From: Hygrocybe punicea
Taxonomy: Eukaryota; Basidiomycota; Agaricomycetes; Agaricales; Hygrophoraceae
Length of the DNA: 64,000 nt
Direction: 5' to 3'
Assembly: GCA_963556145.1 (NCBI GenBank)
Contig: OY744471.1
Location: 2,783,590-2,847,589 of the forward strand
Part shown: positions 1-64,000 of the stretch, one piece after another
How the letters are laid out: each line of letters starts with the position of its first letter
Position numbering within the stretch: the first letter of the stretch is position 1
Program-made: the position numbers and the translations under genes
Notes under the pieces: model-generated
What the model was told of the DNA's origin: nothing
Database searches by the model: none
Seen by the model: only the letters and a program-made list of their open reading frames with translations

Positions 1-1
1 C

Positions 2-440
2 GAGGGTATGTTGGAATTGTCGCCGATCTGTTCAAATTTGGTTCGCGTATCATAATTGTCTGGTCTTCGTTGTGGTAATTCTTGACAACGCTTTCCGTAA
101 GTACGTCAAACGGTCGTCCCAGGAGAATATGGTACGCGGGGTCACGGATGACATGCATCTGCAGGAAAAGTGTGATGTCGCCAATTTTACAAGGAACATT
201 CCGCACGAGACCCAGGGACTGATCAATTGAACCATTCGCCGATTGCATATTGAGACGAATCGCTGGGTCGTAGGGGAGACTAAACTGATGACAGACGTCT
301 TCTGACATTGCGACGATTTGCGAACCAGGGTCAATGATGCTACCGACTTGTTCTTGTCTGTCAAGGAGCAAATTGACAGCATGTAGAGCGTGCAATTCTT
401 TTGCAACGGTGACTCCACGAGTTACCCGCCGTCCTCGTCT
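2..440 (-). pseudogene. Ty3/gypsy retropepsin (protease) fragment
   Basis: Read on the minus strand, this is an open frame with the layout of a gypsy aspartic protease of the basidiomycete type. A catalytic-loop motif DPGSQIVAM is followed about 70 residues later by the flap-distal motif HILLGRPFDVL. The protease would mature Gag-Pol in virus-like particles. The catalytic triad is DPG instead of DS/TG, a single-codon change expected to abolish activity. Reverse transcriptase and RNase H, which should follow in the same orientation, are absent from the window. The next coding region is an integrase on the opposite strand, so the copy has been rearranged. It may continue past the left edge. Family assignment is from remembered motifs. 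Confidence 0.75.
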
Positions 441-441
441 A

Positions 442-1861
442 CACAAATCAGGAAGCCGTTTCTGACATACCGCGATCCGATAAAGCCCGCACGGCCGACG
501 CTCGTCTTGCCCTCATCGAGACCTGGTTATGAGATCTAACCCGACCCGCGAACTTCACGGATGACGAGTACCATCTGTTCCTGAGATACTCCCTTGAGTT
601 CTTCGTCACTGATAACAAGCTTTGGCGCAAAGACCGTCACGGAAAACACAAACTCGTCATACCGCCCGACCGTTGGCTTCAATTACTCAAAGACGCTCAT
701 GACTCTCTTGGCCACAAAGGTATATTCTCTGTCTGTGCCCGGCTACTCGATCGTTTCTGGTGGCCGCACCTCGACCACGACGTTAAGTGGTACATCCAGT
801 CTTGCCATCAGTGCCAAGTACAGCAAATGCGTTATCACCACATTCCACCCACCGTTGGTACACCGGCCTTGCTATTTCGTAAAGCATATGTCAACACAAT
901 GTTTATGCCACGATCCGGCGGCTATCGATACATTGTCCAAGCCCGTTGCTCCCTGTCCGCCTACCCTGAGTTCCGCATGTTACGCCGCGAGACCGGCTCA
1001 ACCATCGGCACATTCCTATTCGAAGACATCTTATGCTGTTGGGGCACTCTCGAAGAAATCGTTACCGACAATGGCAAGCTGTTCGTAGAAGCGCTCGACT
1101 ATCTTGCCTCCCGCTACGGTATCCGGCACATCTGCATTTCACCCTATAACTCACAAGCGAACGGACCCATTGAGCGTCGCCACCTAGATGTCCGGGAGGC
1201 CATTATGAAAAGTTGTGACGGAGATGAAAAGAAATGGCACACCGTTACCCATTCCGTATTTTGGACCGAACGGGTCACTATACACAAAAGCCTCGGATAC
1301 TCGTCCTACTACATCGCACACGGAGTAGAACCGCTTTTTCCATTTGATTTTGCCGAAGCTACGTACATGGTTCCGACGCAAGATACGATGTCTACGACTG
1401 ACCTCATAGTCATCCGCGCCCAACAACTTCGTAAACGAGAAGCCGACCTCGATTGGGTCAAAGAAAAGCTTACCAAATCTCGGCTCGCGTCGGCCCGGCA
1501 ATTTGAGCAGAAATACGCCAACACGATCAAAGTTTTCAACTTCGAACCCGGTAACCTCATTCTTGTCCGAAATTCACGTATCGAAATGTCTCTCGATCGT
1601 AAAGCAAAGCCGCGGTACTTTGGACCCATGGTTGTCATCAGGAAAACAGAAGGCGGATCCTACATACTCGCCGAACTCAACAGTGCGGTTTCTAGATCCC
1701 GATTTGCCGCTTTCTGAGTCATACCCTACCACGCCCGCTCAAAAATATCGATACCGTTGGACGATTTCTTACAATACCCCGATGCCGACGATACCGATTC
1801 AAATGATCTTGATGATCCGACGTACCCGCCCTCCATAGACTCCTCACCCGACGACGATTAA
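442..1861 (+). pseudogene. Ty3/gypsy integrase, decayed
   Basis: One frame runs through an integrase zinc-binding H2C2 domain (His residues in DAHDSLGHKG, Cys pair in CHQCQ near 790-820) and then the catalytic core. The first core motif reads YVNTMFMP, where relatives have Asp in place of Asn. The second is VTDNGKLF, and the third, PIERRHLDV, supplies the Glu. The tail ends in an acidic stretch at the TAA of 1859-1861. Two in-frame TGA codons interrupt it, at 530-532 and 1715-1717. Both stops and the Asp-to-Asn change are explained by C-to-T or G-to-A transitions. The enzyme would have inserted cDNA into the host genome; this copy is dead. Its 5' part abuts the oppositely oriented protease near 440. 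Confidence 0.85.
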
Positions 1862-2068
1862 GCATTTCATTTATATTCTGTCCACGTTATACCCCCATTT
1901 TATTTAGTTCCTCTTAGTTTTCTAACGATATGACGAATGATGCGAATAGTCCTATGTCTTCGGGAGCCGATTGGCTTTCCTTAGCTGGGTGAACAAGCTG
2001 ACACGTCTTTTATGTACACAATATATTTTTTTTTATATATATACACGGGCTCGTTATTTTTTTCTATT

Positions 2069-3474
2069 TTACAGGCGGCCGGTCTCGTAGTCCCGCCTCA
2101 ACATCGCCAACCTTGAGGTCGACCGTTCGAGATCGATGCGGAGCCGCTGGAACTCTTGACCGAAGTGGACGAGGTGATGGTTGACGTTGGTGCCCAGGGC
2201 TCCCAGCTCCTCCGTAAGGACCGCCAGCTGCGCCGACACTTGCTCATAATTCTCCATCGTCAAGATAAACAGGTTTGCTGCCGAAGCCGCCGTAAGCCTT
2301 TTCGTCGGCCACTCTTCCTCCGACTCTTCCTCGTCTTCGTCATCATCCTCGACCGATTCCACATCCTCGACCCGCGGTTTGCTCATTGAGGCCCAGGCAG
2401 GCCTACTGCGGATCGGCTTTGTCGTGAACGACAACGGCTTCCTCATGCCGACCGTGACCTCTTTGCCCTTTCCGGTATCCACCTTGCGCCGACCCCTGCC
2501 CGTCCAGTGTGTAGCGTTAGTACATCTTTTCTTCAGCCTCCGGCATCATTCGCACACCTAGCCCGTGACACCTCGACATGCCTCTGGAGCCTTGATGCAG
2601 TTGGTGCAGGCTTGTAGGGGAAATGGCCCGGTGAACTGTTACCAGGATCAGTGACTAAAGAACAAATGAACCAACACAGGAACTCACCGTCGTACCAGCC
2701 AAATCTCCAATCTCTACGCCTGGCATATCTATGTCTTCTACATCGGCCGGTGTCTCTGGTTCCGGGTCGACGGGGCCTTCCTCTGGCTCAACTGCAACTT
2801 CGCATTCCGGAATCGACTCAGTCCCTGGTTCACCTGTGACCGATGCATTTGCTTCAGCTCACCGTTCCTCACTGAGCTGCCGCCAATACGCGGCTCCATC
2901 CCTTTCAACCTGGTCTACTTCTTGAGTCCAGTGCTGCCCATGCTGTTCTATTCTAAGCCGCTCCCGCCTTTCCTCTGCCGCCTTTCGCCTTTTCTCCGCC
3001 TCCGCTCGTGCCTTTGCCTCTGCCAACCGTCTGGCCTCCTCTTCCCATGTAGCTGCTTCCTCATCCGCCCGCCATCTAGCTTCTTCCTTTTCCTGCCTCT
3101 CTCGGTCCGCCACTTCTTTCAGCCACTCTTCGACATCGTTAGCGTACGATTGGCGGTCGGCCCATAGCGGTGGCGTTACTGGCCTCGTACCACCAGCTCG
3201 GAGTTCCGCAACGATTCCATGATAAGCATGCTAGTGGGACGACATGAGCTATCTTAGGACACGCGTAATCAATCGGGAAACTCACCAGCGCTTTCTTGCG
3301 GCCGCTTACCCATTGCTGGGCCATCCCCTCATTGCCATCTACCATCGTAACGAGATCGTCACTGTGAAACACGGTGACCGCATTAACGGCCTCTTCATAG
3401 TCCGCCCAGACATCGGGTTCAATGCTTTCGATGAAGGCGAGGAAATTGTCGTAGACTTGGGACATGGTGGGCAT
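2069..3474 (-). pseudogene. Antisense coiled-coil / zinc-cluster gene of the gypsy element
   Basis: A three-exon model fits exactly: exon 1 3286-3474, intron 3231-3285 (GTGAGT...CTAG), exon 2 2688-3230, intron 2636-2687 (GTGAGT...CAG), exon 3 2069-2635. All exons are multiples of three, giving about 433 codons. The product has a globular N-terminus (MPTMSQVYDNFLAF), a long Glu/Arg/Ala coiled coil (about 2870-3130), an acidic linker, a cysteine cluster (CTNC...C...C..CRRLKKRC, near 2500-2610) resembling a fungal binuclear zinc cluster, an acidic patch and a C-terminal helical region. Three in-frame stops (2859-2861, 2558-2560, 2546-2548) make it a pseudogene. It lies between integrase and 3' LTR, antisense to the integrase. 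Function unknown; a gag-like or DNA-binding role is inference. Confidence 0.7.
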
Positions 3475-3633
3475 GTGATGATGTAGAGGAAAGGTCGGAT
3501 CAACAACGAGATTTTTATTTTTATTTTTTACTTTGCCGTTGTTTGGCCACTCACGTGATTGGCCACACTCGTGACCCGCATTTGGAGACCCCATATTGAC
3601 CACGGATGGTCTCTATTAGAAGACCCAAGGAGA

Positions 3634-4371
3634 TGTAGAGGGTCCTCGACCCTCTGAGGCTGTAACATCGATATCTCGCGAATCCGCTCGAACCCAACGT
3701 CTCTAGCAATCTACGCTCGAATCCGACGCAACCCGACACAACCCAATGCATACCGACTAGCATGGCTGCTCACGTACCTGGTCGGTCCATCTCCTAAACT
3801 CACGGAACTTCAAATATCAAAGATAGATCTCATCGGACTGGGATCCCGACATCGGACTTGCCTTATTCGCGCCTAGCATCTCCCTTATGGAGATATAGTA
3901 AAGTATATTACATCTTTTACGGTTTTTTATATCTTCCACCCATTTTCCCTGTCATGGTCACCTCGCAACCCTCTTCCTACTTGTCCATTTTTATTCTCCT
4001 TTGTTTTCTCTCATTGGCCGAGGACTCTCATCCGAATCTAGGTACAGAAATTTGTAGTATAAAAATGGTGCCCAAGCGCCGTCTCATAATAAGAAACCAG
4101 TTTCCCCATTTCCTCTCTCTGAGAATTAGTCTCTCAGTAAAATCCATCACACACATTGCTCGTCGGATTCCTCGACGCTCTCCCCGTCGTTCTACCGCCT
4201 TTATCTCTACATCCCTCGTCACCTGACACCCGACCCGCTGTACCCGACATCGTCGGCTTCGTTGGCTTCGACCGGTCTCGATAGATTTCAGTAGTTTACT
4301 CGGCGGCTTCTTACCATTTATATCCTATCATCTTACTGAAGCTTGTTAGACTATTCCTAGTCACTTCTACA
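3634..4371 (+). repeat. 3' LTR of the first gypsy element (proposed)
   Basis: The segment starts TGTAGA and ends TCTACA, giving a perfect 6-bp terminal inverted repeat, and a short purine run (AAGGAGA) precedes it. A TATA-like box (TATAAAAA) lies near 4058. It follows the antisense zinc-cluster gene, as expected for a right-hand LTR. No partner LTR is present in the window, so boundaries rest on the terminal motif alone. Confidence 0.5.
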
Positions 4372-5009
4372 CTGACACCACAGGTTAGGATCTTTATTCC
4401 GCAGCCACCCCGACCTCGCCTTTACAACGGAATAGCGAAGGATTTGAAATAATGGCGAATATCACATGAAAGTTGGCGAAAAGATGAAGATAAACCGGAT
4501 GAATTACATTTCTGGTATCGGACTTGGTGTCTGAACGTATAGGACATGTTTAATGGTCGTGTTTCAACGTATTGAGACCGGGTTGCGCAGTTAAGATACA
4601 GCGAAAATGTCACAGTCATGCGCGCGTCGATCGGCGTAAGTCATGCAAGTCGTGGGCAGTGCGCTGATGTTTCGCATGTACACGGGACGCGGAAGAGTTG
4701 TAGGGAAAGTAGAATTGGATCCTATGAGAGATTCAGTGCCCAAGTGGAGAGACTGCATATCACCGGATGTTGAACTGGCCTGACAGTCACCAGAGGTCAA
4801 ATTTTGTCTGGATTGGCAATATGGCCTACCAAAAAGCCAGATATATGGGTATATTTTATTGTTTATGCTGGCTATCCTCTGTTGTCTGGATACCCTCGCG
4901 GATTCTGTCTGGATTTTGTTCTGGCCATCCAGGGCCTCAAGCCTGATTTTGTCTGGATGCGAAATGCCTTCCGCCGATTTTGGCCCAAATTTGTCCAGAT
5001 TATGATCTG
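4372..5009. other. Flank containing a partial solo-LTR fragment
   Basis: From 4423 to 4765, read on the minus strand, the sequence closely matches the first ~345 bp of the LTR at 28081-28920, starting TGATATGCAG. Most differences are CpG versus TpG/CpA, the CpG-poor copy being this one. From 4766 to 5009 is low-complexity flank with recurring TTTTGTCTGGAT-like words. It ends at the target site of the next transposon. No gene seen. Confidence 0.65.
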
Positions 5010-5017
5010 GCCTTAGT

Positions 5018-8000
5018 CAAGGGGGTGTCGGAATGCGAATTTCCGATATACACTCATATTTTTTTTTTACTGGGTCTGTTGACCCCCCTCCCCCCCCCCT
5101 CCTTCTAAATAAGGCAAAATATCTGCACGTGATACCTACCACACAGCTGCCTGAACAAAACTACACATACGAAGCCACAACTAGCACGTAGCATACATCA
5201 ATAGAAACTAATTTCGACGACGCTTGGTCCAGCCACTTCCGTGGCAACTGGGGCATGCCCAACTTTTGGACGTGGTTTGGTCCAATTCCATGCAATTTCG
5301 ATGGAACTAAGTACCATTGTCAGTTATCATAGTAGAAACAAAAAGAACAGCTCACCCAAACAGTCTCACAACCATGAACCTTGCAACGCACCACTAAATC
5401 CCCCACCTCAATTTCAGCCTGTGAAACTTCCTTTCCACATTTGCACCCTTTCAGATTGATGACACGAGTCTTCCGTATACGTTGTGTCCGTGTTGAAATA
5501 TTCATTACTGCAAAATGAGGTTCTTCTGCATTTGCACTGACCCCGGACCCAATTCAGTCTGTGGTTGTCACAAGGTCAGCCTCAGCTGAGGAAGCCATCG
5601 GGTCCTGATGCACAGCGTCCAGGCACTCATCAGGACCATGATCAGACAATGTTGCGGCTGGGACGTGATCGGTGGGGGAGCAAATGCCAAAGACCTCATC
5701 TGTGACGGATTCAATGACCTTGTCATCAAAAGCATCCTCATTGCCAGAGGAGGTTCCTTGTGAGTCGTGATCTATATCATCCTCGGTTTCCTTATCTGCC
5801 CCTGGTATGAGCCCAGTGGAGCCTTGGCTTTCCGAACAGGCATTGCTGAATAAATGGCTGGCAAGATTAGCCCTAGATGATGATAAGATAATATTACTTA
5901 CCGCAGGGCCAAACGGGAGCTATGTGCTTCTGAGAGAACTAGCAGTAACGTCTTTGGTTTAACTTTTCGTTGTTTGCGAACCTTGAACCGGCATTTCCAT
6001 ATACTTAAAAGGGTGCTGTTCTCAGTATCGGAGATCTGATACTCCAAGGGGAAGTTGTTCCATGAGGTTATTTTGTGCCGCCCACGAAAATGGTATTCAA
6101 GGTTGTACGACCAAACAGCTGGACTGCCTATAGGGCATAATGGGCAATTTTTGGGAACGTTCGAGCATGGAGACGAAGTGGAAACATTCAAAGCGCTAGT
6201 GTAGTTGAAACGAACCAAGTTGATACAAGTGGATCGGGTTAGATCAACACAGTACCCCGCTGCTGCACCTCGTCCTTTCTTGAGGAAAAACAGGCATGTC
6301 GGGGCTGGACGTAGACACAATCCGCAAGGCTCGTGAAACCGATCAAGTGAACTGTCATGCAGAATATGAGCCCCCATGTGTTCTAGGATGCGCTGTGCAT
6401 TTGAAGCGCTATTAAGTGGGTTTTGCACACCACACTTTGAGCACAAAGACGTGCTATGCATTTCATCATTTGAGATCGGAGAATGGGTATCCGAATCATG
6501 CTCGCAAATGAAGCATGCTTTCCCTGACAGAGCAACTGTCAAAGAAGTTTGCCTCAGTCAGACCAACTTGCTAACTCGGAGCAGTCCGCCGTCTCATCAA
6601 GATCGCGCTGATTCACAAGGATCTCGCCAAATGGGGACAACATGTCAACTCCAGGTGTTCGAGACAGGTGCTCAAAGGCAGCCTCAGCATCCGGTATGAG
6701 CTCTGTGGCCTTTCGACGGCCTAATATCCAACATGTATGGAGGTTTACTGACTCGACATCCACCTTGCCAAGCCATGATGCAGATCGACCTTGGTACTCA
6801 TGTCGCCAGAGTCCTTGGTGATGGCAGGGAGATTGAGACGTCGAGGGCCATGGTCCCATTCAGGGTGCAGAGCCAAGATTACGCCAACCTCTGTCAAGCC
6901 TGATGCTCAACTTCCAAGCTGCAAGATGTCAACATTGCAATCTGGACCGACTGCCGTTCGTATAAGGCCAAAAAGAGACTCCAGTCAATCCGTGCCAAGG
7001 AGTATCAAATAGAATTTACCCTTTGGATCATCGACCTTGCACTTGGCCACACAAAAGTATACGTTTTTAATCATCAACATGATGTCGATATAGGACTGGT
7101 TCGGCATGAATCGAGTGCAAGCACCATTGTCGGTGTATAGATGTAGAGCGATGTGTGCAGCGGCACTCAAGTGAATAAGCTGCTCGTCGAAGTTGAGATC
7201 CACAGAAATATAAGGCATTATCAGATGGTGCGCGAACTGGCCATAGACATACAAGGCCTGACGTGCACGTGAGAAAGATGGTGTGGATGTGGAGGGAGCT
7301 GAGGGAAGCGACCAAATCTCTTTCAGAAGAGAGTAACCGAGGACGACATCCTGCTTATCATTAGGGTTCAGCAATGCATTCAATCGGCACGATGACACGC
7401 CATTGGACTGCAACTGCGCGTGGAGGATGGCTGGGGTGACACAGAAACCTTGGATGACGATGCCTTTAGTCCGCATCATGAGATTGCGTTGGCGTTTGAA
7501 AATGTGCTTGAAATCCTTGTTGGCTGTGATGTCATCATTGCCCACAAGTAGATTCATGAGATTGAGTGCATGGAGATGCGTGTAGAGAGGTGAGTGTGAC
7601 ATTAGGGTGGCTTTCATGGTAAGGAGGATGAGAGCGTCACCACGCTTGGACTCGCCATCAGATGTGATGCAGACAGTTCGATAGGTAATTCCGTGGTGTT
7701 CCTTCTTGCTCACTGCTGCTGCAAGAACAGTACGGATAACTTTGGCATGCTCGACACCAGTTTCCTTTTTACATGTACCCGATAAAAGCACGGGACGTGC
7801 AGAATATTCGTGTGGATTGCCAGATAGAGTGCCAAGAGCGCCAACTGTAGCCTAGTGCAACGATAATGACATACCAGCGGTATTTGACAACCAAGAGGCT
7901 TACCTCGCATGCCAAGTCGACTCGACTACTGTCCAATGCATCGCAAAATAGGTCTAATTCCTTCTGGCTGCTAAACTCGAGCGGAGTGACTCCGCTATGT

Positions 8001-9576
8001 TCCCGACATGCACCTAGGAAACAATTGCTTCGGTCATCCCATCGAGGCCTTTTCTCGACTGCGATCTCATCCAACATTAGGACTTGGTGCCTGATTTGGT
8101 TACGGCCTAAGTTATTGTCATCGATGTTGGCCAATGCCTCGAAACACGCAGTGATATTTGACTCGACTTCCGTGATGCATGGAATTGAGGGGGAGACAGT
8201 AAGGGGCCGGATGATGGAATTCCGCCTGGTGGTCGTCACACTTGGCAAGCACATAGATCTATGTGCAAATTCAGCGACGCGCGAACCTCCGAGGCGAAGC
8301 ATCACGATGGATCGCAACATGTCCTCCTCTGTATACCCTCTGGGACGATAAAGCTTGAGTGATGCCTGTTCATACTCCCTGATGAGAGCGTGCACACCGG
8401 CATGGTTTTTTAAGCCTGCTTGAACGAGTGAGGCAACTCTTTCAACTTTACCACTAGCAACAGCCATAATGCATTGCTTGTGATCTTCAAGCGCAGTCGC
8501 CTTCCCCACCAATTTGCGGCTGTCATTGAGCTTCATCATGCGCAAATGCTGAACCTGGTCTGTCTTGTGCTTAACAATTGCGATTAAGCCACCAATTGGC
8601 TGGTATGCCAGGGGTGTGTTTTCGTGCACGCCATGTTCAATGCGCTCAATAATGCCTTGATATAAGGAATCGGACTCCAGGTCTCGGCATGCCAGTGCAA
8701 TTCCACCCAGCTCAGTATTCTGGGAATTGGACCCCCAGTCAAATGCCCGCTTCATCATGGGGTTCAAGAGGTCTTCCCAATCATCCTGGTCAGATTGAAT
8801 GCAAGCAGCTGGATCACCCGAGAACACAGCCAAGGGATGGTCCGCTCCCACTGGAGGGATAGATTTTGGTATGTTCTTCATCTTCTGGTTGAGTTCTTGA
8901 AGCAGACGTGTCGCAATCATGCAAGGCGGTATCAATGGTAGTTGAGATGTGGGGTGCGAACTTGACGGTGAGTTTGCTTCTGCTGGAACTGTTTCCAATG
9001 TTGACATCTGTGCAGGATCATTGATCGATTGTGCATGAACAAGAGGCGGTGCGGATACTTTGGACAGGTTGAGCGCCGGCTGTGACCTGAAGAAGGTGAG
9101 TAGAGAAGCATCTGGTTTTGCTTTTGGCTTTTTAAACAAACCACCATGCGCCCCTTGCTTGCTAATAGCCTGTGCTACTCGACATGCTTTGGATTGGCGA
9201 TGGATTTCCAGGTTTTTTAGGCCAGCTGTTCCCACTCGGACCAGTTCTCCGCAATCAGGGCATTGGAGCTGGCTTTCTGACGTGTATTGATTTGTACTAG
9301 GCTCACAAAGGTTGACATTGGTTTTATAAATATTTTGTCACCACATACCTTTTTTTCTTAGCCATTTCGGCTGATTATGAAAGTGCACCAGCTCGAAGAA
9401 ATAATTTTGCCTTCGTATTACTTCATGGGACAGCTACAATGCTTCTATTATCACTTCTTAGGCATGAATGAAGTAATTAGCCTGCCACTTTCGCAGCAAA
9501 ACCCGGAGTCCAAAAAAATTATTCGGGCAGCCAGCTGACCCCCCCCCCGCCTACCCTAGGTTCCGACACCCCCTTG
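5018..9576 (-). mobile_element. Complete DNA transposon, 16-bp TIR and 8-bp TSD
   Basis: Terminal inverted repeats CAAGGGGGTGTCGGAA (5018-5033) and its exact complement (9561-9576) bound 4559 bp. The 8-bp direct duplication GCCTTAGT flanks it at 5010-5017 and 9577-9584. C/G homopolymer runs sit just inside each end. The single large gene runs on the minus strand. An 8-bp TSD and CA-starting TIRs fit hAT, KDZ and P superfamilies. The transposase motifs (next entry) most resemble the P-type LE.LFG.IR signature, but I cannot assign the superfamily firmly. Termini are intact while the gene carries stops, so this copy could move only in trans. Confidence 0.9.
5208..9365 (-). pseudogene. Large DDE-type transposase with zinc finger and PHD finger
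   Basis: Exon 1 is 17 nt (9349-9365, MAKKK). Intron 9297-9348 leads to a long exon 7904-9296, and intron 7852-7903 follows. The N-terminus has a C-x2-C-x16-H-x5-C finger (CPDCGEL...). Candidate catalytic residues are D in MLDEIAVEKRP (~8070), D in ITSDGESKRG (~7660) and E in LESLFGLIRTAVG (~6970). Downstream are several Cys/His clusters (6540-5905), an acidic linker, and a C-terminal PHD-like C4HC3 finger (CKCG...GCETVWFH...CPSC). The last exon is 5208-5306 after intron 5307-5355. In-frame TGAs at 6985-6987, 6907-6909 and 5554-5556, and a frameshift near 6785, inactivate it. A 29-nt intron at 5873-5901 is doubtful. PHD fingers generally read histone tails; a chromatin-targeting role is inference. 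Confidence 0.75.
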
Positions 9577-9584
9577 GCCTTAGT

Positions 9585-9691
9585 ACAGATATTCCGGGGT
9601 CCTCTTATATCGTGGCCGTTATTATAAACTCCGACCAAGTGGTCGGACCCTTATCAGTCTCGCGCACTTGTGCTGATGCTAGAACTAGCAA
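9585..9691 (+). promoter_or_regulatory. Short upstream region of the UBX gene
   Basis: Only 107 bp separate the duplicated target site of the transposon from the UBX start codon. It contains a TATA-like TTATAA near 9623 and a CCGACCAAGTGGTCGG dyad near 9631. The original promoter presumably continued into what is now 4766-5009, on the far side of the 4.6-kb insertion. Confidence 0.45.
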
Positions 9692-11611
9692 ATGGTAGAG
9701 ATTTCGACCCCGGAACAACAACGAGCTTTGACGCAGTTGCGCGTCTTGACCAGTTGCGATGACGATGTAGGTATCAGCGTTTTAGCAAGCGTTGACTGGA
9801 ACGTGGAGGTGAGTGGTCGTACACGGGCTTATAGTCATTCACGACAGCGCTCATTACCCACCGACAGAGGGCGGCCGATTTGGTTTTTGGTTCCAACCCA
9901 GTCTCAACAGCCAACACTGACCGTCGCATAGAAGCCTTCGATGTGAACCATAATCGTGACTCCTCTGGTTGGCTGACCGTACGTCGCTACCCGCTTGTTT
10001 GTTCCGCTCACCTTCTCACCACTCTTAGTTCCTTCCCTTATCTTGGCGTTCGCTATCCATCTCACATGCATTGTATTCTGCTGTCACTTTTCCTTTCCAC
10101 GTCCTCACCATGCTCGTCCGCTTTGTCTTCGGTATTCTCCGCCTTCCAATCCCCCCCTCGCGTTTCACCAATTTGAATCTTTATCGTCTCCGCCCTGGCT
10201 CGTCTAATTTACGAGGAGGTACCGACCGGTGGATTAGAGGATTAGAAGAAGACACTGGTGCTGTTTGCGTTAGTCGGATGCGAAACGGGCGGATGACCGT
10301 TTCCGGGACCAATGCTGGTCCCTCTACTCTCACCTCCAGGCCCATCAACGGAGATCTTAAATTTGACGGCACTAGAAAACTTCTTCCCGACTTCTCTTCC
10401 GCAAGTTATGAGGATACCTTGCGAAAATGCCAAACGGACGCGAAGATAGCTTGCGTCATCCTACTCTGCGAGGAGCATGACGACGTCACAGAGTTCAAGA
10501 GGTACTTTTGCATAGAACATTCTACTGTCCAAGTTCACTCACATCCTGTCAACTCTTCCCAGAAACACGCTCACAGATTCAGCGTTGGTTAGGATTCTTT
10601 ATGAAAACAATATTCTTGTTTGGGGGGGCGACGTCCGGGATCTGGAGGCCTGGAATGGTAAGTCCATTCACCTAAATTCAGAAACCTTACTGATCTACCT
10701 GCAACATTCAAGTCGCCCAAAAGCTACAAGCTACTACCTATCCTTTCGTGGCATTCATAGCCCTGCAACCTCGCCGGGATCCCATCACTGGTCCATCCCG
10801 GCCTATTACGCCAGTGCTGACCGTTCTTTCCAGGCACCAGGGTCGGTGTCTGCCAGGCACTGCCCCAACCTCTGCCCACACAATCGTTGAACATCTGCGA
10901 CGGCAACTACTTCCTCGTGTCACCCCGTTCCTAGAGCGGATACGATCCTCCCGAAGAGAACAAGACCAGGACCGGATTCTACGTGTGGAGCAGGATAGAG
11001 CGTTCCAAGACTCAGCTCGGAAGGATCGAGAAAGAATTGCAACTAAGATGGCCATGGAGAAGCAGGAAGCAGAGGAGAGAATGCGTAAACATGAGAAAAT
11101 TCAAATGGAAGAATTTAGGAGAAAAAGAGACTCAGAGGATTCGGTGAAGCAGGAAATCCTCAGGATGAACTGGAGCCGTTGGGCAAGAAGAACCCTTGTA
11201 CTCCCTGACTTGCATGGTACCAGGGAAGCTATTCGCGTGAATGTCCGACTTCCAGGAGACAAGCGAAAAATACGGCACTTCTCGCCGACTGCCACTCTCA
11301 CCACTCTCTACGCTTATGTCGATGCACAGCTCATACCCGAGAATCTTAGCCCGGAGGAGGACCCAATGAATCCACCGGAAGGGAATCTGATAGGGGAAGC
11401 GGCACTCGAGAGATATGTTACGAGTCTCCAAGACCGAGCTGACGGGTGGTGGGGGTTCAAGCTGGTACTTGCATACCCCCGACGGGAGATCAGATGGGAA
11501 GTGGGACGTCGTCTTTGTGATGTTGAGGACTTGAGAGCAGGTGGTCAAATCGTGGCTGAGATGGTCGAGGTCCCCGCTGCGGGCGACAATGGTAGCGAGG
11601 ATAGCGAATGA
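9692..11611 (+). CDS. ubx2: UBX-domain protein, FAF2/Ubx2 type
   Basis: Five exons join in frame: 9692-9808, 9868-9978, 10029-10501, 10563-10657 and 10713-11611, with introns of 50-61 nt, giving about 564 residues. An N-terminal UBA domain ends in WNVERAADLVF. A hydrophobic or amphipathic stretch follows (FHVLTMLVRFVFGILRLP) at the position of the FAF2 membrane hairpin. A UAS thioredoxin-like domain spans roughly residues 140-300 (KIACVILLCEEHDD, EFKRNTLTD, YPFVAFIAL). Then come a charged coiled coil (~345-410) and a C-terminal UBX domain (NVRLPGDKRKIRHFS). Family members recruit the Cdc48/p97 segregase to ER or lipid-droplet membranes for ERAD; that role is from the family. No stops or frameshifts: a real host gene. 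Symbol follows the yeast and fission-yeast naming. Confidence 0.9.
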
Positions 11612-11649
11612 TGGATCCATCACCAGCATTCCCTGGCTTGGATACTTGA

Positions 11650-12330
11650 TTATTGACTCAGTATGGTACGCACAAAAGATTCGTAATTTACATTCCCGTC
11701 GCTGTGGGGACAAATTAGCCAAGAACGGAAGATCGTGGGATTACTCACGCCCCGATCTGAACACCTTTCAATAGCTCATCTACCTCCTCGTCTGACATCT
11801 TTTCCCCTAGCTGAGTGAGAACATACCGCAATTCGCCCGCACCAATGAAACCATTTCCCTCTTTGTCAAAAACTTGAAAGCCACGAATAAATTCTTCTGT
11901 AAGGCAAAGTGGTAAGAAGCAGCCTCCATAAAGTCAAGAGGCCAACATACCAGGCGTGCCAGCAGGCTTAAAGCCATCGGGACGATTTAAAATAGTCAAG
12001 AACGTCTTGTAGTCCACTGCCAGAGATGTCAATCATATGCCCATTACACAATGTAACGCAGACCTTCTCGCGGAGCTGTATTGACGATTTCAGCTACTTC
12101 AGCCTGTGTGGGGTTCTGACCAAGCGCCCGCAATAAATCTCCTAGTGTTTCACGGGGAACCGCCCCAGTGCCTTTCTTGTCAAACAGGGCAAAGGCCTCC
12201 TTGTATTCTGCAGGAATCAGACCACAGAAGAAGAGGAGGTTCGCTGTACGGTACCAGCATTATCGCTCTGTGAAAGGAATTGCGAAATCAGACTCGTAAC
12301 GACGAGATTGTGAAAGGAGAGTATTACCAT
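11650..12330 (-). CDS. cdc4: Essential myosin light chain, Cdc4/Mlc1 type
   Basis: Six exons on the minus strand: 12328-12330 (the ATG alone), 12255-12267 (13 nt), 12064-12207, 11951-12016, 11749-11896 and 11650-11701. Introns are 47-60 nt with GT-AG ends. The spliced length of 426 nt encodes 141 residues, the same as fission-yeast Cdc4. It starts [15 protein letters not shown] and carries EF-hand-like units, including [19 protein letters not shown] and a C-terminal [14 protein letters not shown]. Loop 1 ([11 protein letters not shown]) and the others lack full Ca2+-ligand sets, typical of essential light chains that bind myosin IQ motifs in the cytokinetic ring. It converges on the UBX gene with 38 bp between stop codons, so the 3' UTRs probably overlap. 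No stops or frameshifts. Confidence 0.92.
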
Positions 12331-12839
12331 TTAGTCAGTTCAAATCGGTGGTTAAGCTGGCTTGTGGTATCGTGACCAATCAGGGATTTGGCGCTCAGCC
12401 CCAGTGAAAACCCCGTCTAGCATAATCCAGTTAGATACTTTTACACAATATAAATCCTTTTATATCTATATACAACCAGTAAAATCATTCCGAGTGAAAA
12501 GACGACGATTAAAAATGACAATACATCTCACAAAGGCATAGCTAGCTCCTTTCTTGCGACAAAATATTTTGCAAACGGAACAAAATTGCCCAAGTGCAGA
12601 TGACATCATCTTTGGACTTGGAATTTTTTTGTTCATTCGTTTCCCCCTTGCTCCTGACTCCCATGTCCCCCATCCCTGTTGGCGTGTCTTTCCCCTCCCA
12701 CGAGACCATCACAGCTGCTCTCCTCATGTCCCTGCAGCCAAACACCCTTGTCGACATATACCCGCTGTCCACACGAGTATATACTAAAGAGGTAGTAGTA
12801 GTAGTAACTGCTACTACTACCTACTACCGGTTTGGTCAC
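12331..12839. promoter_or_regulatory. Upstream region of the light-chain gene, no other gene seen
   Basis: A CCAAT motif at 12376-12380 could serve in the upstream region. A 24-bp segment at 12393-12416 recurs at 14519-14542. A triplet-rich inverted repeat (AGGTAGTAGTAG / CTACTACTACCT) lies at 12790-12822. Short open frames around 12660-12780 match nothing I recognise. Confidence 0.35.
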
Positions 12840-13812
12840 AACCGTACCCGTTATCTGCCAACCCAAGCCCGGTAGGTTTTTTCTTTCCTATTTACTTTAT
12901 TTTCAATATTATTATAATAATGGCGCACGGACCATGTGACTTTATTTGGTCACTGGGTGCCAATCAACAAATGCGTTTCTGACAACACGCGTCACCGCCA
13001 ACCTCGCAACCACGCTTCTCGAACGCATTACCACCAACGACGCCAACACCCACACCAACGTCAATGCACCCACGCCAACGCCAACACAATTGCCCACAGC
13101 ATTGGCAATGGCCACGATGTCACCACCACGCCGATCACCTCAAACGCGGCACCACCAACAATACGCAGCGAAAGCAATAAGGAGCAGCGTGGGATGGTGC
13201 ACCCACCCCCGCTGCCAAAGGTAAGTTTTTATTTATACATCTATAACTAGTAACTAACACCAGGCTCACCCAACCACGCCAGCACCAAACGCCAACGACA
13301 CCAACGCCAACTCACCCACGCCAACGCCAACGCAATCGCCCACAGCAATGGCAACGGCCACGATGCCAGTAATGGCCACGACGCCAGTAATGGCCACAAT
13401 GCCAGCAACGGCCACAACGCCAGCAACAACGCCAACACCCACACCAACAAAGCCCACGCACCCACGCCAATGCACCCACACCAATGCCAACGCAACCACC
13501 CATGGCCACATCGGCATCGACAGTGCCAGCACCACCCGCCCAACTCACCTCGCGGACACGCACCGCCACGTCAATTGACGTTGGCACTGCATCCGCGAGG
13601 TAATGGGAGAAAGGTGGTGCCCAGCACCACGATGATGTCGCAGGTACAGACTGTACCCGCGACCCGCGTCTAATTCTGGGACCCACGGGACCCGCCAGTC
13701 AACCCGCCAGTCAACCCGCATCCAACCCGTACCCGTGGCAGCGGGTACGGGTATTAGCCGCGTTGGGTATGGGTTGGCAAAAATTACCCGTGGGTAACCC
13801 GTGCTAATCCCT
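12840..13812 (-). mobile_element. Non-autonomous hAT-like element, left end lost
   Basis: The right end, read on the minus strand, begins TAGGGATTAGCACGGGT. This is closely similar to the TIR TAGGGATGACCACGGGT of the complete element at 57444-58331. Both have interiors rich in ACCCGT/ACGGGT words, a CACGTCAATTGA motif (near 13566 and 58110) and CAACG-rich tracts, so they are one family. No matching left TIR or TSD is visible. Open frames inside are by-products of the CAACGC-type repeats. Confidence 0.55.
13346..13428. repeat. 18-bp minisatellite
   Basis: About four to five copies of an 18-bp unit of the form AATGGCCACGACGCCAGT, embedded in a longer degenerate CCAACG tract (13010-13520) within the hAT-like element. 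Confidence 0.7.
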
Positions 13813-15184
13813 AAGCATTCTAATCATTTATTCATTTATTCTACTAACTACTTAAACACTTTTAGGTTTTTTTCCCGCACCCTCGCACCAAACGAACACG
13901 AACACGGCAACGCTAAGCCTTTTCTTGTAGCAAAATCAAGACGAGAGTTGTGTACGCACCAGAGATTAGCCCGCCCAAAAGGAGACGAAGCCGTAAATAG
14001 ATTTTTTTGTATGTCATAATACATTTCAAGCTTTTTCAAGTGTGGCCACTGTGAGTGTGATTGTAATACCAATTACTAAGTAAGCAACCGAGTACTCACT
14101 ACTACTACCTAAGTGGAGTAGTAGTACTACCTACTACCGGTTTGGTCACCCCTCTGTCCACACCCCGCAACCGCCGAGAAAATGGCCCAGGTACGTGTAC
14201 ACACCACCGAGCCCTCTATGGATTCACTCACCATTCAACCTCAGCGTATAGTGCACCCAACGGCATCCCCCACAACATCCTGGGGAACGGGGAATGGGGG
14301 CGCAGAATGGAATGGGCGGTATGAGCGGCGGGGTGGCAGGGATGCACCTAGACAGCAATTGATAGCAATGTTTTTTATTAGAAATGGCAATGTTTTTTAA
14401 TGTATCTTAATGGCGAAACTTCTACTCAGGGTGCAGAAATCTATTTAAATTCCTAAACTATATTTTCATGGATGTGAATCTACCTAAAAGTATCTAGATA
14501 GGCAGACTTTTCACTGGGGCTCAGCCCCAGTGAAAACCCCGTATTTTTTTGTTTTTAAAGTTTGTTTATTATAGTCTAATCATGCCCGAACCTACTGGGC
14601 TACCACATCCAAATTTGGCCTGCACTCGCCTTGCTGCGATCGAGGGCCCGTGCGCCCCTCCTTACCTTTGATTCTCACCCACGGCCTTTTTCTACCTTTG
14701 TTCCAGTTCCAGTTTCAGTTTCAGTCCCCTTTATCTTCTCAGGGAGGAGAATTGCCTCGTTACCCCCCATTGTCTCCTCCCTGAGTACGTTTCCGTTTCT
14801 CACCTCTTTGTTTTTTCCTCTCCTAATCCTTAACTAGCACTAGTCTTACTTAGTCACCTGCCCCTTCCTCTCACCCCTTTGTACTGTATTGCACCGCACC
14901 ATTTCTTTCTCGTGTAATATATCTGTTTTTTCCGGGCCTTGCTGCTGCTCCAGGGCGAGGCCGCATATACTTATTCTTACACAAATTTAAGTGCTTGATT
15001 AGAGTTTGATTAAGGTGGTGAAAAGTCGAATTAGATAATTTAAATCGATATTTTTGTATTAGATAAGATAAAATTGGATAAGATAAGGGTACATGTTCTA
15101 TCGCGACTTTGCGCTAAGTTATACTAAGCCTCGATGCGAGTTTGAGTTTATCTACATTTTTCAATGTTATAAAAGAACCATAGG
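13813..15184. other. Intergenic, no gene recognised
   Basis: Holds a 25-bp copy (14125-14149) of the segment at 12815-12839, a perfect 29-bp palindrome with one central base (14508-14536), and a pyrimidine-rich stretch (14640-14960). A short candidate frame starting MAQ with a possible GTACGT donor (14182-14196) has no recognisable product. An AT-rich tail with GATAAGATAAA words ends the stretch. Confidence 0.4.
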
Positions 15185-15387
15185 TAGTGTTGCCACAGCT
15201 CGGTCCAAAACCATTTGTTGGAGCGGACCAATAATTAGCCAGGCCACGTGTTATGGATCGCTTCTGCAGCGGGCTCCAGCAACAATCAACTTAACTGGGA
15301 GGCGGTTTCCAGAGGAGAGAAGAGCAGTTTTCATTGTTGCTTACAGCTAAGACAACACTGCTAACAGGGGGGGGTCAAGGTCTAGTG
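15185..15387. repeat. hAT-type terminal motif, no partner
   Basis: TAGTGTTGCCACAGCT at 15185 equals the first 16 bp of the TIR of the complete 372-bp MITE at 39329-39700. The facing end is not found, so this is probably a degenerate or truncated element. Confidence 0.4.
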
Positions 15388-16895
15388 TCATTGCGAGCCG
15401 TGGGGGTTACCCAAAACAAGATGAGTCTGCCCCAAGAACCAGACTAAACGTCAAGAAAGGAAAAGAAGAAAAAGTCTGAACCAACAACAAGAACAGTATA
15501 TATAGTGACTGGTCTTGAGGGGAGGTAAATAGAAATACAACCATGAAGCCACAACATGTCCAACTCTACCATGTGTTCACCATGAGGCGTACATGAGGCA
15601 TCCTCATGTCGATGTTCTTGCAATCCAACTGGAGGCCCGGGTGTCGTTGAGGATAGAAGAGGTCCGGATGACTCGGATGATTTGTCATTGCCAATTCAGG
15701 GTCTACACTTGCTGTAACAGGCAAGTGCGCAGTTTGGCAAGTGCATTGCACAGTCGGGTCGAAGATGGGTATTGTCCAGTGTGGGGCTGGTGATGAGAGT
15801 GTCTTGAGGTAGCGTGGATATAGCGGCAAGGTTGGTATGAAAGAAAATGAAGGAATGTGTGGAGGAAAAAACCAACTGGGACAGTGGGCTAGTCGAGGTC
15901 AGACATGTGAACAGCACAAGCTGTACCGGATGACGATGTCTGTGTCAATGACGTATCGAGGGGCGGTGTCTTGTCCTGTGTGTGGAACAACGTGGTCCAC
16001 CTGATGTTGGTATTTGTCCAAGAAAGGGTATCATTGTAAATGAGTGTGGGAGGTATCAAGATTATAGATGGAAAAGGATAAATGAATGTGGGTCCAGTTT
16101 TCGAGTCATGGCATGAGTGACAAGCTGTGGGAACAAGTCGTCGGGTACTGCATTGAAGCGGTGTCGTGCAAACAATATACGATAGGGGTTGGTTCACTGT
16201 TTGGGAAGTTGTATGGTCTGTGGTCGAAGTCTAAAAGAGTATGCTCCGGCGATGGTCGGATTAGAGAGAACAGTGAAATGTCTCGTGATCGGGGATTGTT
16301 CAGCGTTTGCATGCAGGTGAGGAATGTCGTCGGATCGTCAGGGAGGATAATGGTAGGCACAGGGTATGAATATGGAAACCAAATATCCGAGAATGGCAAT
16401 TGTCAATTACGTGTCGATATATTGTCGAGGTGGAAGTCGGAAGTATCAATGGCAGAAGGGTTTCGGTGCCGATGCCAAAGATAGATCATAACAAGGTAGA
16501 AACCGATCAGGAAGGTGATGGCAATGCTGCCAATAACAATTACGGTAATGAGCTGTGTCGGGAGTACAGCCATTGTGATCGGTTTGTCGTGGGATAGCGT
16601 AAACAAGATATCGAAGGGAAAAGACAATGTCGGTGACGTCCATCGGCAAGGAGACTATTCGGGTACAACAAGGTCACGTGGGATATGTCCATGGTCGGTC
16701 TGGATTGTTCTAGAAGAAGGGACAAAAAGAGAACAAGAATAAGAAAATACAAGGATGTCCAAATGAAGAAACAATGACATTGAAAGGAAGACAAAGGACA
16801 AAAAGAAATGAAAAAGGAAGGTGTGCAGTGCAGAATCGTCATGGTGGGTATCGGAACGGGCATCGGGGTTGGAAGCGGAGTTGGAAACGTAACAC
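15388..16895 (-). repeat. Possible decayed relative of the coding-U3 LTR family
   Basis: Read on the minus strand, a single-pass membrane-type frame (MAVLPTQLITVIVIGSIAI..., 16403-16570) precedes a TATA-like ACTATATATAC (near 15500) and an end of the form ...CAATGACA (15388). This is the same order as in the LTRs at 26989-29502 and 30395-32034. No target duplication is found and the zinc-knuckle gene is not recognisable, so the link is tentative. No other gene is seen in 15.4-16.9 kb. Confidence 0.3.
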
Positions 16896-16960
16896 CAAGC
16901 CATTCACTCGGCTAATGGTTAAACCTCGGCTTAGCCATGGCTAGCTGTTATTAGCTGTTA

Positions 16961-17450
16961 CCTGTGTGAGAAATGGTCACTGCCTGCATTATTAATAATT
17001 CTAATGCACATTGGACATGCATCTACATTACAGATACATCCAATACATTGTTCATATGGATGTTTGTGCAAGGGGAATGCCCAAGATTAAGGCTGGGACA
17101 CTGACCGAACACTTCGAATGCCTTTGGACCTGTGTGACAAATAGTCACTGCTTGCATTATTATTAATTCTAATGCACATTGTACATGCATCTACATTACA
17201 GATACATGCAATATGTTGTTCGTGCAGATGTTTGTGCAAGGGGAATGCCCCAGATTAAGGCTGGGACACCTACTGAACACTTACTGAACACTTAGCAAAC
17301 ATGTTTGATGTGTTCAGTGCAGTATATCTAGTCACACCAGTTTACTGACATGCACCAAACATGTCCATGAAAACACTGTACAGATGTTTGTGCAAGGGAA
17401 TGCCCCAGATTAAGGCTGAGACACCTACTGAACACTCACTGAACACCTTA
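16961..17450. repeat. ~167-bp tandem repeat, two copies plus a partial third
   Basis: Copies at about 16961-17130 and 17131-17294 share CTGTGTGAsAAATrGTCACTG starts and AAGGCTGGGACAC ends. A third, shorter part follows at 17385-17455. No coding potential. Confidence 0.7.
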
Positions 17451-17766
17451 GGACATGTGTGACAAGTGTACAATGAACACTGTTCGACCTCTTTTCATTA
17501 TCAACAATTTTAATACATACAGTAGATGTAGCTACATGATAGATACCACTGACACATTGTTCATTCATACACGGCACATTGCATTACCAATGCCTGTGAT
17601 TATTATAAGAAACCGATTGCAATTGCAATATCAACATGATAGAACACTACCCATTTCCAAATTGGCTGCTGTGATCCGGGTGCCTTATTGTTCTTGCTGA
17701 TTGGAACAACAAATTCTCACACTCAACTCCGCCCAGTGACATGGTTTCATAGTTATTCCCAGGGCT

Positions 17767-18534
17767 TCAAAATTGTTCCCACAGTTTGGAAAATTTGTTC
17801 CCACAGCTTGGCAAATTAGAGTGTGACCCTGAGTTGAAAAATCCGCCGTATAGAACGATTCCCTTATAGGGACTCGTAATACAATTACCAGGACTTGTTG
17901 ATTGAAGACAATCATTTGACATAGAGTGAGTATTAACATGGTTGCTGGTGTAAAGTAAATCCTGATCAATGATGTAAAAGCTTGAAATTTTGGTAAAGAA
18001 TTCAGAAATTTCAACATGTGGCATAAGACAGTTAGGTAACTTTTGAATAACAGATTTTGATGTAACATTGTCATCAATTGTTTCATAATTTAAGATAAAA
18101 CAATTGGATACTGAAAGAATAGAATGATTTGATAATTTCAATATAACAGGAATTAATATTTGACAATTTTTTGATACTGTTGGAATGACAAATTTTATTG
18201 CTTGACCAGCAATAATATGAGGCCAGTATAAGAAGCTACAAGGCCAGTATAAGAAGCCATCAGGCCAGTATAAGGAGCTATCAGACCAGTATAAGGAGCC
18301 ACAAGGCCAGCATAAAGAGCCACATGGCCAGCAATAATCAAATTCCCAATCAACTGTGACATGAATAAGATTTTTACCAATCTTGTCAACAATTTTAGAT
18401 GTTTTTGGATAAGAATGACTAGACAAAATATAGGTGATGTCAAAAGTATCTGCAGCAAACAAATAGACCACATACCAATAAGAATGACAGCATATATACT
18501 TAAAAAAATGCCAAAAATCCAAGAAATTTTGCAT
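17767..18534 (-). other. AT-rich 255-codon open frame with internal 21-bp repeats
   Basis: An uninterrupted minus-strand frame in strongly AT-rich DNA. Its middle (18214-18335) is about five tandem 21-bp units that translate to WPCGSLYW-like heptads. Because 21 is a multiple of 3 the repeat keeps frame. No domain recognised and no obvious promoter. It could be a chance frame or part of an unrecognised mobile element; I do not call it a gene. Confidence 0.25.
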
Positions 18535-18739
18535 TTTTTGGCTATAAATGGAAGTCTTATATAAGTATTTAACTCACAATGGTGAGGGATCCATACCAGA
18601 TCCAGAAAACACTGAGAGTATATCTATAAGGGAAGATGTAAGCTTCTAAAAGCCAAAAAGGTATTAAAAAAATGTGAAATTTCCACCTACTCTGAATGTT
18701 GACAGAAGAAAACTGCAAGATTATGTTAAAGGACAATGA

Positions 18740-19400
18740 GATGCACTAACAAAACACATCACCAGTAGTCCAAGTAATAAAACATGGCAAGCCCAAAGCA
18801 AAAGTATAAAAAGATAAACAACTTTTGAGTTTTATGACTATGAAGGGTGAGATTATATCATCATTAGACCCTGAATGGTACAAGAACATTACTTGATCCA
18901 GCAGGCATTGTTTTGAGGTCTAGGTGTGAGGAAATGAGCTTAAACAACATTACCAGTGGTCCAAGAAACAAAACAGAGCTAGATAAAAGAAAAAGCACAA
19001 AAAACCAAAGAATTTTCAATTTTTATGTCTATAAAAGGAAGGCTTATGTTAGCATTGGAGCCTGAATGGTCTGGGCACATCACCTGATTCAGATCGCTTT
19101 TTAGAAAATTGAGCTTAAACAAGCAAAAAAGGTGAAAAAATGCAAAATTTACACATACTTTGCAAATTAAAAGGGAGATGTACTGTAATATGATAGTTTA
19201 TGTTAACAAACAATATGATATACAAATTGAAGACATTACCAGTGGTCCAGGAAACAATACAGAGCAAGAAAAAGTATAAAAAACCGAAGAATTTTTGATT
19301 TTTATATCTATCAAAGAAAAGCTTATATCAGCATTGGACCTTGAATGGTCTGGGCACATCACCTGATGTAGAAAACATTTTTTCGGAGTCTGAATATGGA
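18740..19400. repeat. Diverged tandem repeats (~190-290 bp period), AT-rich
   Basis: Three related blocks begin with CAyCACCAGTrGTCC / CATTACCAGTGGTCCA (near 18758, 18943, 19234). They proceed through GAAkGGTCTGGGCACATCAC-like words. No coding potential. Confidence 0.6.
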
Positions 19401-19615
19401 AAACTGAGCTTAAACAGGCCCAAAAGGTCAAAAAATACGGACTTTATGTACTAAATGCAGAAGGTAATGGTTCAGGTTCAAGAGGCAAAAGCACAATAAG
19501 GTTCAAAGTCTGGGTTCAAATGGTGAGCTAAATCATGATTACATAATCATGATTATATAAGAAAATTGACCAAAACCAAATTTGAAATACAAAGCAATCT
19601 AACCATATTGTGTTA

Positions 19616-20039
19616 TTGTCTATTTCAGGCAAGTTGGCGGAGCCTAAAAAAATGTCTAAAAAAGCAAATCCACCGGAAAAAACTTGCAACTCGCTGAAGA
19701 CATAATGGATTGTCATCGGAGCAGTACCAAAATGTTTGCAAAAATTGATATTATGAATCTATTGTATACCGAGGCCTTAAAAATGTGGTATACCTTCCCA
19801 AAGTGACTTTTTACCATGATTGATGGTACTGTGGCTGCCGAAATCCAAAATTTGAGATTCACTGAGAACATGACTTTCTGAACCTCGGTCAGTGACAGAC
19901 AGGCACAGTCTGGTCTTGGATTGAAAAAAATGTCATTGCATTTCTATTCCGTTGAATATTCGGCGAGATATCTCAAATTTCTGTTTGCGATTTATTTCGG
20001 AGTTTTTTTAGGCTCCGCCAACTTGCCTGAAATAGACAA
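19616..20039. mobile_element. Mariner-like MITE with ~37-bp TIRs
   Basis: Inverted repeats at 19616-19652 and 20003-20039 are near perfect (core CAGGCAAGTTGGCGGAGCC) and flanked by TA on both sides (19614-19615, 20040-20041). The 424-bp body has no significant frame. TA duplication and the size fit a Tc1/mariner-superfamily MITE. Confidence 0.75.
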
Positions 20040-20491
20040 TAATTTATTTGTATTTGTTTATCATGTGACCAAGTGGCAACATCACATGTAAATGTTCAGT
20101 ATTAATATTCATAGAAGAATACTCTGTTTGTCTTTGTGTGTATCTATTTGTATACATTTACTGTAGCTCAAATAATATTATACAGACTAAAACATATGAT
20201 AAAATAGGTATTATTGGGTTAAATAATTAGATTTGCTATATGCAATCAATAATATGTTGAACAGTATAAACTTAGTATATATTAATGTGAAATTTCTATT
20301 GCGATCAGCATGAAATTTGGTATACAATATTAGAAATTACCTTATATGGTCAGATTGGTGACATGTGAAGGTCACCCATTACCTGAAATGGTTATATTAG
20401 TGAGCAGATCAATTTTTAGCTGATTCTGATCAGAATTGAGGCCGGTATGAATATTTTGAATATAATCAGGACATAATTTGTCTTTGGTGAG

Positions 20492-21028
20492 TGTCATTTC
20501 CATGTAACTCCAAAGGATTCCAATAAACTCTGCTCCAGACTTTTCCGCCATTTTATCTTATCTTATCCTCTCGTGTACATTATTGTTCCTTTCCTTGTTT
20601 ATACTCTATTATTCTTCATCTCCGCTTCCCCAAACTCCTATCCGTTCTTTCCCTTTGTTTACTTGTCACCGTACATAGCAACCTTTTGTTACTTTTATCT
20701 TTCTCTGAACTCCGGTTCCCCTTCCGGAGTTCTTATTATCTTTATGTTACTAAGGACTTAACAATTAGTTTACCAAGTATATAAGTTAGAACTACAAGTC
20801 CTGTAACTCCGTTCAGAAAATCAACTTGAGTTCCCCTCATCCTTGAACTTAGGGCTTTGCCTTAAGCTCACTATAGCCTCTGTCTTCAGTCTGAACCTCT
20901 GGACTAATTCCACTTCATCCACTAGTGCTTACTCAGTACAACTCAAGGAAGTAGCACAACTACTTCGAGAGTTCATACCTCCGGTCCTCTGACAACTCTG
21001 TTCCACCCGGAGTTGTACGCCTCTAACA
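20492..21028 (+). repeat. Solo LTR of the chromovirus family
   Basis: A 537-bp LTR (TGTCATTTCC...CTCTAACA) is flanked by the 5-bp duplication GTGAG (20487-20491, 21029-21033). It is highly similar to the 3' LTR at 43213-43720. The absence of internal sequence indicates LTR-LTR recombination. Confidence 0.9.
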
Positions 21029-21824
21029 GTGAGGCAACCCATATTTGGATGCTTATTTGAGGTAACCTATATTTGGATGCTTATGTAAATTTCTCCACAC
21101 ATGGCCCCAACTATATCTGATTTTCTAATATCAGAAGTAAAATCATATCTCTTGCCCAAAAAAGATTTCTCTACAGGCGATGCACGAACATTAATCAAGT
21201 AATTAATTATGAACTCTCACTGAACAAGGTCTGATAAAGAACGAGTCTTTTAATAAATTAAAAGCACTCGTAATGTTAAGAGATATGAGACAATGAGAGT
21301 AGCACTGGTCATGAGTTCTTTTAATTTATTAAAAGACTTGGTATCAGACATGAGGGTTCATAATTAATTGAGCAATTGATTAATTAATTAATTAATTCAT
21401 TGATCAATTGATTAATTGATTAATAAAGTTGATCGCCTATAGACAAAATTTTTTAGGTAACAGATATGATTCTACTTCTGATCTGAGAAAATCAGATACA
21501 GTTGCGGCCATGTCTGGACAAAATTATATAAGCATCCAAATATGGGTAACCTCAGACAAGACAAATTCCTTTGCAATTATATTCGAAATATTCATACTAG
21601 CCTCATTTCTCATCAGAATCAGCGAAAAATTGAACTGCTGACTAATATAACCATTTTTGAGCAAGGTGTGATGGCCACATATAACCAATATAACTATATA
21701 TGGAAAATTTTGATATTATATGGCAAATTTTTTGCTAATTGCAATAGTGACTGTCACATATAACCAGTCTAACCATATAAGTGATTTTTGATATTATGTG
21801 CCAAATTTTATACTAATCGTAACA

Positions 21825-24202
21825 ACTGACCATCCCACTATGTAAGCCTAACTATAGCTGTTGAGCACGTGCCTCAGCAACTATTGTTTGGCTGAACTTC
21901 TCTGTTTTCCCAACCCCAGCAATAAACCTTGCCCCAATACCCACACGTATATAGTATAAGTAGATAGCATTCCAAATATAGTAACATTGGCACCAGAAGC
22001 ACATCTGACGTCAGGAACAAGGGTGCTGATGGGCTCGGGCTTTCCCATCACCGTTTCCATGGTCCCGCCCATCACTTACTGGCATGCACGCTCGTCGTCG
22101 TCGTCGTTGTGCACGACAATTTCACTGTCCCACCGTCTTTTCTCGTGGATTTTTTTACATATCATATATGTATTGCCCTACATGCCGTGTGTAGACTAAT
22201 ATACATGAAAATAAACAAAATAAATGTGAAATAAATGAAATAAAAAATGATGATACATGGGGTGCCGCCGCTGAACTGGTGGGTGCCCACCTTCGCAGAG
22301 GCATCGCCATTGGTCTACCATCAATGGGGGATGGTGCTGGAGGGTGGGTGAGGGGAGGGATGGATGCTGGGGACGGGGAAGGGCGCTTGCAGTGGAGGGT
22401 GGCAATTGGTGGTGAGGAAGGGGCTGGGAAGGTGAGGTGGATGGGGGAAATGGAAAGGGGACAGATGGGAGAGTGTTCCTGGCCCCAAATGAGAGGCGGG
22501 AAGGGGTAAGTATGAGGGGAAAAAGCAGGAGGGAGGTGGGTACTTACCTGTACCATTAAGGGCTCCCCACGGCCCTGCCCACATTCCACCATGAATAAAG
22601 CAATGGGGATGTCATCTCAGACATCCCCAGCACCTCCTTCATCATTGTTGCCATCTAGATCGGCCCCGCTGTCAAGTTGCGCGAGGATGGCGGCGGTGGC
22701 GGTGGCAATGGCGATATCTCGATGACGATGACGCCGTTGACAACGCCATCACCGTGGGCGACCCTCTACACGTTCTTCATCGCCTTCGTTGTTACGCACC
22801 TGGTCCACCGCTGCTGGTTTCGACGTTCGAGGCCGTTGGTTGAAAAAGTCAGGCATGCTCCTGCACAGCTTTGAGGACGTCCAGGGTGGTGGTCTCTGTG
22901 CGAATTGTTGCCATCGTCGTTGTCCTCCTCGTTTCCGTCATTGTTGAGGTGGTGGGGAGTGGGAGCGTGGCGGGAGGCGAGTTGGGTGGTGGTGGGTGGT
23001 GGAAAAGCACATGTGACTGATCATATGGCTTTTGACCTTCCACCACCATCACCCCCCCCCATTCGCCATACTCCCGCTCCCCACCCCCTCAACAACGATG
23101 GGAACAAGGAGGAGGAGCACGACAGCGGCGATATGCACCAAGAATACCTCCCCAGGCATCCTCAAAACCACATAGGAGCGTGACCGACTTTTTCAACCAA
23201 CGGCGTCGAATGTCGAAACTAATGGTGGCAGACTGGGTGCACAGCGATGAAGACGATGAGGGAGATGTGGAGAGTTGCCCATGACGAAGGTGTCGTCAAC
23301 GGCATTATCGTCGTCGAGATATTGGAACCGCCATCGCCTCTGCCACCATCCTCGCGCAACTCGACAGCAGGACCAATCTGGACGACGAAACCCACGATGG
23401 GGACCATGGGGACATCATAGATGACGTCCCCATTGTTTTTATCGATGATGGAATGCAAAGGGGGCCGTGGGGGGCCCCAATGGCAAAGGTGAGTACCCAC
23501 CTCCCTCCTGCTTTTTCCCCATGTACTCACCCCTTCCCACTGCTTGTTTGAGGCCGGGAGCCCTCCCCCATCCATCCTCTCTCCATTTCCCCCATCCACC
23601 TCACTTCCCGGCCCCTTCCTCGCCACCCATCGCCACCCCCACTCCATGTATCCTTCCCCATCCCCCATCATCCATCCCACCCCTTACTCACCATCCAGCA
23701 CCCTTCCCCACCATTTTCAGACCCTATCCGGCGCCTCCACGAAGGTGAGTACCCACCCATTCGTCCATGTATTATTATTATTTATTACATTTATTTCACA
23801 TTTATTTTGTTTATTTTCATGTATATTAGTCTACATACGGCATGTAGGGAAATATATATGTGATATGTAAAAAAATCCGTGAGAAAAGACGGTGGGACAG
23901 CGAAATTGTCGTGCACAATGTCGACGATGACGAGCGTGCATGCCAGTGAGTGATGGGCGGGACCATGGAAACGGTGATGGGAAAGCCCGAGCCCATCAGC
24001 ACCCTTGTTCCTGACGTCAGATGTGCTTCTGGTGCCAATGTTACTATATTTGGAATGCTATCTACTTATACTATGTACGTGCGGGTATTGGGGCAAGGTT
24101 TATTGCCGGGGTTGGGAAAACAGAGAAGTTCAGCCAAACAATAGCTGCTGAGGCACGTGCTCAACAGCTATAGTTAGGCTTACATAGTGGGATGGTCAGG
24201 TG
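21825..24202. mobile_element. Mutator-like foldback element, 2.4 kb
   Basis: Terminal inverted repeats of at least 360 bp (21826-22240 versus 23790-24198) bound a GC-rich interior that is itself partly inverted (22555-22870 versus 23180-23500). The duplication AATCGTAACA flanks it (21815-21824, 24203-24212). 9-10 bp TSDs with long TIRs fit Mutator-like elements. The interior has splice-like GGTAAGTA/TACCTGTACC signals and short frames, but no transposase. A related empty site exists at about 45460-45510. Confidence 0.8.
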
Positions 24203-24212
24203 AATCGTAACA

Positions 24213-25199
24213 GTGATAGTCACATGTGACCAGTCTAACTATATAAAACAAATTTATATCATATATGCTAAATTTTGAGCTGATCACAGGAGTCATGGTT
24301 ACATGTGACCACTTTTACTATATACAGATATATTAGCTATATAAGCAAAAATAAGCTAAACTTAGATGATGTACTGATATTTTTACTTAAAACATAACAT
24401 TCAATGTGATATTGCTGTATATATACATTATCTTATATGTTAATTGTAGATTTCAAGCAAAATCACTTATTGATGTTAGTAACAATTGTACAAATAAAAA
24501 TCTAATGAAAAAAGGGCTTTGTTCATGCCATATGCAACATTGGCCCCCTCACACAGCACAGCTGTCTTCATGTTATCATAGAGAAGTAAGGTTGAGCAAA
24601 TGTAAGTCAATTGTTATCATACTGTTTAAGGGGCAGTTGTGTTTGGCAATTGACTTGTTGCTCTCTGAACATTTCTTTTATGGCTGAGAATATTGCATGA
24701 TGATGTAGCACAGAAGAGATGACAGTAAGAGAGGAGATTGATAATGACTCAAGACACTCTACATAGTTTTATTTTATTCTAATTTATATATTGCAGAGGT
24801 GGGATAAAGTCAGGATAAGGCTGAGAATGATCTATGTTTTATGGTAGGATCCCGAGTGACCCAACTGGTTGGCTAGGTTGCCTTTTAAGGTTGAATTTAT
24901 GATAAAATATGTTATGATGTTGTATAAAATTGAGACATTAGAATTTGACATGCCAAGACTTGGCGAAGGCACAATCAGGTTGTTCTAAGTAGAGCAGATC
25001 TCCAAAATTAATGCAGAAATGAATTTAATTTAGAAGGGGGCCCATTCCAGATTTTGGGTTTATTGCACCATTTCAGGATGACAGAGCTTGAAGTTTTTTT
25101 CCAGGGTCTTAGTAGCCATTCGGCTTTGTCGATCAGAGTACTGCATATGGTGATAATCTATGTTTTTAGATTATTTAAATGCTATAGAAAGTCACCCAT
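24213..25199. repeat. AT-rich repeat, copy of 45480-46560
   Basis: About 24213-24800 matches 45480-46560, except that the latter contains an extra 460-bp MITE. The remainder up to the copia LTR shows no gene. Confidence 0.6.
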
Positions 25200-25444
25200 T
25201 GTTGGAAATAGTAGCTGAATAGTTGTGGAAAGGATTAGTAATCCATATCACATGACCCCGGAACTCAAACACACCTGTCCAATGAATAATGCTGAAGCGC
25301 AATAATTATTCTACTCACCACAAGAAACTTCTAGTAGATTTAGCTAGTAGTATAAAAAGCCCTCTCAGAGAGAGATACATACAATTCAATTCCACATAAA
25401 TATCTTAGCGGTCAACAACCACTGCACTACCATATATTCCAATA
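25200..25444 (+). repeat. 5' LTR of copia element 1
   Basis: The 245-bp LTR starts TGTTGGAAAT and ends TTCCAATA (ancestrally probably ...AACA). A TATA box lies in AGTATAAAAAGCCC near 25355. It is followed directly by the primer-binding site. The same LTR 3' half recurs at 61787-61923. Confidence 0.8.
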
Positions 25445-25459
25445 GGTTATGAGTCCTGA
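25445..25459 (+). promoter_or_regulatory. copia primer-binding site, half tRNA-iMet type
   Basis: GGTTATGAGTCC (GGTTATGAGCCC in copy 2 at 61924-61935) is complementary to the anticodon stem-loop of initiator tRNA-Met (GGGCTCATAACC). This is the priming mode of Drosophila copia and Ty5, not the tRNA 3' end. Confidence 0.7.
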
Positions 25460-25528
25460 ATGGCTGTAACGGAAACATGATCATGCACCTCCGAACATTG
25501 CACTACCACCTCATATACTAAGCTGACT

Positions 25529-26988
25529 ATGATGGACAAAGTCATGCACACATTGGGATCCTACCAGATTGAGTTATTTAAGGGGAACAATGCCGTGGAA
25601 GAGACAGATGTTAGCTGTGCTTCGGGATCTTGGGTTAGAGATGTACATCAATGTGGAATCAAAGGCCCCTGTTCCAGTGGATGCTTCCTGTCAAACACCA
25701 GCAGAATCCGATGCGATGCAGAAATGGTGTAACGGAGACACAAAGATGAGGATGCAGATCGAGCTTGCAATTGGCAATGTGGAAATGATACATATCATTG
25801 GCGTGCACATTGTACTGACCAAGGTGATGCAGAAATGGTGTGGCGGAGACACCAAGATGAGGACGCGGATTGAGCTCACAATTGGCAATGCGGAAATTAT
25901 ACATATCATTGGCATCCACATTGTACTAATCAATTGCTAAAGAAGGATTTGACATAATCGAGCACATATTGAAGCTCCGGAAACTGCAGGAGGAGCTCCA
26001 CTTGATGGGAAGCCTCATTTCTGATGAAGACTTCGTGATGATACTGGTATCCTCCTTACCAGAAAGTTGGAACTTGTATACATTGGTGCACTTAGGCTTG
26101 AAGAAGGATGGAATGTCACTGATGTCACATGAACTAGTCGCGATCCTATTAGAGGAAGACCGCAGGCACTGTGAGCGCAGTGGAGATCCTAACAACGTCG
26201 CTATGTACAGGAGGTTGACCAGAAAGTGTGATGGAAAGGGTAACAGAAAGCAGAAGGCAGCCAAATCCCAGACAGAATGTTTCAACTGCCACAAGAAAGG
26301 ACATATGGCAAAGGACTGATGGTCTAAAGGTGGCAGAAAAAAAGGGCAAGGGCCAAAAGGGAAAGGAAAGGGCGCCGGAAAGGGTGGAAACCACCAGAAC
26401 CAATCAAATCAAGCTGCGGACAATGTCAATAATATGTTACAGGACATAGCATATGCAGTGAATACAGACAATATTTCAAACTACGATTAGTTACTGGATT
26501 CCGGAACAACAAGTCACATCAGCAATTCCCATAATGCATTCATCACATACAAAACTCTGGATGAAGCTACCATTCAAGGACTAGGAAAGGTAATGGAATC
26601 ATTTTACACTTCACAGTGGACAGAAAGGACATACAGCATCAGCAACAAAATGTGCTACATGTACTGGAGTCATGGAACTCGCTACTATCACTGAGCCAAT
26701 TCGATGAAAGCGGTGGATGGGTTAACTTCCACAACGGAATATGCAGGCTCTATCTGAAGGAGAATAAACTTATCAGAACAGGCCAGAAAGATAGATGACT
26801 ATACCGTCTGAGTGCCCAAGGGCAATCCCACATGCCGGAAAAGGCAAATGTAGCCACGCCAAAGAAAATCTTGGGATGAATGGCACTGACTATATGGACA
26901 CATCGGAGTGAGTAGACTCAAGACCTAGCAGAGAAAGGGGTTAGTCACAGGTCTAGAAATCGATGAAGGAAGTATCCCTTCCTGTGAG
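25529..26988 (+). pseudogene. copia element 1: gag, zinc knuckle, protease, pre-integrase
   Basis: Gag starts at 25529, shifts frame near 25595, and carries a ~108-bp internal tandem duplication (about 25714-25930). Downstream are a Gag helical region (ISDEDFVMILVSSLPESW), a zinc knuckle CFNCHKKGHMAKD whose final Cys codon is now TGA, a basic Lys/Gly tail, the protease motif LLDSGTTSHIS preceded by TAG in place of a probable Trp codon, and the pre-integrase motif LYGHIGVSRLKTL. The element would encapsidate and copy its own RNA; this copy is inactive. It is broken at 26988 by an LTR insertion and continues at 29508. Confidence 0.85.
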
Positions 26989-27227
26989 TGTCACGACTAG
27001 CGGTCGTGTAATGGATCTGTGGGTCAAATAGTTGCACAATGTCAGCGGTAGCGAGGGTTTACGTTCAAGGGTCTTTTTATGGGAGTGATTGTATGTTTTG
27101 TGGAGGTAGGGTCTCAGGGATAAGGTTTGAGCGGTATGGAGGTTGTGAAGTTTGTTACGTCTAGTACAACTGCTAGGAGAAATACAAGAGGTCAAAGTTA
27201 AGGTAGGCTACGTGTAGCGTGATGTCT

Positions 27228-27605
27228 TTTATACCGTTCCCCCTCCTCTGCAGTACTAGTGATGCGTCGTAAGGATGACTCACTCTGTCGTGTTGGTGGG
27301 TCTACGTCTTCCCCGGCATCGAAGTGATTTGTGATCATGCCAGGCTGACACATGGATTCGTCATTAGATTCGTAAGCGTCTGGATACGCGTCATCATGGC
27401 TGTCTAGTTCTTCGTGAGGGTCTTTGCTGCCGTGTGATGTGTCGTTACTGCGGATTGTGGAGGGTCAGAACACCTTGAACATTGATAGGTGGGTTTCGGG
27501 ATCAGCGGTGATGGAGATTCGTTGTACTCCTTGGCATATCGTTATGAGGATAAATGCGTACACGACGATGATGGCAATGATAGCAGCAATAACTGACTGG
27601 GTCAT
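27228..27605 (-). pseudogene. Small single-pass membrane-protein frame in LTR A U3
   Basis: Starts ATG at 27603-27605 with a short N-terminus and one hydrophobic segment (IAAIIAIIVVYAFILITI). A basic stop-transfer-like residue cluster and a Ser/Asp/Glu/Pro-rich tail follow. One TGA at 27465-27467 interrupts it. It ends just before the LTR TATA box, in the sense orientation of the LTR. The LTR B copy aligns residue by residue. Function unknown. Confidence 0.5.
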
Positions 27606-27836
27606 GATTGGAGGGAGTGTGAGCGTGGATGATGAAAGTGGGGTGTCTTATTGTTCTGATGTGAATGATGAGAGTGGTCTGTGGTGTCCTGTGGGGGTCG
27701 GAGATTTCAACCTCCGCTCATGTGTTGCTCCCATGGGTTCGTTGATGAAGTGATAGAGGTTCCTTCCTGATTGGGAGTGGGTTTCTGTTTGGTATAAAGT
27801 GTGGTTGGATCCTTCGTCCCATCTCTCATCAATGCG

Positions 27837-29285
27837 ATGTTTCCCCACTTGTGCCATCGTCTCGTATTCTTCAAACGTTCTGTCCTCTTTAACCCGTCCC
27901 GCCCTGTCGCGGTTAATTGTATTATGCACAACTTCGCCTGCCGTCCCCCCGACTCTGATCAGGACTTGTATTGGGCTACTGGTCGTTGTTTCGCTTGCGG
28001 GAAGGCCAAACATCATATGGAGTGTTGCCACCTTGTTGCGCGCAACAAGAGGCTTCTGTGCAAGCTTCTGGCTGACCCGTTGATATGCAGTCTCTCCCTT
28101 TGGGCATGGAATCTCTCATATGGTCAATTCTACTTTCCCTACGACTCTTCCGCAGTCCCGCGTACATGCGAAACATCAGCGCGCCGCCCGCGACTTGCGC
28201 GACTTACGCCGATCGACGCACGCGTGACCGCGACATCTTCGCTGTATCTTAACCACACGACCCGGTCTTAAAACGCTGACACACGACTGTTAAACACGTC
28301 CTACACGTTCGGACACCGAGTCCGATACCAGAAATGTAATTCATCCGGTTTATCTTCGTCTTTTCGCCGACTTTCATGTGATATTCGCCGTTATTTCAAA
28401 TCCTTCGCTATTCCGTTCCCGTTTCGTCGCTTTCATGCGATATTTCGCTGCATTTCTATTTCACTCATCTACCCTTTCCCCCTATCCCTTTAGAATATAA
28501 AAAGTGCCCTGTAGTAGAAAATATGCGAAGAAGAACCCAGTTCTCCCCTCTCCACTAGTTTGCGGCTTAAGTTTTAAAAAGGATCTAGTCATTCTCACTC
28601 GAATCTGCATCTCTCCTCATCGCATACTCTCCACTATCGTGACCTAAGTCGTAGCGCAGAACCTCCGTCTCGTTGCGTCATCACCGCGTATCGCGCTGTC
28701 ATCTAGGACACCCAGCTAAGCCTTCCGATCCTTGTTTATCACTGCGTTGCGACATCGCGTTGTCTTGCGACTCTTCGCATTTGTTTATTTTATCGCGCAT
28801 ATTATCGCGCACTATCGCGTTATTGTTGGGAGTGTCCCCCAAGTCTCGTTTGCACCTTTGCGACGTTTTTCATCATTTATTATCTCTTTATCCAGGGTCA
28901 TAGACATGGAAACCATATCACCGTTCAGTAAGTTCTGTCTTTCTTGGGATGTTTGAGTATCGTTCTGATAGTTTTTATGATAGCGTTGGATGATGCATTC
29001 CCGCCCTCGGACTCCCTGTCTGAGGACTCAATGCCGTCGCTTGCGACGAAGGTTTCCTGGGGGTCCGACTCCGATGAGGACTTCTGGCCCAGGAATGCCT
29101 ATCTGGATACCGGGGCGCCCTTGGGGCTGTGTGAGTTTCAGCCTCGTCTTCCCTTCGGCATTGCTGACACGTTTAGGCGTAATTGCTGTGCAGCGATCGA
29201 ATGGGCATTGGAAGACCAGGTTCGTCAGCTCGTTGAAGAGGCCGTCCTCACAGAGGTGATTAAGGAGGAGTATCTCGATGAGTAG
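27837..29285 (+). pseudogene. Zinc-knuckle gene antisense in LTR A, split by an LTR
   Basis: Exon 1 is 27837-28080 plus 28925-28927 once the inserted LTR and one CCGT duplicate are discounted. The intron is 28928-28983 (GTAAGT...TAG). Exon 2 is 28984-29285. The product of about 182 residues has no stop: an N-terminal basic/aromatic part, DQDLYWATGRCFACGKAKHH..., a CX2CX4HX4C zinc knuckle, then KRLLCKLLADP, an acidic stretch and a C-terminal domain with LPFGIADTF and CAAIEWALEDQV. Exon 1 has exactly the same length (247 nt) as in LTR B. The zinc knuckle suggests nucleic-acid binding (inference). Confidence 0.65.
28081..28920 (+). repeat. Solo LTR C inside the zinc-knuckle gene
   Basis: An 840-bp LTR with matching ends TGATATG...CATATCA and a 4-bp duplication CCGT (28077-28080, 28921-28924). 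A TATA-like AATATAAAAAG lies near 28493. Its first ~345 bp recur inverted at 4423-4765. Confidence 0.85.
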
Positions 29286-29507
29286 ATGCTTCTTAGTTGT
29301 GATAGTTGTACTCCCTTTCTGGGAGTTGTAGTTGTAGTTCGGTCCAGTCTTGCCCCTTTAAGGGGCTTGTAAATGTAAAAGCCTTCCCCCGCTCCGCAGG
29401 GTGTGTGAGTCATAAGGGTTTGTCTGGCGATCTGTCGAAGATCGTCATGAAAATAAGTGGTATCTGAGGAAAAATGTATGGGGGTGATGTATTTTCATGA
29501 CAGTGAG

Positions 29508-30394
29508 GCTTGCATTGAGGCGAAGAAAGCTGTCCAGCCATTTTCTAAAGAGGCTGATGGATGATCAAAAGTTGCCAAAGAGTGGACTTTGAGCAACGTC
29601 TGGGGCCCAGCATGCATAGAGTCTATCAGAGGATCGAGATACTATATCTCATTCACAGATGATGCGGTACACACCATAACCACCTTATTCATGAAACGGA
29701 AAAGCCAGGTGACAGAACGCATCAAGGCTTACATTAACATGATCGAGAAGAAGTTCAATCGAAACCCTAAATATTTGCGGTTCGATAATGGAAAGGAACT
29801 TGTCAGCAAGGAAGTTGAGAGATGGGTAGTGCAGAAGGGAATTGTCATCAAAACAACAGCCCCTTACTCACCCTTGCAACATGGAATGGTGGAAAGATTT
29901 AATTGCACATTACTGGAGTTAGCTTGCACAATGTTGATTGCTAGAAACCTGCCCACATTCCTTTGGCCGGAAGCCGTTGCACAGGCAGCATACATTCAAA
30001 ACCAATCCCCCACCAAGGCTCTAGATGGAATGACTCTGCATGAAGCCTGGACTGGCAAGAAGCCAGAAGTATCACATTTCTGGGAGTTTGGATGCGATGT
30101 TGGAGTCTTATATCAAGGCAGAAAGAGATCGAAGCTGGCACCGCTATCAGCTAAGATGAAGTTCATAGGATTTGTGGAGTTGCAGAAGGCTATCCGATGC
30201 TATGATGCTGCAATATGGACTGTTAAAACATCATGGAATGTTGCATTTCACAAGGATGGGGCATTGCAGGAAGTCTGGATTGTATCCGACTAACCAAATT
30301 TGCAATTTGAGGGGGAGCCGAGTGAATCCGACGACTCGCAAACTCCAGAACCCACAATGGAATCACTGGAACCCACCAGAATGGCACTGGAAAG
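29508..30394 (+). pseudogene. copia element 1: integrase
   Basis: Continues the copia pol after LTR A. The DDE integrase core shows D in SFTDDAVHT, D in RFDNGKEL and E in GMVERFNCT, followed by the typical LPTFLWPEAVAQAAYIQNQSPT stretch (shown here only in part) and a GKKPEVSHFWEFGC region. A TGA in the ADG*SKV context (near 29560) and a TAA at 30291-30293 interrupt it. It is broken at 30394 by LTR B and resumes at 32035. Confidence 0.88.
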
Positions 30395-30580
30395 TGTCAT
30401 GAAAATAAGTCACCCCCATACATTTTTCCTCAGATACCACTTATTTTCATGACGATCTTCGACAGATCGCCAAACAAACCCTTACGACTCACACACCCTG
30501 CAGAGTGGGGGGGACATATACATTCACAAACCCCTGGAAGGGGCACCAGACCGGATACAAGTACAGATAATGCAACTACT

Positions 30581-31182
30581 CTATTCTACAGTAATCGCAT
30601 CTGAGACTGACGATCCTGACGCTTGCAGCTGGACATGCATGTCGTCCAGGAACCACTCAACCTCCCTCTCCAATGACCTCTCAATCGCTGCACGACAAAC
30701 CATCATAAACCTCGATGCTACCCCGAATGGCAGTGGGAAACCAGACTCACGATAAGTCAAGTCCCCGACCGGCTCCGGAGAAGGACCCCTCAGGTCCTCA
30801 GACGACAAGCCCCAGCTCACAGTAATCAGTGACAGTATCTCGGGGGACGACTCCTCCGACCTCCACGCATTATCCAATTCTAGAATAAGACTCAGTCAGA
30901 AGACCCCAGACAAATCCAGCAACCAAAGCACTCACGGTATGGGTCAGCCAGTAGCTGGCACAGAAGGACCTTGTGTACCTTAACCAGCGGGCAACACTCC
31001 GTGCGATGCCTCGCCTTCCCGCAAGCGAAACACTGACCCAAAGCCCAATAGAGATCCTGATCAGAAGCCGAGAGTTGAATGAGGTGGTGGAACATATAAC
31101 AATTAACCTTAACAACTGAGGTTGGGGGGAAGAGCGAAGAAGCCGTCAAGAAAGTGATATGGTGATAAGGGTGGAGACACAT
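30581..31182 (-). CDS. Zinc-knuckle protein gene, antisense in LTR B U3
   Basis: Two exons: 30936-31182 and 30581-30879, intron 30880-30935 (GTGAGT...TCTAG, 56 nt), 181 residues, no stop or frameshift. It has the motif DQDLYWALGQCFACGKARHR, completed as a CX2CX4HX4C knuckle, then LLCQLLADP, an acidic linker and a C-terminal domain (LPFGVASRF, CRAAIERSLEREVEWFLDD). It aligns along its whole length with the gene in LTR A, despite clear nucleotide divergence. Knuckles of this spacing bind single-stranded nucleic acid in retroelement Gag. Transcription would run antisense to the LTR. No promoter is recognised. Whether it is expressed is unknown. Confidence 0.65.
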
Positions 31183-31407
31183 CGCATTTCTGCAGGACAA
31201 GCATGCAGAAACCACCAAGCTTTATACACAACCAAGAAGACCCTACCACCAAGAACGACTCACCGACAACTGCCAGCAAGACCCGCACATGACCAGACGT
31301 TCAAACTCCACTTTCCATCAGACAACACCACTCTTCCCATCATTCACACAAAGACAATAGACGCCCCACTCTCACCATCACCACCCACGCCTGTCAAAGA
31401 CTGAATC

Positions 31408-31731
31408 ATGACACCGTCAATCACCGCCACTGTTATCGCTATCATTATTGTGTACGCGTTCCTCCTTGCAACAATAATCTGAGGAGTACGATGAATCCAT
31501 GGGGCGATCGACCCCGAGATCCCCCTATCGACGTTCGAGGCATTCCGGCCTCCCACGATCCACAGCAACGACATGTCACATGGCAGCGACAACAACAACG
31601 AGTCAGGCCGCCAAAGTGACACGTCCCCTTGTGAACCCACCCATGACACATCAGGCCAGGGCCACACAACTGTGGAACATGCCGACATGGCAGTTCCAGC
31701 GATGACGAACATAGGGCCGCAGCAAGGCTGA
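31408..31731 (+). pseudogene. Membrane-protein frame in LTR B U3
   Basis: The start MTPSITATVIAIIIVYAFLL gives one transmembrane segment. The tail is rich in Ser, Asp, His and Asn, ending at a TGA (31729-31731) 76 bp before the TATA box. Two in-frame TGAs (31480-31482 and 31492-31494) sit where copy A has CAA and CGA, consistent with CGA ancestors decayed on either strand. Function unknown. Confidence 0.5.
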
Positions 31732-32034
31732 CATGTCTACTCACAGGGCGACTAAGAGTGAGTCGATGCTCATATGACTCATAGAGGCTGCGGGAGGGGA
31801 CGAAGGGTATAAAAGACGTCGAGCAGGAAGCACATAGATCCCTAACTTGACCTCTTGTATTCCTCCTAGCAGTTGTACTAGATGTAACAAACTTCACAAA
31901 CTTCCTTACCGCTCAAACCTTATCCCTGAGACCCTACCTTACGACTAAAGACCCTTGAACGTAAACCCTCACTACCGCCAACATTGTGCAACCATTTGAC
32001 CCACGGATCCATCACACGACCGCTAGTCGTGACA

Positions 32035-32742
32035 GAAAGAGCTATTTGCAGACTGGAAAATGAAATAACATACCCACCAAGAGCAACACAAGGAGTCGAC
32101 CATGACTACTGACAGTTAAACAACCCACATGCACGACCAACACAACACGAGATACGTGAACCACTTGATGTACGAAGACCAACAGAATCATCCACAGCAA
32201 AACAAAAGGAAAATGTCAGCATGGAAACAACCATAGCATATGCATTCTTGAGCGCAATGCAGCAGGATAGCAGTCTCACCGACAAGGACCCATGGGATTT
32301 GAAGGAAGCCAGGTAAGCCATGGATTGGGAGAACTGGAAGGTAGCGATGAAAGAAGAATTTGATCAGCTACAAGAAATGAGCATTCAGAAACTCGTAGAC
32401 TTACCGGAGGGGTGGGAAGCCATCAGAAGCAAGTGGGTTTTCCACTGGAAATGCGACAAGACGGGTGCAATCACTAGCCACAAGGCCCGATTGGTAGCCC
32501 AGGGGTTTTTGCAGAAGCCCGGAGTGGATGTCAGCAAAACTGGAACATTGCTCCTGTGATGTGGTTCAAGATGTTACGGACATTGCTCACATATTCTGCA
32601 GTCAAGGATTGGGATATTCAGCAGATGGATATCAAAGGTGCATACCTTAACGGATGGGTGAAGGAAGAGCTGTACATGAAACAGCTGGTTGAGTTTGAGG
32701 ATGGAACCAGATGGGTTTGCTGCCTCATATGCCCTATATATG
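32035..32742 (+). pseudogene. copia element 1: reverse transcriptase, N-terminal part
   Basis: Typical copia RT entry motifs: W..A...E...L......L..LP.G (MDWENWKVAMKEEFDQLQEM), KWVFHWKCDKTG, KARLVAQGF, then after a frameshift near 32550 DIQQMDIKGAYLNG with the first catalytic Asp. It is cut at 32742 inside the codon run before YGLRQAG, where the 17.4-kb hAT insertion starts, and continues at 50194. Confidence 0.88.
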
Positions 32743-32809
32743 CAGTAGACCCAGTCGTTTTGGTTAACCCAATCACAGATATAGTTGCAAAATGTAGGTA
32801 CACATAGTG

Positions 32810-33125
32810 CAGTTGCTTGCTGGGGGGGTAGGTTAACCCAAAAGACAGCTCTTGCTGGAGAAATGTGATGTGGTAGGTTGACCCAGGTACAGCTCTTGCT
32901 GGTCATGGGTGGCTGCGTGGGTCTACCCAGTGCCAGGTCTGCCATGGGGTAGGTTAACCAAGGACAGCTATTCTGGGATGGTTGAGTTGACCCAGGTCCA
33001 GCTGTTCAAGCAATGTGGGTTAACCTGGCTGCAGCTATTGCTGCAGCACTGGGTTGACCATGGACCAGGTTGTGCTGCAGGCTTGGGTTGACCTGGGTCC
33101 AGCTGTTGCTGCAACATGTGCCCAT
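32810..33125 (+). repeat. Subterminal repeats of the hAT left end
   Basis: Five or more degenerate units of the form GGTTGACCCAGGTCCAGCT..TTGCTG. Inverted arrays of the same unit occur at 44955-45076 and 46645-46808. Such subterminal arrays commonly bind hAT transposase; that role is inferred here. Confidence 0.65.
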
Positions 33126-33129
33126 GTCA

Positions 33130-35362
33130 GTCCACCAGATTGAGCCACATTCCACTCTGCCTGTATGTATTTAATGTTGACAATATTGACGAAGCTCACA
33201 ACAGCTCAAGCCAATATTTATTCAGAAATGGCTGTATATATCAAGTAATGTTTCAATCTGTACTTTACATAAATGTACCATGTAATATAATTTGAATACA
33301 ATTATTAAATGCACAAGGAATAGCAAAATTACACAATTATTATTTTGACAATACACAATATCTTACTTTTACTATCAGCTATCAGCCATTACAGGAGTTA
33401 CTTATCCCCAATGATAATCTATGGCAAAACCAGCAACTACCCCACTTGGAATATTGCGCTTTTCCATTTAATATTGCTCAATTCTCTATTGGAATCAATA
33501 TATATATAACCTCACTATTACATACATTTAATGATTATTAAAATACCTAATTAAATAGTAAAGGGCAGGAGGCAGGTGAGATGAAGGTGGGTGGGTGTGA
33601 AGTGGGAGGAAGGGAGTGGGAGTGAGAGGAAGGTTGGTGTGGAGTGGGAGGAAGGTGGGAGTGGGAGTGGAGGAAGGTGGGAGTGGGAGTGGAGGAAGGT
33701 GGGAGTGGGAGTGGAGGAAGGTGGGAGTGGGAGTGGAGGAAGGTGGGAGTGGGAGAAGGGAGTGAGAGTGGGAGAAGTGGGAAGGTGAGAAGGCAGGAGG
33801 GAAGGGCAGCAGGGAGAGGGCGAGGGAGAGGGAGTAGGAGGAGGAGGAGGAGTGGGAGGAGAGTAGGATGTACATATCTGTTGCATTCCCCTCCATCTTC
33901 TTCATCTACATCTCTGCCATCCTCATCCCCGTCATTCCTGTTGCTGTCGTCCCCATCCCCATCATCCTTGTCCCTGCATTCCAGTCCCTGTAGTTCTCGT
34001 TCTCATCATTCCCCTCATTGTCATCATTATCCTCAGTGTCGTCATCATCCCATAGTCCTCATTGTCTGCTGGATTGTCGTCATCATCTCTATCGTCCTGT
34101 CATCCTCTCGCTGGCCATCTCTGTTGTCCTTATTGTCCCCTGGATGGTCATTGTCGTCTCTGTCATCCTGTCATCTCCTCGCTGGCCATCTCCATCCCCA
34201 TCGTCATCCCCTGGCTGGCTGTATGTGCCCTCATCATCCCTATCCTCATTGTTGCTGCTGTGGTTGTCTTGGCCATCTGTCTCGGTCATTGGTGCATCCT
34301 CATACCCGGCCTCGCGGCCTCATTTCTGTGGCCATTTTCATCAGCATCCATTCTGTTTGCTGGGGTGGCCGTGGCATTGTTTTCTGGGCTGGTGTTGGTT
34401 GTGGTTTCGGTTCACCTGTGTTTGTCATGGGTGTAACTGCAATCATTATAATCATTAGCATACAACTCACAAAAAAGAAATTACCTCGGGTGCTCTTCTG
34501 CACCCAATTTGTGTTGTTGAAAATGAGGAGTCCAACCAGCAGTGGCCGATTTCCCAAATACGTTCGAGTTGCCAAACATGGAAGTGTGGCTGAAGCTTTT
34601 GAATCTTCTTGCATGGACAACAAGGCATGTATACCCCAAGTGAGATCCTGAAAAGATGTAAATATAGTATACCTACTCTCATGTCAAATTTAGTATGGTA
34701 TTCGGCCCTGCATAAAGAGCTATTCACAATTTATTCCATTCCTCTGCCAGAATTGGCCCCTTAATGATTTGTCTTAAAAGTCTGAATTTAATCTAAGGAG
34801 TACTTGAATAAGTACTCATTGTGGTACACATAAGTGCCTGATTGTTGGTGGACCAGGACCTATGTTGCAGCCAGCAAATGCACAGAATTGTGCATTGTGG
34901 CTGACCCATCAACCGAAGTCCAAACTGCTGCACTTTGAACTTGTCAAAACTTTCTTGGCTACAACAGATATCTGGGACCACCAAGTACCAGGCACTGATT
35001 ATCAATACAATAGATACTTTACATCGTAGTTTCACAATTATTCTCATGAGCAATATTGGTAAAGTTGCACTTTAAGGGTCTGAAATTGGCAGGGAGGTAT
35101 AAATGAATCATGGATATCTCTCTATGTAGGCCATAATAAAATACAAAAGTTGGGGAGGATGTAGTTAGAGGCTAATTCTATCCCTACATGGTCTTAAATG
35201 TATTACACAGTTGTTGTGCTCCATGCAATTACACTGAGAAAAGTAAGATATTGGTTATGTATAAGGCAACTCGTGCCTGGGCAATTGGCAACCTCCGGCA
35301 TGGGTTCAAATTGTTGCGTACTCCATGATGTGTCCACAAGAATGGTGACAGCAACAACATCA
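33130..35362 (+). repeat. Left arm of a foldback structure inside the hAT insertion
   Basis: An AT-rich block, a G-rich minisatellite (33560-33880), then a C/T-rich stretch and a 3' part similar to 54340-54800. The first half recurs inverted at 43726-45076. Open frames through 33590-34650 are repeat artefacts. The arms are separated by the chromovirus insertion at 35368-43720. Confidence 0.6.
33600..33780. repeat. 22-bp purine-rich minisatellite
   Basis: About four exact or near-exact copies of GGAGGAAGGTGGGAGTGGGA plus GT within a purine-only tract of some 300 bp. The inverted counterpart is a pyrimidine tract at 44310-44520. Confidence 0.8.
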
Positions 35363-35456
35363 AGTAGTGTCATATCCATGCAACTCCAAAGGATTCCAAT
35401 GAACTCCGCTCCAGAATTTTCATCCGGAGCATGATCTCTCCTCTGCTCATGTGTGA

Positions 35457-36030
35457 AAGTATGCCGTGAACCTCAATGAGTTGCATCAGCAACTCCATCA
35501 AACCATCTCCAAGGCCCAGCGAAGTTACCAGCATTATGCAGACTTGAAGCATGCTCTGGCACGTGATTTCAAGGTATCAGAATTCATCTTGTTAAAGCTG
35601 AGCATTTCCAGACAGCTAGACCTTTGAAGAAGCTCTCCAAGAAGAATTTAGGCCCTTTCGAGATCATCGCTAAGGCCAGAACCTACTCCTATAGTCTTCG
35701 TCTCCCAGATACTCTCTGCTCCATTCATCCTGTCTACCATGTCTCTCAGCTCAAACCTGCCACTCTGAATACCATCCCCAATTGTGTCCAACGTCCGCCT
35801 CCTCCGGTCACTGTTGATGGAGAACCAGAGTTTGATATCTCCGAAATCCTTGACTTGAAAATTGACAACTGTCGTCGTGCCTGCAAGTTACTGTACCTTG
35901 TACATTGGGAAGGTTACGAGGGCACTGATGAAGAAACCTCTTGGATTCTGGCCTCTGAACTCGGACACGCCTCTGAAATTGTTTTGGACTTTCACTCTGC
36001 ATACCCTTCTAAACCTGGCCTGTTTTATTA
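35457..36030 (+). pseudogene. Integrase C-terminus and chromodomain
   Basis: The integrase tail (QRSYQHYADLKHALARDFK), a frameshift near 35590, then GPFEIIAKARTYSYSLRLP, the IHPVYHVSQLKP motif, and a chromodomain with ISEILDLKIDN, LYLVHWEGYEG and ETSWILASEL. Chromodomains direct chromovirus integration to heterochromatin by binding methylated H3. The frame is cut at 36030 by the mariner TIR, after the chromodomain. Confidence 0.9.
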
Positions 36031-36745
36031 TTGCCGTTTTCAGAAAGGTTGTCACATCACGCGTAACACGCGACTTTTGTCACTTTGGCACACGAAACAT
36101 CGGTGAGCCGTTTCTCATCCAATTCTCAACATTTCCATCTAATTCTTTCTGTTCTGTCATCCCCTCATCCCTCTCCAGGTGCACAACCAACTTTCAGGCC
36201 CCATTTCTCAAGTATGGGCACGATCAAAATTTGGGCCTTGTCACCCTCTCGGAGAACATTTCTGGTGCATCGCGGGGAGATACCAAGCTGGAATTGGGCC
36301 GAAATAACCCAGGTATGTCCTCCCCAGATGCCCATGAAGTTTTTGTGCTGAATCACTTGAATTTTCACCATAGGAAAACCCAGATGTCACCCAACGCCGC
36401 CCTGACGCTGTGAGCGTATCTGCATTACCTAGTGGAGAGATGTTGTCCAGGAACTATATGGAACCTTTCATGGTATGTCTACCCCAGGTGCATGCGTCGC
36501 CACAAGCTGACCACACTCAGTACTCGGCTTTACAGGCGGCTTGGAACCTCTGTACTATACTATCTACCTCCAGCCATTTTTCTCGACATCTATCTGTTCT
36601 GTTTGTGCACGGCTGGTCTATCCTTTGTATATGAGACATGTACTATACTTATATAAATATATTTGTTGCTTGAGAGTCAAATCAAATCGTGTGTTGCTGT
36701 GGAAACGGCCGAAGTCATCATCAATCATCCTTCATCACGACTTGC

Positions 36746-38399
36746 ATGGGGAACGCTCGACAAAAACAAAGCCGAGGTCCCAAAGCACACTGGGCAGCTC
36801 CTGTCCCTAAGGACCTGCCGGTTGAGGCTGGCAAAAGCCCTACGCCCCCTCATCCTCGAACACGCCCCAAACCAACGCCAGCCTACAAAGTGCGCGACAA
36901 CAACAGACTAGACGACTCGGAGCCGGATGTCGAAGTGCTAGATCGCGACGAGGTATACAATCCACCTCCTGGCTCCGACAACGAGCGAGACGCCGACGAT
37001 GTCAACATCCTCGTCAAGGAGCTTCTTGGGCCAGCTGGGGCTGCGGACGCAAAACGCAATGAAGAATTTGACGTCGTCAAAGGCTTCAGCTCGGATTCTG
37101 ATGCTGATTCCGAACCCGAAGGTTTGCTGATTTTTTATTCACATATTTCCTACGCTTACACTAATTTACAGATGCTCTCTGCCTCGAATTCAATATCCCT
37201 ATCGGGACTGCATCCGACGTGCAAAAATTTTCATCCGACATCACTTGGAGTATGTTTTGTAGCGAGGTTGCCGATGTGATGGATATTCGGCGTTCTGAAC
37301 TCGAGGTGGCCTATAAGTTTAGCACATGGACTGCCAAGGCGTGACCTCTCCTACTCACCAAAGCAACTCAACTTGCTGCATTATTCGATGCCGCACGGAC
37401 AGAGTTGAATCAGATGGCTAAGGCTAAAGGTAAAAAGAAGGCATTTCAGATTATTCTCGTCGATCAACGCGAAACGTCTCGCAAGGGTGGAAAGAGACGG
37501 GCAGACGATAAGAAGGACAAGGTAATAACTCAATTGATAATACTATGTACTGGACTGACTACATGCTTGGACAAGGTGAAGGCCAAGAGGAAGAAACGAG
37601 CGGACACAGATGAGGAGAGTGGGAACGACACCGAATCGGGGAAGAAAATGTCGAAGACATCCGCCGATTTCATTGCCGAGATTACGGAGAACCTCAAATG
37701 TCCTCTTCACGACGGCAAACCCTGTGTCAAATATCCGGAGGGCCATCACTACACCTTACAAATAACTGATCTAAGTCTCTGGGGCATGCTTCTCGTGAGT
37801 CCCCCGTTTATTTATTGCTTAACGAGACTCATTGTAGTCCACGTCAGGCAAACGGCTCATATGATTCGACCATCTCGCCACCTGTCCAGTTGAAGCTTGG
37901 CGATGCTTCCTCTCGCCGGCACATAAATGCGAAACCCGCTCAAGTTGCTGCTACAAGCGGTGCGGCTCAACCGATCATCATTCAGATGCCACCTCCATAT
38001 GGTGGATCGAGGCACCACTATTCCCCGTACACCCCTCCATCGGCCATACCCAAAAAATCATCTCGCTCCCAACGTGATGGGCTGCACATCCCCAGCTCAG
38101 ACAGCGTAGATTTCGATGACATCCCCAATGTCTTCCCAGCCATCCCCACTTGGCTTGCTGCACTCGACTCCAGTGCTTGCGGCGTTGATGGAGATAATTT
38201 TTCCCAGTATACTGATGCCATCCGGGCGAATGGGTTCAGGCGCATCCACGAGCTTGCCGGTGAAGGTCTTGCTAATGAGACTATCACCCATTTCTTGACC
38301 GTTTGCAATATCCCAATTGGAATCGCGAAATGAATTCTCAAGTTTGTGCAGAAGGACACGGATCGTATCAAGAAGGCTGAGAGGGCCAACAGGAAATAA
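36746..38399 (+). pseudogene. Accessory gene of the mariner-type element, SAM-like C-terminus
   Basis: Four exons: 36746-37121, 37172-37521, 37576-37794, 37848-38399, introns 37122-37171, 37522-37575 and 37795-37847. The N-terminus is basic/Pro-rich, then acidic (EPDVEVLDRDE). A conserved-looking domain follows (LEFNIPIGTASDVQKFSSDI..., ELEVAYKFSTWTAK), then a Lys-rich hinge, a Cys/His patch (CPLHDGKPC...GHHYTLQITD), a Pro/Ser-rich stretch and a C-terminal helical domain (FSQYTDAIRANGFRRIHEL) resembling a SAM domain. In-frame TGAs at 37342-37344 and 38331-38333 are compatible with CGA and TGG ancestors. I recognise the architecture from Agaricomycete hypothetical proteins but know no function. 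SAM domains often oligomerise or bind RNA/DNA. Confidence 0.65.
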
Positions 38400-39320
38400 T
38401 GGGCAGTAGTGAAACATTTTCTTTCTAGTATGTGTGTAGATAGTCCTACAATGTCTTCAACGGACTTGTAGTTATCAATATAGTGTTGCTGTTTGGTTTC
38501 TCAGAATGCAGAAAGTTGGGATCATTGAAAATTAAATATATCTTGGCAATCATGGGGCAGCTTGCCTTATGTATGGTGAGGATGGAATGGATGGAGTGTT
38601 CATAGAGCATCAATATGTTAAGACCTATGGATTATTGGGCAAACAATTTGAACACAACTACTGTGTTGATGTCACTGACCTGGGTGGGGAATTCTTACCT
38701 GGAGCCTTACAAGTTGGCATCAATGATGGGTCCTTTGAATTACAAAGTACCTGGAATAATACATCCAGCTCTAGTATTACCACAGCTAAGGCAAGTAGCC
38801 AGTAGCCTAGCCTGTTTTAGCTTAGCCGAGGTCTGGCTAAGCTAAGGCTGATGACCAGCTACCAGCTACAGCTACCTCAAGTTATTAGCTGTTGGCCATT
38901 TGTGTTTGTGACGTGACAAGGGGTCCATGCGTGAGATGATGGGCCATGATCATCCACAACCTCACTGTAACTGAATGGTGATCTTAGTCAAGTCTGGCTG
39001 ACTGAGTAGAGGGAAAGCAGGTATTACAACAAAAACCAATCGAGGAACATTCACACCACTGCAGGTGCATTGCTAGTGGTGTAGATCTTGCCATCCTGGC
39101 AATGAGTGATACAGGAAGTAAACAGGTTTGGAGGGGTGAACCACCATCTCGATCAAGGTCAGCAGCAGGATTGGGTGTTCCTCTGTGATTTTTGTGCCTA
39201 GCACCTTGTCTCAATTCCTTTATTTAAGAGCAGGATTAAAATAGGTTATAAATGAAGGACACATAGAAATGGACCAAGGGGCTGGGGTTTCATGATTGGT
39301 GACTACAGCAGCAGGGGGTG
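38400..39320. other. Mariner-element filler, no gene recognised
   Basis: Two overlapping short frames (38569-38845) and a minus frame (38984-39214) match nothing known. 38790-38885 has degenerate TAGCC/AGCTAAGC words like those in the MITE at 39329-39700, probably a decayed copy. Confidence 0.4.
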
Positions 39321-39328
39321 GTACAACA

Positions 39329-39700
39329 TAGTGTTGCCACAGCTAAGCTAGCCTAGCCACGGCTAAATTAGCTGCAGCTAAAGCTAAGCTAATTCATGAA
39401 AAATGTCTTAGCCTTAGCCACTAGCCAAGTACTAGCTGCAGCTATGGCTAAGCTAAAGTCAGCTAAGCTAATGACTATTAGTCAGGTATGATATCCTTTT
39501 TAAGTATTTCTAGGCTGTTCTGAGATGATATTATTTTTATCTTCCCTTAGCTTCAGCTACAGCTAAGCTAACTTTCTGAAATACTTTAGCCTTAGCCATT
39601 AGCTGGAGATTAGCCATTAGCTTAGCTGGCATCAGCTAAGCTAAAATCAGCTAAGCTAATGGCTAGTAGCCAGCTATTAGCCTTAGCTGTGGCAACACTA
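39329..39700. mobile_element. hAT MITE, 372 bp, 8-bp TSD
   Basis: TIRs TAGTGTTGCCACAGCTAAG... and the inverse ...CTTAGCTGTGGCAACACTA are flanked by GTACAACA at 39321-39328 and 39701-39708. The interior is a dense array of AGCTAAGC / GGCTAA words. No coding capacity. Confidence 0.92.
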
Positions 39701-39809
39701 GTACAACATGAATGATGAGAGAGGAAGACCAGGCAAAACATAAAATGATGCAAGGTGGAAAAGTAGCCAGGCCAATGGAAGAGACCAAAGATATCATTGT
39801 GGACCATTA

Positions 39810-40070
39810 CTTGACTCAACGCAGGCAATACTAACTCCTATTGATGAGCTGGTTGTTGTACTGTTGGTAGGCCTTTGTGCCAACTCCTTTCCTATGACTG
39901 GCAGTGATACTCTTTCACGATCCTGTATTGCAATCGTAGACCATTACTTGACTCAAAGCAGGCAATACTAACTCCCATTGATGAGCTGGTTGTTGTATTG
40001 CTGGTAGGCCTTGGTGCCAACTCATTTTCCCTCAAAATGAACGGCAGTGATGCCCTTTGATACTTGTGCC
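39810..40070. repeat. ~135-bp tandem duplication
   Basis: The segments starting TTACTTGACTCAA at about 39808 and 39945 are near-identical for about 90 bp (ACTAACTCC.ATTGATGAGC...). Both lie downstream of the transposase gene. No gene seen. Confidence 0.7.
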
Positions 40071-40308
40071 TGGCTCCTCCCCTTAACAAGCAAACTAGGG
40101 TCCAGCTCCACAGGCAGCCATATTCAATAATCCTTATCAATGTACAATTTTACCCAAACAAAACAAGGATTTGTTGATGAAGGTCTCAACCCTCCACAAA
40201 GGTTACAAAGCAATGAAGTCCCTCAACAGATCTGAAAGAAAATACATTGATAATTGCACAATTACAGAGTACAACAACATATTCCTCCATCAGTCTTGCC
40301 AGACGTTG

Positions 40309-41492
40309 CTACAAATATCCACAGTGATGATAGAAAGCCTCCGCATCATCTGCTGTCACTGTGTGCACCGATTCCCACAGTTGGCAAAAGACCTCAGCCT
40401 GCTGGTCAGGTGTTTCAATCACTGCACGCACTATGTTGCCCTTCCGCCTGATGTCGGACTTGATTGCCGAGAACGCCAGTTCAATCGGGTTGAAATCCGG
40501 TGAGTATGGGGGGAGAAATTCAATTCGCATACCCCTATAATCCAATGAGTACCTGCAAGGAAGCAGGATCAATGACATACCTTTCCTCAATCATTTCGGC
40601 AATTAGATTGGACTTGTGGATGCAGCAGTTATCCATTACAATGACGGAGTTGACCTCGGGAAAAGGATTCATCCGCTCGAGCAGCTCTTCGATGAATTTG
40701 GCGAAGCGAGACGTGTTGAATGACCCTTCGACAATCTTCACGGTCAATATCCCATTGAGGAAAATGGCAGGAAGTATGGAATATCTTGAATCACTGGTAT
40801 CAGTTACTGATCTTGAATAGATAAAGAAACAAAATACTGTTTGCCCCGAATGAAAAAGGCTTTTCTGACAGCACGCTGGCCCCGAATCGCCCAAGCGCGG
40901 CCCCAGTACATTGTGCGCCGATCACAGGCACTCTCATCTACAAATACTAGCTGCTCGGCTTGATACTGAAGGCCAACCCTTTGTATATATTCGGCACGCA
41001 GCAGAGCGCTCCTCTCAATAGCTACCTTCGTCAGCTGTGTAGAATTATCAAAATCATCAGTTAGAATAGCTAAAAACAAAGGAAACCGACCTTTTTCATA
41101 GTATGCCCACTACGGTGCAAGGCTCTCCATATCGTGGATAAGATTTCTGGGTGCTCAGCTGGAGCTGGTCGCGAAGTTCTTCAAGGTATGCGTCACAGTT
41201 ATCATTGATACAACCTTGGAGGAACTGATGGGAATTTTGGTCAATACATCAACAATCTCAAGCAATGACATACTGAAACCTCCTCAGAGGTCAAATGACG
41301 ACGCCTTCCGATCAGCCGCTGGTCCACCAATGGCTTAGAAACTTGGCCAGTTGAGCGATGTTGAGCCAGAATCCTGAGGACTTGTCATCGGCTTATGCCA
41401 GTGTAAGCGGTGATTTTGTCGAGATCTTCACATGGTGCCATCCGAACAATTGCCCAGCATAGGTCTTCAGAGATTCGTTTGCCTCGCGGCAT
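40309..41492 (-). pseudogene. Tc1/mariner (IS630-type) DDE transposase
   Basis: Starts MPRGKRISEDLCWAIVRM (41490-41492) with a helix-turn-helix region. Introns are visible near 41040-41098, 40813-40855 and 40540-40590. The catalytic triad is D in LVFVDESACDRR, D in VIVMDNCCIHKS, and E in FNPIELAFSAIK (DDE, the LPPYSPDFNP motif intact). A TGA at 41395-41397 and an apparent 1-nt shift near 41150 disrupt the N-terminal third; the catalytic domain is otherwise open. It would excise and reinsert the element at TA. Confidence 0.88.
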
Positions 41493-42252
41493 AGTGATTC
41501 GGAGTCGTTTCAGAAGATCAACGTTGGCTTTGGATACCTAATATGGCAGTGTCAAGTTCAATGGCGAAGAGATCATTATTCAGGTAAAAACTACATCATA
41601 CAGGTCTCATATACAAATAATAGACTAGCCGTGCACAAACCGAACAGATAGATGTCGAGAAAAATGGCTGGAGGTGGATAGTGTAGTACAGAGGTTCCAA
41701 GCCGCCTGTAAAGCCGAGTACTGAGTGTGGTCAGCTTGTGGCGACGCATGCACCTGGGGTAGACATACCATGAAAGGTTCCATATAGTTCCTGGACAACA
41801 TCTCTCCACTAGGTAATGCAGATACGCTCACAGCGTCAGGGCGGCGTTGGGTGACATCTGGGTTTTCCTATGGTGAAAATTCAAGTGATTCAGCACAAAA
41901 ACTTCATGGGCATCTGGGGAGGACATACCTGGGTTATTTCGGCCCAATTCCAGCTTGGTATCTCCCCGCGATGCACCAGAAATGTTCTCCGAGAGGGTGA
42001 CAAGGCCCAAATTTTGATCGTACCCATACTTGAGAAATGGGGCCTGAAAGTTGGTTGTGCACCTGGAGAGGGATGAGGGGATGACAGAACAGAAAGAATT
42101 AGACGGAAATGTTGAGAATTGGATGAGAAACGGCTCACCGATGTTTCGTGTGCCAGAGTGACAAAAGTCGCGTGTTACGCGTGATGTGACAACCTTTCTG
42201 AAAACGGCAATAACTTCTGCTCTATTTACAATTTGCTTTTTGCAAAATTAAC

Positions 42253-43087
42253 TTAGGCCATTTTGCCCCCCTCTCCCAAGTACTCTCCCTCCTCCCATGC
42301 CGTTTCCACCTCCTCCAGACTGAACTCCTGGAGTTCATAGGAGTTGTCCCTGAGGAACTCCACATTCCTCAAGTGATCTGCCCACTGGACAGCTTCTCTG
42401 CAGATGTCATCCATAGTGTCCCAAGCCCCCTCACAGGCTTCCACGACCCACTCTAACATCGCCGTGTTCTTCTTTGTCACCTGGAGCAACTTGAAGAGTA
42501 GTTCCTCCACCTGCATCGAAGACTTGGAGCCTTTTTTTGCCACCGGCTCCACTCCATAGTATTCCGATCTGGACTCTTCATTTTCCTCCTTTTTTTTCTT
42601 CTTCCTCACTGCACCATCTTCTTCTTCTACCTCACACCATGCCTTCCTTTTCTGGCACACCACACAACCCCTTGTCTTTCCAGTCTTGGGCCACATGTAA
42701 TTCTCCCGACACTCTGCGCATGCCTTGCACTGGATGGCCCTGTTTCTTTGTCACCTTCGGGTCCGCTTAGATGCAACTATTTTGCTTACCCATCTCTTTT
42801 TCTTTTCCCCCTTTCCACACTCGTGGGTAAGCTCTGGACACTCCCACCACGGCCTTGCTTCTTTTCTCCTCCTCCACTTTTTTCTTCTCCTCCTCCTCTG
42901 CCTTTTTCATCTCCTCCCACTTCCTCTTTGCTTCCACTTCCGCCTTCCTCCTCCTTTCCTCCTCCACCAGCCTTCTTTTCTCCTCCTCTGCTTTCCTCCA
43001 ATCCTCCTCCTCTTCCTTTGCCCTCAGCTCAGTGAATTCCCATTCCATTTCTTTAATGTGGGCTGTGATTTCCTGTGAGGACGACAT
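42253..43087 (-). pseudogene. Antisense coiled-coil / cysteine-cluster gene of the chromovirus
   Basis: Starts MSSSQEITAHIKEMEWEF, then a long Glu/Lys/Arg coiled coil (42870-43040), a basic stretch, a CKACAEC and CVVCQKRKAWC cysteine cluster (42640-42710), an acidic/Lys-rich linker and a C-terminal helical domain (VEELLFKLLQVTKKN). A frameshift plus a TGA near 42740-42770 separate the halves, unless an intron I could not place joins them. Same order of parts and same antisense position, before the 3' LTR, as 2069-3474 in the other gypsy element, but little direct sequence similarity. Function unknown. Confidence 0.65.
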
Positions 43088-43212
43088 TTTTGTGGAGTTG
43101 TCTCCTGGTCCAGGAATTGGTTTTATACCACCTGACTTCCACTTCAAACTCCGCTTCGGTTCCCCCTTTGTTCCAGAGGCATCTCAAGGGTTTGACGCTA
43201 AGGGGGAGATAC

Positions 43213-43720
43213 TGTCATATCTATGGAACTCTGAAGGATTCCGATGAACTCCGCTCCAGAATTTTCTGCTGTTTTATCTTATCTTATCCTCTCGCATATG
43301 TTATTGTTCCTTTCCCTTGTTACACTCTATTCTTCTTCATCTCCATTTCTTCAGACTCCTATCTGTCCCTTCCTTTTGTTTACTTGTCACCATACATAGC
43401 AACCTTTTCTTCCTTTTATCTTTCTCCGAACTCCGGTTCCCCTTCTGGAGTACTTATTATCTCTATGTTACTAAGGACATAACAATTAGTTTACCAAGTA
43501 TATACATTAGAACTACAATGTCCTGTAACACCGTTCTGAAAATCAACTTGAGTTCCCCTCATTCTCAAACTTAGGGCTTTGCCTCAAAGCTCACTATCAG
43601 TCTCCACTCTGTCTGCTTGTGCTTACTCAGTACGACTTAAGGAAGTAGCAAAACTACTTCAAGTTCGCACCTCCGGTCCTCTGACAACTCCATGCCATCT
43701 GGAGTTGCATGCCTCCAACA
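43213..43720 (+). repeat. 3' LTR of the chromovirus
   Basis: 508 bp, TGTCATATCT...CCTCCAACA, preceded by the purine tract 43200-43212. High similarity to the solo LTR 20492-21028. Confidence 0.92.
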
Positions 43721-43725
43721 AGTAG

Positions 43726-45076
43726 AAGGTAAGTACAAGTCTCAAAACTTACTATCTATTACTAAGCTAACTAATATTGTTTATTTTTATGTAGAACTTT
43801 CTCACTGCCACATCAGGAATGCCCTGCAACACACACACCCACGCCACATCACGTCAATGCCCAACTCCAGGGCCGAAACGATGGATGGCAGACAACAACA
43901 ATGACAAAGACAACAACAAAGATAATGAGGGCAGAGATGGCCAGCCAAGGGACGACGACGGAGAGTCAGAGAGTCGGAGACAACAATGACAGAGAGTAGG
44001 AGACAACAATGGAGAGTCAGAGATGACAATGGAGATGACAACAGAGAGTCGGAGATGACGATGACCATCAAAAGGATGATGACAACAATCCAGGGGACGA
44101 CGAGGATGATGATGGGGATGGAGACATAAATGACAATGACAATGAGGACAATGAGGACAATGACGAAAACGACGGGAATGGGAATGACAGGGATGGGGAC
44201 GATGAGGATGAGGACAGCGGAGATGCAGACGAAGACGACGAGAATGACAGGAACGAGAGAGGTATGTACATCCCACCCCTCCTTGCACCCCTCCTTCCTC
44301 TCCCTCTCCTTTTCCCTCTTCCTCTCCCTCTCCCTCTCCCTCTCCCTGTTGCCCTTCCCTCCTTCTTACCCCTTCTCCCACTCCCACTCCTACCTTCTCT
44401 CTTCTCCCACTCCCACTCCTTCTCCCACCTCCCACTCCTTCTCCCACTCCCACTCCCACCTTCTCTCTTCTCCCACTCCCACTCCTTCTCCCACCTCCCA
44501 CTCCACACCCACCTACCTTCCTCCACCTGCCTCCTTCCCTTGGCGATTTGATTATGTATTTGGATAGAATTATCATTAAATTTAGATGTCCATTTTAAGA
44601 AGTAGTGAGGGTATAATATACCAAGTGGAGTAGGTTCTGATTTTGGTATAGATTGTCATTAGGCATAAGGAGCTCCTATAAGGGCTAAGGCTAAGGATGA
44701 GATATTGTGCATTTGCAAAAGAAGAATTTTGTGATGTTTGCTATTGCCTGTGCATGTAATAATTGCATTTCAAATTATATTACATGGGACATATATGTCA
44801 TGTACAGACAGAGACATTCTGATTACTTTAGATGACAGGTTCTCAATAAACAATGGCTTCAGCTGTTGTGAGCTCTGTCAATGTTGTCAATGTTAAATAT
44901 GTGCTAGCAGACTGGTATGTGGCTCAATCTTGTGAACCAACATGGGCCCACATTGCAGCAATATGCAGCCAGAGCTGGACCCAGGTCAACCCAGTGCTAA
45001 ACCCTATTCAATCCAGTGCTGCAGCAATTGCTGGATCCTGGTCAACCCAATCCTGCAGCAAGTGCTGGACCCAGGT
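43726..45076 (-). repeat. Right arm of the foldback structure
   Basis: Inverted counterpart of 33000-34450: a GACGA/GATGA-rich tract (43870-44260), a pyrimidine minisatellite (44280-44520), an AT-rich block and a GACCCAGGTCAACCCAGTGCT-type subterminal array (shown in part). Frames in it are low-complexity by-products. Confidence 0.6.
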
Positions 45077-46640
45077 TACGAGTTCTTTTAATTTATTAAA
45101 AGACTCATTCTTTATCAGACCTGGTTCAGTGGATGTTTGTAATTAATTAATTAATTAATGTTCGTGCATCGCCTATAGAGAAAATCTTTTTGGGCAAGCG
45201 ATATGACTCTACTTCTGATACTGGAAAATCACATACAGTTGGGGCCATGTTTGGACAAGCTTACATAAGCATCCAAATATGGGTTGCCATAGAAAATACA
45301 AACTATCTTCCAATTATATTTAAAATATTCATACTGACTTCAATTCTGATCAGAATCAGCTGAAAATTGAACTGCTGACTAATATAATCATTTCCAGTCA
45401 GGTGTGACTGTCACATGTGACAAAATATAACCAAATAAGGTAATTTTTGATATTATATAGCAAATTTTTTGCTGATCGCAATGGTGATAGTCACATGTGA
45501 CCAGTCAAATTATATAAGGCAATTTTATACTATATATGCTAAATTTTGAGCTGATCACAGGAGTCATAGTCACATGTGACTACTTTTACTATATATAGAA
45601 ATATCAGCCATACAAGTAAAAATGAGCTAAACTTAGATGGTGTATTGATATTTTTACTTAAACATAAAATTCAAGGGTAGTTCTATTTGGCACCCTGGGG
45701 TGCACCCAACTTCCCACGCACCTCTTACCTTATATAGTGATAGCTAAGTAAAATATATCCAATGAATCAGTTTTAATTAAAGTCCTGTTGGTGATAAAAT
45801 CATAGAAAATTTCTGATGAGTAAGCTTACACTTCTAGGTGTTCATAGAAAAATAATGTTTTGCTTTGATTGAATAGTTCCTTAGTAATAAAGAACTCATC
45901 TGGGATTAATGTCTATATCTAAACACCAACTACACAGAATTTGACAAGAATTAGTTTTTGCATATCTTAGTCTTCACACTCCACAGACATAATTTTTCAG
46001 TCATTTTATCACGAGTAGAACTTGAGTTAAGATTGATTATTCAAAATTATCTTACTTAGCTATCACTTTATAGAATAAGGGGTGCGTGGGAAGTTGGGTG
46101 CACCCTGGGGAGCCAAATAAAATAATCCAAATCAAATGTGGTATTGCCATATATATATATTATCTGATATACTAATTGTACATTTCAAGCAAAATCAATT
46201 ATTGATATTCGTAACAATAAAATAACAATCCAATGAAAGAAGAAAGACTTTGTTCATGCCATGTGCAACATCAGCCCACTTAAAAAGCAAAGCTGTCTTT
46301 ATGTTGTTATCTGTTGTACAGCATTCAAGGTCATGGAGAAGTAGGGTTAAGCAAATGTAAGTCAATTGTTATCATACTGTTTAGTGGGGAGTTGTGTTTG
46401 GCAGTGGACCTGTTGCTCCCTGAATATTTCTTTTATGACTGAAAATATTGCATGATAAAGCAGCACAGAAGGCATGACAGTAAGGAGGTTGCTGATGCAG
46501 ACTCAAGACACTCTATGTAGTTTTATTTTTTCTACTTTTATGTTGCTGAGGTGAGATGGTCTTATTAGAACAATTTGCAATATACAACATATGCTATATG
46601 TCTTATAGCATGCCATGCATAACACTGGCCCACTAAACAA
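45077..46640 (+). repeat. AT-rich repeat copy with a nested 460-bp MITE
   Basis: Matches 21311-21824 and 24213-24800. At about 45676-46134 lies an insertion with ~60-bp inverted ends (TTTGGCACCCTGGGGTGCAC and complement). The related empty site is at 24393-24415. No gene. Confidence 0.7.
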
Positions 46641-46644
46641 GTCA

Positions 46645-46808
46645 ACCTGGTGCTATAGCAATAGCTGGACCTGGGTCAACCCAGCGCTGTAGGAAGAGCT
46701 GGACCCTGGTCAACCCAAGCCTGCAGCAAAAGCTAGTCCTGGGTCAACCTGACCTCGCAGAAATAGCTGGACCTGGGTCAACCTGACCCTACAGCAATAG
46801 CTGGACCT
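46645..46808 (-). repeat. Subterminal-type repeat array
   Basis: Five units of AGCTGGACCTGGGTCAACC form, inverted relative to 32810-33125. The following stretch 46811-46900 resembles a hAT terminus (TAGGGGTATACCTGCGG) but has no partner. Confidence 0.55.
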
Positions 46809-47362
46809 AGAGTTTAGGGGTATACCTGCGGTTTTTCCATAACAGGTAGTCGTGGGTCTGGGTACGGTGGCTGGAACCAGGACCCACCCCATTACTGTCA
46901 CCCTTATCCATGGTTTCCGGGTTTCCCTGGGTGTCAAGGCTTCCATTGAGCTTCCATCTTCTACCCTTGTTCAGCCATATGCCTATCTTCCATAATGTTA
47001 CAATCAAGACTTCTTCGTTCAACTCTCATCGATCTCATCCCCCATCTCCACATCCACTGCCCCAATGATCCTTCGGCTGCCATTTCCAGCTTCTTCACAC
47101 CCTGTTTTGACATTTCATTGTTTAGAATCTATGTACAATCTTGCTATCAAACCTCATCAGCCATTTCCCTGTCGTTCAAATCACTTCCCTTAGCAAGCTT
47201 TCTGTCAATTCTTTTGCCATGCAACCTGACAGGTTTCCAAGTTCCCTACCATGTCAGTGTCCGTCATCCAGCACAATTTAGCGTATATTGCAAAGTCATC
47301 GTATGTATATAAGGTGTCTTTTGTTTCTCTTGTTACTCACCCACCACTCCAGATTCTCATCA

Positions 47363-50186
47363 TGGCAAAAAAGTCTCGCTCTGCTGCAAAAAAGTCTCAC
47401 ACCTCCGTATTATCTCAGTCTACTCAGAGTTCTCAATCCCTTCGCAACAGCACATCCACCCAGTCACTCTCCTCCATCACTACTCAGCCAACTGAAGACC
47501 CAGTTGTGATCTATAGTGCTCACACAAGTACCAATGAGCAAAGTGCCTCTGACAATGAGAAGGTTGTCAGTCCAGAAGAGAAGCTCAGTCAGTCCTTCGA
47601 CGCCTATGTCAATAATATAGTGCTGATTTTACCTTTATAGCCAAATTGAAAAGCACTTGGTGTTTTCCAGTTTACACCTTCTTCAAGACTGACCAAGTTG
47701 CTATTCAATGCGACAATGGGAGACCATATCATTGGTTCCCGTGTGGTGCTCATGTCTGCAAGGTTGGCACTGGCAGTGTTCATAGGTACCAGGATAAGTC
47801 CAACAAGGCATCTACAGGTAATTTGAGGCAACACGCTTGTCGTTGCTGGGGTGACAAAGTGGTGAAAAATGCAATGATTTCATCATGCAAGGAAATCCCA
47901 AAGGATGGATCCATATTTGCTGCCTTCACTAGGCAGGGTCAACAACCTGTTAATGTCTCTCATTGTACACACTCTAACACCGAAGTTCGGTGAGTTCACA
48001 CCCATTCATTTTTACTTGTGACATTTATGGATGTGATTGAAGGGCCCACTTGGTCAAGTGGATCACCAAGAGCAACCACCCCACTAGTGTCATCAATGAC
48101 TGTGAGCTCCAAGAGCTCCTTAGCGCTGGTCATCCCAAGCTTCAGCTGCCATTGCATACTACACTCACTTGGGACCTCAAGGCTTCATTCGAGAAGTGCA
48201 AAGTGCAGATTGCTAGACTTCTACAGGTATGTGCATCTGGGTCAAACATGATTTCACTGACGCAAAATCATCAGGAACATCCAGGATGTCTTAATTTTGC
48301 TGCGGATGCAGGGACCTCACCCAACCATTGTGCCATCATTGCTTGGACAGTCCATCTGGAACACAAAGGCAATACGCTCACTTTTTTGCTGGATGTTGTG
48401 GAAGTACCTGAGGTATGTGTTTCTTGTCTGGCCCCTTCTTCCAAACAAACTGACCGTGCATCAAGTCTCACAGTGGCGCAACCTTGGCATGAGAATTTCA
48501 CAACATGCTTCTCCAATTCAGGATACAGAACAAGGTTAGTGCTTTGTTGTCTCCTTGTCAATGCATGTTCATGCACATTGCAATCAGATTCTGTCTTTCA
48601 ATGCTGATGGCACCTCCAACAACAACACTCAATCCACCACACTAGCCACCAAGGAGAACTCCTTTAAGGAGGAAAACCGTGTACACTGTTTCAATAACAG
48701 TATGCAACTGTCGGCCAGGACTCTGCTCACACCATTCAACGCTGGCTCAGGATCTACAGCTAGCATTGAGGAAGATGACAAAGATGCTGATGAAGGAGAG
48801 ACTTTTGCAACCATTGAAGAAGATGAGGAAGGGGACAATGAACCTGAAGAGATCAATGCTGAGGATGAGGATGATGGCACCAATGAGCTGGATGAGGTGG
48901 GTGAGGATGAGCGTGATAAGCTTCTAGAAGACACTGCCATTGTTGGCGAGACCATTTCAAAGGTGATCTCCCAACGCATTTCATGATTTCTTATTAACAC
49001 ACAATCAGATCAGGAATCTTTCATTTGCCATTATCCATTCAACAACTCTTGCCCTCCCAGCTTGGCAACATCTGTGCTGAAAACAAGCTCCCTGCCAACC
49101 TCACCCCCCGCGATGTCATTACATGATGGAATTCCACGTATGACATGATGAAGTTTGCTCTAAAATATCGCAAGCCAATTGATGCCGTAACAGCTGAGAA
49201 GGAGTTCAAGCTGCACAAGCATGAACTTTATGATGAGGACTGGAAGATTGTTGGTGACCTAGTTGCAATTTTGGAGGTATGTTTCCAAGGTCCTTTCATC
49301 TGCACGATACTAACATATCTCAGCAATATAAGAAGGCCACCCTTTTTTTCTCAAGTAATACGACAACAGTTGCTGTGGTCATACCTGCAATAAATCAACT
49401 AGACAATCATCTCAATCCACATATGAAAGCAGCCATTCACCCATCAATCCTCATTGCCATGAAGTTGGCATGCAAGAAACTCAACCGCTACTACTCACTC
49501 ACTGATCTCTCAGAGATCTACTGGACTGCGATGAGTGAGCTTAACGCCACACTGTTAATGGCATTTACTGACAATCATAAAAGTACTCCACCCCAGACTT
49601 AAACTCGAATACTTCCGACAACAAGAATGGGAAGAAGAATGGATTGAGAAGCAGTATTTGGATAAATATGAGAAGCCAGGGCGAAGAGCATTTACTGCTT
49701 CCACGGAACAGGTTAGTTTCTCAATCCATGTGCCATTGTCACACTGTGTACCATGACTTCTAGGATGAATCGGGTGGCAATGACTTCGGCAACTTCTCTG
49801 TCAAGACAAAGGCTGTGCATACGAGTGAACTCAATGAGTATCTGCATCATCCAGTCGAGTCTGTCAAAGATCCGCTAGCTTGGTGGTACAACAACCAATT
49901 CATCTATCCTAATTTATCCCGCATGGCCCTTGATTATCTTAACATCCCTCCTACATCCACTGCTGTCAAGCATGTTTTCTCCCAAGGCCACAGACTGCTT
50001 CAGTACACAAGGAATCACCTCTCGCCAGCCTCAATTTGTGCTTACCTTTGCCTTGGTGACTGGTGCCGCAATGGGTTGATCTCTATTGACGAGTTGGTTG
50101 CTGCTGTGAATGATAAGAAGAGGAAACGCGCTGCTTCTGAGGTTGTTGATGTTGAGGAGGATATGCCAAAACAACTGGGTCCACTG
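47363..50186 (+). pseudogene. hAT transposase
   Basis: The N-terminus is Ser/Thr-rich with MAKKSRSAAKK. A BED-type zinc finger follows (CGAHVCKVGTG...TGNLRQHAC, ~47740-47850). The core has motifs typical of basidiomycete hAT proteins: LNFAADAGTSPNH (first Asp), SFNADGTSNN (second Asp), CFNNSMQLSARTLL, an acidic insert (48760-48930), and MALDYLNIPPTSTAVKHVFS with the hAT dimerisation region. Several frames must be joined. Introns with GTATGT donors (48222, 48412, 49277) explain some breaks; a TAG/TAA and frameshifts explain others. The last frame has no stop before the TIR and runs into copia RT. Confidence 0.85.
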
Positions 50187-50193
50187 ATATATG

Positions 50194-51307
50194 GTCTCAG
50201 ACAAGCCGGAAACATATGGAACACGGATTTCGATAACATGATGAAGGAATTTCGTTATACAAGATTGCGGACCGACTACTGTGCATACTGCTATTGGGAA
50301 GGTGAAAACTTCTCCATTGTACTTGTATGGGTTGATGAGATTATGGCTTATGCAAACAACCGAGCAATCACCCAGCAGATAATCAACCAGCTGAAAGAAA
50401 AATACACAGTAACGGTCATCAGAAATCCAATGTTACTGCTCAGAATCCATATCAAACGGGACCACTAAAAATGGAAAGTCACCCTATCACAAAGCCGTTA
50501 TATCTGGAAGATACTTGCAAAGGCCGGAATGAAGGATGTGAAACCGGTATCAACCCTGATGGATCAAAACATGATCCTACAAATAAATGAAACAAAACCT
50601 GATGAGAGCGAGCAGAAACGCACCTCGATTGAGTACGCGACACGAGTTGGAGAGCTCTTGTATGCTGCGCATGCAACAAGACCTGATATCATGTATGCAA
50701 CTGTAAACTTTGCGCAATTCACACAGAACCTGAGTCCGGAGCACTGGACAGCACTTAAAAGGATATTCCACTACCTAAAGGGAACAATGGATTATGAACT
50801 AACATATGGTGGAAAGGACCAACAGATTATGATGAAAACTGTTCATTACATTGATGCTGATTGGGGATCCAACCCACACCAGAAATCCATTAGTGGATAT
50901 GTGTTCACGATCGCAGGGGGAGCCGTAGCCTGGAGCTTGAAGCAGAGCACGATTGCGTTGTCAACAGCCGAAGTGGAATATGTCACCACTACTCATGTCA
51001 TGAAGCAGTTGGTCTGGCATAGAAATTTGTTGAAGGAATTGGACCTATGGTCGGATGAAACATCAATTTTACGATCTGATAATCAGGCCACAATTGCTAT
51101 ATCGCACAACCCAGAATTCCCCATGTGGACAAAACATATAGATATCAATCTACATTTCCTACAAGATCACGTCGCATCTGGTATCCTCAAAGTCACGTAT
51201 ATTCCTTCCAAAGACAATCTAGCGTACATATTTACAAAAGGGTTACCTTGCTCGCTTCACGCAAAGTTCATGACCGAACTTGGTCTATTGACTGGAGAAG
51301 AATTGGA
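50194..51307 (+). pseudogene. copia element 1: RT C-terminus and RNase H
   Basis: Resumes with YGLRQAGNIWN after the hAT insertion. The catalytic box reads VWVDEIM where copia RTs have YVDD, so the second Asp is Glu. One stop (TAA, 50466-50468) precedes a 320-codon open part with the thumb and an RNase H domain: D in YIDADWGS, E in TAEVEYV, D in RSDNQAT, and the KHIDI and YIFTKGL motifs. It ends around LLTGEELEIV, where another hAT-type terminus begins. Confidence 0.88.
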
Positions 51308-51309
51308 AA

Positions 51310-51530
51310 TAGTGTTGCCGAAGTCCGGTTTTTGGCCTTTTTGGCTGAACCACAAACCGGACCCTTGGTTCGGTTTGGCCCCCCCACTGAACTGGAACTG
51401 GAACCACATGGGACCGTTCCATGTGATCCGGTCTGCGTTCCGATGTGGTTTGAACTGCGAACCACCTTCCTCCACCCTCAAATTTCCTCGCAAGCCGCAG
51501 CACCACGTCAATTGATGTGGGCCTGGGGTT
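51310..51530 (+). repeat. hAT-type end (TAGTGTTGCCGAAG), partner not found
   Basis: TAGTGTTGCC matches the first 10 bp of the MITE TIR at 39329. CCGGTTTTTGG...AACCACAAACCGG-type inverted words follow, then the CACGTCAATTGATG motif (near 51505) shared with the two TAGGGAT elements. Length and right end undetermined. Confidence 0.4.
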
Positions 51531-51589
51531 GCAAGGAGTTGGGGGGGACCATCCGCTGCCGTGGGTGCTGCATTGCTGCCGGCGCCGTT

Positions 51590-51835
51590 GTTGCAACTGC
51601 TGCCCTTGCCGCCATCGCTGCTGCTGCTGCTGTCGCCATCGCTGCTGCTGCTGCTGTCGACGCTGCTGCTGCCGTAGCTGCTGTTGCTGCTGCCATAGCT
51701 GCCGTAGCTGCTGTTGCTGCTGCCATAGCTGCTGTTGCTGCTGCCATAGCTGCTGTTGCCGTAGCTGCTGCCGTTGCTGCTGCCGTTGTTGCCACTGCCA
51801 TTTTCATTGCAGCCGTGGCTGCTGCCACTGCTGCT
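51590..51835. repeat. GCT/GCC trinucleotide-rich tract
   Basis: Imperfect (GCTGCTGYY)n with periodic CATAGCTGCC units. All three plus frames stay open and read poly-Ala, poly-Cys/Arg or Leu-like strings. I treat them as repeat translation, not genes. Confidence 0.8.
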
Positions 51836-52010
51836 GGGGTTGCCGTGGGGCTGCTGCCACGTCCATGCTCGCGGGCGTCATGGAGTTGTGGGCACTTCAG
51901 GCCACCCGATTTCCTAAACTTGTAGATGTAACTGAATGTGTCGTATGTTACTTCTACATGTTGAGAAACAACAGGTCTGGCCCAGGGCTAATATCCATGT
52001 CTTGGGGCTT

Positions 52011-52165
52011 TCCCTGGGCTATCTGGGGATGTCCCTGGGCTGTCCCTGGGATGTCCCTGGGATGTCCCTGGGCTGTCCCTGGGCTGTCCCTGGTCCAAAG
52101 CATTGGGACAATGGGATGTCCCAGGGACATGGGACGTCCCTGGTGCCAGGGGGTCATTTGGGATG
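52011..52165. repeat. 11-bp GGGATGTCCCT array
   Basis: About eight tandem units alternating GGGATGTCCCT and GGGCTGTCCCT. Confidence 0.8.
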
Positions 52166-52741
52166 TCCCAAACTAATTTTTGGATATTTTTTGAAAATTT
52201 CTTTTTTGCTGTGGCCACAATGATAGTGTGGTTATTAGTCAATGGAATGTTAGTAGCCATCATATACAACATATGATAGCTGTATAGCTACATGCATGTG
52301 ACTTGTAGACTCTGGTTGACCACAGCCAATTCAGGTGGATGATGTTGGTTGTCAAGATTGCAATTATATAGCTACTCAGTCTTCATGACAGAGCATATTT
52401 AATTATGATGGACAAGGAAAAGGAATTGAACTAGAAGAGAACAATTAAATATTCTTTGACATAATATTGAGAACCTGCTTAAAGAACATTCTGCTCATGG
52501 AACTGACTGTATGATCTACTATTCAAACTAAATATTAGATGTTAGCCAATCAAAATGCAACATGTTGATTGTCTCCAGAATGTTCTGAGATTCAAGAGAA
52601 TGAACTGGGAGAGTGTAGAGATATCTTGTGAAAGGACAGTAGAATAGCCCATGTCTGACACTGAGTTATTATAAGCATGATAGTAGAAGAGTCTTTGTAT
52701 ACATGTTTGCTGGCTCGGGTACCATGCAGGGATATCCTCTG

Positions 52742-53235
52742 AACTGAAGTGGGACATCCCATAAACACACCTGGGACATTCCAATATAGACTGGAGGCAT
52801 CCCATGAACAGCAGTGGGACATCCCATCAGAGACCTGGGGCATCCCATTACAGTCCTGGGACATCCCATCAGAGTCCTGGAACATCCTATTACAATCCTG
52901 GGATGTCCCAGTGACATCCCTGGGACATCTCACTATAGACCTGGGACATCCCCATACAACCCTGGGAAAGCCCATTAGAGACCTGGGACGTCCCTGGGAC
53001 AGCCCAGTAGAGACCTGGGACAGCCCTGGGACAGCCCAGTAGGGACCTGGGACATCCCTGGGACAGCCCATTAGAGACCTGGGACATCCCTGGGATAGCC
53101 CTGGGACAGCCCAGTAGAGACCTGGGACATCCCTGGGACATCCCCATACAGACCTGGGACAGCCCATTAGAGACATGGGATGTCCCTGGGACAGCCCTGG
53201 GACAGCCCTGGGACAGACCATTAGAGACCTGGGAC
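52742..53235. repeat. Palindromic-decamer minisatellite
   Basis: About 25 GGGACATCCC or GGGACAGCCC cores with AGAGACCT linkers, spaced roughly 18-30 bp. Open frames on the minus strand derive from the repeat. Confidence 0.8.
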
Positions 53236-53237
53236 AT

Positions 53238-56200
53238 GCAACTACTTAAAATAGATATAGCAAATTAAATAATTATTTTACCTAAATACATGGTATTCTA
53301 CTTCATCAGGGGAGAGGCAGGGAGGTGGAGGTGGAGGAGAGGACAGGAGAGGGGGCAATGGCAGGGGGAATGGCAGGGAGTGGGCAGGGGGAGAAGGGGC
53401 AGGAGGTGGATGGGAGGTGGGGATGGTGGATGGTAGGCAGGAGGAGAAGGGGCAGGTTAGGAAGGGGGAGAAGGGGTAGGAGCCAGTCAGGGGGAGAAGG
53501 GAAAGGAGGGGGGAGGAGGGGAAGGGGAAAGAGGGAAAGGGAGGGACCAACACAATTACATACCGGTGTTCCCCTGGTGTCCACGCCCCTCCGCGTCCTT
53601 GCCCTCATCATCGCCGTCCGCATCCCGGTGCCTGCCGTCATCCCGGTCATCGTTGTCGTTGTCGTTGTCGTCCCCGTCCCCGTCATCCTCGTCATCCCAG
53701 TCCCGGTCCTAGTCTTCATCCTCGTCCCCATCGTCCTCATCCTCGTCCTCGTCCTCGTCCCCATTGTTGTCGTTATCGTTGTCGTTGTCATCCCCGTCCC
53801 TGTCCTCGTTGTCCTTGTTGTCCTCATTGTCCCCGTTGTTGTCATTGTTGTCCTCGTCGTTACCGTGTGGCCCTGTTCCCGTTCGTGTTGTCATTGCCGT
53901 CCCATCCTCGCCGTTTCCGTCCTTGTCGTCCCTGTTGCCATGGTCCCGTTTCCCTGTCCGATCGTCCTCGTTTCTGTCGTGCATGGTTCCCATGCCCGCT
54001 GCCCTCCTCGTTGTCCTCGTCTTCGTTGGCCCTGCCCGTTGTCGTCTTCCCGTTGTCATAGTTCCTGCGCCCGCTGTGTCGTCGTCTTCCCCGTTCTCGC
54101 CGTTGTTGCGTTCATCCTCGTTCTTGTCTTTGTTTACCCCATTGTCGTCATTCCCGTCATCCTCGTTCTTGCTGTCATGGTTGGCCTGGGTTGTCCCTGT
54201 TCACGGCTGTGTCCCCCATCTCCTTGTCACCCGCACCGCGTCTGCTTGTTGTTGCTGTTGCGTTCGCGTTCGTTTAGTGCAAGGGTGCGGCAAAAAAAAA
54301 CTAAAACTGTTTATTAATAATTAGTTAGTAGAATAGATGAAAAGGATAAACAGAAGACTTACCTGGGGTGCTCTGGCATCCGCACCTGTTGTTGCATCGT
54401 TGTTGAAAACAACAAGTCTTGTTGAACACGCGCACAAGACTTTCAACCAGAATTTGCCAATGTCCCAAATGGGGTCAAGTTGCCATATAGGGAAGGGTGG
54501 CTGGATTTTCTTATTATTATTACATGTACTACAATACCTCAATGGCCAGGGCAAGACCCTGAAGAGAAGTAAGTATGATATACCTACCCTGAGGGGAGTT
54601 TGTGTATTTTATTTTATTTTATATGTGGAGATATTCGCCATGCATTTTATGCCTCTGCCAAAATTGGACCCTTGAACAGCTAACTTTGCGAGTACACGTC
54701 AGAAAAATCTAAAATTAATTCTAGGAGTGCTAGGTAAGGTATACATTGTGTTCCAGACAAGTGCCTGGTAGTTGGTGGTGCAGGGAATGTGTTGGGGCCA
54801 AAATGGAGTTGGATCTTTGCATTNNNNNNNNNNNNNNNNNNNNNNNNNNNNNNNNNNNNNNNNNNNNNNNNNNNNNNNNNNNNNNNNNNNNNNNNNNNNN
54901 NNNNNNNNNNNNNNNNNNNNNNNAATCATGAATGGAATGTGAGTGACAAGTTCATCATATTTTGGCCCCAACACATTCCCTGCACCACCAACTACCAGGC
55001 ACTTGTCTGGAACACAATGTATACCTTACCTAGCACTCCTAGAATTAATTTTAGATTTTTCTGACGTGTACTCGCAAAGTTAGCTGTTCAAGGGTCCAAT
55101 TTTGGCAGAGGCATAAAATGCATGGCGAATATCTCCACATATAAAATAAAATAAAATACACAAACTCCCCTCAGGGTAGGTATATCATACTTACTTCTCT
55201 TCAGGGTCTTGCCCTGGCCATTGAGGTATTGTAGTACATGTAATAATAATAAGAAAATCCAGCCACCCTTCCCTATATGGCAACTTGACCCCATTTGGGA
55301 CATCGGCAAATTCCGGTTGAAAGTCTCGTGCACGAGTTCAACAAGACTTGTCGTTTTCAACAACGACGCGACAACGGGTGCGGATGCCAGAGCACCCCAG
55401 GTAAGTCGTCCATTTATCTTTTTCATTTATTCTACTAACTACTTAAATACTTTAGGTTTTTTTGCCGCACCCTCGCGCCAAACGAATGCGAACAAATCAA
55501 GCAGACGCGGATGCGGGCGACAAGGAGGGAGGTCACAGCCCAGAACGGGGACAACCCAGGCCCACCACGACAACAAGAACGGGGACGACGAGAATGAGGA
55601 CGACGGGGTAAACGAACGAACGTGACCACGGCACGAAAGGGGAAGACGACGACGGGAACTGGGAACCACGACAACAGGAAGACGACAACGAAGACGAGGA
55701 TGACGAGTAGGGCAGCGGGCATGGGGACCGGGACGACGACCGGGAGGGGGAACGGGACGACGAGGACCACGGAGCCCGCGACAACAAGGACGACGGCAAC
55801 GGGAACGACGAGCACGACGGGGACGACGACCAGGACGATGACCAGGACAGTGAGCACGGGAACGGGGACGGGGACAACAGACGACGGAAACGAGGACGAC
55901 CAGGACGAAGGAACGGGACGACGAGGACAATGGACCCAGGACAGCAAGGACGATGCAACGGGGACGACCAGGACGATGGGGGCGACGGGGGCGACGAGGA
56001 CGACGGGGACGAGGACGAGGATGGGGACGACGTCGAGGACGATGACGAGGACAGTGAGCACAGGAACGGGGACGGGGGCAACGGACGACAGAAACGAGGA
56101 CGACCAGGACGAGGGAATGGGATGACGAGGACAACGAGACCGGGACAGCAAGGACGATGGCAACAGGGACGACGAGGACGACAACGACAACGACAACGAC

Positions 56201-56343
56201 AGGGACTGGGACCACAACAACAGCAACGACGGCAACGGCAATGACGAGGACAGGGATGGCGAGGACAGCGAGGACGGCAGGGACGGCAGGGACGGGGACG
56301 GGGACAGGGACGAAAACGACGAGGACGAGGGCGACGGGGACAG

Positions 56344-56376
<33 letters not shown>

Positions 56377-56904
56377 GAACGGGGATGGGGACAACGGCGA
56401 GGACGGGAACGGGGACGGGGACAACGGCGAGGACGGGAACGGGGACGAAAACGACGAACACGAGGATGACGGGGACGGGGACGACGACGACGATGACGAT
56501 GGGGACGGGGACGAGGACTGGGACAAGGCCGAGGGGTGTAGACACCAGGGAACACCGGTATGTAATTTTGTTGGGCCCTCCCTTTCCCTCCTTTCCCTCC
56601 TTTCCCCTCCCCCTCCTCCCTCCTCCTTTCCATTCTCCCCCTGACTGTCTCCTAGTCTGTCCCTTCCTAACCTGCCCCTTCTCCCCTGCCTATCTCCTGC
56701 CCCCTGCCACCCCCACCTCCCATCCACCTCCCATCCACCTCCTGCCCTTCTCCCCTTGCCCACCCCCTGCCATGGCCCCTGCCATTGCCCCCTCTCCTGT
56801 CCTCTCCTCCACCTCCACCTCCCTGCCTCTCCCCTGATAAGTAGAATACCATGTATTTAGGTAAAATAATTATTTGATTTGCTATATCTATTTTAAGTAG
56901 TTGC
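53238..56904. mobile_element. Foldback element with arms around the assembly gap
   Basis: Terminal inverted repeats GCAACTACTTAAAATAGATA (53238) and complement (ending 56904). The arms carry a purine- or pyrimidine-rich minisatellite, a GACGACGAGG-type degenerate tract (53600-54280; 55490-56540) and an innermost ~480 bp almost identical between 54337-54815 and 54940-55430. No transposase. Long open frames in 53.3-56.8 kb follow the tri/hexanucleotide bias. Confidence 0.7.
54824..54923. other. Assembly gap, 100 N
   Basis: Exactly 100 unknown bases in the loop of the inverted repeat; real length unknown. Confidence 0.99.
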
Positions 56905-56997
56905 TAAATGTAAATTATTTAAAATTATGTAAGATGTGGATTGGAATGATTATTATTGTATGACTTAGCAGATGCTGAGCAAGCAGGCAGTCCCACA

Positions 56998-57435
56998 AGC
57001 CTGTACATTGGGATGTCCCGGACAAGGCTGTGGGACGTCCCACAAGCTGACAGGGATGTCCCAGACAAGGCCGTGGGACATCCCAAAGCCTCGGTGGGAT
57101 GTCCCACAAGCTGGCAGGGACATCCCAGACAAGGCTGTGGGACGTCCCAAAGCCTTGTTGGGATGTCCCACAAGCTGGCAGGGACGTCCCACAAGCTGAC
57201 AGGGACATCCCAGACAAGGCTGTGGGACATCCCAGACAAGGCAGTGGGACATCCCAGACAAGGCTGTGGGACATCCCAAAGCCTCGGTGGGACGTCCTAC
57301 AAGCTGACAGGGACATCCCAAACAAGGCTGTGGGATGTCCCACAAACTGGCAGGGATGTCCCAGACAAGGCTGTGGGATGTCCCAAAGCCTTGGTGGGAT
57401 GTCCCACAAGATGACAGGGATGTCCGAAAGCCTCA
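56998..57435. repeat. 21-22-bp palindromic-decamer minisatellite
   Basis: About 20 units alternating GGGACATCCCAGACAAGGCTGT- and GGGATGTCCCACAAGCTGGCA-like sequence (first form given in part). Each unit centres on a self-complementary GGGAYRTCCC. Frames on both strands are repeat by-products. Confidence 0.85.
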
Positions 57436-57443
57436 GCGACAGG

Positions 57444-58331
57444 TAGGGATGACCACGGGTTTGGGTCAACCTGCGGTATTACCAAAACGGGTTGCGCGGG
57501 TACGGGTAGGGTGTTTGGTTTCGTCACCTGCGACCATACCGTGACCCGCACCCGCGGTTTGGCGGTGTGTCATGGGTTCATCACACAACCACCACAACCA
57601 CCTCGACAGCTACGACCAAGGGCGAGCAAGCGCGCGGCGACCAGACAACCAACCGGAACAGTCAAAGGAAGGAGCAGGGAAGCGGCCGGGGGGTGGTGCT
57701 CCCACTTCCCGGCCTAGGTAAGTCTCAATTTCTGATCAAGTAATGAACTGTAGCTAACTACGCTATGACAACAACAACAACATGGGGCAACAGCACGCAA
57801 CGACAATGACGCGTCGCCCTCTTGTCCACCTCGCGGACACGCAACAACAACAACGCGTGCCCCTCTCGTCCACCTCGCGGACAAGCAACAACAACGACGC
57901 ACCCCCTCTCATCCACCTCGTGGACACGCAACAACAACAACAATGCGTCCCCTGGCCCGGGCCTTTGTCCACCTCGCGGACACGCAACAGCGACGACGGC
58001 GACGCGTCCCCCTCTCATCCCCCTCTTGTCCACCTCGCAGACACGCTACAACGCGTCCGACAGCACATGCCCCCCTCGTTCCCCATGTTGATCACCTCAC
58101 GGACAAGCACGTCACGTCAATTGATGCCGGTGCTGCATCTGCAAGGTTGCAGAGCGGAATGGGGGCTGTGGTGGACGGCGGGACGCGACGGTACACCACA
58201 GGTAAGGTGTACCGTCATGACCCGTGGATGTTCGGGTGCGGTGCGGGTCAAAACCGCCCCGGGTAAGGTGTTCACGGGTACGGGTGCGGTGTCAGCCGAG
58301 CCAACCCGTTCAAGACCCGTGGTCATCCCTA
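57444..58331. mobile_element. Non-autonomous hAT element, 888 bp
   Basis: 17-bp TIRs TAGGGATGACCACGGGT and complement are flanked by the 8-bp duplication GCGACAGG (57436-57443, 58332-58339), inserted in the palindromic-decamer array. It contains a ~37-bp minisatellite (57805-58050) and ACGGGT-rich ends. No transposase. Confidence 0.93.
57805..58050. repeat. ~37-bp minisatellite in the hAT element
   Basis: About six units built on TCCACCTCGCGGACACGCAA followed by CAACAACG repeats. Confidence 0.75.
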
Positions 58332-58339
58332 GCGACAGG

Positions 58340-59194
58340 GACATCCCAGACGAGCCTGTGGGATGTCCCAATAAAGCCTCTGTGAGATGTCTCCTTCTGT
58401 CCTCAAGACACACTCTAATTTCAGATCTCTCCTCTGCATTTGCTTCCCAGTCAGCCATTGTATGCACAGCCAATAATGTAATAACCACTGATATCCTGAT
58501 CAAATGCTCTTCATAATACACGTGTTTAATTTTCAGCTCAGCCTCCTCTGCATATGTAGCCCTACTTTTCTTTGTATATCATGCATGCTCTGCTCACTTA
58601 CTCCCCTACAAGCTTCAGCTTGCCACATGCACAAGGGATTGGTTTACCAGAAGCACACCCTCAATCCTCCCCCTCTTTCTCATCTCATTACCCAACATCT
58701 CCCTCTCCCACTCCTTCTGTCTTTATATGTTGAAACAACTGCTGTATCTCCACACCCTGCCACTGACCTTGAAGGACAATCAGCTCTGTGACTCTCAAAA
58801 GAATAAGTATGTACAATCTTATACTATGCTATAGCACCCATGGTACCCATAGTGGCCATGACAAGGCCTTGAAATTTACAACTAGATGCTATCATCATCC
58901 TGAGGTTTCTATTAAATATCTAGAGAAGGGACATCCCAAATGCCCCCAGACACCCCCACAACACCAAATGTCGTCCCATGGGCCATCCCATACACCGGAC
59001 CAGGGACAATGGGACGTCCCAACGTATCGTCCCAGGGACGATGGTTTCGTCCCAGGGCTGCCCAGTACTTTTACCAACATGTAGATGGTTCAGTACTAGA
59101 GGTGAGTTGTAACTAGTTGTTCAGGTTTGGGGGTAGCCTGAAGTGGCAGCAGCAACGGCAACGGTGGTCATGAACCCAACCGTTGGGGTGGATC
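58340..59194. other. No gene recognised; decamer cores at both ends
   Basis: Contains scattered GGGACGTCCC/GGGACATCCC cores (58362, 58929, 59010) and ordinary AT-balanced sequence between. Short frames (58504-58791) have no recognisable product. Confidence 0.4.
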
Positions 59195-59360
59195 AGCGAT
59201 GAGACGAGGGCAGGGAATCACCCTGCCCTCGTCATATCGTTATTATTATTTTTCTTTTGTATTATACATAGTGAGATGAGGGCAAGGTGATTCCCTGCCC
59301 TCGTCGTATCATTATTTTTTTATTTTGTACCTATTATATATAGTGAGATGAGGTCAGGAA
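59195..59360. repeat. ~73-bp tandem repeat with a GC-rich hairpin
   Basis: Two full units and a partial third starting GTGAGATGAGG. The first holds CGAGGGCAGGG-aatca-CCCTGCCCTCG, an 11-bp perfect stem. Confidence 0.75.
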
Positions 59361-60309
59361 TATGACTTGTGTGTCACATGATTATTGAGACGCGACATGT
59401 CACAAATGTGATGTAATGTTTGGACGGCCCAATGTGACATCACACTTTGTGACATGTGATCAACAAACACGTTAAGTCACATGAACAAATAAGTACAAGC
59501 CCATCAAACACGGTTGAGATTTTCTCCTTACCTCACAACCACCACTACCACTTTTGATGACACTGCAGGATCCTTGGTTATTGTACCGGGCAACAACCAG
59601 AGATTCTGGAGTGTCATAGTCTTAACTGGTAGGTGATTTCCTCAGGCTTTGTTGCTCACGTCTGTTCACTTCACAGGACTACTTGATTATTGTGGTATGT
59701 TCTTCTTTTTCACCGTCAGGTATCTTCTTTGGTATGTTTGCATCCAGATGAGTGATTAATTTGTATTACCCCATTACTGACAGTATCTTTTGTTGAAGTT
59801 ATCTGTTCAACTTGAATGAACATTGTGCATCTCTGCGTGCCAACTGTTGGTGTCTGGTCCTCAGAAATGAGTGCTTGTCACTGTACAGGTCTTCAGGAAT
59901 GAAAGGGCGGGTGAATCCCCCTGATTTCCTTGCCGGGCAACCTACTTGTAGTGGGCCTGGTGGCATCATTGAAAGTTGACCAGGTAAGTCTCACTATTAC
60001 TTTTAAGCCTCCCTTTAGTGACATTGAGACCAGGTAATATTGTTAGTTTAGTTGATTTCAGTATCCATTTTTGGTTATTTGTTCGCAAAATTTTTGTTAG
60101 TATTTTCTTTGTCAGTTAGTCTTGATCAAGAAGGAGAAGAGCTCCTCCTTTGAGATCAAGACTGAATGGTGTTGGTGTCTTGCTTATTATCCTTTCAGAG
60201 GCATTTGTGACACAGTAGCAGTACTTGTTGTAATGTTAAGCTGTCAATGTCTTAGAAGGAATTTATTGCATTTTATCGGTGTAAACCCTAACCCTATGTC
60301 ACAAGGTCA
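59361..60309. other. No gene recognised
   Basis: Unique-looking sequence with several GT...AG intron-like segments (for example around 59627-59677) but no sustained coding frame. An inverted TGTGACAT / ATGTGACATCACA pair lies at 59390-59460. Confidence 0.4.
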
Positions 60310-61640
60310 GCGGTATCATGGCTGGCCATTATATCTCTGGCACTGGTCAATCCATGACCCACAACTAGCCAAAGACCCATTAGGAACAGCCAACCAATGT
60401 GCCATGACCAGCCAATGTATTCTGAGTGTTGGCCAATGCATATCATGTTGACAGCTGATGTAATTAGAGCTGTGGCCATCCCAATGGAGCTGGAGCTTTG
60501 GCCAACCCAGGTGCTATGGCCATGTCATATAACCAAAGCTTTGGCCAACCCATGTTCCATGGCTACAGCCAGTACAGTCAGCCAATCCATGTCTCATGGC
60601 CAGCCAATAAACACACAGAGGTCAGCCAATCTATGTTCCATGGCCAGCCGAAAGACCTAGCCTGGTTGGCCAATCCATGAAAATACCCAGGGCAGTCGGC
60701 CAATCCAAGCTCCATGGCCAGCCAAAATACCCAGACAGGTTGGCAAATCCATGTTCCATGGCCAGCCGAAATACCCAGACAGGTCGGCCGATCCAAGTTC
60801 CATGGCCAGCCAAAATACCCAGACAGGTTGGCCAATCCATGTTCCATGGCCAGCCGAAAGACCTAGCCCGGTCGGCCAATCCACATTCCATGGCCAGCCG
60901 AAATACCCAGGGCAGTCGGCCAATCCATGTTCCATGGCCAGCCAAGATACCCAGCCCGGTCGGCCAATCCATGTTCCATGGCCAGCCAAAAGACCTAGCC
61001 CAGTCGGCCAATCCACATTCCATGGCCAGCCAAAATACCCAGGGCAGTCGGCCAATCCATGTTCCATGGCCAGCCAAGATACCCAGCCCAGTCAGCCAAT
61101 CCACCTCCCATGGCCAGCCAACATACCCAGACCCATCGGCCAATCCATGTTCCATGGCCAACCGAAATACCCAGACTGGTCAGCCAATCCACATTCCATG
61201 GCCAGCCGAAACACCCAGACAAGTCGGCCAATCCATGTTCCATGGCCAACCGAAATACCCAGACTGGTCAGCCAATCCACATTCCATGGCCAGCCGAAAC
61301 ACCCAGACAAGTCGGCCAATCCATGTTCCATGGCCAGCCAAGATACCCAGCCCAGTCAGCCAATCCACCTCCCATGGCCAGCCAACATACCCAGACCCAT
61401 CGGCCAATCCATGTTCCATGGCCAACCGAAATACCCAGACTGGTCAGCCAATCCACATTCCATGGCCAGCCGAAACACCCAGACAAGTCGGCCAATCCAT
61501 GTTCCATGGCCAGCCAAGATACCTAGCCCGGTCGGCCAATCCATGTTCCATGACCAGCCAAGATACCCAGACCAGTCGGCCAATCCATCTCCCATGGCCA
61601 GCCAATATATCCTTCTGCTTCGGCCAACCCATGCTTCTCC
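60310..61640. repeat. 44-bp minisatellite array
   Basis: Degenerate units from 60310 become nearly exact from about 60590: more than 20 copies of CGGCCAATCCATGTTCCATG followed by GCCAGCCAAAATACCCAGACAGGT-like sequence (in part). Higher-order 88- and 176-bp blocks repeat exactly (61090-61500). As 44 is not a multiple of 3 and the unit lacks stops, every frame on both strands stays open. Confidence 0.9.
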
Positions 61641-61786
61641 GAACATGGAACCCTCGGCCAAGCCATCTGCCCTGGAGAAAGATATTGGTCGGCCGAGATA
61701 AGCCAGCCCACTTGGAGTGGGAATTGTCCATCTCGGCTGACCCATGTATCATGGGAAAGATATGCTGAAAGGGCTCAGCGCAGCAT

Positions 61787-61923
61787 GTATTCTACTCACC
61801 ACAAGAAACTTCTAGTAGATTTAGCTAGTAGTATAAAAACCCTCTCAGAGAGAGGCAAATATAATTCATTCCACACAAAATATCTTAGCGGTCAACAACC
61901 ACTGCAAACTATATATTCCAATA
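61787..61923 (+). repeat. LTR 3' half of copia element 2
   Basis: Matches 25310-25444, including the TATA box (AGTATAAAAACCC) and the ...TTCCAATA end, followed by a GGTTATGAGCCC primer-binding site. The first ~110 bp of the LTR are missing. Confidence 0.85.
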
Positions 61924-62007
61924 GGTTATGAGCCCTGAACGGCTTTAACAGAAAACATGATCACGCACCTCCGAACATCACATTATTACCTCATATACTA
62001 GCCGACT

Positions 62008-62290
62008 ATGACGGACGAAGTCACGCACACATCAGGATCATACTGGATCGAGTTATTGAAGGGAAACAATTGGATGCCATGGAAGAGACGGATGTTAGCC
62101 ATGCTTCAGGATCTTGGGTTAGAGATGTACATCGATGCGGAATCAAAGGCCCCTGTCCCGGCGGACGCATCTTGTCCAACATCAGAGGAATCCGAGGCGA
62201 TGAAGAAATGGTGCGGCGGAGATGCCAAGATGAGGATGGAGCTCACAATTGGCGACGCGGAAATGATACATATCATTGGCGCACACACGG
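62008..62290 (+). pseudogene. copia element 2: gag N-terminus
   Basis: The open frame MTDEVTHTSGSYWIELLKG... through LGLEMYIDAESKAPVPADAS to IHIIGAHT lacks the frameshift and duplication seen in copy 1. It is interrupted after 62290 by an LTR element and resumes at 63970 (GEMWKQLT-like) to the window edge. It encodes the start of a Ty1/copia Gag. Confidence 0.8.
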
Positions 62291-63965
62291 TGGAGTGGGC
62301 AGGGGGTGCCCACTCAGGGTGTCATGGGTGCATCATGGTGGGATAAGCTGAGTCTCTACTACAGTGTGATCTCTACTAAGTAGTCCTACGAACCGTGGGA
62401 TCCTATCACATGACCTCCTACTACATCTACCCCCCTCGGAAAAAACAGTGGCGTCCTCGCCACTGAAGCCAAAAGATCCCAAAACTCACAAAGATCCCAA
62501 AACTCTAACTCAAACTCTAACTCCGTCGAGGACTTATGAAATGCTGCCAACTGGCACTCCCCCCAGTGGATGCCACCACCAGCTTAAGAGTGCCGCTTGT
62601 TGACCGAATCGCCTGTGCTCAGAGCGTAACTCGCGAAAAACATGGGGGTCTTGTGAGAGTGGCGGTGTGGCATGGGGTGGGGGTAGGTGAACGCGGTGGT
62701 AGCGGTAGGTCCTAGGGTGTCAAACGAGGCTGTAGGGAATTGAACGGATGGACACGAGGCGGGGATCTATGAAAAACTGGGGGGTGAACTGACGATGACG
62801 TGAGAAACTCTGGGGACTTCGAAAATGGCGGGGGTGGCTCATGCGGGGTGACAAAGAAATACTTTTGTGCTTCTGAACTTGGGGCGAGGTCATGGGGAGT
62901 CCGACGAGTGTACTTGCGTGGGGGAATGACGAAAAATGGGGGTCGACTATCAATGACATGGCGGGTCCGGGGGATGGCCATAAAGGCCAGCGACTGCTCG
63001 TCTGGGACGGTGCGAGCAAACAGGGATGTCCGGTACGTTGAACGAGGGCCTGTGGGGTCAGTTGCGTGGGCTAGATGGCTCGGCTACGCGAAAACGGGGG
63101 ATGGGGGTGTGGTGACGTGGCGGTGGCCAGAAAGGCCAGTGACTGTTCGTTTTGGACGACGAATGGGAGTGGAGGGCTCGGGTAGGTAGAACGAGGGCAA
63201 GGGGGGTGTAACGTGTACGTGTAGGGCTTTAACTGACGGGAATGGGGTAACGAAGATGACGTGGCGTGACGCGGGGGCTCTAAATCGGCAAGGTTGGCTC
63301 GTGTGGGCGTACACAGGGGTGCGCGGGCTCTAGGACGTGCGTCGTGAGTGCTAAGGGCGCTTCGAGCGCGCGTACATTGCTTGAGAACTGTAAAAAAATG
63401 TTTTGGGATAATGTGACACGGAAAAGGTATCCTGGCCGTGAAGACGTGTGTGATCAGTGCAACGCGGCTTAGGCTGGGTCTTGGGGGCATTTAGCATAGG
63501 CATGGGGGCTCTTACGAGCGTGTCTTGGTGGTGAACTATGAAAAATGTTGCTTGAAGACGGTGACATGGCAGTGCGCGTGTTGGCCGTTTTGCCCCATAA
63601 AAGGAGCGGTGACGGTGCTTCGTGAGATGCGAGGGCTTGTGGGCTATGTAACGAGGACGCTGGTGGCCGTGTGGCCGGCTGTGGACGAAAAAATGGGCGC
63701 TGCCCTAGAACTGGGTGGTGAGACCACGTGAAAAAACTCGTAGGCGCGAGAAAACCAGTCAAAAGGCTCAAAACAAGCAGAGAATGGTGAGAAAAGCAAG
63801 GCTGAGATGAATCACACTTTCATCACCAGGTGGAGTGGGCAGGGGGTGCCCACTCAGGGTGTCATGGGTGCATCATGGTGGGATAAGCTGAGTCTCTACT
63901 ACAGTGTGATCTCTACTAAGTAGTCCTATGAACCGTGGGATCCTATCACGTGACCTCCTACTACA
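62291..63965 (-). mobile_element. Young non-autonomous LTR element, 1675 bp
   Basis: Two 135-bp LTRs (62291-62425, 63831-63965) differ at only about two positions, both CpG transitions. ACGG duplicates flank it (62287-62290, 63966-63969). Read on the minus strand, a polypurine tract CCGAGGGGGGTAGA precedes the right LTR (62426-62439) and a TGGTGATGAAAGTG primer-binding-like site follows the left one (63815-63828). The 1.4-kb interior holds only Pro/Ser/Arg-rich frames without RT, IN or Gag motifs. Confidence 0.88.
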
Positions 63966-64000
63966 ACGGCGAGTGAGATGTGGAAGCAGCTAACCTTGGT

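What the first reader, a model, noticed from the sequence alone, without database searches (positions are those of the whole stretch)
26989..32034. LTRs whose U3 carries an intact, spliced antisense zinc-knuckle gene
Two LTR copies in opposite orientation (26989-29502, 30395-32034) each contain, antisense to the LTR, a two-exon gene for a ~181-residue protein with a CX2CX4HX4C knuckle and a conserved C-terminal domain. Exon 1 is exactly 247 nt in both (after removing a later LTR from copy A), and neither spliced frame has a stop, although neighbouring transposon frames are riddled with CpG-derived stops. LTRs that encode proteins are rare (the MMTV superantigen is the textbook case). An intron-bearing antisense gene in a fungal LTR is, as far as I know, undescribed. 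The protein could be a trans-acting Gag-like or antisense control factor; that is inference.
Basis: partly seen in the sequence, partly recalled or inferred. Interest (0 to 1): 0.88.

Follow-up and report, generated by a model that had tools for sequence, protein, structure and literature searches.

The report
Retrotransposon LTR carrying two selected genes
The end repeats of a recently active mobile element in this genome carry a small spliced gene on their reverse strand, kept working by natural selection, and probably a second gene facing the other way, and these repeats come in two very different versions attached to nearly the same element.

Summary
Units A and B are solo LTRs (TG..CA ends, 5-bp target duplications) of a chromodomain Ty3 element. 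Full-length copies with LTR pairs differing by 0-2 nt exist in the same genome; their gag-pol reads on the LTR sense strand, so the knuckle gene is antisense and lies in U3. The two-exon gene is intact in 31 of 39 termini-complete LTRs. pN/pS among readable copies is 0.19 within B-type, 0.37 within A-type and 0.64 between types, bootstrap limits below 1. Frame-breaking indels fall in intron and flanks, hardly in exons.

A second, sense-strand ORF (135-143 codons, hydrophobic N-terminus) lies divergently in the same U3, with weaker and partly contradictory signs of constraint. The element looks Tf1-like self-primed, which places the transcript start and hence U3. Two LTR types (about 63% identical; knuckle proteins 45-51%) sit on internal regions 97% identical, and hybrid LTRs exist.

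No relative of either protein was found. Function is inferred: I favour a type-specific trans-acting factor. Expression was not testable.

The parts
30395..32034 (+). Solo LTR, copy B (B-type); element sense is +; U3 about 30395-31843, R-U5 about 31844-32034
   Evidence: TG..CA ends, 5-bp duplication GAAAG; 44 matching rows in the genome, a lower bound; gag-pol of full-length elements on the same strand; R start inferred from the self-priming 11-mer (in this copy it lacks one T)
30936..31182 (-). Knuckle gene, exon 1, copy B (247 nt; CX2CX4HX4C)
30880..30935 (-). Intron, 56 nt, GTGAGT..TTCTAG, with a CTGAC branch-like site
30581..30879 (-). Knuckle gene, exon 2 with stop, copy B (acidic low-confidence stretch, then a long C-terminal helix in the model)
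31221..31226 (-). TATAAA of the antisense gene, 44 nt before the ATG
   Evidence: exact TATAAA in 37 of 37 LTRs, 44-45 nt before the ATG
31408..31482 (+). Remnant of the second, sense-strand LTR ORF (stops after 24 codons here; 135-143 codons in open copies)
31808..31814 (+). TATA box of the genomic-RNA promoter
   Evidence: TATA 34-36 nt before the self-priming 11-mer in the 34 copies where both could be measured
26989..29502 (-). Solo LTR, copy A (A-type), element sense is -; interrupted by a younger LTR
   Evidence: 5-bp duplication GTGAG; A-type relatives
27837..28080 (+). Knuckle gene, exon 1, copy A, first 244 nt (last 3 nt at 28925-28927, beyond the insert)
28081..28920 (.). Younger LTR of another family inserted in exon 1 of copy A; 4-nt duplication CCGT
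28928..28983 (+). Intron of copy A, 56 nt, GTAAGT..GATAG
   Evidence: by comparison
28984..29285 (+). Knuckle gene, exon 2 with stop, copy A
27465..27605 (-). Remnant of the sense-strand LTR ORF in copy A (46 codons)

Best explanation
A recently active, probably self-primed chromodomain Ty3 element carries accessory genes inside U3. One is a spliced antisense gene with its own TATA-type promoter. Its roughly 180-residue protein has a CCHC-type knuckle, an acidic probably disordered linker and a long C-terminal helix. The other, less certain, is a divergent sense ORF for a small protein with a hydrophobic N-terminus. Shown: the anatomy and protein-level selection on the knuckle gene, which I hold at about 0.95. 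Inferred: the knuckle protein is a nucleic-acid-binding factor acting in trans on the element's own RNA or LTR, helping the element express or replicate (handling of genomic RNA, or escape from silencing), and matched to its own U3 type. Gene and any cis-targets travel together in each LTR, so whole U3 cassettes can be swapped between elements, and a solo LTR still carries the gene.
For: Gag-pol and LTR orientation. Chromodomain, RT, RNase H and integrase. LTR pairs differing by 0-2 nt and, in L009, L010 and L079, 5-bp duplications. Gene intact in 31 of 39 LTRs and in every LTR read of the five LTR-paired elements examined (L009, L010, L011, L012/L013, L079). pN/pS among readable copies 0.19 (0.14-0.26) B by B, 0.37 (0.27-0.51) A by A, 0.64 (0.52-0.77) A by B. 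Indel events against the window copy in 28 B copies (pairwise, so shared events count repeatedly; four odd copies left out): exons 11 of length 3n and 1 other, the 56-nt intron 50, none of length 3n. Pol yardstick 0.12-0.16. Knuckle pattern kept in 37 of 40 readable copies. Antisense TATAAA in 37 of 37. LTR types about 63% identical on internal regions 97.2% identical. Hybrid LTRs L079 and L067. Exon 2 model: one helix at residues 53-95.
Against: No transcript or protein evidence could be obtained. The direction of action (help or restraint) is not shown. No protein relative, Pfam family or PDB sequence supports a biochemical role, and the structure model is weak (mean pLDDT 62.7). Between types constraint is uneven: 0.46 over codons 41-70 with the knuckle, but 0.98 over codons 21-50 and 1.17 over 161-190. 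Copies with broken frames were left out of pN/pS. Within A, a reverse frame scores as low as the coding frame (0.45 against 0.43). Type-specific pairing is only suggested by co-inheritance, and L067 joins a B-type knuckle gene to an A-type sense ORF. Only short dispersed repeats, possibly chance, were seen in two LTRs. An ATG in another frame lies 5 nt upstream in 35 of 35 copies, which should hinder translation of the knuckle frame unless a very short leader is scanned past.
Confidence: 0.45

Rival explanations
1. The knuckle protein restrains its own family: a copy-number or superinfection control factor whose dose rises with each solo LTR left behind, with U3 types acting like immunity groups.
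For: The gene survives in solo LTRs, which far outnumber pol-bearing copies (87 exon-1 rows, against 8 places at 89-100% identity to a 1.6-kb pol probe). Diverged LTR types share one gag-pol. Precedents for self-restraint such as Ty1 p22 are recalled, not looked up.
Against: Selection on a selfish element for restraint is harder to obtain than for help (reasoning, not tested); recent insertions occurred in a genome with many intact copies.
Confidence: 0.22
2. It is an anti-silencing factor like VANC of Arabidopsis VANDAL elements, recognising motifs in its own U3 and co-evolving with them.
For: Gene and non-coding U3 diverge together as a cassette while gag-pol does not. The VANC precedent: abstract of PMC5735166.
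Against: VANC targets often form tandem repeats; no tandem array was listed in the LTRs of L079 or L010. A CCHC knuckle suggests RNA as readily as DNA (general knowledge).
Confidence: 0.2
3. The antisense transcript, not the protein, does the work (antisense or double-stranded RNA control); the frame is incidental.
For: Antisense transcripts from LTR elements can regulate without coding (passages of PMC7264820).
Against: pN/pS, frame-keeping indels and conserved splice sites are protein-level signals.
Confidence: 0.04
4. A host gene captured by the LTR, or LTR genes kept by the host for its own benefit.
For: Introns are unusual in retroelement genes (general knowledge); low pN/pS (0.32) also in the 23 least diverged B pairs.
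Against: The copies that I fetched for this gene are LTR copies; no free-standing copy was noticed, but not every one of the 87 exon-1 rows was inspected. No host-like relative was found in the protein search.
Confidence: 0.07

Closest known systems
HTLV-1 HBZ and the APH proteins (antisense retroviral genes)
   Same: Spliced antisense gene driven from LTR sequences of a retroelement (passages of PMC10186651)
   Different: HBZ is a bZIP factor and most of its coding sequence lies outside the LTR (the latter recalled). Here the whole gene is inside U3, so it is present twice per element and in solo LTRs; the protein matches no known domain.
HIV-1 LTR antisense gene (HAP)
   Same: An antisense gene proposed inside U3-R of an LTR (abstract of PMC1654176)
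   Different: Unrelated virus; the HIV antisense transcripts start in TAR DNA (abstract). Here there is an intron and comparative evidence of selection.
MMTV superantigen (sag)
   Same: A protein-coding gene in U3 (recalled; MMTV papers in a listing only); the sense ORF here sits in the same place
   Different: sag is a sense gene (recalled). Here the best-supported gene is antisense and spliced, and the sense ORF has no recognised relative.
Antisense additional ORFs of plant elements (Grande gene23, RIRE2, Retand)
   Same: Antisense accessory ORF of unknown function in LTR retrotransposons (passages of PMC7264820)
   Different: Those lie between pol and the 3' LTR, not in the LTR (same passages).
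crapaud of Podospora anserina
   Same: Chromodomain LTR element with diverged variants of the 5' half of the LTR (passages of PMC10787394)
   Different: The figure legend seen depicts two ORFs, gag and pol, and the 12 passages shown mention no LTR-encoded gene.
Tf1 of fission yeast
   Same: An 11-nt stretch at the presumed transcript start complementary to the primer-binding site (Tf1 mechanism recalled; papers in a listing only)
   Different: Here the LTRs are 1.6 kb and carry genes; none is known to me in Tf1 LTRs.

Membership tests
LTR retrotransposon, Ty3 chromovirus | LTR pair with TG..CA ends and 4-6 bp target duplication | tested here: met
   27 of 31 solo-type rows, both window copies included, show an exact 5-nt duplication (counted by eye); LTR pairs of L009, L010, L011 and L079 differ by 2, 1, 0 and 0 nt
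LTR retrotransposon, Ty3 chromovirus | gag with CCHC; pol with protease, RT, RNase H, integrase, chromodomain | tested here: met
   L010 (rve core itself is below Pfam's cut-off; H2C2, RT, RNase H and Chromo are above)
Tf1-like self-priming element | Transcript 5' end complementary to the primer-binding site | tested here: inconclusive
   AACTTTGACCT exact in 35 of 37 LTRs, 34-36 nt after TATA; its complement begins 2 nt after the 5' LTR in L009, L010, L011 and L079. The transcript start itself and use in replication were not observed
HBZ-like antisense retroviral gene | bZIP domain | tested here: not met
   no Pfam match
HBZ-like antisense retroviral gene | spliced antisense transcript | not testable with these tools
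   splice sites: GT in 35 of 37, AG in 37 of 37; no RNA data
zf-CCHC zinc knuckle (PF00098) | match above Pfam cut-off | tested here: not met
   no match listed at E up to 10 for the four window exons
zf-CCHC zinc knuckle (PF00098) | CX2CX4HX4C pattern | tested here: met
   37 of 40 readable copies
VANC-like anti-silencing factor | tandem-repeat targets in own non-coding DNA | tested here: inconclusive
   no tandem array listed in two LTRs, only short dispersed repeats; VANC targets are often, not always, tandem (abstract)
MMTV sag-like U3 gene | sense ORF wholly in U3 | tested here: met
   open for at least 130 codons in 24 of 47 copies examined; in L010 it ends about 7 nt before the self-priming 11-mer
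MMTV sag-like U3 gene | homology to sag | not tested
   no direct comparison was made; a general protein search found no relative at E <= 0.01

The most novel reading that the evidence does not exclude
U3 of this element is an exchangeable two-gene cassette: an antisense spliced nucleic-acid-binding factor and a divergent membrane protein, each with its own promoter, existing as diverged allele-like types that set which elements cooperate or exclude each other, much like phage immunity regions.
Probability: 0.2. Interest if true: 0.93.

Novelty: new variant of a known kind. Interest (0 to 1): 0.8.

Why it matters
Genes inside LTRs are rare (general knowledge), and the listings of ten full-text searches (most listings were cut and I opened few papers) showed me no fungal LTR with its own gene and no intron-bearing antisense gene wholly inside an LTR. 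A gene in U3 is duplicated in every element and survives in solo LTRs, so the usual removal of elements by LTR recombination would leave a working gene behind. The U3 swaps give a ready test of whether diverged U3 types of one gag-pol lineage interact with each other.

Tried and rejected
Not a single host gene beside a repeat: hits recur genome-wide and the copies fetched are LTRs. Not a non-LTR element. Not derived detectably from Gag beyond the knuckle motif. and the first Gag comparison used exon 1 in the wrong frame, +1; searches replaced them. IMG/VR contigs gave no match to the pol patterns. Rfam and tRNA scans of the window: nothing. The AU test did not reject grouping the A-type pol sequences together (p 0.137), so the swap rests on the identity contrast rather than on topology. 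Structure of the whole spliced protein was not run; the exon 2 model (two rows) is weak overall (mean pLDDT 62.7). A planned exon 1 model was not run.
Full report
What is there. The window lies in a 92-Mb genome of 42 contigs, unnamed here. Units A and B are solo LTRs sitting in a Copia-type relic: the ORF at 29589-30290 between them matches integrase core and SH3_retrovirus. Both have TG..CA ends and 5-bp duplications. Of 31 solo-type LTR rows, the two window copies included, 27 show an exact 5-nt duplication (counted by eye). DNA searches gave 44 rows for B (40 of 111 candidates scored, so a lower bound). For A (40 of 366 candidates scored) there were seven uninterrupted relatives outside the window, and most other rows belong to the younger LTR inserted in A.

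The element. LTR-paired copies with B-type LTRs (L009, L010, L011 and a C2 copy seen in L012/L013, whose LTRs lie about 13 kb apart) and one with an A-type U3 (L079) were read. Gag-pol lies on the LTR sense strand. L010 pol carries protease, RT, RNase H, integrase zinc-binding and chromodomain matches; its gag has Retrotrans_gag and zf-CCHC. LTR pairs differ by 2, 1, 0 and 0 nt in L009, L010, L011 and L079, so these insertions are recent. Directly after the 5' LTR of these four stands TTAGGTCAAAGTT. The 11-mer AACTTTGACCT, complementary to it from its third base, occurs in the LTR exactly in 35 of 37 copies, 34-36 nt after a TATA box in the 34 copies measured. By analogy with Tf1 (recalled) this marks the RNA 5' end. 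U3 is then about 1.44 kb and contains all that follows.

The antisense gene. In B it runs 31182-30581 on the minus strand: a 247-nt exon, a 56-nt GT-AG intron and a 299-nt exon. In 39 termini-complete LTRs exon 1 is 247 nt in 35, and the GT-AG gene is fully intact in 31; the eight others have frameshifts (L002, L006, L059), an internal stop (L014), a changed donor (L023, L026) or inserts (L063, L069). Eight further fetched places lacked a recognised LTR end and were not counted. Intron lengths vary (56 nt in 27, 55 in 5, 57 in 5 of 37), whereas exon 2 of intact B copies is 290, 296 or 299 nt. In 28 B copies (L006, L063, L067 and L069 left out), compared with the window copy, exon indel events were 11 of length 3n and 1 other; intron events were 50, none of length 3n. 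These are pairwise counts, so one inherited event counts repeatedly.

Selection. Copies with broken frames were left out, and what follows speaks for readable ones. pN/pS with codon-bootstrap limits: B by B 0.19 (0.14-0.26; 27 rows, 24 distinct), A by A 0.37 (0.27-0.51; 12 rows), A by B 0.64 (0.52-0.77), L077 by A 0.45 (0.35-0.60); none of 2000 resamples reached 1 in any of the four. In an earlier B set of 28 rows the coding frame gave 0.21 and the other five 0.31 (the reverse frame that shares third positions), 0.82, 0.88, 1.52 and 1.56. In six A rows the coding frame gave 0.43, but that same reverse frame 0.45, so A by A alone is not frame-specific. Between types constraint is uneven: 0.46 over codons 41-70, 0.98 over 21-50, 1.17 over 161-190 (all). 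Pol of three of these elements gives 0.12-0.16. In the genome, exon 1 has 87 rows, 4 with a stop inside; exon 2 has 82 rows, 3 with a stop; a copy broken in pieces gives more than one row.

Caveats on the gene. The +1 frame of exon 1 is also open in 33 of 37 copies, and an ATG of that frame stands 5 nt upstream in 35 of 35. Its pN/pS in exon 1 is 0.72 B by B and 0.82 A by B, against 0.20 and 0.65 in the coding frame, so I do not count it as a gene, but it is unexplained. A TATAAA stands 44-45 nt before the knuckle ATG in 37 of 37, which would leave a very short leader and may allow scanning past the first ATG; that is inference.

The protein. No Pfam, PHROG, PDB-sequence or database relative was found. 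The pattern CX2CX4HX4C stands in 37 of 40 readable copies; L050 and L054 have N for the H, and L077 has two extra residues. The model of exon 2 (window letters only, two rows) has residues 1-47 nearly all below pLDDT 50, then one helix from 53 to 95 with block means of 75-94 over most of it; overall the model is weak (mean 62.7, pTM 0.34). I read this as knuckle, acidic linker and a helix that might dimerise.

A second gene. Divergent from the knuckle gene, on the sense strand of U3, lies an ORF of 135 (A) or 142-143 (B) codons starting, for example, MTPSIAAAVIAIVIVYAFLL (L011) or MTQSVIAAIIAIIIVYTFIL (L072). It is open for at least 130 codons in 24 of 47 copies examined, including all B-type LTRs read from LTR-paired elements, but it stops after 66 codons in L079 and early in both window copies. 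Among the open copies pN/pS is 0.64 (0.52-0.77) A by B, 0.34 (0.25-0.45) A by A and 0.55 (0.42-0.75) B by B, and lower over codons 1-60 (0.45, 0.21, 0.41). Against it: in the B set the +2 and one reverse frame are as low (0.58, 0.57); choosing open copies biases the test; and its region held 29 indel events not of length 3n against 8 of length 3n. I hold it as a probable gene, weaker than the knuckle gene. No relative was found.

Two LTR types on one body. L079 (A) and L010 (B) are 97.2% identical over the 5.2-kb internal region, but their LTRs are 62.7% identical and their knuckle proteins 87 of 172 residues; window B against the A-type L030 gives 77 of 172. Pol synonymous difference is 0.049 for L079-L010 and 0.14 for L009-L010, both of the latter being B-type. 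An older A-type element on C35, present twice in opposite orientation, has pol only 89% identical; that its LTR is A-type follows from the spacing to L054 and L050. In the midpoint-rooted tree L079 groups with the B elements at 100/100 support, but the AU test does not reject a tree holding the A pol sequences together (p 0.137). The LTR of L079 is A-type up to about position 1470 and then 95-100% identical to B; there the other A-type LTRs compared are 78-90% identical to it in two blocks and gapped or lower in a third. L067 joins a B-type knuckle half (to about 840) to an A-type sense-ORF half; the break falls between the two start codons, judged by L010, where the knuckle ATG lies near 779, and by the sense ATG of L067 at 1019. 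Such hybrids fit template switching during reverse transcription or gene conversion (inference). crapaud of Podospora shows similar variation of the 5' LTR half, with no LTR gene in the passages seen.

How it may work. Shown: conserved splice sites and promoter-like sequences, and selection at protein level. Inferred: transcription, splicing, nucleic-acid binding, trans action, type specificity. I favour a factor that helps the element's own RNA or LTR, because the gene is intact in every LTR-paired element read while the sense ORF is not. Restraint of mobility, and anti-silencing as in VANC (abstract of PMC5735166), are close rivals.

Novelty. Antisense accessory ORFs of plant elements lie between pol and the 3' LTR (passages of PMC7264820). 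HBZ is a spliced antisense gene of a retrovirus (passages of PMC10186651). An antisense gene in the HIV-1 LTR was proposed (abstract of PMC1654176). Two papers whose text matched LTR-gene terms proved to be about other things (passages of PMC1560396 and PMC12037069). None of the listings of ten full-text searches showed me a fungal LTR with its own gene, but most listings were cut and the library lacks most subscription journals. I therefore call it a new variant of a known kind: a retroelement accessory gene in a new place and form.

Noticed in passing
28081-28920: The LTR inside copy A belongs to a different, abundant family (the copy A query had 366 first-look candidates, 40 scored; many rows match this part at 95-97%), with a 4-nt rather than 5-nt duplication.
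   Followed up: partly
L079:107-164: The first 60 nt of the LTR, nearly identical in both types, hold a perfect 12-nt inverted repeat (GTCATGAAAATA / TATTTTCATGAC, 34 nt apart).
   Followed up: no
31185-31187 (-), 5 nt before the knuckle ATG: An upstream ATG in the +1 frame, present in 35 of 35 copies; that frame is itself open through exon 1 in 33 of 37 copies.
   Followed up: partly
L077 (C2:613400-615250): A third, more diverged gene copy (exon 1 of 253 nt, intron 54 nt), closer to A-type (108 of 175 residues with L079) than to B-type (77 of 169 with L010).
   Followed up: partly
10748-11608 (+): ORF with a UBX domain match, probably a host gene.
   Followed up: no
36241-36642 and 41599-42000: 402-nt inverted repeats, 98% complementary, 4956 nt apart; one arm ends at the edge of the searched region, so it may be longer.
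   Followed up: no
25708-25929: Two tandem 111-nt units, 86% identical.
   Followed up: no
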